In this document: one piece after another, positions 1-45,971 of the stretch
How positions within the stretch are numbered: the first letter of the stretch is position 1
Layout: the number at the start of each line of letters is the position of its first letter
DNA from: Verrucomicrobiota bacterium
Lineage (GTDB): Bacteria > Verrucomicrobiota > Verrucomicrobiia > Limisphaerales > Fontisphaeraceae
Reading direction: 5' to 3'
Assembly: GCA_037139415.1 (NCBI GenBank)
Contig: JBAXGN010000041.1
Span: forward strand, 1 to 45,971
DNA length: 45,971 nucleotides
The notes under the pieces: model-generated
Told to the model about the DNA's origin: nothing
Databases searched by the model: none
Seen by the model: the letters and a program-made list of their open reading frames with translations, nothing else
Translations under genes and position numbers: made by a program

Positions 1-55
1 TGCTGCGGTCGAAAGTTTGAGGATGTGAGCGTTGTTATAACTTAACATAGTAATA

Positions 56-1291
56 TTAGTTTCCCTCGATCACGCGATAAAAGCCCGTGCCGGGCGTCAA
101 AGGGAGATCAATTTGGGAGTTGGTTGACGCTGCCGTGAAGGGGTGTTCCCAATCTTCCCAATGGCCAAGCTGCAGATTGGTCCGAAACTGAAGATGGTAG
201 GCGCGGCCGTTTTCGGTTGCCAATAGAGCCCGTAGAGCCCCCGAGGAATGAACCCCTTGAGAGCGGACCGCGACCGGGTATGGCCGCGCCCCAGTCAAAA
301 TTGGCGTGCCCGGCTCCGGCTCGAACGCCCACGCACCCACCACCGGGCCGAAATGTTTCGGTGACAGGAACACATGAATCCATCCAAAATGGTCGCCATC
401 AGCCAGCGGTATTTTGACGCCTATGTAACCATCACCCAGCCGCCCCATATCGCCGTCGAACGGAGTGTAGCAACTATCGAAACTGCATCTGGTGAGTCCA
501 GCAAAAGCTGAACTGCTCCACGTCAGGTTGGTGGGCGTCATCACTCCGATACTTTGACCCATGGGAAGAACGGCGCAGCGGTCCCCGGCCAGCAGCAATT
601 GGTTGCTGGACAGGCAGGTGAGCCAATAGTTTTCAACTGTAAAGCCGGGGATCGAATAGAAACAGACGGATTGCCCATCCAACTTTAAGTCCGGCAGCCC
701 ATCGCCATTGAGATCGACTGTATTGCAATACTCGGAAGACCCAGGGAACGGAACCAGGCGTTCGACGTACCAGGCCGTAGTCGAGCGCGGGTTTCTGGGC
801 CAGTCCGCGGGCCAATTCATGGCCCCCGAACCGGGGACCGCCTGCAAGAGACCACCGACCGTCGGTGGAATTTCCCAACGGTCTTCCTCTCGCCAGCCGT
901 TCTCGAATAAGACAAAATATCCCCAGCCCGCCTGCACCTCCCGGAGCGTCGTCTCGTTCAACTGGAACCTGCCGCTATAGTGCAGGGCCGCATACGAGCC
1001 ATCGCCCGCCGGGACGTTGGTGGGCTGGCCGTCTTCAAGCGGTACAATAATCTGCCGGGAGTCAGTGAACAAGGCCGCTCCGGAGAAACGCGCAAAAGCC
1101 GTGGCGAGATCAATTTCAAAATGCATTTGATTACTTTGAATTTCAAACGCGCCTCCCCCTGCAAACGATGAAACATTATTGGATACCTGTGACAAGAAGC
1201 AGATGAAATGGGCATTGGTGCCCGACGCTACCTGAGCACTCACCGAGAGTGCCGCCAGCAGCACAACGAAAATATGTACACACACTCTCAC
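56..1291 (-). CDS. Secreted protein of unknown function with C-terminal FYRV tail
   Basis: A 411-residue protein read from a GTG start. Residues 1-19 form a Sec signal peptide ending in the A-rich stretch LLAALSVSAQ, so it is probably exported. Residues 193-206 (DLNGDGLPDLKLDG) look like a calcium-binding DxDG loop of the dockerin/FG-GAP kind. The last 50 residues carry the pattern Y-x-L-Q-F-R-T-N-L...W followed by GTGFYRV, a C-terminal module that recurs in secreted Verrucomicrobiota proteins. I do not recognise a catalytic family. It lies alone, divergent from the next gene, and its promoter should lie in the 330-bp gap to its right. The coding assignment is firm; the function is unknown. 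Confidence 0.8.
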   Translation of the reverse strand: MRVCVHIFVVLLAALSVSAQVASGTNAHFICFLSQVSNNVSSFAGGGAFEIQSNQMHFEIDLATAFARFSGAALFTDSRQIIVPLEDGQPTNVPAGDGSYAALHYSGRFQLNETTLREVQAGWGYFVLFENGWREEDRWEIPPTVGGLLQAVPGSGAMNWPADWPRNPRSTTAWYVERLVPFPGSSEYCNTVDLNGDGLPDLKLDGQSVCFYSIPGFTVENYWLTCLSSNQLLLAGDRCAVLPMGQSIGVMTPTNLTWSSSAFAGLTRCSFDSCYTPFDGDMGRLGDGYIGVKIPLADGDHFGWIHVFLSPKHFGPVVGAWAFEPEPGTPILTGARPYPVAVRSQGVHSSGALRALLATENGRAYHLQFRTNLQLGHWEDWEHPFTAASTNSQIDLPLTPGTGFYRVIEGN

Positions 1292-1461
1292 AACGCACAG
1301 ATGCTTTCTTCAATCATGCCCCGCATACCTTCGCAGCATGACTGTTTTGACTATTTGCGTCCAGTTACAAAGTTGTAACTTTAATCGCCCGGGCTCAAAT
1401 CCGTTTTGCCCAATTCAAATTCGGTGTCAGACCATCGCAACTCAGCAACCTTTTGAGTTGG

Positions 1462-1503
1462 CGCCAATGGCTGATTGCGCAGCCATCCGTGCAAGCGGGT
1501 GCT
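1462..1503 (-). pseudogene. Fragment of a REP-associated transposase C-terminus
   Basis: On the minus strand this stretch reads STRLHGWLRNQPLA. It matches the end of the longer transposase remnant at 33931-34113 (PRLHGWLRNQLL), and the DNA is near-identical around ggatggctgcgcaatcagc. The matching frame has no transposase-like sequence before it. The motif AAATTCGGTGTCAGAC at 1419-1434 also occurs in similar form at 8283-8298. I read the 1292-1621 gap as decayed REP/RAYT-type debris. Apart from this fragment and the probable promoters of the divergent flanking genes, I see nothing in it. Confidence 0.4.
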
Positions 1504-1621
1504 GCCTCCTTTTCCTTTTCTGATAGTTTTTTACTGCGGAAATGAGAGCCGGTTCGAGATGCCTTCGTTCGGGTGGCTTTGCGGCTTGAAAAATATTTCC
1601 GGAGGGGCGAGAGTTCGCCGC

Positions 1622-2686
1622 GTGAAATCGCGTGCATGGCTTTTACCTTTTTTTGCCCTGGCGTGGGGCCTGTCGGCGGCCACTTCGGAGGAAATCTGGA
1701 AGGTTTACCGCCGGGGCGAGGCCGCCCGCGCAGCGGAGCTTGGGCTGGCCGCCCTCAAGGACAAGCCGGAGGACATGGAATTGCGTCAGGTGACCGGTCG
1801 CGCGCTGGTGGATAGCGAGCAATTTGCCGTCGCCCTGTCGCATTTGGAGAAGGTAGTGCAGTTGGATACCAACCGTAGTTGGCAATCGGCCTGGGCGCTG
1901 GGCTACGCTGGCTACGCGCATTTTGGTTTGGGCGATGCCGAAAAATCCCGCAAGGCGCTGGAGGACTCGCTGGCCTTTAAGGCTACGCGCAACGTCATCA
2001 GTTTTGCCCAGCACGGCCAGATGCTGTTCGGGTTTTCCGGCGTGTACTCCAATTGGACGGCCCAAGAGACCGCCCATTTCCAGTTTCATTTTTCATCGGC
2101 TACGCCACCTGCTGGACAGACCAATTTTGCGGAACGGCACGAGGCGGCGTTTGAGGCCATCAACCGCTTTTTCGAGGCCAAGCTGCCCAAGAAAATTGAT
2201 TTCTTCGTCTGGGGGACCAGTGGGGAGGCCGAGACCGCCGGGTTGGGCACCCTGGGCTTTGCGCGCCCGGAGATGGGCATCGTCCATTCCCATTGGCGGC
2301 AGACGACCGGCCACGAGATGACCCACATCATCAGCCGGCAGGCGCTCAAGCCGGTTAAAGTCACCGCTCTGATCAATGAGGGCGTGGCGGTGTATTTTGA
2401 CCAGACCGGACGCAACCGCGAGCAGACCGCCCGCGCAGCTCTGCGCGAGGCCAAGGTCGAAACCCTGTCGCTGGTGGCGCTCTGGGCCCAGATGCGCGCC
2501 GTGGATGATATAGTGACTTACCCGGTGGCTGGCGCGGTGATCGAGCGGTTGCGCCAACAAGGCGGCGACGACAAGCTTCGGCAATTGCTGTGCGACCAAT
2601 CCATCGAGTCCGCGCGCCAGATCTATGGCGCGGTCTTCGACGGCTGGCTCAGGGAACTGGAATCCGATCTCCTGCGAAAAGAGTAG
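1622..2686 (+). CDS. Exported TPR protein with gluzincin (peptidase MA-like) domain
   Basis: The GTG at 1622 is preferred because it gives a clean signal peptide (VKSRAWLLPFFALAWGLSAA), with GGAGGGG about 14 bases upstream. An in-frame ATG at 1559 is the alternative. The N-terminal part is TPR-like, with repeated A-x-x-L-G-x-A-x-L patterns. The C-terminal half has HEMTH at residues 231-235 and a downstream glutamate in NEGVAVYFD at about residue 253. This is the HExxH...E arrangement of gluzincin metalloproteases of the peptidase MA type. It is likely a periplasmic zinc peptidase or a related non-classical member; no substrate can be inferred. It is monocistronic and convergent with the next gene. 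Confidence 0.78.
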   Translation: MKSRAWLLPFFALAWGLSAATSEEIWKVYRRGEAARAAELGLAALKDKPEDMELRQVTGRALVDSEQFAVALSHLEKVVQLDTNRSWQSAWALGYAGYAHFGLGDAEKSRKALEDSLAFKATRNVISFAQHGQMLFGFSGVYSNWTAQETAHFQFHFSSATPPAGQTNFAERHEAAFEAINRFFEAKLPKKIDFFVWGTSGEAETAGLGTLGFARPEMGIVHSHWRQTTGHEMTHIISRQALKPVKVTALINEGVAVYFDQTGRNREQTARAALREAKVETLSLVALWAQMRAVDDIVTYPVAGAVIERLRQQGGDDKLRQLLCDQSIESARQIYGAVFDGWLRELESDLLRKE

Positions 2687-2836
2687 GCCGTTCAGGCGGT
2701 CGGCGCTCAACCCTGTGGTCCTGTGTGGGTGGCGGGAAAGGTCGAACGGCTCGTTTAACCGCATCGCGGCCAGTCCGAAGATAGGCGGTTTGTTTGGTTC
2801 AAAAGCAAATCTATCAGTGTACCAGTTATGACCGAC

Positions 2837-2899
2837 TGGCAAAATCAGGCAAGCATCAATGCTTCGGTGGCGCGGCACAGTTCATCATGCAGGGATTGC
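2837..2899. repeat. 63-bp perfect duplicate, copy 1 (other copy at 35501-35563, inverted)
   Basis: The reverse complement of this segment is identical over 63 bases to 35501-35563. It covers the last 18 codons and stop of the membrane protein at 2845-3831, plus the first few bases beyond the stop. Similarity drops at both ends. Confidence 0.9.
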
Positions 2900-3831
2900 A
2901 CGGCCTGTGCGGCCGGGTCCACTTTGTGGCTACCCAGTGTCCCGATGAAATTGCAGGCGGCATAATGTTGCGCCGCCGCCTCATACTTTTGGATCCATTC
3001 ATTCCGTGCCGGCAGAGTTTCCGGAGCCACCGGCCAGGCGCCGGACTGTGGCCGGATGTGCCCCGTAATTCCCGCCCGCCATGGCTTCGGACTGACGCGC
3101 GCGCGAAAGCATTGTTGGTTCAAACACATGCGGACGTACACCGGGTCCGTACCCAGGGCGGCAAAGAATTCCGCGACGGCTGCCTCTCCCGGTTCAAACG
3201 TGCGGTGCATGACCAGGACCCGGAAACCTGCCGGGGTTCGGTACAGCCGCAAATGCCAATCGGGATTCTGCGCAATGAAGGCATCCATTTTTTTCCGGGC
3301 CAGTTTCTCCATTCCATCCCGCCCGCCCACCCACAGACGATGGATTCCGGCCGCCACCAGCCGACCGACAAACCAACCGATGCACAGACTGACTACAACT
3401 GCCCACAGAGCTCGCCATGCCGGATGCTGCCACAGCGCGATGACCAGCAAGGCCAGACTTATCAGGATGGGGAGAAACTTGATCCAAAGCGGCGAATCCA
3501 TAGCTAGGTCAATATCGGCGAATAGCACATTGGGAGTGTTCAGGCATCTTGCCCCGTAGGCGTTCCGGGTCACAATGGTTTCGCCGTGGTGGGAGACAAT
3601 TTCCTCGCGAATCGGCACACCTTCGGCGCCATTGTACGGAACCTTGGGTTCGCGCCGCAAAAGCTTATCCCCCTTGAGCACCCGCTCCAGCGCTTCTTGT
3701 GCCCGCAGGTCGGCATTGGCTTGGGCTTCTGCCTCGCTCACTTCCGACCAGCCAAAGCGCCGGATGGTCACCTGCCGACCGCGCGTGCGGTGCTGTGCGC
3801 GTCCTTCGGCCCAGAATTGTGGAATGATCAT
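2845..3831 (-). CDS. Membrane protein of unknown function
   Basis: A 328-residue protein opening MIIPQFWAEGRAQH from an ATG. Residues 1-110 are charged and soluble (two A-rich, E-rich helices). A hydrophobic hairpin of two transmembrane segments follows at about 115-160 (FLPILISLALLVIALWQ and ALWAVVVSLCIGWFVG). The remaining 160 residues form a soluble domain with two cysteine-containing stretches. I recognise no enzyme motif. The two-helix hairpin suggests both soluble parts face the same side of the membrane. The last 18 codons are duplicated perfectly at 35501-35563. It is convergent with the peptidase gene and divergent from the sirtuin gene. Confidence 0.72.
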   Translation of the reverse strand: MIIPQFWAEGRAQHRTRGRQVTIRRFGWSEVSEAEAQANADLRAQEALERVLKGDKLLRREPKVPYNGAEGVPIREEIVSHHGETIVTRNAYGARCLNTPNVLFADIDLAMDSPLWIKFLPILISLALLVIALWQHPAWRALWAVVVSLCIGWFVGRLVAAGIHRLWVGGRDGMEKLARKKMDAFIAQNPDWHLRLYRTPAGFRVLVMHRTFEPGEAAVAEFFAALGTDPVYVRMCLNQQCFRARVSPKPWRAGITGHIRPQSGAWPVAPETLPARNEWIQKYEAAAQHYAACNFIGTLGSHKVDPAAQAVQSLHDELCRATEALMLA

Positions 3832-3924
3832 TAGTCAAATGATACCCGATTTTCTCGCAGGAGTCAAAACCGGAAAAGACCATAAGAAGCTGGCGTTTTT
3901 CGTCGGGTTGGTTTTAATTCGCGC

Positions 3925-4629
3925 ATGGCCAAGCTGCTCATCATATCAGGAGCCGGGTTAAGCGCGGAGAGCGGGATCAGCACGTTTCGCGACAGCGACG
4001 GGCTATGGGAGAAACATCGCATTGAAGATGTCTGCAACGGCGCCACCTGGCGGGCGAACTTTGAACTCGTCCATCAATTCTATAATGCGCGACGGGCGCA
4101 GCTCGGGACCGTCAATCCCAATGACGCACACCGCATGATTGCCCGGTGGCAAAGCCGGTACGACACCATCCTGCTCACGCAAAACGTGGATGATCTGCTG
4201 GAGCGGGCGGGGTGTCGCGAGGTGGTTCACCTGCATGGTTTTCTCACCCGCATGTGCTGCGTGGATTGCGGGCACTGCTGGGATATCGGGTATGTGCCTT
4301 GGAAAAGCGGCGCGTGTTGCGTGCTGTGCCCCTCGGTCAGAGGCGTACGGCCGGACATTGTCTTTTTTGGCGAGCAAGCTCCGAACTACGCGGTTTTATG
4401 GCGGGCGCTGGATTCGTTGCGCAGGGAGGATGTACTGCTGGTGATTGGCACGAGCGGCGTGGTGCTGCCCATCACGCAAATGGCGCAGGATTGTCCGAGT
4501 TATCGAATCCTGAACAATCTGGCCAGGGAATCCGCGATTGATGAGGCGGTGTTTGATCAGGTCATCCATCAGCCAGCGACGCAGGCGGCGGCGGCGGTTG
4601 ACCGGCTCTTGAAGACGCGGCTGGGGTGA
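3925..4629 (+). CDS. cobB: Sirtuin, CobB-type NAD-dependent protein deacylase
   Basis: It removes acyl groups from lysines using NAD+. Motifs in order: GAGLSAESGISTFR at residues 9-22 (NAD-binding loop), TQNVDDL at 85-91, VHLHG at 101-105 with the catalytic His104, paired zinc cysteines around 111-118 and 131-135, VRPDIVFFGE at 141-150, and GTSG at 175-178. Tyr53 and Arg56 in FYNARR match the Y-x-x-R pair that lets class III sirtuins (SIRT5, E. coli CobB) bind succinyl- or malonyl-lysine, so desuccinylase activity is plausible. At 234 residues the length is normal and the protein looks complete. It is a single gene with no acetyltransferase or acyl-CoA synthetase beside it. Confidence 0.93.
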   Translation: MAKLLIISGAGLSAESGISTFRDSDGLWEKHRIEDVCNGATWRANFELVHQFYNARRAQLGTVNPNDAHRMIARWQSRYDTILLTQNVDDLLERAGCREVVHLHGFLTRMCCVDCGHCWDIGYVPWKSGACCVLCPSVRGVRPDIVFFGEQAPNYAVLWRALDSLRREDVLLVIGTSGVVLPITQMAQDCPSYRILNNLARESAIDEAVFDQVIHQPATQAAAAVDRLLKTRLG

Positions 4630-4646
4630 GACTTCCCCGAATTCCC

Positions 4647-5663
4647 CTACTTCCGTTTCGCGGGACGCTGCCCATTGTGGCAATCGCCACACGCCACAAC
4701 GTGAATGTTGTGTTTGCTTTGGATGGAAAGGAAAGAGGTGTCCATCTTCTCCACGTTCAGGCCACAATGGGAGTTGGCAGGATGACAGTTGGCGCACGAC
4801 GCTTTGGCGGATTGGGAATGCGAGGAATGGCAGTCGCGGCAGCTCAACCCCTCATGCACCCCGGCGGGAGTGCGGTCATCCCCGGTGCCGAGCTGGCGAA
4901 ACGCATTGGGCGCGTGACATTGTGTGCAAAGCCTCTGGCGCGAGTCCGTCGAGAGTTTCACCACGCGCTCACCCTGCACGATGGGCGTCACCGGCAGAAG
5001 ACTGGAGGAAAAATGGGTATGCTCGCGCCGCACGTAGAGCTGCGGGGACTTGAAACCATCGGACGACTTGTGAACCTGATGGCAGGCCAGGCAGGGAATG
5101 GTCGGCTGGGCAGCCTTGGCCGGATCTTTAAAGGCCCAAGGGCCAGTGGTCGAAATCGGCGTCACGAGGTCTTCGATGTGACCATCGAAAAACATCCCAT
5201 GGCAGCGGAGGCAATCGGGGGAGAGCAATTCCGTCCGGTTGTGCTTGGGGTCAAGAAAGATGCGCGCGTACGTGGCGGAATGGCGGCTGCGCTGCCAATC
5301 GGCGAACGATTCCGGGTGGCATTCCTGGCAGGCCGTGTTCACCGCCAGCACATCCCGTTCCTTGAGCCCGATCGCCTTGGTGGGGGTTCGCGAGAAGTGT
5401 TGCACCACCCGGTTCACATGCGACCGCAGCGCGTGGGTGTCGAGCGTCAGTGAACCGCCATGACAATCGCGACAATGAAAGCTGCGATGGAAGGATTTTG
5501 CCCAGGCGGAATGCATGTCCCCCATTTCGTGACAGGAGGCGCAGGTGCGCTCCGGGTTTCCGAAATGAAAATAGCTCATGCTCCCGATGGCGCTGGTCAG
5601 CAAAAATACACCCACGTAGCCCGTGAGCGCCCAGAACAGTTTTGGACGACGTAAAAAGCTCAT
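4647..5663 (-). CDS. Membrane-anchored nine-haem cytochrome c, NapC/NirT-like N-terminus
   Basis: One N-terminal transmembrane helix (about residues 10-30) anchors a periplasmic domain with nine CxxCH haem sites, at residues 41, 64, 112, 151, 191, 246, 275, 290 and 325. The first two sites (CASCH-EMG, CRDCH-GG) follow the helix closely, as in NapC/NrfH quinol dehydrogenases. The start codon overlaps the stop of the GMC gene (ATGA at 5660-5663), showing translational coupling. Inferred role: it takes electrons from the flavoprotein encoded upstream and passes them to the membrane or other cytochromes. Gluconate and glucoside dehydrogenases usually use a smaller cytochrome, so nine haems here is unusual. 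Confidence 0.88.
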   Translation of the reverse strand: MSFLRRPKLFWALTGYVGVFLLTSAIGSMSYFHFGNPERTCASCHEMGDMHSAWAKSFHRSFHCRDCHGGSLTLDTHALRSHVNRVVQHFSRTPTKAIGLKERDVLAVNTACQECHPESFADWQRSRHSATYARIFLDPKHNRTELLSPDCLRCHGMFFDGHIEDLVTPISTTGPWAFKDPAKAAQPTIPCLACHQVHKSSDGFKSPQLYVRREHTHFSSSLLPVTPIVQGERVVKLSTDSRQRLCTQCHAPNAFRQLGTGDDRTPAGVHEGLSCRDCHSSHSQSAKASCANCHPANSHCGLNVEKMDTSFLSIQSKHNIHVVACGDCHNGQRPAKRK

Positions 5664-7315
5664 TTGAATTTGCTCCCTTTCCAGCCGGTTTTAATGTGGT
5701 TGGAGACCCAATAAGCCAGGGCCATGATAGTCAGGACGGGATTGAAGCCACCATTGGTGACGTTCAGGCTGCCGTCGGCGACAAACAGGTTGTCAATCTG
5801 GTGGACCTGGCCGAACCGGTTGGTGACGGACGTCTTGGGATCGTCCCCCATGCGGCAAGTGCCAGCCTGATGCTGGCCACCGCTGAGCGATAGGCCACCG
5901 AGCGTATTCCGCCAAATGCGCTTGGCCCCCAACTCCTTGACCACCAGCTCGGCTTTCTTGGACAGAAAGTCCCCCAGTTCAAGGTCGTAGGGATGCCGGG
6001 TGCCCGAGAGGCGGCAGACAGGAATACCCCATGCGTCCTTCACCGTCGGATCCACGCTGACGCGCGCCGAAAAGTTGGGAATTTCCTGGATCGGTCCGTG
6101 CAGACGCAACAGGTGCTTGTACTGTTGGCGCTGAAAATCTTTGTGCGCCTTGCCCCAGCGCGGTTCGCCGGGTGGCCGGACATTGCAAAACAGGTAGGGA
6201 AGCGGAATGAATTCGTTCGCCACCATCCCGCCACCGACGAGCCCGGCATTCCCATGGTTAAAATCGCTGAAGGCCACCGTGGCGCCGGGTCCGGCCTCCT
6301 CGTAAACTTCCTGCTCCATGAGCCCGCAGGCACCAACGTAGCCGTGGCCTTGAAGGTTGCGCCCCACCCAGTCGTTGTTGTTGCCAGCCCCGTTGGGAAA
6401 GAGCTTGGACTTGGAATTCAGCAGCAGGCGGGCGGTTTCGGTGGCCGAGGCCGAGACGACGACCAGATCGGCAGGTTGTTCCTGGCCGTGGTTGTTGGCG
6501 TCGAAGTAGCGAACCCCCTGCGCGCGCCCGCGTTCATCCACGATAATTTCCGCCGCCACACAACCGGTGCGCACCTCGCAGTTTCCAGTCGCCAGGGCGA
6601 CGGGCAGAACGGTGTTCTGCGAACCGGCCTTGGCATTGATGGGGCAGGCAAACCCGACGCAGGAACGCATGTGAATACACGCTGGCCGGCCATTGTACGG
6701 CACGGAATTGCGCAGCATGGGAATGGGAAAGGGATGAAAGCCCAGGCGCTTGGCCGCGTCCACGACCATCAGCCCTTGTTTATTATAAGGGAAGGCCGGC
6801 ATGGGGAACGGTTTCTTGCGCGGGCCGCAGAATGGATTGGTGCTGTAATCACCGGACACGCCGATCTCATACTCGGCCTTTTCGTAGAAGGGTTCCAACT
6901 CATCATAGCTGATCGGCCAATCGGCCAGGGTGGAATCCTTTACCTCGCCATACGTGGAACGCATGCGGAAATCCTGCGGCATGAACCGCCAAGCCATGGC
7001 GCCGTAACTCACCGTGCCGCCGCCAACGCAGCCGGCGTTGTTGCAGTAACCGCCTTCGCTGGGGAGAACCACCCGCGTGCTGCCGTTGGAATTGACGACC
7101 ACCCGCCGGTGCCGGAGATCATCAGGGCCAAACGGGTTGCCGAGGGCCGGGGTGCGCTGGGAATTCAGTTCATCGTCATTATGCTCGTCGTAGCGCGGCC
7201 ACTCACCGCGCTCCAGGAGGACGACACGGAGACCCGCCTGGGCCAATTCCTTGGCCACAATTCCACCGCCAGCGCCGGCGCCAACAATGACTGCATTAAC
7301 TTTTGGAAGAGCCAT
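5660..7315 (-). CDS. GMC-family flavoprotein oxidoreductase (gluconate/glucoside dehydrogenase catalytic subunit type)
   Basis: An FAD-dependent alcohol or sugar dehydrogenase of 551 residues. The dinucleotide-binding motif VIVGAGAGGG lies at residues 9-18. The C-terminal catalytic pair is visible as His482 (GGQHQAGTCRMG) and Asn525 (GGFNPVLTIMA), the arrangement of the gluconate/sorbitol/glucoside dehydrogenase branch. No signal peptide is present. In this branch the catalytic subunit is carried out of the cell by the Tat signal of the small subunit, which is encoded 20 bp upstream. The gene overlaps the cytochrome gene by 4 bp. The substrate cannot be read from sequence: gluconate, glucose, sorbitol or glycosides (C3 oxidation) are possible, and the rest of the window favours a glycoside. 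Confidence 0.9.
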   Translation of the reverse strand: MALPKVNAVIVGAGAGGGIVAKELAQAGLRVVLLERGEWPRYDEHNDDELNSQRTPALGNPFGPDDLRHRRVVVNSNGSTRVVLPSEGGYCNNAGCVGGGTVSYGAMAWRFMPQDFRMRSTYGEVKDSTLADWPISYDELEPFYEKAEYEIGVSGDYSTNPFCGPRKKPFPMPAFPYNKQGLMVVDAAKRLGFHPFPIPMLRNSVPYNGRPACIHMRSCVGFACPINAKAGSQNTVLPVALATGNCEVRTGCVAAEIIVDERGRAQGVRYFDANNHGQEQPADLVVVSASATETARLLLNSKSKLFPNGAGNNNDWVGRNLQGHGYVGACGLMEQEVYEEAGPGATVAFSDFNHGNAGLVGGGMVANEFIPLPYLFCNVRPPGEPRWGKAHKDFQRQQYKHLLRLHGPIQEIPNFSARVSVDPTVKDAWGIPVCRLSGTRHPYDLELGDFLSKKAELVVKELGAKRIWRNTLGGLSLSGGQHQAGTCRMGDDPKTSVTNRFGQVHQIDNLFVADGSLNVTNGGFNPVLTIMALAYWVSNHIKTGWKGSKFK

Positions 7316-7335
7316 AGGTGCAGGTAAGTAAAGAT

Positions 7336-7956
7336 TTACGACGGGCGGCCAGGAGTGTAACGGTTCTGGCCGATGAGGTTGGGATACGCCAGGCCGAGCA
7401 TGCGGTAACTGGCATAATCACGGTTGCCACCATGCCGGGGGCTGCCATAGAAGCCCTGCCGGGTATGGTCGAGGACCAGACCGAAGAACGCCGATGGCGA
7501 ACGATCTCCCCAGAGTTCCTTCGGCGCCTTGCCCGTCTCAAGTAGCCGCAAGGCGTCCGTCTGTTGCGCAAAGGGGAGTTGTTCAAAGGGGGTTTTATAC
7601 ACTTGCAGACAGGTCTGGCGAAAGGCTTCCAGCCCCAGACGGTAGCTCTGCTGGTGCCGGGCGAGCACCCCGGAAATCTGGCGGTCAATATAGTAAATCA
7701 CCCCCGCGTCCGTCGCGCCGGGCGTGTCATCGCGCGGGATGATCTGTTCGCAGATCGCGATCAACAACTTGGCCTCGGCTTCGGAAAAAAATCGGTAAGG
7801 GGCCGGGGCCGTGCGGATGAAATGGGTGATGCCGGCAGAGCCACCGACGCCAACGGCGGCCCCGAGGGTGCCCACCGCTGCCAGTTTCAACACCGTGCGT
7901 CGCGACACGCCGTCCGGCTCAACTGCGGCGGCCGTTTGTGAAGGAGTTGGTTTCAT
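7336..7956 (-). CDS. Gluconate 2-dehydrogenase subunit 3-like protein with Tat signal
   Basis: A 206-residue small subunit. Residues 18-27 read SRRTVLKLAA, a twin-arginine signal followed by a glycine/alanine-rich hydrophobic stretch. The mature part (FFSEAEAKLLIAICEQIIPRD...DAGVIYYID) matches the subunit-3 family, which folds onto GMC catalytic subunits and exports them by the hitch-hiker route. It is the first gene of the operon subunit 3 - GMC - cytochrome, 20 bp before the flavoprotein gene. A perfect 19-bp palindrome lies 49 bp upstream of its start. Confidence 0.88.
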   Translation of the reverse strand: MKPTPSQTAAAVEPDGVSRRTVLKLAAVGTLGAAVGVGGSAGITHFIRTAPAPYRFFSEAEAKLLIAICEQIIPRDDTPGATDAGVIYYIDRQISGVLARHQQSYRLGLEAFRQTCLQVYKTPFEQLPFAQQTDALRLLETGKAPKELWGDRSPSAFFGLVLDHTRQGFYGSPRHGGNRDYASYRMLGLAYPNLIGQNRYTPGRPS

Positions 7957-8004
7957 GGGGTCGGCTGCTGGCTGGTACTGGGCAATGGCCTGAAAACAGG
8001 CAGG

Positions 8005-8023
8005 CTGGCAACCGGGTTGCCAG
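8005..8023. promoter_or_regulatory. Perfect 19-bp palindrome upstream of the dehydrogenase operon
   Basis: The sequence CTGGCAACCGGGTTGCCAG has 9-base arms around a central G. It sits 49 bp before the start of the subunit-3 gene and next to the AT-rich stretch at 8041-8075, which could hold the promoter. It may be an operator for a dimeric repressor or an RNA hairpin in the leader. No regulator gene adjoins. Confidence 0.4.
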
Positions 8024-8282
8024 GGCCACCAGTGTTATGGGCAATAATCACGAGCCTATTAATAACGATAATGTTGGCAGGGAGCAAGTCGCAAATACGG
8101 TTTGAAGGCGGCTTGACACGCCGTTAGATTGCATCACCCTCTCACCATGCGAATCACCAGAACACAATTGTTTGAACAACGTTATTGGACTGGAAATTCA
8201 CGATGGTCCGCCCTGGCGCTGGGGCCCGGGCAAAATGACGCACTGGAAAAACATTTACCTCAAGGCGCTGTAATCCGCCTTA

Positions 8283-8361
8283 AATTCGGGGTCAGACTTA
8301 AGCCGAACTCTGAATACCGAGTTACGCCGGAAAAGTTCGGCAAAATGGGAAGCCGAACTGA
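8283..8361. repeat. REP-like element with inverted GCCGAACT/AGTTCGGC arms
   Basis: The motif AAATTCGGGGTCAGAC (also at 1419-1434, one base different) is followed by GCCGAACT at 8302-8309, its inverted match AGTTCGGC at 8334-8341, and another GCCGAACT at 8353-8360. This hairpin-forming intergenic repeat is the only structure I see in the 7957-8379 gap besides the palindrome at 8005-8023. Confidence 0.45.
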
Positions 8362-8379
8362 AGCACATGCAACCTCACC

Positions 8380-9186
8380 TCACTGTGCTTCCTTTTCCTT
8401 TACCGGTTTGAATTCGAGGAAAACATCGGGAAACTTGTAGTACGGCCCTGCCTTCAGGCTCCGGAGAAACTGCAGAAGTTCATCGGTGTTGCCTGGGCTG
8501 CCGATCCAGAATTTCCTCCCGTAATCGGTTTCGAAGAGGAAAACGCAGGTGGCGTCCTGTATAAGCCTGGCTTTGCATGGCGGCATGGATTTGATTTGTT
8601 CCGCCGTTTCGTAGCTGGGCTCAGGGGGTGCCGCATTTGTCAGCACTTCCTTCTCGACGGTGATATTTTTCGGGATGGCGACTTGGTCCAGTTCGATGCG
8701 GCTATCGGTCCACAGGTGCACCTCCAAAAGGTAACCGGGATCGCTGGCGGCCTTCTGCATCTGCTCCACGGAATTGGTGCCTGATAGCGTACCCAACGTA
8801 CGCCAGCTTTTGGGGCAACCATCCAACTTCCAATCGCACGGCTGGCCGGTTTTGTCCCACGGGGATTTCGCCTCTCCTCGTCCCGGATGGAGAATCAGGC
8901 AATGTTTTTCCACACCTTGAAGCTGCGAGTATTCCAGCAAAAAAGCGGACAGGTTCGTGGCGGTGCCGGCAAAGAAAAAGACATCCTCGGCGTTGACGAA
9001 GAAGCCATGCACACGGTTGGTGGCATTGACCAGTCTGTCCATGCCTTTGGGCCAGGCGTCGGAGCCATAAACCCGCTGGCCGGCGGGGTAATCGGCTCCC
9101 AAGCCAAAGGCATTCACGGTTGCCATGACACACACACCGACAACCAGCGTCATGGAAATCATCCGCTGTACAAATTTCTTCACCAT
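8380..9186 (-). CDS. Exported protein of unknown function, end of kinase module 1
   Basis: A 268-residue protein with a signal peptide (ISMTLVVGVCVMATVNAFG). The mature part has no motif I recognise, but it reads like a soluble alpha/beta domain with the cysteines CDWKLDGCP and MPPCKARLIQDATC. It lies 111 bp downstream of the giant kinase gene on the same strand. Kinase module 2 likewise ends with small exported proteins, so these may be periplasmic partners of the kinase ectodomains (inference). Confidence 0.75.
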   Translation of the reverse strand: MVKKFVQRMISMTLVVGVCVMATVNAFGLGADYPAGQRVYGSDAWPKGMDRLVNATNRVHGFFVNAEDVFFFAGTATNLSAFLLEYSQLQGVEKHCLILHPGRGEAKSPWDKTGQPCDWKLDGCPKSWRTLGTLSGTNSVEQMQKAASDPGYLLEVHLWTDSRIELDQVAIPKNITVEKEVLTNAAPPEPSYETAEQIKSMPPCKARLIQDATCVFLFETDYGRKFWIGSPGNTDELLQFLRSLKAGPYYKFPDVFLEFKPVKEKEAQ

Positions 9187-9297
9187 ATCCTATTAGACGT
9201 TAATCGGTGCTCGATGCCCCCGCCATGCTGGCAAGGGGAGCGAAGCAAGCCATACTTTTATGACACCCCACCGGACTTTTCCTTAGAACCTTTTCGG

Positions 9298-12200
9298 CTA
9301 TGGCTTTTTTTCCGGAGTGTTCACCAGCTTGTAGCGCAGTTTCACACCGTAACCTTTCTGTCCATCGGTGTGGAAGCCGAGTTCACTTTCGACGATATCG
9401 AGCAGTTGCAGGATGCCGATCTCGCCGCGTGCGGTTTTGAAGTAGGCGGTCAGCGGCAAATCTTTTCGAGTCGGCTGCAGGATGCCGACAATCCAGGTCG
9501 TGTCCTTCAAGTTGTCAACGACGCCTGTTTCGGTTGATTCCAGCCATTTCGATGGATCGGTCTGCAGGAAGAGGCAGCCTTCGCCGGCAAATTGCAACCC
9601 ATCTGCGAGTCCGAACGCCTTCGCATCTGCGCCACCCGCCGCATCAATGATCTTCTGATCTTCGGCTGCCTGTTCTTTCGTTGTGCCCGGCCCGTGCCCG
9701 TCAACGAAAAGCCTCCCGCTGCGAAATTGAAACGCATGTCCAAGGCACGGCGCACTGAACGGCACGACGCGCTCCACCACCGGGCCGAAGGATAGCTTGG
9801 CATCGGCTTTTGCGCTCGGTGCGGCGATGAATTTGGCCAGGGCTTCCGGCTCGCGAGCGATGGCGAGTGGCGGAAACAGCGCAAGCCTTTCGACCGAGCC
9901 GTCATCGCGAATCACGAAGACGCGGCCCTCGCGCAGATCGTATTGTTTGCCGTTGATGTGCAGATAATCCTGCATCACCGAATCGCGCTGATAGCCAAAG
10001 GTGCGACCGTTCTCCAATTGGATGTTGTGATCCTCTTTCCACGCCCGTGGATTGGTGGTGCTGGAATCCAAACCGCCACCGGAGTTGAGATGATTCCCCT
10101 GGTAGAATATCGCATAGTGAACGTCCACGCTGTCGTCGTGCAGCAGCACCGTCTGATCGTTGTGGCTGATATGACTGCCATTGGGTTGTATGCTTCGTTT
10201 GGCAGGTTCGCCGTTGCTGACTTCAAACGCGATGACGAGAAACTTCGCGGAGCCATCCTTGCGGGAGAACGGCAGGAAGAACGTTCGCGCCCGACCCGGT
10301 TGCGGCGCATTGCCCTCCCAGACGATCAACGCATTTTGATACGCGCAGTTGAGGGAGTGGGTGGGGTGAGATTCGGTTCGCAATTGGAGCACTCCGTTGC
10401 GTCTTTGAACCCCAAGAATTCCACTCCCACCACCGGTGCCGAAGAACTCGCCCAGGCGGCTGTAGCTCCACGAAACAGCCATGCCCGGCCATGGATAAAA
10501 CCCGTAACGGTTATCCACCAGCAACCACGGTGGTTTGGAGCAGTCCAGCAGCAGTTTGCCGAGCACCTCCCCGTCAATCTCGGTCGTCTGCGAAACCATG
10601 TTCACCGGCGAGCCGATCTGCGCAGGCCGGTTCGGAATCTCCAGTTCGCGGTCCATCATTTGACCAGGCTTGCGCGTTGTCTCCGGTACCAGCGTGTCCA
10701 CCGAGCTGGCCTCTGCCTCGAACACCCGATAGCGAACCTCGCCTTTCTCCTCGGCCGCATCCGGGAGGTAGTGCTGCCATGGCGCGAGCGTGGCAATGGT
10801 CAACCAGACGGCAGTTTGAATAGCCCCGAACCATAGCGCCCACTTTCCGCATGGCGACTGGCGCACCGGGATGGCCATCCCCACCGCCGCAAGGGCTGTG
10901 ACGAGGATGGACCAGACCAACCACACAGGCGGATGCGGCAGCATGAGCCATGTTGCGGCCGCAAAGATTCCGCTCCCCCACGCAGTGCAGCAAGCAGCGG
11001 TCGCCAGCGGTGTATTCGGCACGACTGCGGGTGGAGAAACCTCCGGCGCTGCGGACGGAGCGCTGCCGACCGGCTTGTTCGCCGCGCGCCAAGCCCAGCG
11101 GATGATGAGGTAGTCCACGACCAGCGCCGTGACTACGGTCGCCACGGTTGCCCATTCGCGGACGAGAGCCGGGGCGATGTCGGGCTGATAGATTTCCAGA
11201 TAACGACTCATGTCGAGCGACGACCCCATCAGCATCTTGATAACGATGGTCCAGAGCCACAACAGGACCGCATCCAGCGCCAGCAGCGGGAACAGCAGTC
11301 CGTCGAAAACGGCCAGCCCCAGCCCGTAAAGCTGTCCTGCCGATCGGCGGATTTGTGCGACGGCGATCCACCCGAGAATCGTCGTGCCCAGAAAGCCTGA
11401 TAATCCCAACAAATCCTGCTGCAATAAATGCATCGTCCACCAGACCGGCGAAGCTGTCAGCGAAGCGAGTGAAACGAATTTCGCCATGAGCATTTGGGTG
11501 ACAAACAGACAAGGAAACGCCGCCCATACCGCCCCTACGATGGCGGTGCGCGAGAAGCGCGACGGTTGCGCCGGGCTGGCTCTTGGTCCGGCAGGTGGGG
11601 TTTTCCCGGCTTCCTTGTCGTCGAGAGACGGGAGCTGTTCAATCGGCCTTCTACAATCGCGGACAATGCTCGTGACCAGCATTCCGAGGACAAATACATT
11701 AATCCATACCACCCAGCCGGAGATGTGCTCCCCCGAGAAAGCCGCCCCGCCGAAAAACACCGCCATCACTCCCATGAACAGGATTCCGTTCGAGGCCGCA
11801 CCGGCCCAATGAATGACACGTCGCCCGTTGCGGACGCCGACTATTGGCGAAAAAAGCAGCAACTTCGATATCAGGTCCGATTGCTCTCGGACGGGCGCGC
11901 CGCCCGTCGTGGCCGGGGTTTCGGGAGAACTTGCCAGCGGCAGCGTTGAGGCAATCGTCTCCACCATCGTCTTCACGTCGCTGACATGCTGGTAACGCAG
12001 TCCCGGTTGTTGCTCCAACGCGCGCAACACGACGGCATCGAGGCGCACGTCTATCTGCACTTTGTGCGACGGCGCTTCGAGCGGTCTGCCCGGCAGTTCG
12101 CCCGTGAGCATCTGGTAGAACACCACGCCCAGCGCGTAAATATCCGCGCGATGATCCACTTCCCCTGGAGCAGCGATCTGCTCAGGGGACATATACTGGG

Positions 12201-12927
12201 GTGTGCCCATGACCGCATTGCTGATTGCAGATTGCGGATTGCGGATTGAAGCAGCGTCGGCCGTCGGCTCGTCAGCATCTTTTTGGCCGATCAACTTTGC
12301 CAGGCCAAAATCCGCGACCTTTACCCGGCCCCGACGGTCAATGAGGATGTTCTCGGGCTTGATGTCTCGATGGACGATGCCCTGGTCGTGGGCAAATTGG
12401 AGGGCATCGCAAATCTGTGGCACAATGGCCAGGGCTTCGCGGGCGGAAACCCGGCCCGTTTGCATCAATTGGCGAAGGTTTACACCGTCCACGAATTCCA
12501 TCAGGAAATAGAACTGACCATTGGTCTCGCCAAATTCGTAGAGGGTGACAATACCGGGGTGGTTGAGTTGCGCCAGGGCCTGGGCTTCGCGGGCGAAGCG
12601 TTCCGCAAATGAAGCATCATCGGCAACGCCGAGGGGAAGAATTTTGAGCGCGACAATGCGATTGAGCTTCTTTTGCCGGGCTTTATAGACGGCCCCCATG
12701 CCGCCCTTGCCGATGAGTTCGAGAACTTCGAGTTGCGGAAAGCGGGGCGCGAGGGTCTCAACGGAAGGCGGCACGAATGCGGGCCGGGCAGCGCCGATTT
12801 CCGTGTCCGGCCCAATATCCGCGTTTGATCCGAGGCCGACTTTGATGAGGCATTCGGGGCACAACCCGCCCGGCGCGTTGGCCGGAAGCGCTTTGCCGCA
12901 CGTTGAACATTTAGGTTGGGTGTCCAT
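9298..12927 (-). CDS. Giant transmembrane Ser/Thr protein kinase with zinc ribbon (module 1)
   Basis: A 1209-residue Hanks-type kinase. Residues 7-26 form a zinc ribbon (CSTC...CPEC). The kinase domain, about 70-335, has the glycine loop GKGGMG at 73-78, Lys95, Glu114, HRD at 186-188, DFG at 207-209 and GTPQYMSPE at 241-249, so it should be active. The activation segment carries a 9-bp repeat insert (see 12216-12249). Roughly eight or nine transmembrane helices follow between about 370 and 735, then an approximately 470-residue extracytoplasmic domain. The C-terminus (GEIGILQLLDI...KLRYKLV) shares the GxxxILQ...K[LI]RYKL motif with the module-2 kinase. It sits 69 bp downstream of the sigma factor gene. 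Inferred role: sensing outside, phosphorylating the sigma factor or another protein inside. Confidence 0.93.
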   Translation of the reverse strand: MDTQPKCSTCGKALPANAPGGLCPECLIKVGLGSNADIGPDTEIGAARPAFVPPSVETLAPRFPQLEVLELIGKGGMGAVYKARQKKLNRIVALKILPLGVADDASFAERFAREAQALAQLNHPGIVTLYEFGETNGQFYFLMEFVDGVNLRQLMQTGRVSAREALAIVPQICDALQFAHDQGIVHRDIKPENILIDRRGRVKVADFGLAKLIGQKDADEPTADAASIRNPQSAISNAVMGTPQYMSPEQIAAPGEVDHRADIYALGVVFYQMLTGELPGRPLEAPSHKVQIDVRLDAVVLRALEQQPGLRYQHVSDVKTMVETIASTLPLASSPETPATTGGAPVREQSDLISKLLLFSPIVGVRNGRRVIHWAGAASNGILFMGVMAVFFGGAAFSGEHISGWVVWINVFVLGMLVTSIVRDCRRPIEQLPSLDDKEAGKTPPAGPRASPAQPSRFSRTAIVGAVWAAFPCLFVTQMLMAKFVSLASLTASPVWWTMHLLQQDLLGLSGFLGTTILGWIAVAQIRRSAGQLYGLGLAVFDGLLFPLLALDAVLLWLWTIVIKMLMGSSLDMSRYLEIYQPDIAPALVREWATVATVVTALVVDYLIIRWAWRAANKPVGSAPSAAPEVSPPAVVPNTPLATAACCTAWGSGIFAAATWLMLPHPPVWLVWSILVTALAAVGMAIPVRQSPCGKWALWFGAIQTAVWLTIATLAPWQHYLPDAAEEKGEVRYRVFEAEASSVDTLVPETTRKPGQMMDRELEIPNRPAQIGSPVNMVSQTTEIDGEVLGKLLLDCSKPPWLLVDNRYGFYPWPGMAVSWSYSRLGEFFGTGGGSGILGVQRRNGVLQLRTESHPTHSLNCAYQNALIVWEGNAPQPGRARTFFLPFSRKDGSAKFLVIAFEVSNGEPAKRSIQPNGSHISHNDQTVLLHDDSVDVHYAIFYQGNHLNSGGGLDSSTTNPRAWKEDHNIQLENGRTFGYQRDSVMQDYLHINGKQYDLREGRVFVIRDDGSVERLALFPPLAIAREPEALAKFIAAPSAKADAKLSFGPVVERVVPFSAPCLGHAFQFRSGRLFVDGHGPGTTKEQAAEDQKIIDAAGGADAKAFGLADGLQFAGEGCLFLQTDPSKWLESTETGVVDNLKDTTWIVGILQPTRKDLPLTAYFKTARGEIGILQLLDIVESELGFHTDGQKGYGVKLRYKLVNTPEKKP
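12216..12249. repeat. GATTGCGGA 9-bp tandem repeat inside the kinase activation segment
   Basis: Four imperfect tandem units of GATTGCNGA read in frame on the minus strand as SIRNPQSAISN, between DFG and GTPQYM of kinase 1. The module-2 kinase has an unrelated sequence at this place. Confidence 0.75.
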
Positions 12928-12996
12928 ATTACTGTTTTCACCCGTACCTTAGCCAACGGCGGACAAATGTTACGCGGTTTATGGAAAATATTTTCA

Positions 12997-13749
12997 TCAT
13001 GGGCGGGAGAGGACGCGGAACAGGTGGCGCAGCTCGCTATCCACGTCGGCTGGCGAGGCGACGGTCTGGGCAACTTCCGCCTTGAGGCGCTTCCGGTAGC
13101 GCTCGCGCAATCGGTGCACGGCGACTCGGATGGCTCCTTCGGACATGCCCAGGGTGGCGGCCAGGGCGGCGTAGGGCTGGCTTTCGCGGCTGCCGGTCAG
13201 GGCCGGCTTAAGGGCCTCAAATAGCTGGCCGTTGCCTTCCTGTTCGTACTCGGCAGCCAACTCGCGAAGCACGGTATCCAGCAGGGTCAAAGCCCATTGT
13301 TTTTCAAAGGCCTGGTCGGGGGAATGAGTGTCGGCTGGCTCATGCGTGTAGCGGGTTTCGGCGGTGTCCAGCGGCAGTTGGAAGTGCGGCCGGTTGCCGA
13401 CCCGCTTCTGCGCGTTTGCCTTGCGCCATTCCGCAACGAGAACGCGTTTGAGCATCAATAGCATGAAAGAGCGGAAGCGGCCCAGTGATTGATCGGCATC
13501 GGCAATCCAGTTCTTTTCCAGGAGGCGGGCGAAGAACTCCTGGGTGAAGTCCTGGGCATCGTGCGTGGAATGCCCCTGGCGGCGGACGAAGTGGTAAATC
13601 GGATACCAATACAGGCGGCAGAGGTGCTCCAAGGCGGCGCGGGAGCGGGTGGTGTCGTTGTGGGACGCCGCCAGCACGACCGACCAGTGGGTGGTCACAA
13701 AAACCGGGGCCGGGCGAACCTCGCCCGGAATGGCGTCGCTTGCAGACAT
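12997..13749 (-). CDS. ECF-type sigma factor (module 1)
   Basis: A sigma-70 family factor of about 250 residues, starting at MSASDAIPGE. An in-frame start 87 bp upstream is less likely. Region 2 is visible as ALEHLCRLYWYPIYHFVRRQ...DAQDFTQEFFARLLE, and region 4 as YAALAATLGMSEGAIRVAVHRLRERYRKRLK, a helix-turn-helix. A 50-residue linker and an acidic tail make it longer than classical ECF factors, as in the kinase-associated groups of Planctomycetota and Verrucomicrobiota. The kinase gene follows after 69 bp. No anti-sigma gene is seen, so control by phosphorylation is a reasonable inference. Confidence 0.9.
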   Translation of the reverse strand: MSASDAIPGEVRPAPVFVTTHWSVVLAASHNDTTRSRAALEHLCRLYWYPIYHFVRRQGHSTHDAQDFTQEFFARLLEKNWIADADQSLGRFRSFMLLMLKRVLVAEWRKANAQKRVGNRPHFQLPLDTAETRYTHEPADTHSPDQAFEKQWALTLLDTVLRELAAEYEQEGNGQLFEALKPALTGSRESQPYAALAATLGMSEGAIRVAVHRLRERYRKRLKAEVAQTVASPADVDSELRHLFRVLSRP

Positions 13750-13884
13750 CAATGGGATATTAGCGAATGGACGCGGGTTGTTACAGGAAATTGAGCGATG
13801 CTTTGTGTTCCGTTGAATCAGTGGCGGGCCTGGCACCCGCAGCGGCCAGCTCGAAGCCTGGCCCTTGCCGCGCCAGTGAGCGGT

Positions 13885-14031
13885 TTAGTGCCGCGAATGG
13901 CGTAACCTCTCCGCCACCCGGTCGCGTGTATCGGCGGTGTCCAGGGGCAGTTGGAAATGGGGAAGGTCGCCGGCACGCTGCGGCGCGTTTGCCGGGTGCC
14001 ATTCCGCAAGCAGGAAGGGTTTGAACCCAAC
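13885..14031 (-). pseudogene. Fragment of an ECF sigma factor gene
   Basis: The frame reads LLAEWHPANAPQRAGDLPHF then QLPLDTADTRD. This parallels LVAEWRKANAQKRVGNRPHF then QLPLDTAETRY in the intact sigma factor at 12997-13749. Only about 45 codons of the region 2-to-linker part remain, without regions 2 proper or 4. DNA similarity is obvious between 13937-14030 and 13368-13461. It is a decayed partial duplicate just upstream of the intact gene. Confidence 0.75.
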
Positions 14032-14057
14032 TGCCGGATGCGCGGCAGCGATGCTCC

Positions 14058-14804
14058 CTACAGGCACATGTGGCTCACCGGGTCGCTCCAATCGCTGTAG
14101 CCGGTCGAGCCGCCCACGGCGCGCACTTGCAGGCTGTACGTGCCGCCGGGGGTCAGTTGGCTGACGATCATGGCGCGCGAGTTGGTGAACATGCCGGCGG
14201 GTTGCCACGGCCCCAAGGTGCCACCCGTGCCGACCACGGCATAACGCACCTCGTAGCATTTGGCGTTGGCGATGGCTTTGATCTTCACGATCAGTTGGCC
14301 GGTGCCGCCGTTGTCCACGCGCACTTGGGTGGGTTTGGATAGGGGCGTCGAGGGATGGTGTCCGCTCACCGCTTCAAAGCCGCTGCTGAGCAGGGTGGCC
14401 AGGTCGTCGTTGTGATGTTCTTGCACGTGTCCAGCGTTTTTGCGCAACAAGGCCACCAGGTCGTCGCGTTTGTTGTTTTTATCGGCGGTGGCCTCTTTGC
14501 CGCCGACGGCCTGCGCGGCCAGGGCGTTGATGAAAGCGGTCAAAGCCGCTGTGAAGTCCACCAGGGTCACCGGCGGGTTGGGGAACGCCGCGTTCCCATA
14601 GAACTGGGCTTTGACGCGCTCGGCCAATTCCGTCAGGCTCTGGTCCGGCGCGTTGGTGAAGCCCAGCATTACACGTAGATGAGGCATTTTGGGTTTCCTT
14701 TGGGTTTCGGGCACGTTCCCGTCCCACACGAGGGCCGGGTCATTCCAGCAAAACGGCCTGCCATCCGGGTAATGGCCGTTCCAGGTAATGGGGGTAGGTG
14801 CCAT
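14058..14804 (-). CDS. Fibronectin type III domain protein
   Basis: A 248-residue protein with no signal peptide. Residues 40-140 form a helical region (LTELAERVKAQFYGN, LVALLRKNAGHVQEHHNDDLATLLSSGF). Residues 155-248 form one FN3 beta-sandwich (PTQVRVDNGGTGQLIVK...YEVRYAVVG...SRAMIVSQLTPGGTYSLQVRAVGG) ending SDWSDPVSHM. The protein type is common in Verrucomicrobiota and often occurs in several copies per genome; its function is unknown. The upstream DNA is the 21-bp repeat array. Its first 45 codons overlap the end of the repeat-containing open frame. Confidence 0.82.
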   Translation of the reverse strand: MAPTPITWNGHYPDGRPFCWNDPALVWDGNVPETQRKPKMPHLRVMLGFTNAPDQSLTELAERVKAQFYGNAAFPNPPVTLVDFTAALTAFINALAAQAVGGKEATADKNNKRDDLVALLRKNAGHVQEHHNDDLATLLSSGFEAVSGHHPSTPLSKPTQVRVDNGGTGQLIVKIKAIANAKCYEVRYAVVGTGGTLGPWQPAGMFTNSRAMIVSQLTPGGTYSLQVRAVGGSTGYSDWSDPVSHMCL

Positions 14805-15364
14805 AGTATTTGGTTAACTTTTGACTTTAACGTTGAAGCGTGGGAAGGAGTGGAAATCGCGTCAAACCGGCCTAACTGACTCAAAAACAAGACCTTCTGC
14901 GTTCGGCAGGCGACTCTTTCCGGTTCGGACAGACTTTTGTCCGTCACGGAAACAGTTCTGTCCGTTACGGAAAGGCTTTTATCCGTCGTGGAGAGAGTCT
15001 TGTCCGCGACGCAAAGACTTTTGTTTGTAACGCCGAGAGTTCTCTCCGTCGCGCCGAGACTTTTGTCCGTAGTGGAAAGAGTTCTCTCCGGCGCGGACAG
15101 GCTTCTCCCCGTCATCCAGAGAGTTTTGTCCATCATGGACAGACTTCTCTCCGCCGTGGAAAGACTCGTTTCCGTAACGCCGAGAGTTCTGTCCGCCACG
15201 GAAAGACTTTGGTCCGCCACCGACAAAGTCTGCTCGCCAGCAGAGCGACGTTGCTCGCGGGCGGGGCAGGTTGCCGCATCACGGGAAAAGGCCGTTTCCG
15301 CGGCCCCAAGGCTGGCCGAAGAAAGACACCGCAGGTTTTCCGTGCTGGCGGAGCGTGTTTGCAT
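14669..15364 (-). CDS. Possible heptapeptide-repeat protein spanning the 21-bp array
   Basis: An open frame from ATG 15364 (or GTG 15427) through the tandem array. It gives about 15 heptads of consensus L-S-x-x-[DE]-[KR]-[ST], such as LSVTDKS and LSTTDKS. The substitutions are conservative at positions 5-7 (D/E, K/R, S/T), which favours real coding. Against it: the opposite strand is also open through the array, with the equivalent heptad RLLSVTE; the frame runs 136 bp into the FN3 gene; and there is no signal peptide or recognised domain. I treat it as possible only. Confidence 0.3.
   Translation of the reverse strand: MQTRSASTENLRCLSSASLGAAETAFSRDAATCPAREQRRSAGEQTLSVADQSLSVADRTLGVTETSLSTAERSLSMMDKTLWMTGRSLSAPERTLSTTDKSLGATERTLGVTNKSLCVADKTLSTTDKSLSVTDRTVSVTDKSLSEPERVACRTQKVLFLSQLGRFDAISTPSHASTLKSKVNQILWHLPPLPGTAITRMAGRFAGMTRPSCGTGTCPKPKGNPKCLIYV
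14910..15245. repeat. Tandem array of sixteen 21-bp units with internal dyad
   Basis: Sixteen consecutive 21-bp units with plus-strand consensus AGAsTTyTGTCCGTNACGGAA. Odd and even units alternate AGACT/AGAGT, so the true period is about 42 bp. The unit core TCCGTNACGGA is a dyad, perfect in the units at 14931 and 14952 and retained with paired changes in the unit at 15120 (TCCATCATGGA). The end units are the most diverged. The array lies between an XRE regulator gene and an FN3-protein gene. Confidence 0.92.
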
Positions 15365-15408
15365 GTCGGCGGGCAGTACACCAAGTTCCGCGCCCGCGCG
15401 CCATGCAA

Positions 15409-15678
15409 CTATAGTTGCGCCCGGCACTCGGCCTCCAACACCAACCGGCTCAGCCGCATGTCCAACGCCCGGCTGATCCGCGCCGCCGTATCAATCGTTG
15501 GAATCCGCTGCCCCGATTCCACGAAGCTCAACATCTGCCGCGAAAGCCGCGTCCGCTCCGCGAGTTGGTTCAGCGACAGCCCCGCCCGCTCGCGCCGCTG
15601 CCGGATGACCGCCGCCAAAGCGTCGCACACCGGTTCGAGCGACGTGCGCGGCAACGGTTGTGGATGCGGCGCGGGCAT
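15409..15678 (-). CDS. XRE-family helix-turn-helix regulator
   Basis: About 89 residues from ATG 15678; an upstream in-frame ATG at 15726 would overlap the lipoprotein gene. The HTH lies at about residues 20-75 (VIRQRRERAGLSLNQLAERT then RLSRQMLSFVESGQRIPTID), the standard Cro/C1-type fold. It is a DNA-binding regulator with no sensor domain. It is the last gene of a minus-strand row from the module-2 kinase and lies next to the 21-bp dyad array, which it could bind (speculative). A broken copy of its 5' part lies at 20975-21016. Confidence 0.82.
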   Translation of the reverse strand: MPAPHPQPLPRTSLEPVCDALAAVIRQRRERAGLSLNQLAERTRLSRQMLSFVESGQRIPTIDTAARISRALDMRLSRLVLEAECRAQL

Positions 15679-15686
15679 GGAAATTC

Positions 15687-16055
15687 TTAGAAGCGGACGT
15701 TCTTGCCGCAAAATGAGGTATGCCAAACAGTGTTCGAGTTTTTCAGAAACCAGATTTCGCGCGTGCCGTGTTTGTCGGGATAGTTCCAGATTTCGATCTT
15801 CACGCCTTTGGGCAGCCTATCTTCATCTGCAAAATGAGTCCCAAAATATGGCTCGCCGCTGTCGAACCAATTGGTCCTGCTCGCTGCGTCGAGTTTGGCG
15901 ACGACTTGTTCGCGGGTCATGCCGATTTTCACGCGACGGTCGTTATCAACAGAGACATTGTTTTCCGGCGAGAACTGCTGGGAAATCTTCCCGCAGCCGG
16001 CAACAAACAGCAGCGTAGCAAACAACGCCGATACGTATTGATTGGTGAACCTCAT
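15687..16055 (-). CDS. Small lipoprotein, SmpA/BamE-like
   Basis: A 122-residue protein with a lipoprotein signal (LFATLLFVAGC, lipobox cysteine at about 21). The following KIGMTREQVVAKLDAASRTN is the pattern of SmpA/OmlA (BamE-like) lipoproteins, in which a short helix follows G-M-T-x-x-x-V. It is probably attached to the outer membrane. Its ATG overlaps the stop of the preceding gene (16052-16055), so the two are translationally coupled. It belongs to the row of exported proteins behind the module-2 kinase. Confidence 0.75.
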   Translation of the reverse strand: MRFTNQYVSALFATLLFVAGCGKISQQFSPENNVSVDNDRRVKIGMTREQVVAKLDAASRTNWFDSGEPYFGTHFADEDRLPKGVKIEIWNYPDKHGTREIWFLKNSNTVWHTSFCGKNVRF

Positions 16056-16606
16056 TTTGCTTGCCCTGCGGGAGTGCTACCACCCGGTGATGCGGGTTTG
16101 GGCCACTGGTCTGGGGTCAATACTTTCCGGTTGCTGATGCCGATGGCGAAGCCGACCGCGCGCTTGTAGTCCAAGGATGTCCCGAAATCCAACGTGATGG
16201 TTTCTGCGCGGACCAGTAAATTTCCGAGCCAAACCCGCTGCACTTTGCACTGCGTGCGTGCCGTCCCCAGCAATTGTCCCGCCGCGTCGAAGACGGCGCA
16301 ACTGATGTCGTAGTCAACATCGTCGAAACAGGCGACTCCGGCTTTGATTTCGGCCTTGAGGCAGTCGTTCGTGTCCAGATCAAACTCGGTCGAGCCAAGA
16401 CTCACCAAGTGAAATGTGTGGCCTCTCCACGTTACGCCATCTGACTGCACGGATAGCGGGATTGATGTTCCCAACTTCAAGGGAACAATGTTCTGGACCG
16501 CAACCGACGGGAGCTTCGTCTGTTCCGGCTCGTTGGCGGCCATGCTAAGCAGGCTGGTGATAGTCAGCGCGCTCAGGATAGATGTTAAGAGATGTTTTGT
16601 TTTCAT
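16052..16606 (-). CDS. Exported protein of unknown function behind kinase module 2
   Basis: A 184-residue protein with a signal peptide (LLTSILSALTITSLLSMAAN). The mature part is predicted beta-rich (VTWRGHTFHLVSLGSTEFDL, CAVFDAAGQLLGTARTQCKV), with four cysteines that could pair in the periplasm. No family is recognised. It starts 21 bp after the kinase stop and overlaps the lipoprotein gene by 4 bp, so it is almost surely co-transcribed with both. Confidence 0.76.
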   Translation of the reverse strand: MKTKHLLTSILSALTITSLLSMAANEPEQTKLPSVAVQNIVPLKLGTSIPLSVQSDGVTWRGHTFHLVSLGSTEFDLDTNDCLKAEIKAGVACFDDVDYDISCAVFDAAGQLLGTARTQCKVQRVWLGNLLVRAETITLDFGTSLDYKRAVGFAIGISNRKVLTPDQWPKPASPGGSTPAGQAK

Positions 16607-16627
16607 TTCGTTTCTCCTGTGAGGACG

Positions 16628-19600
16628 TTACGGCTGGCCACTTTCAGGCGACTTCCCGTTGGCATTCAATGCCTGCGCAATCGCCCCGGCCTCGGCGGAG
16701 GTGAAGTTGCCAGTGATTTGGGCGCGACCACCGGTAATGGTGTCGCGAATCGTCGCCGCGGAGAGCACCTTGCCGTCGAAAACGATGGCGAGCCGTCTGT
16801 TGATGCTCGCGCCGGTGATGTCGGCAAACCGTTTTCCACCGTCGGTGGTGAACTTCACCTCAATAACCGGGCCTTGGGCGGTGTTGGTCACGGCGGCACT
16901 GGCGACGGCGGATTCGTCGAGCAGCACGTCATGGCGCAGTCGGAATTGCTCTTTACCATCGCGGCTGAAGATTGCGTCCGCGCTTTCTTTGGCGTCGGCA
17001 ACCAGCCGGAATTGCAGCCGTGGACTTGGACGCAGTCCGATGCGATGCACCGCATCCTCCCACACGACCAGCGGGCTGCCGGTATAGGTGATTTCTTTGA
17101 CGACCGTCTTGGCCGTTGGCGTGTCATGTGGGTAAATCCGGGTAAAGCGATAAACATCGCCTTGCTCGGTCGTTCGCAGCCACGACCAACTCACATCGGA
17201 GACAGCGCCAGGATGACCGCACGTAACTTTGCCAGTCGGTCCGGCGTCACCAACCAGCCCATCGTTCGGGCCGGAGCCTGTGAAGTTGATGAAGCTCATC
17301 ACGGCCGAAAACTGGCGCGGATCGGATTGACTTGCGCTTGGCACTGCTGGTGACGGGTTGGCGTTCTCGTCGGTGCCTTGCGGCAACGGCTTGATGCCTT
17401 CGATCTCGCCGTCAGGGAGAAACGAAATGCGGATGCCACAACGGATGTGCGCAAACTCGCACGGCACAGTGACGCACCGCGTGTTTCCGAGCCCCGGCTC
17501 GGCTAACGGCGTCCCGTCAACACGTACGAAGTTGTTCTGCCCGTCCGTCAGGGACTGCCACCATTGCCGCACCTGCTCTTCGGGCCAGCGATTGCGCAAC
17601 GACGGCGCTAACCGCGCCATCACGTCGGCAGTATTGCCGTCCGCGAAATCCTGAATCGTTGCCAGCGCGCGCTTCACCAACTCGCGTTCCGGCATGTTCG
17701 GAGTGGTCGCTGTAATCTGACCGGTCAGTTTGTAGCGAATCTTCAGTGTCTGCGGCGGGACGCCAATGCCCGACCATTGCAGGATGCTCAGCGCGCCCTT
17801 GCGTGTGCGGAAGGCGAGCATGTTGCGGTACGGTTGGTCATATCCAAATGCGCAGCCCACGCTGGTCACGTAGCGTCCGTCCTTCTCCATCGGCGCGTCC
17901 AGCGACGCGGCGGCCTCCGCCGGCGTGATCGTGCCGAACTGCTCGGGCTGGGAGAAATCCCGGATGCTCCGGGTCCTGTTCCCGAGCGAGTTGAAACACC
18001 AGATGCCGTTCGTCTGAAACCGGAACACGAAATCCACCTGGTTTTCGGCCACCCACTGCCTGAGCCGGTCGGTGATCTCAACGTGGCTGTGCTCCGTTCC
18101 CGTGGGCACGCCGTCTTCCTTGGCAATCCAGGCGCAGCCGTGTGGCGTCACCGGAAACGGCGGCTTCAACGGCACCTGCCGTTCGACACTGAAGAAGACA
18201 AGCCCATGCTCGTCGGCGTCGCGCGGGCCTAGTTCTCGTTCGCTGGCTGGACCGAACGATGTCGCGCTGCCGTCGGTGATGGCATGGGTCGCGTGCGGAA
18301 GCCAACTGTGCGTTGTTTCGGCCATTTGTCGGCCAGCCCGCGCTGCCGCCATGTAGCCCGACCATAGAACGGCAAGGACCAGGAGCAGCCAGAGAACGAA
18401 CGTGGCTAGAACCACCCGAGCGACACGGCCCTTTCTCAGGCACATTACGGCGCCGCCGATGCTGAAGAGTCCTAGGCTGATCGCCAGGGCCACCACCTTG
18501 TCCGGGCGAAACAGGTTCTCGCTCAGGGGCGCTGCAAAGAGAATCGCTGCAATGTCGTGCGAGAGTAATGTCCAGGCGACGGCGAGTAGCAGAATGATCC
18601 CACCCGCCACATGTCTGACACCGGCCAGCCCGCGCCCATTATTTCCGGATCTTTCGCCAGGTTCGCCCGGTTTTTTGCCTTTTTCCAATGATTGGAAACT
18701 TGCGCCACCGTCTTTTCCAATGATTGGAACTTGCGGCGCATCCAAGTCCACCAGCCGGTCCAACGGTGTTCTCCGCGCCCCAATCAAAATAATACCGGTG
18801 GTCATGAGCGCATACATCGCGCCCATGACCAAGGCTCGCATGTCCATCGGAGCGCCAATCATCCGGCAGAGCAGCGCGCCTCCAGTAACAATGATGGCAA
18901 AGACGAGCAGAAACACGCGCGCGACACCGGACCAGTTGATGACCGCCTTGCCGCCGCGCCGGCCGACGACCATGTTGCGCAACCGCACATGCAGCGATTT
19001 GATTACTGACTTCTGACTGCTGTCTTCTGTCTTCACTCCGGCCGGCGTGCTCACAATCGTCTCAACCTGCGTTCGCATCTCGCCAGCGGTCTGGTAGCGC
19101 AGTTCGGGTTTGCTCTCAAGCGCGCGCAGGACGATTTCATCCAGCCGCACATCAATGACGACCCTTTTCGACGGCGCTTCGAGCGGTTTGCCGGGCAGTT
19201 CACCGGTGAGCAGTTCGTAGAGCACCACGCCCAGCGAATAGATGTCGGCGCGATGATCGGTGCGGTGACGGTCCTTTTGCTCGGGCGCCATGTATTGTGG
19301 CGTGCCGGCGGGTTGGCTGTCCACGAAGCTGGCATCCGGGCTTTCCGCGTTCAGCATCTTGGCGACGCCGAAGTCGGCAATCATCACGCGACCGGTCTTG
19401 TCCAGCAGCAGGTTCTCCGGCTTGATGTCGCGGTGAACGATGCCGTGCTCGTGGGCGTATTGGAGCGCCTCGCAGACGGGTGGCACGATAGCTAGGGCCT
19501 GCTCCGGCGTGAACCGGCCCGCCTTCATCGCCTGCCGCAGGTTGACGCCGTCCACGAACTCCATGAGCAGGTAGTAGAACCCGCCGGCCTGGCCGAAATC

Positions 19601-19984
19601 GTAGATGGTGACAATGTTGGGGTGATTCAGCGCGGCGAGCGCCTGGGCTTCTCGGGTGAACCGTTCGGCGAACTGGGGGTCGCCCACACGCTCAGGGGCG
19701 AGGAGCTTGAGCGCAACGAGACGGTTGAGACTTTTCTGCCGCGCCTTATAGACTACCCCCATGCCGCCGCGCCCCAGGCATTCGAGAATATCAAGCTGGG
19801 GGAAGTGCGGGGCGAGTTCGGTCAGCGCGAGCGTCTGTTGTGGCGAAGAGGAATCGGAGTTCGTCTGGGTCGGCACCATCGCCTCCGCCATCAGACAACG
19901 GGGGCACAAACCATCGGTCATGGCGGCCGGCAGGGCCACGCCACACTTGGGGCAGGAGTTTAATGACTTTGTTGACTCGTTCAT
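16628..19984 (-). CDS. Giant transmembrane Ser/Thr kinase with zinc ribbon and SecD-P1-like C-terminus (module 2)
   Basis: An 1118-residue protein. The zinc ribbon is at residues 11-30 (CPKC...CPRC). The kinase domain has GRGGMG at 71-76, Lys93, HRD at 184-186, DFG at 204-206 and GTPQYMAPE at 227-235, all intact. Five or six transmembrane helices follow between about 350 and 550. The extracytoplasmic part includes a YxLxFRTRKGALSILQ...LKIRYKL stretch like that of kinase 1. The last 90 residues (LLDESAVASAAVTNTAQGP, RRLAIVFDGKVLSAATIRD, ITGGRAQITGNFTSAEA) match the P1 head of SecD. It is 48 bp downstream of the sigma factor gene. A 273-bp part of the kinase region is repeated in the broken kinase at 20857-22212. 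Confidence 0.93.
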   Translation of the reverse strand: MNESTKSLNSCPKCGVALPAAMTDGLCPRCLMAEAMVPTQTNSDSSSPQQTLALTELAPHFPQLDILECLGRGGMGVVYKARQKSLNRLVALKLLAPERVGDPQFAERFTREAQALAALNHPNIVTIYDFGQAGGFYYLLMEFVDGVNLRQAMKAGRFTPEQALAIVPPVCEALQYAHEHGIVHRDIKPENLLLDKTGRVMIADFGVAKMLNAESPDASFVDSQPAGTPQYMAPEQKDRHRTDHRADIYSLGVVLYELLTGELPGKPLEAPSKRVVIDVRLDEIVLRALESKPELRYQTAGEMRTQVETIVSTPAGVKTEDSSQKSVIKSLHVRLRNMVVGRRGGKAVINWSGVARVFLLVFAIIVTGGALLCRMIGAPMDMRALVMGAMYALMTTGIILIGARRTPLDRLVDLDAPQVPIIGKDGGASFQSLEKGKKPGEPGERSGNNGRGLAGVRHVAGGIILLLAVAWTLLSHDIAAILFAAPLSENLFRPDKVVALAISLGLFSIGGAVMCLRKGRVARVVLATFVLWLLLVLAVLWSGYMAAARAGRQMAETTHSWLPHATHAITDGSATSFGPASERELGPRDADEHGLVFFSVERQVPLKPPFPVTPHGCAWIAKEDGVPTGTEHSHVEITDRLRQWVAENQVDFVFRFQTNGIWCFNSLGNRTRSIRDFSQPEQFGTITPAEAAASLDAPMEKDGRYVTSVGCAFGYDQPYRNMLAFRTRKGALSILQWSGIGVPPQTLKIRYKLTGQITATTPNMPERELVKRALATIQDFADGNTADVMARLAPSLRNRWPEEQVRQWWQSLTDGQNNFVRVDGTPLAEPGLGNTRCVTVPCEFAHIRCGIRISFLPDGEIEGIKPLPQGTDENANPSPAVPSASQSDPRQFSAVMSFINFTGSGPNDGLVGDAGPTGKVTCGHPGAVSDVSWSWLRTTEQGDVYRFTRIYPHDTPTAKTVVKEITYTGSPLVVWEDAVHRIGLRPSPRLQFRLVADAKESADAIFSRDGKEQFRLRHDVLLDESAVASAAVTNTAQGPVIEVKFTTDGGKRFADITGASINRRLAIVFDGKVLSAATIRDTITGGRAQITGNFTSAEAGAIAQALNANGKSPESGQP
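18682..18729. repeat. Two copies of the palindrome TTCCAATGATTGGAA inside the kinase gene
   Basis: TTTCCAATGATTGGAAA at 18682-18698 and TTCCAATGATTGGAA at 18715-18729 have 7-8 base arms and a central G, and lie 32 bp apart. They are read in frame as PIIGK and FQSLEK in the linker between transmembrane segments of kinase 2. Confidence 0.8.
19047..19319. repeat. Direct repeat, copy 1 (kinase segment)
   Basis: About 92% identical by eye to 21731-22003 (offset 2684 bp). It encodes the stretch from AGTPQYMAPEQ to the end of the kinase fold in the intact module-2 kinase. Confidence 0.85.
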
Positions 19985-20032
19985 ACCGGTGTCTTGACGC
20001 GCTAGGGTGGTTTGGTTACCAGGATTTTTCCA

Positions 20033-20797
20033 TTAATTCCCCAAGGCGGCGAACAAGGCGCGCATCTCGGCCTCGACCAGGCCGGGATCAGCAAGCGTAC
20101 CAGCAACTTCCGCCTTCAGCAACTGGCGGAAGCGCCGTTTCAACCGATGGACCGCGACTTTCAGCGCGTTCGCGTTCATGCCGCAACGCGCGGCCAACAC
20201 GGTCTGGTCGCCGTGTGCCGCCTCGCCGGTGAGCCACGGTTTGATTTGCTCAAAAAAATCCGCGCGCCCTTCAGCGCCACATTCGCGCCGGAGCGCCTCC
20301 AGTGTGCGCGCCAACACAGTGAGCGCCCACTGCCGGTCGAAGGCCGCATCGGGTGACAGCGTACCGGTATCCGGTATCGCCCTGGCTTCACCGGTATCGG
20401 TATCATGTAGGGAAACCTTTTCCACGCCGCCACCGCGTTTGAGTCGGCGCATCGCCTCGCGGTGATGCGCCAGAAAGTGTTTTACCGCCCCCAGCAGATA
20501 AGAACGAAACCGGCCGTGCTCCTGCCCAGCATGGGCGATGGTTCTGCCCGCCAGCATGGAGGCGAAAAAATCATGGGTCAGGTCGCGCGCGGCATCCACG
20601 TCGCGCAATTCGCAGCGGAGAAAGGCGGCCACGGGGTCGTAGTAGGCCGCGCACAATTCCGCCAACGCGCGGTGACCTTCGGGCGAGTCGGCCTTCGCCC
20701 GGCTGACCTGTGTCCACCGCGTGGTGCGAAAAATCTCGCCGGCGGCCTCCGGCCGAGCTGGAGACGACGGCGTCAGTGGTGTTGTGTCAGTGTTCAT
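20033..20797 (-). CDS. ECF-type sigma factor (module 2)
   Basis: A 254-residue sigma factor. Region 2 is ALAELCAAYYDPVAAFLRCE...AARDLTHDFFASMLAG, and region 4 is QTVLAARCGMNANALKVAVH followed by RLKRRFRQLLK. The architecture matches the module-1 factor (long linker, acidic C-terminal tail), but the sequences differ widely, so the two modules are old paralogues. The kinase gene starts 48 bp downstream. No anti-sigma factor is encoded nearby. By analogy with kinase-linked ECF groups, phosphorylation by the adjacent kinase is the likely switch (inference). Confidence 0.9.
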   Translation of the reverse strand: MNTDTTPLTPSSPARPEAAGEIFRTTRWTQVSRAKADSPEGHRALAELCAAYYDPVAAFLRCELRDVDAARDLTHDFFASMLAGRTIAHAGQEHGRFRSYLLGAVKHFLAHHREAMRRLKRGGGVEKVSLHDTDTGEARAIPDTGTLSPDAAFDRQWALTVLARTLEALRRECGAEGRADFFEQIKPWLTGEAAHGDQTVLAARCGMNANALKVAVHRLKRRFRQLLKAEVAGTLADPGLVEAEMRALFAALGN

Positions 20798-20974
20798 CGG
20801 AACCCGGGCATATCATATCACGGGTACCTGACGTGTGGGAGAGGAAAGGTTACCAATTATGACACTGGAGCTGGAGAATGTTTGCATCTCATCGCCTTCC
20901 TTATGCGCGAGTGATCGCGTCCGCGAGGCCGGCCGGAAAGAAGGAGATGAGAAATGCGACAATCAACCACCACC

Positions 20975-21016
20975 GCGTCGCACACCGGTTCGAGCGAAAT
21001 GCGCGGCAAGGGCGGA
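20975..21016 (-). pseudogene. 5' fragment of an XRE regulator gene
   Basis: Reads PLPRISLEPVCDAV, matching PLPRTSLEPVCDAL of the intact regulator at 15409-15678. DNA identity with 15625-15668 is strong over GCGTCGCACACCGGTTCGAG. The helix-turn-helix itself is lost. It is fused in frame to the end of the broken kinase. Confidence 0.7.
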
Positions 21017-21730
21017 TGCCAGCGACCAAGGTTTAATGCACTCGGTGGTTGCTGGTTGTTGCTTCCTGACCGCTGGGCCTTCGATCGGGCAACCATCTCG
21101 ATGAGCGTTGACAGGCCGATCAGACCAAAGATCCCGGAGAAACCAAAACAACCTTTCCATCCCGGCAGCGGCATGAAGCCGAGGAAGCAAAGAAATCCAA
21201 GCGCGGAGAGGTTGGCCAGCTTGTATGCCAGAGGAGACGTGAAAGTGATGCCCTGCAAGTAGCCAATAAAGTGGCCCCAACCCATCGTCGGGGCTTGCCA
21301 TGTCTGGCTCGCCACAGGTGCGGTGCCTTTGTTCACCGGATTCTCCAGCTCCGGCAATTCGTTTAATGGGCGCGAGAATCCTCGCAACACGCGAACGGCA
21401 AGCACTGCGGAGAGAAAGAGCAACCCAAAAACCAACCACGCAACACCAAACCATGCAATCCACCCGCTTTCGTGCGACTTGATTCCGCCAAGAATGAAAA
21501 TGGCGGCAGTCGGAATTAGAAGCAGCAGTCCACGGATTCCGCGCATGGCTACGGCGGGCCAGTTGATGACTCGCCGTCCCTCGCGACGACCGACCATCGG
21601 CGGCCAGAAGCGGAGCCTCAAATACTGCCAAGTGCCCGGTGGCTCCGCTGGGCGCGTGGAGGTTGGTGTCCCGCCTTTAGGCGGATTCTGCTCCGCACTG
21701 GCGGCAGCCGGGACACCAACTGGCGGCGGC

Positions 21731-22003
21731 GTGCTCGCAATCGTCTCGACCTGCGTCCGCATCTCTCCGGAGGTCTGGTAGCGCAGTTCGGGTTTGTTCT
21801 CTAGCGCGCGCAGGACGATTTCATCCAGCCGCACATCAATGACGACCCTTTTCGACGGCGCTTCGAGCGGTCTCCCGGGCAGTTCGCCAGTGAGGAGTTC
21901 GTAAAGGACCACGCCCAGCGAATAGATGTCGGCGCGATGATCGGTGCGGTGGCGGCCCTTTTGCTCGGGTGCCATGTATTGCGGCGTGCCGGCGGGCTGG
22001 CTG
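21731..22003. repeat. Direct repeat, copy 2 (kinase segment)
   Basis: Same orientation as 19047-19319 and about 92% identical by eye. It lies in the beheaded kinase. The two copies flank the module-2 sigma factor and the 5' half of its kinase. Confidence 0.85.
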
Positions 22004-22266
22004 GCGTCGGTCGCAGTGGCTTGGGCATCCTGCCCATGAGTTGCGGCGGCTTCACGGGATTGGCCAAAAAGATTTTCTGTGAGAACTTGGGTTTTTCGGC
22101 AAATATGTAAAGGATGGACAATGGATTGAATAACGACACGGTTATCACAGCGTGATGTGCCGGGAAAAGCTCGGAGTTCCACCCAGCGAGTACCGGGCGC
22201 GCTACGGATCATGCGGTGCGTTTTATCACGGGTTAATTTAAAAATGCTGAATCAGGGCGAAGGGAT

Positions 22267-22728
22267 TCACGCACCTTGGCGTCGAGCGATGAGCAGATCA
22301 CGGATGGCTTTCGGATCGGGCAGCCCGCACAAGGTTTCGGCGGCCTCGACGGTGGCGGCAGTGGAGATGGTAAGGTTACCAATGCCGACCATGCGTCCCC
22401 AAAGACCTTGGTCCACATCAATGGAGCGAAGGTCGTGAATGAAAAACTCACGGTAACACTTCGTGACGAGGCCGCGCTCGATGGCAACGCGGTCCTCATA
22501 CACACGCAGCACGATTGATTTCCGCTTCAACCACGCGATGAGCAGCGGAATCAGCAGCCACGCGAAGAGGAGATACCAGATGTACCCCCACCAAGACGGA
22601 CGAATCTCCAGCAGGAGGTTGTTGGCGGGCGCGGCCTGTTTTGCGCCGACCGGGTAGCCACACGCCGGACAGGCAGTCGCCTCGGTGGAAACCTGGCCAC
22701 CGCATTCTGGACATTTGATTAGAGCCAT
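22267..22728 (-). CDS. Zinc-ribbon membrane protein with bacterial PH (DUF304-like) domain
   Basis: About 153 residues from the ATG giving MALIKCPECGG. A four-cysteine zinc ribbon (CPEC...CPAC) is followed by two hydrophobic segments (WWGYIWYLLFAWLLIPLLIAW). A bacterial PH domain follows (VLRVYEDRVAIERGLVTKCY, IHDLRSIDVDQGLWGRMVGI). Such proteins are usually small membrane proteins of unknown role. It lies behind the broken kinase with its own start, and the zinc ribbon resembles those of the kinases only in type. Confidence 0.8.
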   Translation of the reverse strand: MALIKCPECGGQVSTEATACPACGYPVGAKQAAPANNLLLEIRPSWWGYIWYLLFAWLLIPLLIAWLKRKSIVLRVYEDRVAIERGLVTKCYREFFIHDLRSIDVDQGLWGRMVGIGNLTISTAATVEAAETLCGLPDPKAIRDLLIARRQGA

Positions 22729-23038
22729 AGTAGCGGGCAGGCTATCATTCCTGCTTGCGAACAGCAACGCCGTTCGGGATGGTATTTGAAGTGGGCGGCA
22801 GCAAGCACATTGAATCATTAGGGATTATATGGAAGGGGAAGCACCGGTAGTTTCGTCCCCCACCGCATAAACCCCCTCATCCCATCCTTCTCCCCCACGG
22901 TAGAGCAGGCACCCGCTCCCAGCGATTTGATCGCGCCAGTACGGTTTGTACCACACGATATAGGCTGCACCCCGATGCAGTGTTTACCCGTGAATCCGGG
23001 ATTGATCGCCGGTTGTCATGCTGGTAAATTTTCCCAGC

Positions 23039-25867
23039 ATGATTATGAAAAACAAACTTGGCCTGGCGCTGTGCCTGACGTTGTTGTTGTTGGCGGTTCG
23101 GGCGCAAACGGCGGAGGTTCAGACGCAGGAACGGCTGTCGCTGGATCCCGGCTGGCGGTTCAATTTGGGGGACATCCCGTTTCCGGTGATCCAGGGGCAC
23201 GATGCGACGTATAACAATGCCAAGGCCGGCAAGGCGTGGGGCGCGGCGGCCCCGGAGTTCGATGACTCCAAATGGCGTTCGGTCAATCTGCCGCACGATT
23301 GGGTCGTGGAAGGGCCGTTTGATCCGAAAGAAAATGTGTCGCAAGGCTATCGCCCGCGCGGCATCGCCTGGTACCGTCGGCATTTCAAACTTCCCGCTAG
23401 CGACCATGGCCGACACATCGAGCTGCAATTTGACGGCGTGGCGACGCATTGTACAGTGTGGGTCAACGGCATTCTCGCGCACCGCAACTGGTGTGGCTAC
23501 ACGTCGTTCGCCATAGACATCACGCCGTTTGCGAAGTATGGCGATGCGGTGAATTCCGTCGCGGTGCGGGTGGATGCCAATGTGATGGAAGGCTGGTGGT
23601 ACGAGGGCGGTGGCATCTACCGGCACACGTGGATCGCGAAACGCGATCCCGTTCACATTGCCACCGACGGCGTGTTTGCCAATCCTGTCAAACAGGCCGA
23701 TGGCACCTGGCTGGTGCCGGTGGAGGCCACGTTGAACAGTTCCGCCCGTGCATCCGTAGCGGCAGAAGTCGAGGCCACACTGATGGACCCCGATGGAACA
23801 CAGGTTGCCCAGGCGGTCGCGCGTGTCAACGTTGCGCCCTTTGAAGACACGGTTGCCAAACTCCCCATCAAGCTCGCCGCGCCCCGCCTCTGGTCCGTGG
23901 AAAAACCGGTGCTTTATTCCCTGCGTACCGTGGTGAAGCAGGACGGCAAATCCGGCGATACCGTAACCACGCGCTGTGGTTTCCGCACCATCCGGTTTGA
24001 CGCGGACAAGGGATTTTTCCTCAATGACCAACCCGTGAAGCTCAAAGGGGTTTGTAACCACCAGGACCACGCTGGAGTGGGCGTTGCCATCCCGGATTCG
24101 CTCTGGGAATTCCGGCTGCGCAAACTCAAGGAGATGGGCGTGAATGCCTATCGTTGCTCGCACAATCCGCCCTCGGTGGAGTTTCTGGATTTGTGCGATC
24201 AGCTTGGCCTGCTGGTCATGGACGAGAACCGGAACTTCAATTCCACGCCGGAATATTTGCGCCAGCTCGAATGGATGGTGCGCCGGGATCGAAATCATCC
24301 CAGCATTATTCTCTGGTCGGTGTTCAATGAGGAACCGATGCAGGGTACGGAAAGCGGCTATGAAATGGTGCGCCGCATGAGCGCGGCGGTTAAGCGCCTT
24401 GACACCTCGCGCCCGGTGACCGCAGCGATGAATGGCGGGCAATTTACCCGGTTGAACGTGGCACATGCGGTGGATGTGGTGGGATTTAATTACAGCGCGG
24501 AGACGTACGACCGGTTCCACGAGGCCAACAAAACCCTGCCCATGACGAGTTCCGAGGATACCTCGGCCTTCATGACCCGAGGCGAATATAACACGGATAA
24601 ACAACGCAATATCATGGGCTCGTATGACGACCAGCGCGCGCCGTGGGGCGCGACGCACCGCGCCGCGTGGAAGGCCATTGGCGAGCGGCCGTTTGTCGCG
24701 GGCGGGTTTATCTGGACTGGTTTTGATTACCATGGCGAACCCACGCCAAACCAATGGCCGAGTGCGTCGTCGGTGTTCGGGTGCCTGGATTTGTGCGGTT
24801 TTCCGAAGGCTGCGTTTTACATGCACCAGGCGCATTGGCTTGAAAGTAAGCCGGTGCTTCAAATCGTTCCGCATTGGAATTGGCCCGGGCAGGAAGGCAA
24901 GCCAGTCAAAGTGATGGCCATCGCCAACGCGCAAACCGTGGCACTCTCGCTCAATGGTCAGGCACTGGGAGAAAAAGCGGTGGATAAATATGATTTTGTG
25001 ACGTGGGAAGTCCCCTATGCGCCGGGTCGTCTGGAGGCTATCGGCAAAAAAGACGGCAAGGAAGTATCACGCTGCGTGGTGGAGACCACTGGTGAACCGG
25101 TGGCGCTTCAACTATTGCCTGATCGATCGAGCCTTGCCGGGGATGGATGGGACGCCCAGCCGGTGACCGTGCAGGCGGTGGACGCGCAAGGGCGGTTGGT
25201 GCCGACGGCGAACCTGATGGTGGAGTTCGAATTGTCTGGTCCGGGCGCGATCATCGGCTTGGGCAACGGCGATCCAAACTCGCATGAAGCGGAGAAAGGC
25301 AATCGCCGCAGTTTGTTCAACGGGCTGGCGCAGGTCATTATGCAATCGCAACCCGGCGGTTCCGGTACGCTGACCTTGGTGGCGAAGTCATCCGGCCTGA
25401 AATCCGCTGAGGTTGGGATCAAGGTGGAATCCGTTCCCGCGCGGCCGGCGGTTGGCATTGCACAAACCGCGTTCGAACTCCAGAATTGGCGGCTCTCGCC
25501 TGCCAGCGCCACGCCGCCTGATCCGAACCAGCGGCTCGCTGACAACGATATGAATAGCTGGGCTCCGGTTGAGGCCGGCAAGCTGCAGAGTCTGGCGGGC
25601 GGCAACTACGTCGTGTATCGCACCCAATTTGAACTGTCTCACGCCGTCAATGAGGTCGGCGGGAAAATTGCGTTTAAAAGTATCACCGGCAAGGCCGAAG
25701 TGTGGCTGGATGGAAAGTTACTGGGCAAAAAGGACAAGTTTTCAGCCGGCTCATTAACGTTGCCCCTGCCCACAGGCAAAGGCAACCGAACATTGAGTGT
25801 CCTGATCGAAACGGAGCCCGGAAAATCCGCCGGGTTCGGCAAGGCCGTGGCCATCGAACCCAAATGA
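23039..25867 (+). CDS. Secreted GH2 beta-galactosidase
   Basis: About 943 residues from ATG 23039 (or 23045); the ATG at 23018 would lengthen the signal peptide needlessly. A signal peptide (LGLALCLTLLLLAVRAQ) is followed by a jelly-roll sugar-binding domain (RGIAWYRRHFKLP...ELQFDGV), an Ig-like domain and the TIM barrel. The barrel has the acid/base glutamate in SVFNEEP (about residue 431) and the probable nucleophile glutamate in TSSEDTSAFMTRGEY (about 505). A C-terminal Ig-like region (DUF4982-like) and a jelly-roll tail follow. It hydrolyses beta-galactosides or related beta-glycosides in the periplasm or outside. It is the first gene of the plus-strand carbohydrate region. Confidence 0.92.
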   Translation: MIMKNKLGLALCLTLLLLAVRAQTAEVQTQERLSLDPGWRFNLGDIPFPVIQGHDATYNNAKAGKAWGAAAPEFDDSKWRSVNLPHDWVVEGPFDPKENVSQGYRPRGIAWYRRHFKLPASDHGRHIELQFDGVATHCTVWVNGILAHRNWCGYTSFAIDITPFAKYGDAVNSVAVRVDANVMEGWWYEGGGIYRHTWIAKRDPVHIATDGVFANPVKQADGTWLVPVEATLNSSARASVAAEVEATLMDPDGTQVAQAVARVNVAPFEDTVAKLPIKLAAPRLWSVEKPVLYSLRTVVKQDGKSGDTVTTRCGFRTIRFDADKGFFLNDQPVKLKGVCNHQDHAGVGVAIPDSLWEFRLRKLKEMGVNAYRCSHNPPSVEFLDLCDQLGLLVMDENRNFNSTPEYLRQLEWMVRRDRNHPSIILWSVFNEEPMQGTESGYEMVRRMSAAVKRLDTSRPVTAAMNGGQFTRLNVAHAVDVVGFNYSAETYDRFHEANKTLPMTSSEDTSAFMTRGEYNTDKQRNIMGSYDDQRAPWGATHRAAWKAIGERPFVAGGFIWTGFDYHGEPTPNQWPSASSVFGCLDLCGFPKAAFYMHQAHWLESKPVLQIVPHWNWPGQEGKPVKVMAIANAQTVALSLNGQALGEKAVDKYDFVTWEVPYAPGRLEAIGKKDGKEVSRCVVETTGEPVALQLLPDRSSLAGDGWDAQPVTVQAVDAQGRLVPTANLMVEFELSGPGAIIGLGNGDPNSHEAEKGNRRSLFNGLAQVIMQSQPGGSGTLTLVAKSSGLKSAEVGIKVESVPARPAVGIAQTAFELQNWRLSPASATPPDPNQRLADNDMNSWAPVEAGKLQSLAGGNYVVYRTQFELSHAVNEVGGKIAFKSITGKAEVWLDGKLLGKKDKFSAGSLTLPLPTGKGNRTLSVLIETEPGKSAGFGKAVAIEPK

Positions 25868-25911
25868 TCCATAGCGTGTAGGGGCAATTAGCAGCACCAT
25901 GTAAACGGTAT

Positions 25912-28824
25912 ATGAGATCAAAACCAAATCGCTTACCCAGTCGCGCTCCGAGCGTGAGGCGATTCGGCTTCAAGGAGCTGCTGGTTCTGTTTTCTGCCTT
26001 GCCGTTGCTGGCCCAAGCTCAGGCACTCCCCGAGAATCTGGCACCCCAAGCGCTCATCACCGCCTCGGCTGAATACAGCGCACATTACCAGGCAAAGTTT
26101 GTTGCCGATGGCCGCATTCCCTTGCCCGGTTCCAAGGCAGATGTGGATCAGGCCTGGTGTGTGCCCGGAGCCGCTGCCAGAAACGGTGCGACCCTGACGT
26201 TTACCTGGACCAACCCCGTCCAGGTGGCCGAGGTGGTCTATTATGGCCGCACCGCCTGGATGGCGTCCGAGTGTTGGAAAGACTATCAATTATCCCTCGA
26301 CGACCAGGCGCAACCAGCAGTTCAAGGGCAGTTCCAGATGGGTCATGGCCCTCAGCACATTCGCCTGGCCACACCGGCACAGGTCCGCAAACTGACGCTG
26401 ACATTTCGCAACTGGCATGGCGGCCTGAATCCCGGGGCGTCGGAGATTCAAATATTTGCCCAAGTGGTGCCGGAAGGGGTGCTGCCAAAATTCGTGAAAC
26501 TGGATGCGGAAAGCCAGCCGGAAACACCGGAGTCGGTCCTGGTGGATTCGCCTGAATTAAAAGATAAATTTTTGAGTGGTGGCCTGGGATTCCAAAAATT
26601 ATTGGTCATCCAACGGCATGAACTCAATCCCACTCATGTCTATACGTATCATGTGGAGGGGTTCCAGCCAGGCGGCGGATTGTGGGTCTATGCCTTCGAT
26701 GCGAAATCCGTCAAAGCCGGCAAGATATGGAAGCGGCTCGTGGATTCATCGGAAGGTCAAATCCTGGATTGTGACCTTTCGCCTGATGGCCGTGAAGTTG
26801 TGTTTAGCTGGCGGCAAAAGAAAAGCGAGGGGTACCACATCTTCCGCATGAATGTCGATGGCTCCAAATGCCGCCAACTGACGGATGGTCCGCATCATAA
26901 TTACAACGCCTGCTGGCTGCCCGATGGTGGCATTGCGTTTCTTTCGACCCGCACCTCGCGGTTTGCCTACTGTTGGATTTCCCCGGTGGGGGTGTTGCAC
27001 CGCATGGAACGGGACGGTTCCCGCGTGCAGCAACTGTCTGCCAACATTGTGAACGACTTTACCCCGAGTGTCATGGAGGATGGCCGGCTGATTTATTCCC
27101 GGTGGGAATACGTGGACAAACCGGCCATCCCCATCCAGAGCCTGTGGACGATTCGACCGGATGGAACCGGTCTGGCCGGTTATTATGGCAACCGAGTCTT
27201 GAGTCCTGCCACGTTCATGGAGGCACGCTCGATTCCCGGGCGGTCGGGCGAGGTGCTGTGTGTGCTGACCAGCCACAATGGCCCCTGCCGTGGCGCGATC
27301 GGCATGATCAACCCTAAGCTTGGGAACAACACGCAGGCCGCCATCCGCAATCTCACCCCGGAAGTCAAGATTGGCCGGGTGGATCAGGGCAGTGGTAATA
27401 ATATCCGTGGCCCGTACGAAAGCCCCTTCCCGCTTGATGGTCAATATTACCTGGTTTCCAAACGCGGCATGCTGTTGGTGCGTGATTATGAGGGCACCCA
27501 AACCGCCACGCTATTATCACCCAAAGATGGACTGGGCTATTATGGTGCCCGGCCAATCCGCTCGTACCGGCGTCCGCCCGTGTTGGATGCCCAAACCGAT
27601 ACCAATGCGGGGCCTTGGGCCACCGTGGTGTTGCAGGATGTCTATCGCGGCCTGGAACCCTTCGTGCAGCGCGGTGAAGTGAAGGAGATCTGCGTGGTGG
27701 AAGAAATGCGCAAGGCGGTGCGCACTGAGGTGGCGAATCGCGCCTTTGGTTTTCAATTCCCCGTCATTTCCTGCGGTGCCACCTATGCCGGGAAAAAAGT
27801 CTGGGGTTATGCCCCAGTTGCCCCGGATGGTTCGGCCTGTTTCCAGGTGCCTGCCGGAGTCCCCATCTATTTTCTCGCTTTGGACGCCCAGGGACGCGCC
27901 GTGCAACGCATGCGTACCTTCACCCATTTGATGCCCGGTGAAACCCAGGGTTGCATGGGGTGCCACGAACCTCGCCAGCAAACGCTTGCCGCGCAACATC
28001 CGCCGGTCATCCCCCGAAAACCGGATACGCTGCGTCCGCCGGACTGGGGCGCCGGGATCGGCTTTGACTATTCCACCGTGGTCCAACCCGTGCTTGATCG
28101 TAACTGCACCCTATGCCACAGCGGGTCCACCCCTGCCGGGAAGGTGGATCTTTGCGGCGATAAAACCGACTTTTTCAGCGTTTCGTATGAATACCTGGCG
28201 CGCGGGCGGAAAAAAATTTCCGAAGGGGAATATGACAACCCGTATGTAAACTGGATTCCCACCTATAATGGCATGGAGGCGAACATTCTTCAGATTCAAC
28301 CCAAATTCTGGGGTTCCCATGCCAGCAAACTCACGGACGTAATTCTGAGTGGACACCGCGACACCAACGGCCAGCCGCGCATCGAATTGACGGCTGCCGA
28401 GCAGCGGCGCATCTTTGCTTGGATTGATTTGAATGTCCCCTACTATGGAACTTCGGAGACGGCTTATCCGGAAAAGAAAGGCTGCCGCCAACTCTATCCG
28501 ACGGATCTCGACAAGACGCTGGCGGAGGTTGCCAAGCGCCGTTGTGTCTCCTGCCATGCCGAGGGAAAAATCCCGCGCCAGGTCTGGGTGCGCATCGTGC
28601 AGCCGCAACGAAATAATTTCCTCACGGCCCCGCTGGCCCGCGATGCGGGCGGCAGCGAACGGTGCGGCCGCCCGGTATTCCAGAATACCGATGATCCGGA
28701 TTATCTGGCCATCCTGCGCACTTTTGAAGCGATTCAAAAACAAATCGAGGAACGCCCGCGCATGGATATGGCCGGGGCGCAACCGGCCAAGGTGGACCGG
28801 TCCTGCCTGGGGAAAGTGGATTGA
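25912..28824 (+). CDS. Exported c-type cytochrome protein, hydrazine-synthase-alpha-like
   Basis: A 970-residue protein with a signal peptide. The N-terminal F5/8-type (discoidin-like) domain covers about residues 45-185. A TolB-like propeller follows (GQILDCDLSPDGREVVFSWR, YNACWLPDGGIAFLSTRTSR). The middle domain is of the type named after hydrazine synthase alpha. Three CxxCH haem sites lie at residues 681 (CMGCH), 732 (CTLCH) and 878 (CVSCH). Proteins of this class are frequent in Planctomycetota and Verrucomicrobiota that do not carry out anammox, so the family name gives no function here. It lies between two glycosidase genes; a periplasmic redox role in sugar oxidation is inference. Confidence 0.85.
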   Translation: MRSKPNRLPSRAPSVRRFGFKELLVLFSALPLLAQAQALPENLAPQALITASAEYSAHYQAKFVADGRIPLPGSKADVDQAWCVPGAAARNGATLTFTWTNPVQVAEVVYYGRTAWMASECWKDYQLSLDDQAQPAVQGQFQMGHGPQHIRLATPAQVRKLTLTFRNWHGGLNPGASEIQIFAQVVPEGVLPKFVKLDAESQPETPESVLVDSPELKDKFLSGGLGFQKLLVIQRHELNPTHVYTYHVEGFQPGGGLWVYAFDAKSVKAGKIWKRLVDSSEGQILDCDLSPDGREVVFSWRQKKSEGYHIFRMNVDGSKCRQLTDGPHHNYNACWLPDGGIAFLSTRTSRFAYCWISPVGVLHRMERDGSRVQQLSANIVNDFTPSVMEDGRLIYSRWEYVDKPAIPIQSLWTIRPDGTGLAGYYGNRVLSPATFMEARSIPGRSGEVLCVLTSHNGPCRGAIGMINPKLGNNTQAAIRNLTPEVKIGRVDQGSGNNIRGPYESPFPLDGQYYLVSKRGMLLVRDYEGTQTATLLSPKDGLGYYGARPIRSYRRPPVLDAQTDTNAGPWATVVLQDVYRGLEPFVQRGEVKEICVVEEMRKAVRTEVANRAFGFQFPVISCGATYAGKKVWGYAPVAPDGSACFQVPAGVPIYFLALDAQGRAVQRMRTFTHLMPGETQGCMGCHEPRQQTLAAQHPPVIPRKPDTLRPPDWGAGIGFDYSTVVQPVLDRNCTLCHSGSTPAGKVDLCGDKTDFFSVSYEYLARGRKKISEGEYDNPYVNWIPTYNGMEANILQIQPKFWGSHASKLTDVILSGHRDTNGQPRIELTAAEQRRIFAWIDLNVPYYGTSETAYPEKKGCRQLYPTDLDKTLAEVAKRRCVSCHAEGKIPRQVWVRIVQPQRNNFLTAPLARDAGGSERCGRPVFQNTDDPDYLAILRTFEAIQKQIEERPRMDMAGAQPAKVDRSCLGKVD

Positions 28825-28893
28825 CCGTTTTTAATGCCCATGTGTCGCAACCGGGAAAAGTACCAAAACATTTGAAAATAAATTAAGTAACTC

Positions 28894-31800
28894 ATGAAAA
28901 TGACATTAACACTCTCAGGTGTGACCGCGTTGTTCATGCTGGCCTCAGTTCTGCCCGCTGCCACACCAACACCCCTCCTGATCGACCAGGCAACTTTAGC
29001 CGCCAGCGATCCAGCAAATGTTCAGCCCGCCCCGCCATGGGCGGTGGGACAGGTGAGCCGAGCTCCCAATCTGGATGCGCTGCCCAGTTTCCAAAAAACC
29101 CCGCCCGGATTTGGCGTGGTGCCATTTTACTGGTGGCTGGGTGACCCCTTGACGAAGGAACGGCTGACCTGGGAACTGGAGCAGCTCTCAGACATGGGCA
29201 TCTGTGGCTTGCAGATCAACTACGCGCATACCGATCGCGGCGGACGCAGCTACGGACTGACCATTCCTAGCGAACCTGCGTTGTTCTCGGCGGAGTGGTG
29301 GAAACTGGCCGGCTGGTTCATGCAGGAAGCCAAAAAACGCGGCATCGCCGTGAGTCTGAGCGATTACACGCTTGGCTTCGGCCAGGGCTGGTGCGTGGAT
29401 GAAATCCTGCGCGAACATCCGGATGTTGCCGGGTCGCAGTTACGGCTGGTTACAGGAAACGCGCCCGAGGATGCGCTGTTTACCACCAACTTTCCGGGCG
29501 CCGATGGCAAACTTCAGCGTATCTCGGTTTGTGCCGAGCGGGTGCCCATATCGCTCGACCCCATGAATCCGCTATCGGGAGCGGAGTATGTCAAAAAGTT
29601 CTTTGGCCGGTGGGAGGATCATTTTCCCGGTGAGGGCGGCAAAGGATTAAACTTTTTCTTCTCAGACGAATTGGGTTTCGGTTTGCACGGGTACCTGTGG
29701 GACGCGCGATTTGCCGAAGAGTTTAAGCGGCGCAAAGGTTACGACATCGTGCCGGAATTACCGGCCCTGTTCCGGGATGTCGGGCCGCGCACTCCCAAAG
29801 TGCGGCTGGATTACAGCGATGTGCAGGTCGCGTTGACGGAAGAAGGATTCTTCAAGCCGGTGTTTAACTGGCATCAGCAGCGCGGCATGACGATGGGGTG
29901 CGATCACGGCGGTCGCGGCCGCAACGTTGTCGAGTTCGGTGACTACTTTCGCACCCAACGCTGGAACCAGGGTCCGGGCTGCGATCAACCAGGGCTGGGC
30001 AAAAACCTGATCAAGGCCAAGGTCGCCAGTTCGATTGCGCATCTTTACCTGCGTCCGCGCGTCTGGCTCGAAGGGTACTACGGCAGCGGTTGGGGCACGA
30101 CCTCCTCGGGCGTGGTGGATGCCACGTTTGCCGATTTTGTGATGGGGCACAACCTGCTGTCCTATCACGGTCTATATTACTCCACCCATGGCGGTTGGTG
30201 GGAATGGGCGCCGCCGTGCAACGGATATCACATGCCGTATTGGAAGCAGACGCGCGGTTTCATGGATTGCGTGCAACGCCTCAGCTACCTGCTCAGCGAG
30301 GGCCATCACCGCTGCGACGTGGCCATCCTCTATCCGGTGGCGCCGATGGAGGCCGGGATGGGCGGTGCGGAAGCTGTCAAGACGGCGTTTGACACCGCCA
30401 CGCAAATATATGGCAAGGGCATTGATTTCGACTTTATGGACTTCGAATCGCTCGCCCGCGCCAAAGTGGTCGGCAAGGAACTCCATGTCTCCGGGGAAAT
30501 TTACCGCGTGCTCGTGTTGCCCGCGATGAAAGCGGTGCGCCATTCCACCTTGCAGAAGGCCCTTGAATTTCACCGGGCTGGCGGTGTCGTGCTGGCGGTG
30601 GGTGCCCTGCCTGAAGCCAGCGAACGCATCGGGCGGGATGATCCCGAAGTGGCTGCGATGGTAAAGGAACTATTTCCCAACGGAACGGTGGATGACGTGT
30701 CGGCGCGCATGACGGAGCGTGATTTTGAAACGACGGGTACCCTGGCTGCTCATGGCAAGGAAAGCGGTTATCTCATGCACCGCAAGCTCGGCCCGCGCGA
30801 TCTTTATGCCGTGTATAACCAGCCTCAGGGAACCGTGTGCAAATTCCGCGCGACCGGCAAAGTGGAGCTATGGGATCCGTGGACCGGCACGACGCGTCCG
30901 CTTACCGTCCGCTCCCAGGCAAACGGTATCACGGAACTGGCCCTGCCGCTGACGGAAAAGGAAATTCAACTGATTGTCTTCAGCCCGGGCAGCGCGGTGA
31001 TCAACCAAGCGGAACCCGCCCCAGCACTGACATCGGTTGAAATTAGCGGCGAATGGGAATTCGAATTGCAGCCCACGCTCGATAACCGTTTCGGCGATTA
31101 TCATTGGCCACCCACGCCGACGCTGATTGGCGCCGAGGCGCGGCAGATGGAATATACCGAGGGCGACAACACCAATGGTCCATGGCGCAAAGTGACCTGT
31201 GCGTTTGGTCCCCAATTTTTTAAGCTTGGCCCGGTTGGTCCGGTTGCAGAGGAAGCCGGCCTCAAGCCGGATGGGCGCTGGAAGCCATACGAATTCTCCT
31301 GGCGCTGGGGCATTGAGGGCGACCCCGGCCACCAGGGTTACCATGGGCTGAAAGCCGATGTGCATGACGAATTCATTGCGCTCGGCAAAGCCAAATTCAG
31401 CTCCACCAGCACCAGCTATGAAAAAGAGGGGAACGGTGGCAGTTATTATTTGTGGACGACCATCGTTGCTCCGCGCGATATGACTGCGCACGCCCTCACA
31501 GGTGATCTGAAACCAGCCAAGGTGTGGCTCAATGGGTCACTGGTCACCGGTACCACGCTCCCGCTAAAAGCGGGCACCAACCCGCTGCTGCTGCGCTATG
31601 ACAAACCCGGGCGCACCTTCTTTGTGGCCTCCACGGCGGCGGGGCCTGCCGCACCAGTCAATGAGACCGATGCCTTTTCATCTGCGGCAAAATGGATTTG
31701 GTATCCGAACGAAAAAATCACCGCTGACCGTTGGTTTCGCAAATCATTCGATCTGGATACCGTGCCCGCCACGGCTCGGCTGCGCATCACCTGCGACAAT

Positions 31801-32805
31801 GGCTACAGCATCGCCATCAATGGTACAACCATAGGCTCCGGTAACCGTTGGGAACAGGTGCAGGAATACGAGGTTGCCAAGGTGCTGCGGGCTGGCCGCA
31901 ATGAAATCGTGGTCCGCGCCCATAATGATGGCGCCGATGCCGGGTTGATTACCGAGTTGATTGCCGGCGCAACCCGTATCGGCACCGATGGCAGTTGGCG
32001 CTGCGCCAAAACCGAAACCGGTCAGTCGGTGGCGGCGGAGGAAGTCGCCGCCTTTACCCAGAGCCTCTGGTACAAGCACCCGCAAGGCCCGCCCAAAGTG
32101 GCTGGAGCCGTGGCGGCGGAAACCAGCGGACAACCCAAATTCAAGCTCAGTCCGCTGGCCATGAGTTGGTGGAACAATTCGGCGTTGCTGCCGTTTGATT
32201 CACAACTCGAAACCAAGAGCCCGGTTGGCTGGTATCGCTTTACCTCGCCTCCGGGATTGCGTGCCCTGACCATTACGGCGCGGGGAAAAGTCAAGGCCTG
32301 GGCCAACGGCAAGGAACTCGCCCATACCGGTAACCAATTCAACGTGCCCGAACCGTCTGCGGAGTCCGTGCCCGTGCTCCTGCGCATTGAACCGGAACGC
32401 GGTTGTTATGGCGGTGCGGCATTGCCGGAGCCCATCAAGCTGGAATGCGGCGCGGGCCGGATTGTGCCCGGCGATTGGTCAAAGGTAGATGGTTTGCTGA
32501 GTTACTCCGGCGGGGCGTGGTACCGCAAAACCGTCACGCTCCCGTCGGCCAAGCGGGTGACCCTCGATCTCGGCGCGGTGGCGGCCACCGCCGAAGTCCG
32601 GGTCAACGGGCAACCGGCTGGCATACGCATTTCTCCACCCTGGCAATTCGATCTGAGCAAAGTGGCCAAACCCGGCGAAAACCGGATTGAGGTCCTGGTG
32701 CATAACACCCTTGCGAATCATTACACCACGATCCCGACGCGCTATCGTGGCACACCAACCTCCGGCCTGCTCGGCCCGGTCACGCTGCAAGTCGAGGGGA
32801 AATGA
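28894..32805 (+). CDS. Secreted GH106-like glycosidase (alpha-L-rhamnosidase type)
   Basis: A 1303-residue protein with a signal peptide (VTALFMLASVLPAA). The opening of the barrel (VPFYWWLGDPLTKERLTWEL then GICGLQINYAH) is typical of GH106-like enzymes. Further conserved stretches are FFFSDELGFGLHG (a likely catalytic glutamate) and MGCDHGGRGRN. The C-terminal 500 residues hold three jelly-roll sugar-binding domains, including KWIWYPNEKITADRWFRKSF and WYRKTVTLPSAKRVTLDLGA. It probably removes L-rhamnose or a related deoxysugar from plant or algal polysaccharide. It starts 69 bp after the cytochrome gene and is likely co-transcribed. Confidence 0.85.
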   Translation: MKMTLTLSGVTALFMLASVLPAATPTPLLIDQATLAASDPANVQPAPPWAVGQVSRAPNLDALPSFQKTPPGFGVVPFYWWLGDPLTKERLTWELEQLSDMGICGLQINYAHTDRGGRSYGLTIPSEPALFSAEWWKLAGWFMQEAKKRGIAVSLSDYTLGFGQGWCVDEILREHPDVAGSQLRLVTGNAPEDALFTTNFPGADGKLQRISVCAERVPISLDPMNPLSGAEYVKKFFGRWEDHFPGEGGKGLNFFFSDELGFGLHGYLWDARFAEEFKRRKGYDIVPELPALFRDVGPRTPKVRLDYSDVQVALTEEGFFKPVFNWHQQRGMTMGCDHGGRGRNVVEFGDYFRTQRWNQGPGCDQPGLGKNLIKAKVASSIAHLYLRPRVWLEGYYGSGWGTTSSGVVDATFADFVMGHNLLSYHGLYYSTHGGWWEWAPPCNGYHMPYWKQTRGFMDCVQRLSYLLSEGHHRCDVAILYPVAPMEAGMGGAEAVKTAFDTATQIYGKGIDFDFMDFESLARAKVVGKELHVSGEIYRVLVLPAMKAVRHSTLQKALEFHRAGGVVLAVGALPEASERIGRDDPEVAAMVKELFPNGTVDDVSARMTERDFETTGTLAAHGKESGYLMHRKLGPRDLYAVYNQPQGTVCKFRATGKVELWDPWTGTTRPLTVRSQANGITELALPLTEKEIQLIVFSPGSAVINQAEPAPALTSVEISGEWEFELQPTLDNRFGDYHWPPTPTLIGAEARQMEYTEGDNTNGPWRKVTCAFGPQFFKLGPVGPVAEEAGLKPDGRWKPYEFSWRWGIEGDPGHQGYHGLKADVHDEFIALGKAKFSSTSTSYEKEGNGGSYYLWTTIVAPRDMTAHALTGDLKPAKVWLNGSLVTGTTLPLKAGTNPLLLRYDKPGRTFFVASTAAGPAAPVNETDAFSSAAKWIWYPNEKITADRWFRKSFDLDTVPATARLRITCDNGYSIAINGTTIGSGNRWEQVQEYEVAKVLRAGRNEIVVRAHNDGADAGLITELIAGATRIGTDGSWRCAKTETGQSVAAEEVAAFTQSLWYKHPQGPPKVAGAVAAETSGQPKFKLSPLAMSWWNNSALLPFDSQLETKSPVGWYRFTSPPGLRALTITARGKVKAWANGKELAHTGNQFNVPEPSAESVPVLLRIEPERGCYGGAALPEPIKLECGAGRIVPGDWSKVDGLLSYSGGAWYRKTVTLPSAKRVTLDLGAVAATAEVRVNGQPAGIRISPPWQFDLSKVAKPGENRIEVLVHNTLANHYTTIPTRYRGTPTSGLLGPVTLQVEGK

Positions 32806-32814
32806 AGCGTCGGA

Positions 32815-33204
32815 TCACATGAGTTTGAGTTCTTTTTCGATGTAGGCGAAGGTTTCAGGGCGGATACCGGCTTCGCCGCGGTGTAGCGGCAAGGGTGGTT
32901 TGGCATCTGAGCCCGAAGTTTTGGCCAGGTACTTGGCCCACAGCTCGAAGTATTTGAGGAGCATGGCGGGTGAGGGGGAAGGTTGGAGGATGAACTCCAA
33001 GAGGCGGAGTTTCAGGTGGTCGAGGAACAAGGTGTTAAAGTCCTCGGGCAGCGGTTTCGCACGCAGGAGGTTGAGGGCGGATTCGGCGCGATCACGGAGG
33101 GTGACCAGTTTGGTGATGCTGGATTGCGCGGTGCTGGCAGCGGTCCGGTGGAGGACGCGGACGATGCGGCGGACGTGGCGGCGAATGGTGGAGCGGATCG
33201 GCAT
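32815..33204 (-). CDS. Small helical protein of unknown function
   Basis: A 129-residue protein with a very basic N-terminus (IRRHVRRIVRVLHR) and leucine-rich helices. It has no signal peptide or known motif. It is convergent with the glycosidase gene, ending 9 bp beyond it. Codon use resembles its neighbours. The opposite strand also contains open frames here, so the assignment is moderate. Confidence 0.5.
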   Translation of the reverse strand: MPIRSTIRRHVRRIVRVLHRTAASTAQSSITKLVTLRDRAESALNLLRAKPLPEDFNTLFLDHLKLRLLEFILQPSPSPAMLLKYFELWAKYLAKTSGSDAKPPLPLHRGEAGIRPETFAYIEKELKLM

Positions 33205-33298
33205 AAAATCAAGGAGTCAGGAGGTTAAAGCTGGAAGAAATCCGAATTCGCGTTCATTCGCGGACGATCTTCGGTCTTCGGACTTGCTTTTGCTTATG

Positions 33299-33621
33299 TC
33301 ATTCATGGGATCAGCATAACATGAGTTTCGCGAACCTGGTTCCCTCCCGGAGGAGAATTCGTCTATGGCATTTTCAAAATAGGCGTAGCCGCCGGACGTC
33401 AGTCCAATGCCGCTGAGCTTCCCCCTTCGCAGTTCCAGCCTTCCCGGCTATTGGCGATCAACGATTGTTGGCTATGAAATATGAAATCTGAGATTTGAAA
33501 TCCCCCATTGCTCCCATGCGTCCTATCCGTGACTTGATGACTGATTACTGGTTACTCGAATGTTTTCCCTCCCGGAGGGAACCACTTTCCCGGAACTCAT
33601 GTTATTCTGATCCCATGAATG
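33299..33621. repeat. Inverted-repeat element (MITE/REP-like)
   Basis: The left arm 33299-33356 and the right arm 33565-33621 are inverted copies. The outer 28 bases (AACTCATGTTATnCTGATCC then CATGAATG) match with one difference, and each arm has an inner palindrome TTCCCTCCcGGAGG, complete (8-1-8) at 33565-33581. The spacer contains CGTAGCCGCCGGACGTCAGT at 33384-33403, similar to the element at 39173-39223. It fills part of the 952-bp gap between the small helical protein and the propeller gene. Confidence 0.7.
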
Positions 33622-33930
33622 CTATCAATAGATACAGTTCGCAGCCAGCCATCGGCGATCCCCAGGCGCCCGTTTTGGCCATTCTATCTCCTTGCTCCAA
33701 GCGCCTATTGTCTTGTCATGTTCAGCCTCCCATTTTTATGCCGGTTTATTTTTCTGCAAAAGTCGACGGTCAAAGAATTGTGATAAAAAAATGTTTTCAT
33801 CACAATTTTATCACAATTCCGCCTTCGGCCCAAACAAACCCGGTCAAACTGGTCAATCCGGTCAATATGGTCCCCCCATTCGCGTCAACTGGCATGATTC
33901 GCGGACCGGTATCTTCTGGTCCTCCTGTGC

Positions 33931-34113
33931 CATGGCAAGCAGCGAAGCGCCGCTGGGACCTGGGAGCACACCTTGGCGGCGCGGTTGCGGCGGGAGACAA
34001 CGTGGACCATCAAAGCCATGGCGAACCGCTTGCACTTGGGCACCTCAAAAAGCGTTAATCCCCGCCTGCACGGGTGGCTGCGCAATCAGCTACTTTGGCT
34101 GGAAAAAGCAATC
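33931..34113 (+). pseudogene. C-terminal remnant of a REP-associated (Y1-type) transposase
   Basis: The frame reads AARLRRETTWTIKAMANRLH then LGTSKSVNPRLHGWLRNQ. This is the conserved tail of RAYT-like transposases from Verrucomicrobiota (A-R-L-R-x-E-T-T ... I-A-x-R-L-x-x-G-T). The N-terminal catalytic HUH and tyrosine part is absent. It is a 3' fragment only. A shorter piece of the same tail lies at 1462-1503. Confidence 0.6.
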
Positions 34114-34156
34114 TATCAGTTACTGGAGAAGAGGACACAACGCAAACTGACCATGA

Positions 34157-35362
34157 TTAGCGCCCCAGTTCGCCCGGATTCTCGGGGACGCCCGGTTCAT
34201 CCAGCAACTGGACTGCGGTGCATGGCCCCAGAGTTTTCCAATCACACAGAGCCCAGACGACTTTCTTATCCGGGGTGACTTCAATGATCTGGCAGGCCTT
34301 TCCGGCGCCTCCACCGCTTCGGCTGCCGCCCACGGAACAAATCACGGTATTACCGTTGGCAAGTCGAACGCAAGACTGCGAGCCGATCATTGGAGTCCCT
34401 GGCGGAAGCTCGGGGAGCTTGAACTCCCAGACCGTTTCCCCTTTGGGATTGACCTCACGTGTGAGTTGCTCCTTCTCATCCGTGATCAGCGTATTCCCAT
34501 TTCGCAGGCGGACGGCCGCCCACGGGCGGGAAGCGTTGCAGGACCAGATCTCTTTGAAGTCTTGGTCGTACTCGATCACTTTGCCCAAGCTCATCCAGGA
34601 AATGAGGTAGGTTCCACCAGCGGTGATCCTGCCCCGGCGAAACTGGCCGTGGCTGTCCAGCGCGACCTTTGGGTTTGGCGGGAGACCAGGGTTCGGCCTG
34701 GGCGGTGTCAGTTCGTGATCCACTTCGGCAGTCCCGGTTTGTTTGTTCACGATCATTAGTCTGGGCGGTAGGCCGTTTTGCAAGATCAGAACCTTGTCGA
34801 GTCCAATTGGCTGGACCGAGTGTATCTCACTGTTCTTGGGCGCTGCGCGATGCCAGACAACTTTCTTTTGTGGCGTGATTTCCTCGGCGTAACCCATGCG
34901 CGAGAAGAGGATGTTGCCATTGCTGAGCAGCCAGGCATCGTCAAACTCTCCGCCTTTGCCGGTGGAATAGGTCCAGACGACCTTCCCGCCGTTAACGAGG
35001 AACATCTTGTTACAACGCTCGCCAATATACAGCATCGGGTGCTGGGCCAGTCCCTTCCCAGGCAGATCGGCCGGGACGGGGCCGATGGTCCAGTAAGGTG
35101 GCGGCACTTCGCTCTCGCCGGGACCGATCGCAGGCACATCCGCTCCAGTGAACCGATCCAGCACCGAGATCAAAGTGGCCGGAGTGGACTTGGCTGCCAG
35201 CAGTGAATCGGTTTCCGCTGCAACCAACGGCGACATCAAGGTCCAGGTCAGAAATGCCAACAGCACGGTGGTACGAGCGAGGCAGATACTGATGGGGAAT
35301 TGCTTTTTTGAGCCACACAGAACTCCTATCGCCGGACTTGCCGCGCTACGGTTAAGGAGCAT
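34157..35362 (-). CDS. Exported PQQ-like beta-propeller protein
   Basis: About 401 residues from ATG 35362; ATG 35401 is an alternative, and longer starts run into duplicated DNA. The signal peptide (ICLARTTVLLAFLTWTLMSP) sits after a basic start. Repeated propeller blades follow the pattern NGGKVVWTYSTGKGGEFDDA, WLLSNGNILFSRMG, KEIWSCNASRPWAAVRLRNG and NTLITDEK, as in PQQ/arylsulfotransferase-like propellers. The role is probably periplasmic; no catalytic residue is evident. It is the only minus-strand gene inside the carbohydrate region. Confidence 0.8.
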   Translation of the reverse strand: MLLNRSAASPAIGVLCGSKKQFPISICLARTTVLLAFLTWTLMSPLVAAETDSLLAAKSTPATLISVLDRFTGADVPAIGPGESEVPPPYWTIGPVPADLPGKGLAQHPMLYIGERCNKMFLVNGGKVVWTYSTGKGGEFDDAWLLSNGNILFSRMGYAEEITPQKKVVWHRAAPKNSEIHSVQPIGLDKVLILQNGLPPRLMIVNKQTGTAEVDHELTPPRPNPGLPPNPKVALDSHGQFRRGRITAGGTYLISWMSLGKVIEYDQDFKEIWSCNASRPWAAVRLRNGNTLITDEKEQLTREVNPKGETVWEFKLPELPPGTPMIGSQSCVRLANGNTVICSVGGSRSGGGAGKACQIIEVTPDKKVVWALCDWKTLGPCTAVQLLDEPGVPENPGELGR

Positions 35363-35477
35363 TGCTTTTGGGGCAGCTTCCTGATTTTCGCTCGCGTTCA
35401 TGCTTTGCAGGCTGCCCCAAGGCCCGGAGGGAGTCAAGCCTGTGCCATCCCAAGTGGCGGAGAATCTTTTCGGCAAA

Positions 35478-35555
35478 GTGACGCCGGAGGCACAGTCGGC
35501 GCAATCCCTGCATGATGAACTGTGCCGCGCCACCGAAGCATTGATGCTTGCCTGA
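35478..35555 (+). pseudogene. 3' end of a second copy of the membrane protein gene
   Basis: It reads VTPEAQSAQSLHDELCRATE then ALMLA and stop, matching the end of the protein at 2845-3831 (VDPAAQAVQSLHDELCRATE, ALMLA). Bases 35501-35563 are identical to the reverse complement of 2837-2899. The upstream part in frame (PEGVKPVPSQVAENLFGK) does not match. It is a tail-only remnant. Confidence 0.75.
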
Positions 35556-35617
35556 TTTTGCCAATCGGGATTTAAGGGTCCTTGACGGGATACTGCACAG
35601 CAATTAGCGTTCTCTGA

Positions 35618-36658
35618 ATGAACGGCAATCAAGAGCGAAGCTGCTTAACCGCAGCCCTTCATGGGGCTGTAAAAAGCCATTCCCTTTTAGTTTATTTGCA
35701 TGTTTGCTTGAGTTTTAGCCTTGCGCTTTCGGCGGCGAGGGGTGCGGTAACTGATACCTGCAAAAACCTGAAGAAGCAGTGTGAGGCAATCAATGCTGAG
35801 GCGGTAACGCTGGCGGTCGAAGATATGGGGAAAAGGTTTTCCGGTCGCTACGACGTGTCGAAACATCGTTCGGCTGCGGATGCGTTTGCCCGGAACCGGG
35901 AAGCGCTGATTAAATCGCTTGGCGCAGGTAAAGTTGAGGAGGTTGAAAAGGCCGCCAAACTGCTGGCCGGAGTGCGGGCGGCGCTGCTGGCCAATCCACT
36001 GCTGGACGGGGAGAAAATACTGTTTGTTAGACGCAATATCTCCAGCGGGGCACGGCAGGATGTTCGCGGCAGTGAAGGGACCACGCAGAAACTGGGCTTC
36101 ATCTCACTTAACAGCCGTTGCCATGTGACGATTGCAAGGAAAGGCTGGCAGGACGAAATTACGGTGTTGAGCGAGATCAGAGGTGAACCGAAACTCACAA
36201 CTTTATACAAGCCGGACCAGGATGTGATTGTCCGGGATGTTGATCTTGATTTCACCGGCAGCCGGCTGATGTTCTCCAGCCTTGACACTAACCGGCAATG
36301 GGCGGTTTATGAAATCGGTGCCGACGGTAAACACTTAAAGCAGGTTTCGCCGTCCGCCTATCGCGATGTTGAATGGTTTAATGCCAAATATCTTCCCGAT
36401 GGCCGCGTCATCATGCTTTCAACGGCATCGTATCAGGGCTTGCCTTGCGAGGGTGGCAGTACGCCCATGGCCCTGCTTTATCTGATGGATTCGACGTCCG
36501 GCAGTATCCGCCGGCTGACCTACGAACAGGACAGTGATTATACACCCTCGATCACCGGCGATGGCCGCATTCTTTATACGCGCTGGGAGTATTCAGATCT
36601 CTCGCACTATTTCGGGCGCCGACTCATGACCATGAATCCGGACGGCACTGCTCAATAG
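35618..36658 (+). CDS. 5' part of the TAG-split cytochrome/FGE gene
   Basis: 346 codons: signal peptide (LLVYLHVCLSFSLALSAARG), helical region and propeller blades (GSRLMFSSLDTNRQWAVYEI, DYTPSITGDGRILYTRWEYS). It stops at TAG immediately after MNPDGTAQ. If translated as it stands it would be an exported propeller without haem sites. Confidence 0.7.
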   Translation: MNGNQERSCLTAALHGAVKSHSLLVYLHVCLSFSLALSAARGAVTDTCKNLKKQCEAINAEAVTLAVEDMGKRFSGRYDVSKHRSAADAFARNREALIKSLGAGKVEEVEKAAKLLAGVRAALLANPLLDGEKILFVRRNISSGARQDVRGSEGTTQKLGFISLNSRCHVTIARKGWQDEITVLSEIRGEPKLTTLYKPDQDVIVRDVDLDFTGSRLMFSSLDTNRQWAVYEIGADGKHLKQVSPSAYRDVEWFNAKYLPDGRVIMLSTASYQGLPCEGGSTPMALLYLMDSTSGSIRRLTYEQDSDYTPSITGDGRILYTRWEYSDLSHYFGRRLMTMNPDGTAQ

Positions 36659-36694
36659 TCTGTTTATGGCAGCGGGTCTTATTACCCTACGACC

Positions 36695-39058
36695 TTGCTC
36701 CAAGCACGGACGATACCGAACGATCCGAATCGGATCATTGGGATTGTCGGTGGACATCACGATGTCCCGGAAACCGGAAGGCTGATCCTGTTTGATACCT
36801 CCTGGTCGCGGCGTTATCCGTTCAAGGTTAAACCCCAAGACAAGATCTGGGGGAAAGAAGGCACCTTACTGAGGATTTCCGTCATCCTGCCCAAGGAGGA
36901 GACGGGGTGCGTTGCGGAAATCCCTGGCCGAGGCGAACCCGTTGAAGGGGATGTGTGCGATACCCAAACCGGCAATCAATGGGAGCGACGGAAACCGTAT
37001 TTCATTCATCCTTGGCCGCTGGATGGCACCTATTTTCTGGTTAGCGCCAAAAAGACACGCGATTCGCTATGGGGGCTCTACCTGGTTGATCTGTTTGATA
37101 ACATGACGCTGCTGGCGGAAGCGGAGGATGCCGCATTCTTCGAACCCATGCTGTTCGAGCCACGCACGCGTCCGCCGGTCATCCCAGACCGCATACGTTT
37201 AACCGAAACGAATGCATCCGTTCACATCGCGGACATTTATGCTGGCCCAGGGCTGAAGAACATTCCACGTGGCAAAGTGAAATCGCTACGTGTATTTGCC
37301 TACCATTTCAACTATCTGGGTACCGGCGGAGACCAGTTCCTTGGCTTGGAGTCGGGCTGGGATATCAAGCGTATTCTCGGCACGGTGCCGGTTGAGGCGG
37401 ACGGGTCGGCCTGTTTCGAAATTCCAGCCAACACGCCAGTGTCGCTTCAACCGCTTGACGAAGATGGGGCCGCGTTGCAGCTCATGCGTTCCTGGCTGGT
37501 GGGTATGCCGGGCGAACGCGTTTCCTGTGTCGGTTGTCATGAGGATAACCGCAACTCGATCCCGGCCGGTCGGGTCCTGGCCGACCGCAAACCGCCCAAA
37601 ACGTTACAGCCTTGGTACGGGCAGGTCAGGCCCTTCTCGTTCCCGCTGGAAGTTTATCCGGTTGTCCAGAAATACTGTGTTGGTTGTCACACCGGCAAGA
37701 ATGCCCCGGTTCGGAAAAGTGACCAGGGCGGCGTTCCCGGCAAGGAAACTCGCTTGAGCATGAGCAACGCTCAGGAGGCCCACGAAACGCTCCATCCCTA
37801 TGTGCGCCGACCCGGTCCGGAGAGTGACAACATGATGTTTTATCCGATGGAATACCACGCTTCCACCAGTCCACTGATCCAGATGTTGAAGAAAGGGCAC
37901 CATGGCGTGAAGCTCGACCAAGAGGCATGGGAAAGGCTGTTTGCGTGGATTGATCTCAATGTAACTTTCAAAGGCAAGTGGAGCCCAAATGATTACAAGG
38001 GGCAAAATCAGAAGGAGCGGCGGATGCAGATGGCAAAGCTTTACGCCAACACGACCGACTGCCCGGAAGACGAATATGAGCGGCTGGTTGCCGAGTCCAA
38101 GACGCACCCGACACCGGCGTTCATCAACCCTGCGGATGACACCATCCCTGCCACCGATAACCTTACTGCGCCTGGGTTTCCGATGCGCACCGGGCCGGCG
38201 GCAACGATTTCAAAGGCTTTTCGTAAAACCGTGGAACTTTCAGGCGGACGCAAAATGGAATTTGTCCAGATTTCCGCCGGTTCGTTCGTGATGGGCAGCC
38301 TGGATGGCGCGACGGATGAACGTCCACGCGCAGTGATCAAGATCGCCAAGCCTTTCTGGATGGCGGAATGCGAAGTTTCCAACGCTGAGTATCATGAGTT
38401 CGATCCCGCGCATGACACCCGTTATATTGATGCGCACGGTAAAGACCATAATACTCCAGGCTACATCGCGAATCATGACAACCAGCCGGTGGCACGCATC
38501 ACATGGAAACGCGCCATGGAGTTTTGCGATTGGCTGAGCAAGCGGGCGGGTTTAAAAGTACGGTTACCCACCGAGGCCCAGTGGGAATGGGCGGCCCGGG
38601 CAGGTTCCTCCAGCAGATTTTTCTTTGGCGGCTTGGAGGATGATTTCAGCAAGTGGGCCAATCTCGCTGACCGAAGCGTGCGTTGGCAGATGGTCGGCTG
38701 CACTACGCAGGATGTCCAGAAGCGCAGTCCATATCCGCAGGAAAAGAATTTTCCGCTACATGAAGAACGCTTTGAAGACAAGTGGTTCGTGGTGGATTTC
38801 GTTGGCCAGTACCCGCCCAACCCGTGGGGGCTGAAGGACATGGTGGGCAATGTCAGCGAGTGGACCCGCTCCAGCTATTATCCGTACCCTTACGTTGACG
38901 AGGACGGCCGCAATGATGAAAACCTGACCGAGCGCAAGGTTGCACGCGGCGGTTCCTGGAACAGTCGTCCGCGGGAAGCGGGTTCAGCGATACGCCTGCC
39001 ATATGAGACGTACCAACCGGTTCACGACGTGGGTTTCCGCGTCATCGTTGAAGACTAG
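36695..39058 (+). CDS. 3' part of the TAG-split cytochrome/FGE gene
   Basis: Continues in the same frame (from a TTG if reinitiated; no ribosome binding site is evident). It holds the middle domain, two CxxCH haem motifs and the complete SUMF1/FGE-like domain. Without the signal peptide of the first part it would stay in the cytoplasm, where haem c is not attached, so a separate function is unlikely. Confidence 0.7.
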   Translation: MLQARTIPNDPNRIIGIVGGHHDVPETGRLILFDTSWSRRYPFKVKPQDKIWGKEGTLLRISVILPKEETGCVAEIPGRGEPVEGDVCDTQTGNQWERRKPYFIHPWPLDGTYFLVSAKKTRDSLWGLYLVDLFDNMTLLAEAEDAAFFEPMLFEPRTRPPVIPDRIRLTETNASVHIADIYAGPGLKNIPRGKVKSLRVFAYHFNYLGTGGDQFLGLESGWDIKRILGTVPVEADGSACFEIPANTPVSLQPLDEDGAALQLMRSWLVGMPGERVSCVGCHEDNRNSIPAGRVLADRKPPKTLQPWYGQVRPFSFPLEVYPVVQKYCVGCHTGKNAPVRKSDQGGVPGKETRLSMSNAQEAHETLHPYVRRPGPESDNMMFYPMEYHASTSPLIQMLKKGHHGVKLDQEAWERLFAWIDLNVTFKGKWSPNDYKGQNQKERRMQMAKLYANTTDCPEDEYERLVAESKTHPTPAFINPADDTIPATDNLTAPGFPMRTGPAATISKAFRKTVELSGGRKMEFVQISAGSFVMGSLDGATDERPRAVIKIAKPFWMAECEVSNAEYHEFDPAHDTRYIDAHGKDHNTPGYIANHDNQPVARITWKRAMEFCDWLSKRAGLKVRLPTEAQWEWAARAGSSSRFFFGGLEDDFSKWANLADRSVRWQMVGCTTQDVQKRSPYPQEKNFPLHEERFEDKWFVVDFVGQYPPNPWGLKDMVGNVSEWTRSSYYPYPYVDEDGRNDENLTERKVARGGSWNSRPREAGSAIRLPYETYQPVHDVGFRVIVED

Positions 39059-39127
39059 CAGCCGGTCGGTTTAGGTGTCATTCATAGGATGGTTCGTTTT
39101 TGTCTTTAGAGCAGTTTAAATAATGAC

Positions 39128-39223
39128 GCAGCTCTGAAAGCCAAAGCTGCTCACGATATTTGCGGGCAGAATATCAGCGCCGACTGACGTCGAGCGGCTA
39201 CGATATTTAGGGAAATGCCATAG
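39128..39223. repeat. REP-like hairpin element in the gap before the DUF1080 gene
   Basis: GCAGCT at 39128 pairs with AGCTGC at 39145. A block at 39173-39223 (GACTGACGTCGAGCGGCTAC and onward to AAATGCCATAG) is an inverted imperfect copy of 33363-33417. The 39059-39371 gap contains nothing else that I can read apart from the probable promoter of the next gene. Confidence 0.55.
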
Positions 39224-39371
39224 CCAGGCTACTCAGATTCCAGCCATTCCAACTCCTGACTTCAAGCTGCTAATTTCTTGGGCTCATTTTTGCCATGTTT
39301 GGATACTCTCTGGTTTTTTCTCGTGCGGAGCAACGCTTGCATCCCGGCCTGCTTTCTGGTTAATTTCCGCC

Positions 39372-40088
39372 ATGCAAAATCTATCCGGTTTGTTTGGTCG
39401 TACCCTGCCAATGCTGGCTGGGCTCGCGCTTTGCGGCATCGCCGCTCACCTCAACGCCGCTGACGCGCCCGTCACCCCGAGCGCGCTGGAGGCCGATCCC
39501 AAGGGCTGGGTGGATATTCTACCTGCCCCCGATCTCCAAGGCTGGTACCGCGTGTCCGTTCCGCCCACCGGCAAGCTGGGCCGTGATCAATGGCATGTGG
39601 ACACCGCGCGCAAGGTATTGGTTTGCGACGGCGATGGCGGGCATGACATGCTGCTGCTCGACAAGGAACTGGGCGACATTATTTTCCACTTTGAATTCTG
39701 CTACACCAAGATCGAGGGCAAAACCGGTTATAACAGCGGCGCGTATGTGCGCAATTCCAAGGATGGCGCGATCTGGCACCAGGCCCAGTTCGGGGATGCG
39801 AAGGATGGATACCTGTTTGGCCAAACCCCGGCGGAAGAGGGCAAGAAGAAATCGTTTAACCTCAAGAAGGAGGTCAAGGACATGCGCGTGAAACCGGCCG
39901 GCGAATGGAACACGTTCGAGGTGACGGCGCGCGGCAAGACCCTCACCCTGTGGGTGAACGGGGCGGTGACATGCCAGTTCCCGGATTGCAATGCCCCCCA
40001 GGGCCGCCTTGGACTCGAAGGCGAGGGATACCGCATCGAATTCCGCAACCTGAAACTCAAGGAACTGAAACCGGACGCGGCGCGCTGA
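39372..40088 (+). CDS. Exported DUF1080 (3-keto-disaccharide hydrolase-type) protein
   Basis: A 238-residue protein with a signal peptide (LPMLAGLALCGIAAHLNA). It has the concanavalin-like sandwich of DUF1080: DLQGWYRVSV near the start, LLLDKELGDIIFHFEFCYTK, NSGAYVRNSKDGAIWHQAQF and WNTFEVTARGKTLTLWVNGA. Family members have been linked to cleavage of 3-keto-glycosides. It starts a row of genes (DUF1080, ThuA, ATPase, propeller, ThuA) on one strand, with gaps of 34-57 bp. The role is family-based; the exact substrate is unknown. Confidence 0.88.
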   Translation: MQNLSGLFGRTLPMLAGLALCGIAAHLNAADAPVTPSALEADPKGWVDILPAPDLQGWYRVSVPPTGKLGRDQWHVDTARKVLVCDGDGGHDMLLLDKELGDIIFHFEFCYTKIEGKTGYNSGAYVRNSKDGAIWHQAQFGDAKDGYLFGQTPAEEGKKKSFNLKKEVKDMRVKPAGEWNTFEVTARGKTLTLWVNGAVTCQFPDCNAPQGRLGLEGEGYRIEFRNLKLKELKPDAAR

Positions 40089-40144
40089 GCGCCTCCCGTT
40101 GAGATAATTAAAGGACTACTCCAGAACAGCAATTCATTGTAACC

Positions 40145-41035
40145 ATGCGAAACCTCATCCACCAAATCCTGTTGGGCGCGGCGCTGCTGGCCGTGTCTGC
40201 CACTGCGGCTGATAAGAAACTGGTTGTGATTGCCGGCCGCCCCAGTCACGGGCCGGGCGAGCATGAATTCCGCGCCGGCAGCCTGCTGCTGCAAAAGTGC
40301 CTGGCCAACGCGCCGGGACTGGTCACGGTCACCTATTCCAACGGCTGGCCGCAGGATGCCGCCGCCCTCTCGGACGCTACTGCGGTGGTCATTTACGCCG
40401 ATGGCGGCGGCGGGCATCCCGTGCTCAAGGACGATCACAAGGCAGTCATCAGCAACCTCGTCAAACAGGGGGTGGGCATCGGGTTCATGCATTACACCTG
40501 CGAAGTGCCGGCGGATAAGGCTGGCACCGAGTTCAAGGAATGGGTGGGCGGCCACTATGAGCACCAGTACAGTTGCAATCCCATGTGGGAGCCGGATTAT
40601 ACCACGTTCCCCAAGCATCCCGCCGCCAACGGGGTCATGCCGTTCAAGATTCGCGATGAGTGGTATTTTAACATCCGGTTCCGCGACGACATGTCCGGCA
40701 TCACGCCGATCCTGGTGGCCAAGCCCTCCGATCAGGTGCGCGATGGCTCGTATGTCTATCCCAAGGGGCCCTATACGCACATTCAGCAAAACAAGGGGCG
40801 AGATGAAATCATGATGTGGGTGGTCGAGAATCCCGGCGGGTCACGCGGATTCGGCTTCACCGGCGGCCATTATCACAAGAACTGGGGCGAACCGAATTTC
40901 CGCAAGGTGGTGTTGAACGCGCTGTTGTGGGTAACCAAGGTTGAGGTGCCAGCCGGCGGTGTGGACTCGCTGGTGTCCGCCGAAATGCTGACCCAAAATC
41001 TGGACCCGAAGAACGCGCCAAAACCAAAGAAATAG
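40145..41035 (+). CDS. Exported ThuA-domain protein (first)
   Basis: A 296-residue protein with a signal peptide. The mature part has the ThuA glutamine-amidotransferase-like fold: KKLVVIAGRPSHGPGEHEFR, AVVIYADGGGGHPVLKDDHK, LVKQGVGIGFMHYTCEVPAD, GFGFTGGHYHKNWGEPNFRK. ThuA proteins take part in 3-keto-sugar metabolism (trehalose in Rhizobium/Agrobacterium). It follows DUF1080 by 56 bp, a pairing frequent in this phylum. Confidence 0.87.
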   Translation: MRNLIHQILLGAALLAVSATAADKKLVVIAGRPSHGPGEHEFRAGSLLLQKCLANAPGLVTVTYSNGWPQDAAALSDATAVVIYADGGGGHPVLKDDHKAVISNLVKQGVGIGFMHYTCEVPADKAGTEFKEWVGGHYEHQYSCNPMWEPDYTTFPKHPAANGVMPFKIRDEWYFNIRFRDDMSGITPILVAKPSDQVRDGSYVYPKGPYTHIQQNKGRDEIMMWVVENPGGSRGFGFTGGHYHKNWGEPNFRKVVLNALLWVTKVEVPAGGVDSLVSAEMLTQNLDPKNAPKPKK

Positions 41036-41072
41036 TCGTGCTTCATGGCACCAGCCAGTGATTCGCTAACCC

Positions 41073-42026
41073 ATGTCGTTTCTCGAAATCACCAATCTCA
41101 CCCTGGAGTTCGGCACGCCAGAGCATCCCCTGCGCGCGGTGGATGGCGTTTCGCTGAGCCTCGAAGCCGGTGAGTCCATTTGTCTGGTGGGCGAGAGCGG
41201 CTGCGGCAAAAGCCTCACCGCTCTCTCCATCGCGCGGCTGGTTCCCTGCCCACCCGCGCGCTACGTTGCCGGGGAAATTCGCCTCAATGGCCGCGATGTC
41301 CTTCACCTGCCGGCACGCGAATTACGCAAAATTCGCGGCGGCATGGTCAGTTACATCTTCCAGGAACCTGGCGCTTCGCTAAACCCGGTTTTCCGGGTCG
41401 GCAACCAGATCAAGGAATCGCTCAAACTGCATTGTCCTGAGGCGGCCAACGATGGCGAAGTCATCCGGCTGCTCAAATTGGTGGGCATTCCCGCGCCGGA
41501 ATCACGACTTAAGGATTATCCGCACCAGATGTCCGGCGGCATGCAGCAGCGCGTCATGATTGCCATGGCGCTGGCCTCCCGCCCCAAGCTGGTCATCGCG
41601 GATGAACCGACCACGGCGCTGGATGTGACGATCCAGGCGCAGGTGCTGGAACTGCTGCTCGATCTCAAGCGTCGCCTGGGCATGAGCATTCTGCTCATCA
41701 CGCACAATCTGGGAATTGTCAGTGATCTGGCCGATCGCGTCATCGTCATGTACGCCGGACAAGTGGTGGAAACCGCGCCCGCCCGCGCGTTGCTCAAACA
41801 TCCCCGGCATCCCTACACCCGCGCCCTGCTGAATTCCGTGCCACGGCTGGGCGGTGAAGTCGCGCGGCTGACCGCCATTCCCGGTTCCGTGCCCGCGCTG
41901 GATCAGATGCCCGTGGGTTGCCGCTTTCATCCACGCTGCCCGCTGGCCAAACCGGAGTGTTCCCGCACCCCGCCGGAACTGCTCCAAGTGGAATCCAGCC
42001 GCTGGGTACGATGTCCATACACCTGA
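41073..42026 (+). CDS. ABC transporter ATPase, OppD/DppD type, without its transporter
   Basis: A 317-residue ATPase. Walker A GESGCGKS is at residues 40-47, the Q-loop FQEP near 96, the signature MSGGMQQR at 153-160, Walker B LVIADE at 173-178 and the switch histidine in LLITHN. The C-terminal oligopeptide/dipeptide extension is present ([14 protein letters not shown]), so it belongs to OppD/DppD importers. No permease, OppF partner or binding protein lies in the window. It must work with subunits encoded elsewhere, or the rest of the operon was lost. It starts 37 bp after the ThuA gene. Confidence 0.93.
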
Positions 42027-42075
42027 TGGTTTCGATTGATTGCCAAACGAGTTTTTACGTCCAATCTATACAATT

Positions 42076-43209
42076 ATGCGAAGGTTAAGCATGACGATGG
42101 TCCTGGGGCTGCTAATCACCGGCCGGTTACTGGCACAGACGCCGGATGCCTGGCCCATGTTTCGCGGCAATCCCGCGTTGACTGGCGTGACCCCTGCCCG
42201 ACTCCCCGCCAACCTGGCGTTGAAATGGACGGTGAAAACCGAAGGTGCAGTCAAATCTTCCGCCGCCATTGTGAATGGGCGTGTTTATATTGGCGCGGGT
42301 GATGGTTCCGTGCTGGCCCTGGAGTTGGCCTCGGGCAAGACGCTGTGGAAATTCAAGGCGACCAATGCTGTGGAGTGTCCGCCGCTCTACCTTGATGGCA
42401 CCGTGTACTTTGGTTGCATGGAGGGAATTTTGTATGCCGTGGACGCGGTCTCCGGCAAACTCAAGTGGACCTTCGGCACCGGGGAGAAAATTGTGGGCGG
42501 CCCCAACTATGCACGTTCCGGGAACGCGACGCGGATTCTGGTGGGTAGCCATGATTTCCGGCTCTACGCGGTGGACGCCGCCACCGGCAAAAGCAACTGG
42601 GTGTTTGAAACCGGCAACTACATTAACGGGGCCGCCGCCGTGGCCAACGGGCAGACCTTCTTCGGCGGATGCGATGGCGTCCTGCACGTGGTGGAGGCCG
42701 CCACCGGCAAACAGGTAAAAGACGTGAATATCGGCACTTATATTCCCGGGTCGGTGGCCGTCAGCGGCAGCCGGGTATATTTCGGCTTGGCGGAGGCCGA
42801 ATTCCTCTGCGTGGATGTGCAGAAAGGCGCGACCCTGTGGGCGCAGAAAAATCCCTCCTTCGGCTTCTTTGCCTCGGCGGCGGTGACGGAGGATCGCGTG
42901 GTATTCGGCGGGCGGGACAAGAAGGTGTATTGCGCTGACCCGGTCACCGGCAAAGTAAAATGGACCTTTGCCGCGCGCGGAAAGGTGGACAGTTCACCGG
43001 TGATTTGCGGCGACAAGGTGGCAGTGGGCTCGGACGATGGGCGGCTGTACCTGTTGGCGTTGGATACCGGCAAGGAATTATGGTCGTACGAAATCGGGCG
43101 CGCCATTGATAGCTCGGCCGCAGTGGTGGAAGGCCATCTGATCATCGGCTCCGATGACGGCGGCATCTATTGCTTTGGTGCTGCCGGGCCGGATGGAAAA
43201 AATCAGTGA
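42076..43209 (+). CDS. Exported PQQ-binding-like beta-propeller protein
   Basis: About 377 residues from the ATG giving MRRLSMTMVLGLLITGRLLA, a signal peptide; an ATG 36 bp upstream is possible but gives a worse signal. It begins WPMFRGNPALTGVTPA as in many such proteins. Seven or so blades follow with the pattern V-Y-x-G-x-x-D-G-x-[LV]-x-A-[LV]-x-x-x-T-G-K-x-x-W, for example DGSVLALELASGKTLWKFKA and KKVYCADPVTGKVKWTF. It may be a periplasmic dehydrogenase-like or a binding protein; the catalytic calcium/PQQ residues are not evident, so the enzyme role is open. Confidence 0.88.
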   Translation: MRRLSMTMVLGLLITGRLLAQTPDAWPMFRGNPALTGVTPARLPANLALKWTVKTEGAVKSSAAIVNGRVYIGAGDGSVLALELASGKTLWKFKATNAVECPPLYLDGTVYFGCMEGILYAVDAVSGKLKWTFGTGEKIVGGPNYARSGNATRILVGSHDFRLYAVDAATGKSNWVFETGNYINGAAAVANGQTFFGGCDGVLHVVEAATGKQVKDVNIGTYIPGSVAVSGSRVYFGLAEAEFLCVDVQKGATLWAQKNPSFGFFASAAVTEDRVVFGGRDKKVYCADPVTGKVKWTFAARGKVDSSPVICGDKVAVGSDDGRLYLLALDTGKELWSYEIGRAIDSSAAVVEGHLIIGSDDGGIYCFGAAGPDGKNQ

Positions 43210-43243
43210 CTTTGGAAAAAATTGGACTTAAGTTTATCACATT

Positions 43244-44014
43244 ATGAAACTACGAAACGCGTATGTTATGGCTTTGCTGGTGGTGCTCACTAGCAGCCTG
43301 TGGACTCAAGCTGCGGAAAAGAAAATCCTGGTCTATACCCGGAATTTCGTTTCCACCGGCAAAGGCTTTGTCCATGACAACATTGCGACGTGTGCCGCCG
43401 CCATCCAGAAGATGGGACAGGAAAACGGGTTCGCGGTGGACGTCTCCGAGGATCCCAAGCTGTTCACGGATGCCACGTTGAAGCAGTACCAGGCGCTGGT
43501 GTTCGCCAACAGTAACAACGAGGCTTTTGAGAATGACGAGCAGCGGGACGCCTTCAAGCGCTACATCCAGGCGGGCGGCGGGTTCGTCGGCATTCACTCC
43601 GCCTCCGGGTCCGAGCGGAAATGGCCGTATTATTGGTCCGTGCTGGGCGGCAAGTTTCTGCGCCATCCCAAACTGCAGAAGTTCACCGTGCGCGTAAAAG
43701 ACGCCAATCACCCGGCGACCAAAGAATTGCCCGCCACCTTTGAATGGGAGGACGAGTGCTATTACTCAGACAATCTGAATCCAGACAACAAGGTGCTCTT
43801 GGTGACCGATCCGGCGAAGCTGGTGGACCCGCAAAAAGCCACCTATCCCGGTGACCGCTTTGGCGACGCCCTGCCGCTGGCTTGGTATCATAACTTTGAC
43901 GGTGGCCGCGAGTTCTACACCGCCCTGGGTCATAAAAAAGAGCATTACTCCGATCCCATCCTGAAAAAGCATATCCTTAATGGCATCCTCTGGGCCATGG
44001 GCGAGAAGAAGTAA
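43244..44014 (+). CDS. Exported ThuA-domain protein (second)
   Basis: A 256-residue protein with a signal peptide (MALLVVLTSSLWTQAA). ThuA-fold landmarks are KKILVYTRNFVSTGKGFVHD, LVFANSNNEAFENDEQRDAF, AGGGFVGIHSASGSERKWPY and GGREFYTALGHKKEHYSDP. It is the more typical of the two ThuA proteins here. It ends the plus-strand row; debris of an IS3 element follows directly. Confidence 0.9.
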   Translation: MKLRNAYVMALLVVLTSSLWTQAAEKKILVYTRNFVSTGKGFVHDNIATCAAAIQKMGQENGFAVDVSEDPKLFTDATLKQYQALVFANSNNEAFENDEQRDAFKRYIQAGGGFVGIHSASGSERKWPYYWSVLGGKFLRHPKLQKFTVRVKDANHPATKELPATFEWEDECYYSDNLNPDNKVLLVTDPAKLVDPQKATYPGDRFGDALPLAWYHNFDGGREFYTALGHKKEHYSDPILKKHILNGILWAMGEKK

Positions 44015-44049
44015 GGTTGGAAGGTTGCGAGACGTATTCGCAACCGTGG

Positions 44050-44285
44050 TGAGGCTGCGCCGAATTGGCGGACACAGGTAAAGAAAGACAATGAAGAACA
44101 ATAAGACTATGAATACGCCTGTGATCGAAACCAAGCCGCCTCGGAAGAAGTTTGATAAAGCGTTCAAGCAGCGCGCAGTGGAGCTCTGGCTCACCAGCGG
44201 CAAAGCGGCCACGGAAGTGGCCGCGGAGTTGGGCTTTCACGCTCAACGGCTCAGCGCTTGGAGAAAGCGCTTCGCGCCGCCGACC
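44050..44285 (+). mobile_element. IS3-family insertion sequence remnant: left end and orfA fragment
   Basis: A TGAGGCTGCGCCGAATTGGC terminal-like sequence at 44050 precedes the frame from 44091. That frame reads KKFDKAFKQRAVELWLTSGK, then AATEVAAELGFHAQRLSAWRKRF, the helix-turn-helix half of an IS3 orfA transposase. After KRFAPPTPG the sequence no longer resembles orfA, and no orfB (rve/DDE) is present. About 65 of the usual 90-100 codons survive, so it is dead. Confidence 0.75.
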
Positions 44286-44513
44286 CCAGGGGAGAGGATT
44301 TTCATTATCCGGCTGAGGGAATCGGCTGAATCGCTTCACTTTCTTGCGGGTAATTCCGCGGCCATGGGAACCCCCGAACCGCCGCTTCGAGCTTGAACCG
44401 AACCGAGCTTGATGCAGCCCTGACAGATGGAAGTGCTGACGGCGGGCGGGTTTTGCGCCGGTATTGTCGGCAGGATGATGAAGTCGGGACCTGGCCGTGC
44501 GTGGCGGCGCGTT

Positions 44514-44693
44514 TTACCAGACTTGCACCGAATCGGCGGCGAAGATTTTATCCACCAGCGCGTCGTAATCCGGGTTGGGCTGGGTCAAATCCACCACGTC
44601 CACCCGTGTGTCTGGCAGCAGTTGTTGGCGGGCACTGGTTTCGCGGGCCAGGACGTCCTCCGGCTGGGTAATAAGGTGTAACAGGGTGCGCAT
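44514..44693 (-). CDS. 59-residue protein, third gene of the DsrE-like operon
   Basis: It begins MRTLLHLITQPEDVLARETS and ends FAADSVQVW. It starts 3 bp after the stop of the preceding gene, without another start choice. Its size and place resemble the DsrH/TusB member of DsrEFH (TusBCD) sulfur-relay sets, but sequence likeness is weak. It probably forms a small alpha/beta domain. It is easily missed because of its length. Confidence 0.65.
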   Translation of the reverse strand: MRTLLHLITQPEDVLARETSARQQLLPDTRVDVVDLTQPNPDYDALVDKIFAADSVQVW

Positions 44694-44696
44694 AGT

Positions 44697-45044
44697 TCAG
44701 AAGCGTAGCACATCGGTATGTTGCGCCGCCAGGGTGGCCAGTTGCGCATCGTCAATTTCCTCGTAGGGCAGGGTGGCGGCGCCAAGTTCCTCCAAGAGCG
44801 CCTCCCCGCGTTGCACGTAAACCGGCCCAAAATCCTTGAGGATGGGCAGGTAGCGGATGAAGTTATCCTCGTCCACCAGGCCATCGGCATACTCGCTGAG
44901 CGCCAGCACGGCGGCTTCCCGCAAGTACAGGGTGATACCGACTTTTTTCCAGGTGCCGACCCCGGCGGCGATGCGGATGGCTTCTGCCGGGCGATGGCTG
45001 AGCCGGGGGTCGCTGGTCACGATGAATAATGCGGTGGGTTTCAT
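44697..45044 (-). CDS. DsrE/DsrF-like small protein
   Basis: About 115 residues from ATG 45044 (a TTG at 45056 would overlap the upstream stop). The opening KPTALFIVTSDPRLSHRPAE, then GVGTWKKVGITLYLREAAVL, follows the DsrE-like alpha/beta pattern: a beta strand, a helix with a small-residue loop, and a second strand. Inferred role: a partner in a sulfur-relay-like heteromeric complex. It lies 8 bp after the DsrE gene and 3 bp before the 59-residue gene. Confidence 0.75.
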   Translation of the reverse strand: MKPTALFIVTSDPRLSHRPAEAIRIAAGVGTWKKVGITLYLREAAVLALSEYADGLVDEDNFIRYLPILKDFGPVYVQRGEALLEELGAATLPYEEIDDAQLATLAAQHTDVLRF

Positions 45045-45052
45045 GGCGGTCT

Positions 45053-45370
45053 TCAATTGAAACTCACAAAGCGGTCGGTGCTCGCCATAATGTCACTCAC
45101 CACCGTCAAGCCGGCAAAGGCGGCGAGGTCGCTCAGGGGAACGTGGTGGCGATGTGCGCCATACGCGCAGGCATAAAGTTTAAGCCCCTTGGCCTTCAGC
45201 GTTTGAAGTTCCTGATCGGCCAATCCGGACACCGCCTCATCAATGCAATAGACATAGACGTCCACCCCCTTGCCCAAGGCAGCGCCTGCCGCGCGGATGC
45301 CGTGGCGGAAATTGGCGGCCTGCGGAGCACAGGAGATCAGGACACCCAATTTTTTACCTGAAAACTGCAT
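45053..45370 (-). CDS. DsrE-family protein
   Basis: A 105-residue protein. KKLGVLISCAPQAANFRHGI, then GAALGKGVDVYVYCIDEAVS, is the DsrE/TusD type of Rossmann-like fold with a cysteine at the end of the second strand. A second cysteine (LYACAYGAHRHH) lies in the next strand. Such proteins carry persulfide sulfur between partners or fold into a trimeric complex. First gene of the three-gene operon. Confidence 0.82.
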   Translation of the reverse strand: MQFSGKKLGVLISCAPQAANFRHGIRAAGAALGKGVDVYVYCIDEAVSGLADQELQTLKAKGLKLYACAYGAHRHHVPLSDLAAFAGLTVVSDIMASTDRFVSFN

Positions 45371-45423
45371 GGTACTAATGAAGCATAGGAAACCTAAAAC
45401 GTCGAATGCGGAAATGAGGCTGG

Positions 45424-45702
45424 CTATTGCGGGACCGAATCCCTGATTTCCTGCAATTCAGCCTTGGGCTCTTTCTCCGTGAAGGGCCGGGCGGCGTGAC
45501 GATACCAGTACTTTGAATTCCAGAGGTCCCCGTCAATTTTATGCAGCACGGCATGGATCCAACAGGCATGGGTGCCGTTCATGCCCTGCACGATTCGGTG
45601 GGCTTCTTCCCATTTCCCACTCAATGCGAGGTCCACCGCCTGATACAATCTTGTATTGTCAATTTTTTGCTTCACAGCGCGTACAATAGCGCGAATATCC
45701 AT
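45424..45702 (-). CDS. Small conserved protein of unknown function
   Basis: 92 residues from the ATG giving MDIRAIVRAVKQKIDNTRLY; the in-frame extension upstream is not protein-like. It contains ALSGKWEEAHRIVQGMNGTH then ACWIHAVLHKIDGDLWNSKY and WYRHA, a tryptophan- and histidine-rich helix pair seen in many unstudied small proteobacterial and verrucomicrobial proteins. Function unknown. It lies 53 bp upstream of the DsrE operon and reads the same way. The 45703-45971 end of the window holds no further gene that I can support. Confidence 0.72.
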   Translation of the reverse strand: MDIRAIVRAVKQKIDNTRLYQAVDLALSGKWEEAHRIVQGMNGTHACWIHAVLHKIDGDLWNSKYWYRHAARPFTEKEPKAELQEIRDSVPQ

Positions 45703-45971
45703 ATTTTCAAAGCAAGCTCTGCCAAAAAGTTTGGTGGCGGGCCGATGCTCGGAATTACCCAGCTTTACGGATGAGGGTGATGGGTGTGGCAGGTATAAAA
45801 ACTGGACCAAAACTGGACCGTTTCTGTACCAAAAATAAATTTTTCAGGTAGTGGCTTCGACGGAGGTCATTTTTATAAGTTGGTGTAAAACAGACAGTTC
45901 TGAGGATTGAGAGGCCGCCGCCGCTGGTCCATCCGGGTGGGGGGTGGTGCAGTTTGGTTGCGGGAAGGTCG

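Follow-up and report, generated by a model that had tools for sequence, protein, structure and literature searches.

A two-turn tandem array upstream of FN3-family genes in Verrucomicrobiota and its possible role as a helically phased operator

Introduction

Two turns of B-DNA span about 21 bp, and plasmid iterons are direct repeats of about this two-turn length whose sequence varies by replicon. REP and BIME elements carry a GTAG or CGTC tag at one end and are linked with Y1 transposases. At the ptx promoter of Bordetella, six BvgA dimers occupy the same face of the DNA upstream of the promoter, at a spacing of 22 bp (two turns); the BvgA arrays comprise three to six sites and have one known regulator (PMC7250471). 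BrickBuilt of Porphyromonas gingivalis is a multicopy intergenic minisatellite with 23-nt units that has been reported with promoter elements; it is a single repeat of a single species and lies inside a MITE whose ends are small inverted repeats (PMC4596501).

Here, a 21-bp tandem array is described from the genome of a Verrucomicrobiota bacterium (7.9 Mb in 378 contigs). The window, i.e., the whole stretch of DNA that was analysed, is 45,971 nucleotides long and contains the following features around the array.

14058 to 14804, minus strand: FN3-family gene, 248 aa from the first ATG, with a second in-frame ATG at 14688
14805 to 14909, minus strand: stretch between the array and the FN3 start codon, a candidate promoter region
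14910 to 15245, no strand assigned: 21-bp array in the bounds originally proposed, of which the core (14931-15224) holds about 14 good units
14931 to 15224, no strand assigned: core units, with a plus-strand consensus near AGA(C/G)TTTTGTCCGTCACGGAA
15409 to 15726, minus strand: XRE/HTH_3 gene adjoining the array, given as its longest open reading frame; the true start may be lower

Like the BvgA arrays at Pptx and Pfha (PMC7250471), the array places putative sites two turns apart upstream of a gene, but the FN3-linked arrays have 5-25 similar 21-bp units whose sequence differs by gene subfamily. Whether they are of the BvgA kind would depend on the binding protein. BrickBuilt, a minisatellite of similar unit length, appears to be the closest published case among the matches listed (PMC4596501). 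Unlike this single repeat, the FN3 arrays combine many unit sequences with one period, one protein family, and many genera, and the units differ even among loci of one genome, where a BrickBuilt-like MITE would share its unit. Short palindromes in multiple copies are also typical of REP/BIME, and eight Y1_Tnp matches are present in the genome holding the window; the units of the FN3 arrays, however, run head-to-tail at a fixed 21 bp and no unit is common to all. With plasmid iterons the arrays share direct repeats of about two turns and a variable sequence, whereas no replication gene was noticed beside them and the FN3 protein of the window was not found in the plasmid set searched. No description of such arrays was found among the literature matches listed (titles and abstract starts).

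The array in the window

The original prediction of a 21-bp array at this place holds. Identity at lag 21 was 0.623 over 252 bp, far above 1000 first-order Markov shuffles of positions 14000-16000 (mean 0.322, maximum 0.397), and the neighbouring lags were at background (0.329 at lag 20 and 0.302 at lag 22). TRF agrees, reporting a period of 21 bp at 14926-15220 with 14 copies and 63% matches, and at a loose threshold the periodic region extends over about 14880-15280. Sixteen units had been counted; about 14 of these are good, while the first and the sixteenth are degenerate by eye. The core consensus forms an imperfect dyad (CGGA....TCCG) spanning about 18 bp, with a short variable spacer, and its dyad score was reached by none of 300 column permutations. 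A CRISPR was rejected, as the units are continuous head-to-tail and no unique spacers separate near-identical repeats. The array has no match in Rfam at the gathering threshold, in agreement with the earlier impression, which had brought no known family to mind.

It had further been proposed that units alternate almost without fail between AGACT and AGAGT and that the array grew by copying of 42-bp dimers. The alternation is real: starting with unit 2 it holds at 13 of 14 steps, the sole break being at units 12/13. It is confined to one unit column, and a general 42-bp super-period was not confirmed. When the units were aligned one by one, even-lag pairs (0.611) were no more similar than odd-lag pairs (0.610; permutation p=0.43), which is the outcome named beforehand as speaking against dimers; without the alternating column the values were 0.618 and 0.623 (p=0.65). 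Growth via 42-bp dimers is thus not supported at the window locus. Since the best identity over 252 bp rises from lag 21 to lag 63 (0.663) and lag 42 (0.687), and TRF gives further rows of 42 bp (14915-15022, 2.6 copies, 73%) and 63 bp (15036-15209, 2.8 copies, 72%, the top score for the array), a weak or local higher-order periodicity may nevertheless be present. Across the array class the dimer idea fares better: a 42-bp super-period is clear in several sister arrays, with lag 42/lag 21 identities of 0.98/0.73 (L203), 0.93/0.73 (L180 and L182), 0.92/0.77 (L162), and 0.86/0.56 (L214).

The setting between an XRE gene (HTH_3 match, E 1.1e-14) and an FN3 gene (fn3 match at residues 156-244 with E 2.6e-5 and 24.8 bits, the Pfam cut-off being 25 bits) was also recovered. 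Because both genes are on the minus strand, where the order is XRE gene, array, FN3 gene, the array lies upstream of the FN3 gene. The XRE neighbour was rejected as a common regulator, since fewer than three of the 34 loci compared share a homologue. The stretch from 14067 to 14907, which covers the FN3 gene and the DNA before the array, is 73% identical to a paralogue in the same genome (C90); positions 14805-14909 possibly are the promoter region.

The FN3 protein begins with a W-rich leader, continues with a helical part whose helices fall within residues 48-140, and has one FN3 domain. An AlphaFold2 model built on 45 sequences had a mean pLDDT of 83 and a pTM of 0.49, the first 40 residues being poor. 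In a fold search, the recognised proteins among the best 50 of 1859 PDB matches were FN3-containing proteins, mostly single FN3 domains, and the viral list gave FN3 and tail-type proteins; no DNA-binding fold was seen among these PDB matches (best 50 of 1859) and the viral matches listed. A W/Y-rich leader (MAPTPLTWNGTYPDG..) in frame before the FN3 domain, as at 14691-14804 of the window, was present in about 14 of the 26 FN3 loci viewed and absent in the rest (e.g., L159 and L168). Two large Ser/Thr kinases flank the region on the minus strand (16628-19984 and 9298-12927), the former with a C-terminal SecDF P1-head domain.

Linkage to FN3 genes across genomes

The original prediction had proposed a search upstream of FN3 genes in related genomes. 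The search found 73 FN3 loci, mostly Verrucomicrobiota by bin label, of which 62 remained after removal of seven partial matches (L222-L225 and L227-L229) and four loci with less than 250 bp upstream. An array was called where a 21-family period (lags 20-22, 41-43, and 62-64) reached at least 0.60 within 1 kb upstream. Such arrays, often with a different unit sequence, were present at 44 of the 62 loci (loci of one bin not being independent) and absent from 18, compared with 4 of 364 control tiles from the same loci (matches in L188, L193, L217, and L219). A conservative count of 41/62 leaves out L158, L176, and L188 as possible multiples of 7- or 8-bp repeats. The best period in array loci was 21 (12 loci), 42 (15), 63 (8), 41 (3), 43 (1), 62 (1), 14 (2), or 16 (2). 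The isolate Luteolibacter pohnpeiensis (L209) has an array at its FN3 locus; in Luteolibacter marinus (L193) the first kilobase before the FN3 gene is free of arrays, but a 42-bp array, which is the control match of this locus, follows at 1-2 kb upstream. Five array loci come from two bins labelled Acidobacteria (L183; L185, L189, L199, and L207). Bins titled Klebsiella pneumoniae (L201), which is probably a mislabel, and Akkermansia muciniphila (L218) also carry the FN3 family.

In the genome holding the window, an array (at least 0.60) accompanies 11 of the 14 FN3 genes; of the three others, two have less than 400 bp upstream. Seven relatives of the same order had an array at 14 of 22 FN3 loci, with one miss at a locus with just 18 bp upstream. 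Among genomes chosen regardless of arrays (G272, G051, G156, and G281), 5 of 13 FN3 loci had one (3/10 in G272), a count that leaves out six same-order loci picked for their arrays (three in G018 and one each in G004, G022, and G038), a 44/22-bp array about 1 kb upstream at L141 (G272), and the partial, unscored L150 (G228). In G002, a member of the same family with no FN3 match at 1e-5, 400 kb contained six periodic stretches, none of period 21; two belong to the 21 family, one of 62 bp and one of 42 bp, the latter open in all six frames and reading as a Lys/Ala/Glu repeat. When 34 loci were compared over 2-12 kb of DNA, FN3 was the only gene family seen in most of them.

Period, symmetry, and unit sequence

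The median array holds 12 units (range 5-25). From its end to the start of the aligned protein domain the median distance is 219 bp, and the start codon follows the array by roughly 80-200 bp, according to whether the leader is present. Dyad symmetry was assessed in 57 arrays, i.e., 58 mostly picked for visible periodicity minus L155 (63-bp period), which failed; with L158, L173, L176, and L214 among them being short-period or low-complexity stretches, and with permuted columns that ignore the kinship of arrays, the mean dyad score was 0.418 against 0.353 (sd 0.0035). Taken singly, 29 of the 57 arrays were symmetric at p<=0.01, and no dyad was present in four arrays of the genome holding the window (C60, C185, C139, and C52; p 0.16-0.61). 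In an earlier arm test, the arms of one unit seemed to match each other (0.657 against 0.625 when shuffled), but this unit-level symmetry was rejected as it disappeared against neighbouring units: pairing within a unit's own dyad was 0.725 and with the neighbouring unit's arm 0.722. The symmetry therefore belongs to the consensus and not to single units.

In 51 arrays, namely the 57 without L158, L173, L176, L207, L214, and one more, similarity of the units follows that of the proteins (Mantel r 0.592; the highest value in 2000 permutations was 0.308). Mean motif similarity was 0.59 at 60-70% protein identity and 0.30-0.31 below 30%, and it exceeds background from about 45% identity upward. 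The motif of the window is found again, with a similarity of 0.69-0.83, next to the FN3 proteins of L162, L174, and L171, whose identity is 54-64%. In other pairs the motif switches at about 70% protein identity while the period is kept (L172/L157, 0.32; L180/L172, 0.34; L199/L189, 0.34; L189/L185, 0.35), and the more distant FN3 genes of the genome holding the window have very different units at the same 21 bp; its C60/C185 pair has 0.77 protein identity and a motif similarity of only 0.40. Spacing is the most conserved trait of the arrays. The periods of 41, 43, and 62 bp in a few arrays keep the helical phase and not the reading frame. Tandem arrays are usually compared by sequence; in this case it is the spacing that is conserved and tied to one little-described protein family, which the arrays follow across many genera.

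A possible helically phased operator array

The reading that we tentatively favour, at somewhat less than even chances, takes the array as non-coding DNA that serves the downstream FN3 gene as a set of helically phased operators. Each 21-bp unit would present one dyad-symmetric site over two turns of B-DNA. A DNA-binding protein could then line up as 5-25 adjacent dimers along the same helix face, shortly before the gene begins, and these would jointly switch or tune FN3 transcription. Recombination or slippage would multiply or remove units and change their number, and the spacing would be kept because two turns hold the sites in register. We infer this mechanism, including protein binding, cooperativity, and the effect on transcription, from three features that are typical of operators: a site spacing of about two turns, dyad sites (singly significant in about half of the arrays), and the upstream position at most FN3 loci. 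The operator reading is also favoured by the link to FN3 genes, by unit motifs that follow protein similarity, by the non-coding character of the arrays, and by periods of 41, 43, and 62 bp that hold the helical phase. BvgA is a working precedent for such geometry, and the array may work like the BvgA case. That units of differing sequence share one spacing suggests a DNA platform for proteins and not a chance repeat.

Several observations stand against an operator. No candidate binding-protein gene was seen in most of the 34 loci compared, and in some loci the FN3 gene is followed by a small collagen-like gene; not every FN3 subfamily has arrays (as in G272 and at the array-free loci above); the symmetry is that of the consensus and not of single units; and there are motif switches, dyad-free arrays, and arrays without a listed FN3 match.

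The putative binding protein could be encoded by the host; a bolder option is the FN3 protein itself. In the bolder version, which we regard as unlikely, each helical-plus-FN3 protein would have its own two-turn dyad array as an address, with the period inherited and the sequence rewritten, and the array would be read by the helical N-terminal part of the FN3 protein or by a partner with co-varying specificity. If this were true, protein and private DNA lattice would form a self-contained duplicating module. If the arrays are operators in the general sense, their runs of up to about 25 sites would be natural systems for studying cooperative binding along one DNA face, and they could help to reveal what the FN3 family does. 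With Luteolibacter pohnpeiensis as a cultured carrier, the operator idea is testable.

Alternative explanations

The main rival of the operator reading is a minisatellite, neutral or selfish, that is carried along with the FN3 gene, its 21 bp being ancestral or set by amplification and not functional; we consider this somewhat less likely than an operator. In its favour, the FN3 paralogues C90 and C58 of the genome holding the window, whose arrays have units resembling GGACAAGGTCTTGTCC, are 93.9% identical over a 966-column piece and have about 12 and 5 units, respectively; they are a recent duplicate of array and gene as a block with an altered array length. The near-complete switches of unit sequence at an unchanged period fit as well, as does the range of array quality from perfect (L172, 1.00) to worn (window, 0.62). 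Arrays without a recognised FN3 gene point in the same direction. A 1.16-Mb sample of this genome (58 pieces of 20 kb) contained six 21-family arrays at five sites, with an additional array on C4 that reads as a coding Lys/Ala/Glu repeat. One precedes a gene on C22 that starts with a related leader; the body of this gene lacks a Pfam match, and its likeness to the FN3 family is by eye only; C10 holds a copy of this module in which the start of the leader is kept and the gene body lost. For the arrays on C10, C21, C36, and C40, the last of which sits between convergent ORFs, the own-genome search listed no FN3 match. On C20, which was examined owing to an earlier match, a 2592-aa ORF has another array about 400 bp before it, again with no FN3 match listed. 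Arrays are hence rare in this genome, yet not exclusive to FN3 genes. Against a minisatellite stand the window motif, which is kept at 54-64% FN3 identity, where silent sites are presumably saturated, the dyads far above the permutation null, and the retention of the array in 41-44 of the 62 loci. Furthermore, if the arrays were neutral, the constancy of 21 bp despite changing sequence would need another explanation of what sets the length.

Two side observations concern the same genome. The module copies at C22:5882-6174 (L231) and C10:21434-21949 (L259) mix two unit types, one containing TTATTGGGTCCAATAA and the other GGGCATAATA. The contig ends C26, C83, and C277 carry arrays with GGACAAGGTCTTGTCC-like units, so that the assembly may break at arrays of this kind.

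A recombination or mobility site, at which a recombinase would use the array or an edge dyad and move array and gene as a cassette, is improbable. It would explain the patchy, multicopy distribution of the FN3 family and, in two duplicated pairs (C90/C58 and L151/L152), the abrupt 3' end of the copied module at the stop codon of FN3; the upstream edges of both pairs lie by eye at GACAA..TTGTC dyads. Other pairs, however, have other edges (downstream in L178/L186, upstream in L231/L259 and L182/L186), and the edges of the two duplicated modules have by eye no terminal inverted repeats. No recombinase family recurs beside the arrays in the 34 loci compared, and carriage by phages, plasmids, or viruses was rejected, as the respective sets searched gave no match.

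Still less probable is an RNA element, in which the array would be the leader of the FN3 messenger and act via hairpins. As FN3-sense RNA, the array folds better than 100 of 100 shuffles (z -4.97), but a low folding energy is expected of any dyad. It was outweighed by the lack of a wobble bias among off-consensus pairs (273 G-U, 246 A-C) and by absent unit-level covariation; in addition, the dyad centres are tight for loops and Rfam gave no match at the gathering threshold. Similarly, it is very unlikely that the array is an intrinsic curvature or supercoiling element that needs no sequence-specific protein: its period does equal two helical turns, but the motif is similar within subfamilies, and the units show no 10.5-bp A/T phasing (mean autocorrelation -0.09 at lag 10), so that phased A-tracts were rejected as absent on average. 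A coding heptapeptide repeat (21 bp as seven codons) has next to no probability, although open frames of 252 aa (minus strand) and 179 aa (plus strand) cross the array, as conservation ignores codon positions (spread 0.087 against 0.104 by chance, p<0.05 in 2 of 45 arrays), open frames are distributed over all six frames and lacking altogether in 5 of 45 arrays, the 252-aa frame meets a stop in its C90 match, and periods of 41, 43, and 62 bp break the frame; the 252-aa frame also has an NCBIfam match, but at 20.2 bits where the cut-off is 1113, and this was taken as a repeat artefact.

Other repeats and genes near FN3 loci

A small second gene follows FN3 at L040:2151, L046:1116, L143:4150, L145:3829, and L153:4055, with starts such as MAFDPNLPANGSPLSSAEMRAQLNGL, and has a collagen-like stretch in two of the four cases scanned. 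Tandem repeats of 7 or 8 bp occur near some arrays upstream of FN3 (L152/L170, L158, L173, and L188; CGCGCAAC in L152). Downstream of the FN3 gene, a Verrucomicrobiaceae bin (L140, about 1020-1230) has 10-bp tandem repeats (ACCGTCAACC), and a weaker 11-bp period is found in L139.

Follow-up and report, generated by a model that had tools for sequence, protein, structure and literature searches.

An in-frame TAG interrupts a predicted dihaem cytochrome/FGE fusion gene in a Verrucomicrobiota genome, probably as a recent nonsense allele

A single in-frame TAG interrupts one member of an expanded family of cytochrome-FGE fusion genes in a Verrucomicrobiota bacterium, and the leading explanation, held at a probability of about 0.7, is a recent nonsense mutation that truncates the gene. 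The gene lies in the window, which is the whole 45,971-nucleotide stretch of contig JBAXGN010000041.1 that was analysed. Because the gene is uninterrupted at this site in all 80 relatives compared, an ordinary nonsense mutation or an assembly error of one base is most likely, and not a new mode of decoding. The features of the locus are listed below.

35618-39058, forward strand: whole cytochrome-FGE fusion frame with one internal TAG (open reading frame; orthologues align over the full length)
35618-36658, forward strand: upstream open segment of 346 codons, a propeller-like N-terminal region (homology to the N-terminal part of intact relatives)
36656-36658, forward strand: in-frame TAG (open reading frame; the column holds Leu or Phe in the closest relatives)
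36659-39058, forward strand: downstream open segment of 799 codons, ending in TAG at 39056-39058 (open reading frame)
36659-36759, forward strand: stretch whose predicted RNA fold is unusually stable (z of about -3.3; lowest of 67 windows)
37271-37543, forward strand: HZS_alpha middle domain PF18582 (Pfam match, E 7.2e-33)
37526-37540, forward strand: first CVGCH haem-binding motif (sequence; kept in relatives)
37676-37690, forward strand: second CVGCH haem-binding motif (sequence; CXXCH kept in relatives)
38258-39046, forward strand: FGE-sulfatase domain PF03781 (Pfam match, E 5.7e-43)

The TAG is in frame with the ATG at 35618 and divides the frame into 346 upstream and 799 downstream sense codons; the terminal codon of the gene is itself TAG. 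The upstream segment begins with what, judged by eye, resembles a signal peptide and has no Pfam match. Both recognizable domains are located downstream, where PF18582 with its CXXCH sites is followed by PF03781 on a single chain, the arrangement that defines the fusion family; the N-terminal part is joined to them only when the stop is read through. The downstream run of 799 codons is not a product of chance, since it contains the HZS_alpha and FGE matches and displays GC by codon position of the coding type. On these sequence features, the frame is predicted to encode a dihaem cytochrome/FGE fusion protein. The original prediction of a cytochrome/FGE fusion gene split by one TAG, with both sides belonging to one family, is borne out by the open frame on either side of 36656-36658, by the two CVGCH motifs and both domains, and by intact homologues that align across the stop. 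A second gene with an HZS_alpha domain, at 25912-28824, sits ∼7 kb upstream of the interrupted gene; it combines PF18582 with an F5/8 type C domain and a PD40 repeat and is intact.

The middle domain PF18582 and a CXXCH motif are shared with the alpha subunit of hydrazine synthase (PDB 5c2v). The sequence match to that structure spans only 65 residues, and the studied gene carries an added FGE domain; nothing points to hydrazine synthesis in the studied gene. A literature search for HZS_alpha/FGE fusions turned up only papers on anammox.

The source genome consists of 378 contigs totalling 7.9 Mb and is 98% complete. When the read-through protein was compared with this genome, it matched 53 places, of which only the studied gene has an internal stop; the contigs C86, C12, and C158 harbor full-length paralogues in a single frame. 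Across 320 genomes of the order, the best relative (G117:C983, also L124) is uninterrupted and 62% identical, followed by G097:C57 at 52% identity. A scan of GTDB species genomes with the single protein as query gave no matches, and an alignment of three sequences succeeded as query, revealing 80 loci, mostly from metagenome-assembled genomes of Verrucomicrobia, Kiritimatiellae, Lentisphaerae, and Planctomycetes. The orthologous HZS_alpha/FGE fusion genes of Verrucomicrobia-type genomes (L124, L269, L270, and others), which are up to 63% identical to the studied gene, likewise have a full-length frame with the same domains, and unlike the studied gene they contain no internal stop.

The comparison of the codon with relatives, proposed as a check in the original prediction, shows the site read in one uninterrupted frame in 80/80. 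The column of the stop holds Leu in 36 loci, Ala in 11, Arg in nine, Met in eight, Lys in seven, Phe and Thr in three each, and Val, Ser, and Gln in one each. In the nine closest relatives, which reach 63% identity, the residue is Leu or Phe. With such a mixture of residues, and Leu or Phe in the closest genes, the column is therefore not the site of a special residue.

A different reading is that the locus comprises two genes, one for a secreted N-terminal protein and one for an independently started cytochrome-FGE protein. The downstream segment does have a formal start, a TTG at 36695, but the first in-frame ATG, at 37103, falls within conserved sequence, leaving 148 codons after the stop without one. 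Relatives split into two genes, the case that would have spoken against the earlier proposal, were seen neither among the 80 loci nor in the genome searches. The maturation of c-type cytochromes attaches haem outside the cytoplasm and thus needs export. The downstream segment has no signal peptide, and hence a haem-bearing part lacking an N-terminal signal would presumably not be exported for haem attachment. A promoter scan of 35450-39300 found no sigma-70-type site; as none was detected even before the gene itself, the scan says nothing on a separate downstream gene. Overall, the arrangement as two genes is highly improbable.

The state of the remaining frame bears on the age of the interruption. 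A 27-residue segment just after the stop (residues ∼400-426) was considered as further damage and rejected: it is absent from more distant paralogues and present in the closest orthologues, and because those orthologues share it, it marks the subfamily. No second stop or frame break occurs within the frame at 35618-39058. Given this, and given that ∼3.6% of random substitutions would make a stop, the neutral change since the event is bounded at roughly 82 substitutions in 3438 bases (95%). Relative-rate counts with G097 as outgroup gave 28 unique changes in the studied gene versus 31 in G117 upstream of the stop, and 58 versus 66 downstream. Since these counts reveal no excess change, the stop probably arose recently. 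In trees of both halves, the root-to-tip distance of the studied gene is inside the range of intact genes; its terminal branch is long in both because no close relative is known, the nearest one available for dating the stop having ∼63% protein identity. The locus thus displays what is expected of an incipient pseudogene, namely a premature stop where 80/80 relatives are intact, and little further decay without accelerated change. The original prediction had noted the lack of other damage and offered a very recent nonsense mutation as one explanation, and the evidence favors both statements.

In-frame stops in otherwise conserved bacterial genes are reported to be widespread, and most of them to be short-lived, at the scale of polymorphism within populations (PMC7918605). 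The nonsense-interrupted genes of that survey resemble the studied gene in carrying one in-frame stop and being conserved otherwise; the stop in the studied gene, by comparison, is known from one genome only.

The same observations are compatible with an error in the consensus or base call of the metagenome assembly, a base-call error being another of the explanations offered in the original prediction; the living organism would then have a whole gene, and the TAG would reflect a base that is wrong or present in a minority. A change of one base in an otherwise intact and well-conserved frame, with balanced relative-rate counts, and an assembly in 378 contigs are consistent with such an error. 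Other genes of the genome that are broken by stops look alike, as real alleles would, although an error-prone consensus could do likewise. An assembly error is a rather unlikely explanation that retains appreciable weight, and the change is probably a real mutation.

These other broken genes emerged from a homology scan for interrupted genes covering 2.46 Mb, or ∼31% of the genome; a scan for split genes by composition only had too low a sensitivity to detect even the studied gene. A sulfatase gene at C83:4027 (L126, G000:C83:2500-6500, 1528-1530) has TAG in place of the Trp in the conserved GKWHLG motif, and its frame is intact apart from it. The Trp site interrupted by TAG in a gene on the minus strand of C18 (G000:C18:25432, in L184) is preceded by 583 open codons and followed by 115; this gene is 52-59% identical to an intact paralogue on C7. 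In an FGE-domain gene on the minus strand of C98 (G000:C98:1650, L262), TAA is found where the C17 paralogue has Gln. A scan of the sulfatase family added a gene on C13 (L127, G000:C13:31000-35000) broken by TGA and a frame change and one on C19 (L128, G000:C19:1-2600) broken by a frame change. The expanded gene families of the genome include several broken members. A further match with TGA, at C40:348, is ambiguous. Matches on C12, C158, C86, C41:37604, and probably C94 were judged to be artefacts, their frames being antisense to homologous genes, and short multi-copy repeats were set aside in the same way.

Of five genes clearly interrupted by a stop, three have TAG despite its being the rarest terminator, which counts against a plain nonsense allele. 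TAG makes up a larger share of the interruptions than of the terminators, although so few cases carry little meaning. The notion that only TAG interrupts genes was prompted by a first scan of 1.65 Mb, in which all three real cases were TAG; it was abandoned when the extension to 2.46 Mb added the TAA case, and it is also contradicted by the TGA with frame break in the sulfatase scan.

The three TAG cases, two of them at Trp sites, are what a genome-wide reassignment of TAG to an amino acid has in its favor. Against it stand the TAA and TGA interruptions as well as the decoding apparatus. Release factor RF1 is present (480.7 bits, well above the cut-off). The search for a suppressor tRNA, which the original prediction had proposed, found none with a CUA anticodon (CTA) among 43 tRNA matches, all with ordinary anticodons, in a bin that is 98% complete; the negative result is strong, though not complete, since the bin lacks a few expected isoacceptors. 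No true PylS was found, the search giving only sub-threshold matches, and so the pairing of a CUA tRNA with a matching synthetase, typical of reassignment or of pyrrolysine-type decoding, is not seen here. Nor is TAG avoided as a terminator: the long open reading frames in 2.46 Mb (n=1411) end in TAG in 258 cases, TAA in 533, and TGA in 620, with similar median distances to the next in-frame stop of 25, 26, and 21 codons, respectively. In addition, 80 GFO_IDH_MocA matches have no internal stop. TAG recoding was rejected on the evidence of RF1, the tRNA set, the terminal use of TAG, and the other kinds of broken genes, and genome-wide reassignment has a very small probability.

Amber readthrough, which the original prediction had also raised, would have some ribosomes insert a residue at the UAG and produce the full-length protein, possibly aided by a fold in the RNA. 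The frame is intact past the stop, and the 101 nt that follow have a predicted fold that is the most stable of the 67 windows along the gene, a point against the nonsense allele; this stretch includes an inverted repeat, GATCCGAATCGGATC, at 36722. Purifying selection at in-frame stops has been reported in bacteria, and values of dN/dS below 1 at such stops are widely reported (PMC7918605), so that partial readthrough is conceivable here, if unproven. However, programmed readthrough is marked by a stop and a stimulatory element that are kept in orthologues, whereas this stop occurs in no orthologue and a comparable fold was found in none of 12 orthologues. A comparable fold is also missing after three other stops that interrupt genes. 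As evidence for readthrough, a single outlier among 67 windows that is not conserved is weak, and the finding of RF1 and of no CUA tRNA goes against it. The fold is thus a faint hint in favor of the earlier suggestion, and readthrough as such is improbable. An even bolder version, to which still less credence is given, is that ribosomes, aided by a lineage-specific RNA structure beginning ∼8 nt downstream, pass the UAG at 36656 often enough to be useful, so that the stop acts as a translational dimmer on the production of the cytochrome-FGE protein; if true, this would be a natural bacterial site of UAG readthrough with a structural stimulator.

Under the preferred explanation of a nonsense mutation, a Leu or Phe codon like those of the closest relatives would have become TAG recently, probably in one base step. 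Translation would then end at 36658 and release a fragment of 346 residues that lacks the haem sites and the FGE domain and is likely non-functional, while the rest of the frame would not yet have decayed. For the interpretation of similar loci, one clean stop in a gene from a metagenome assembly does not amount to evidence of recoding. The interrupted gene matters little alone, as the nonsense change would have cut a single gene of an expanded family.
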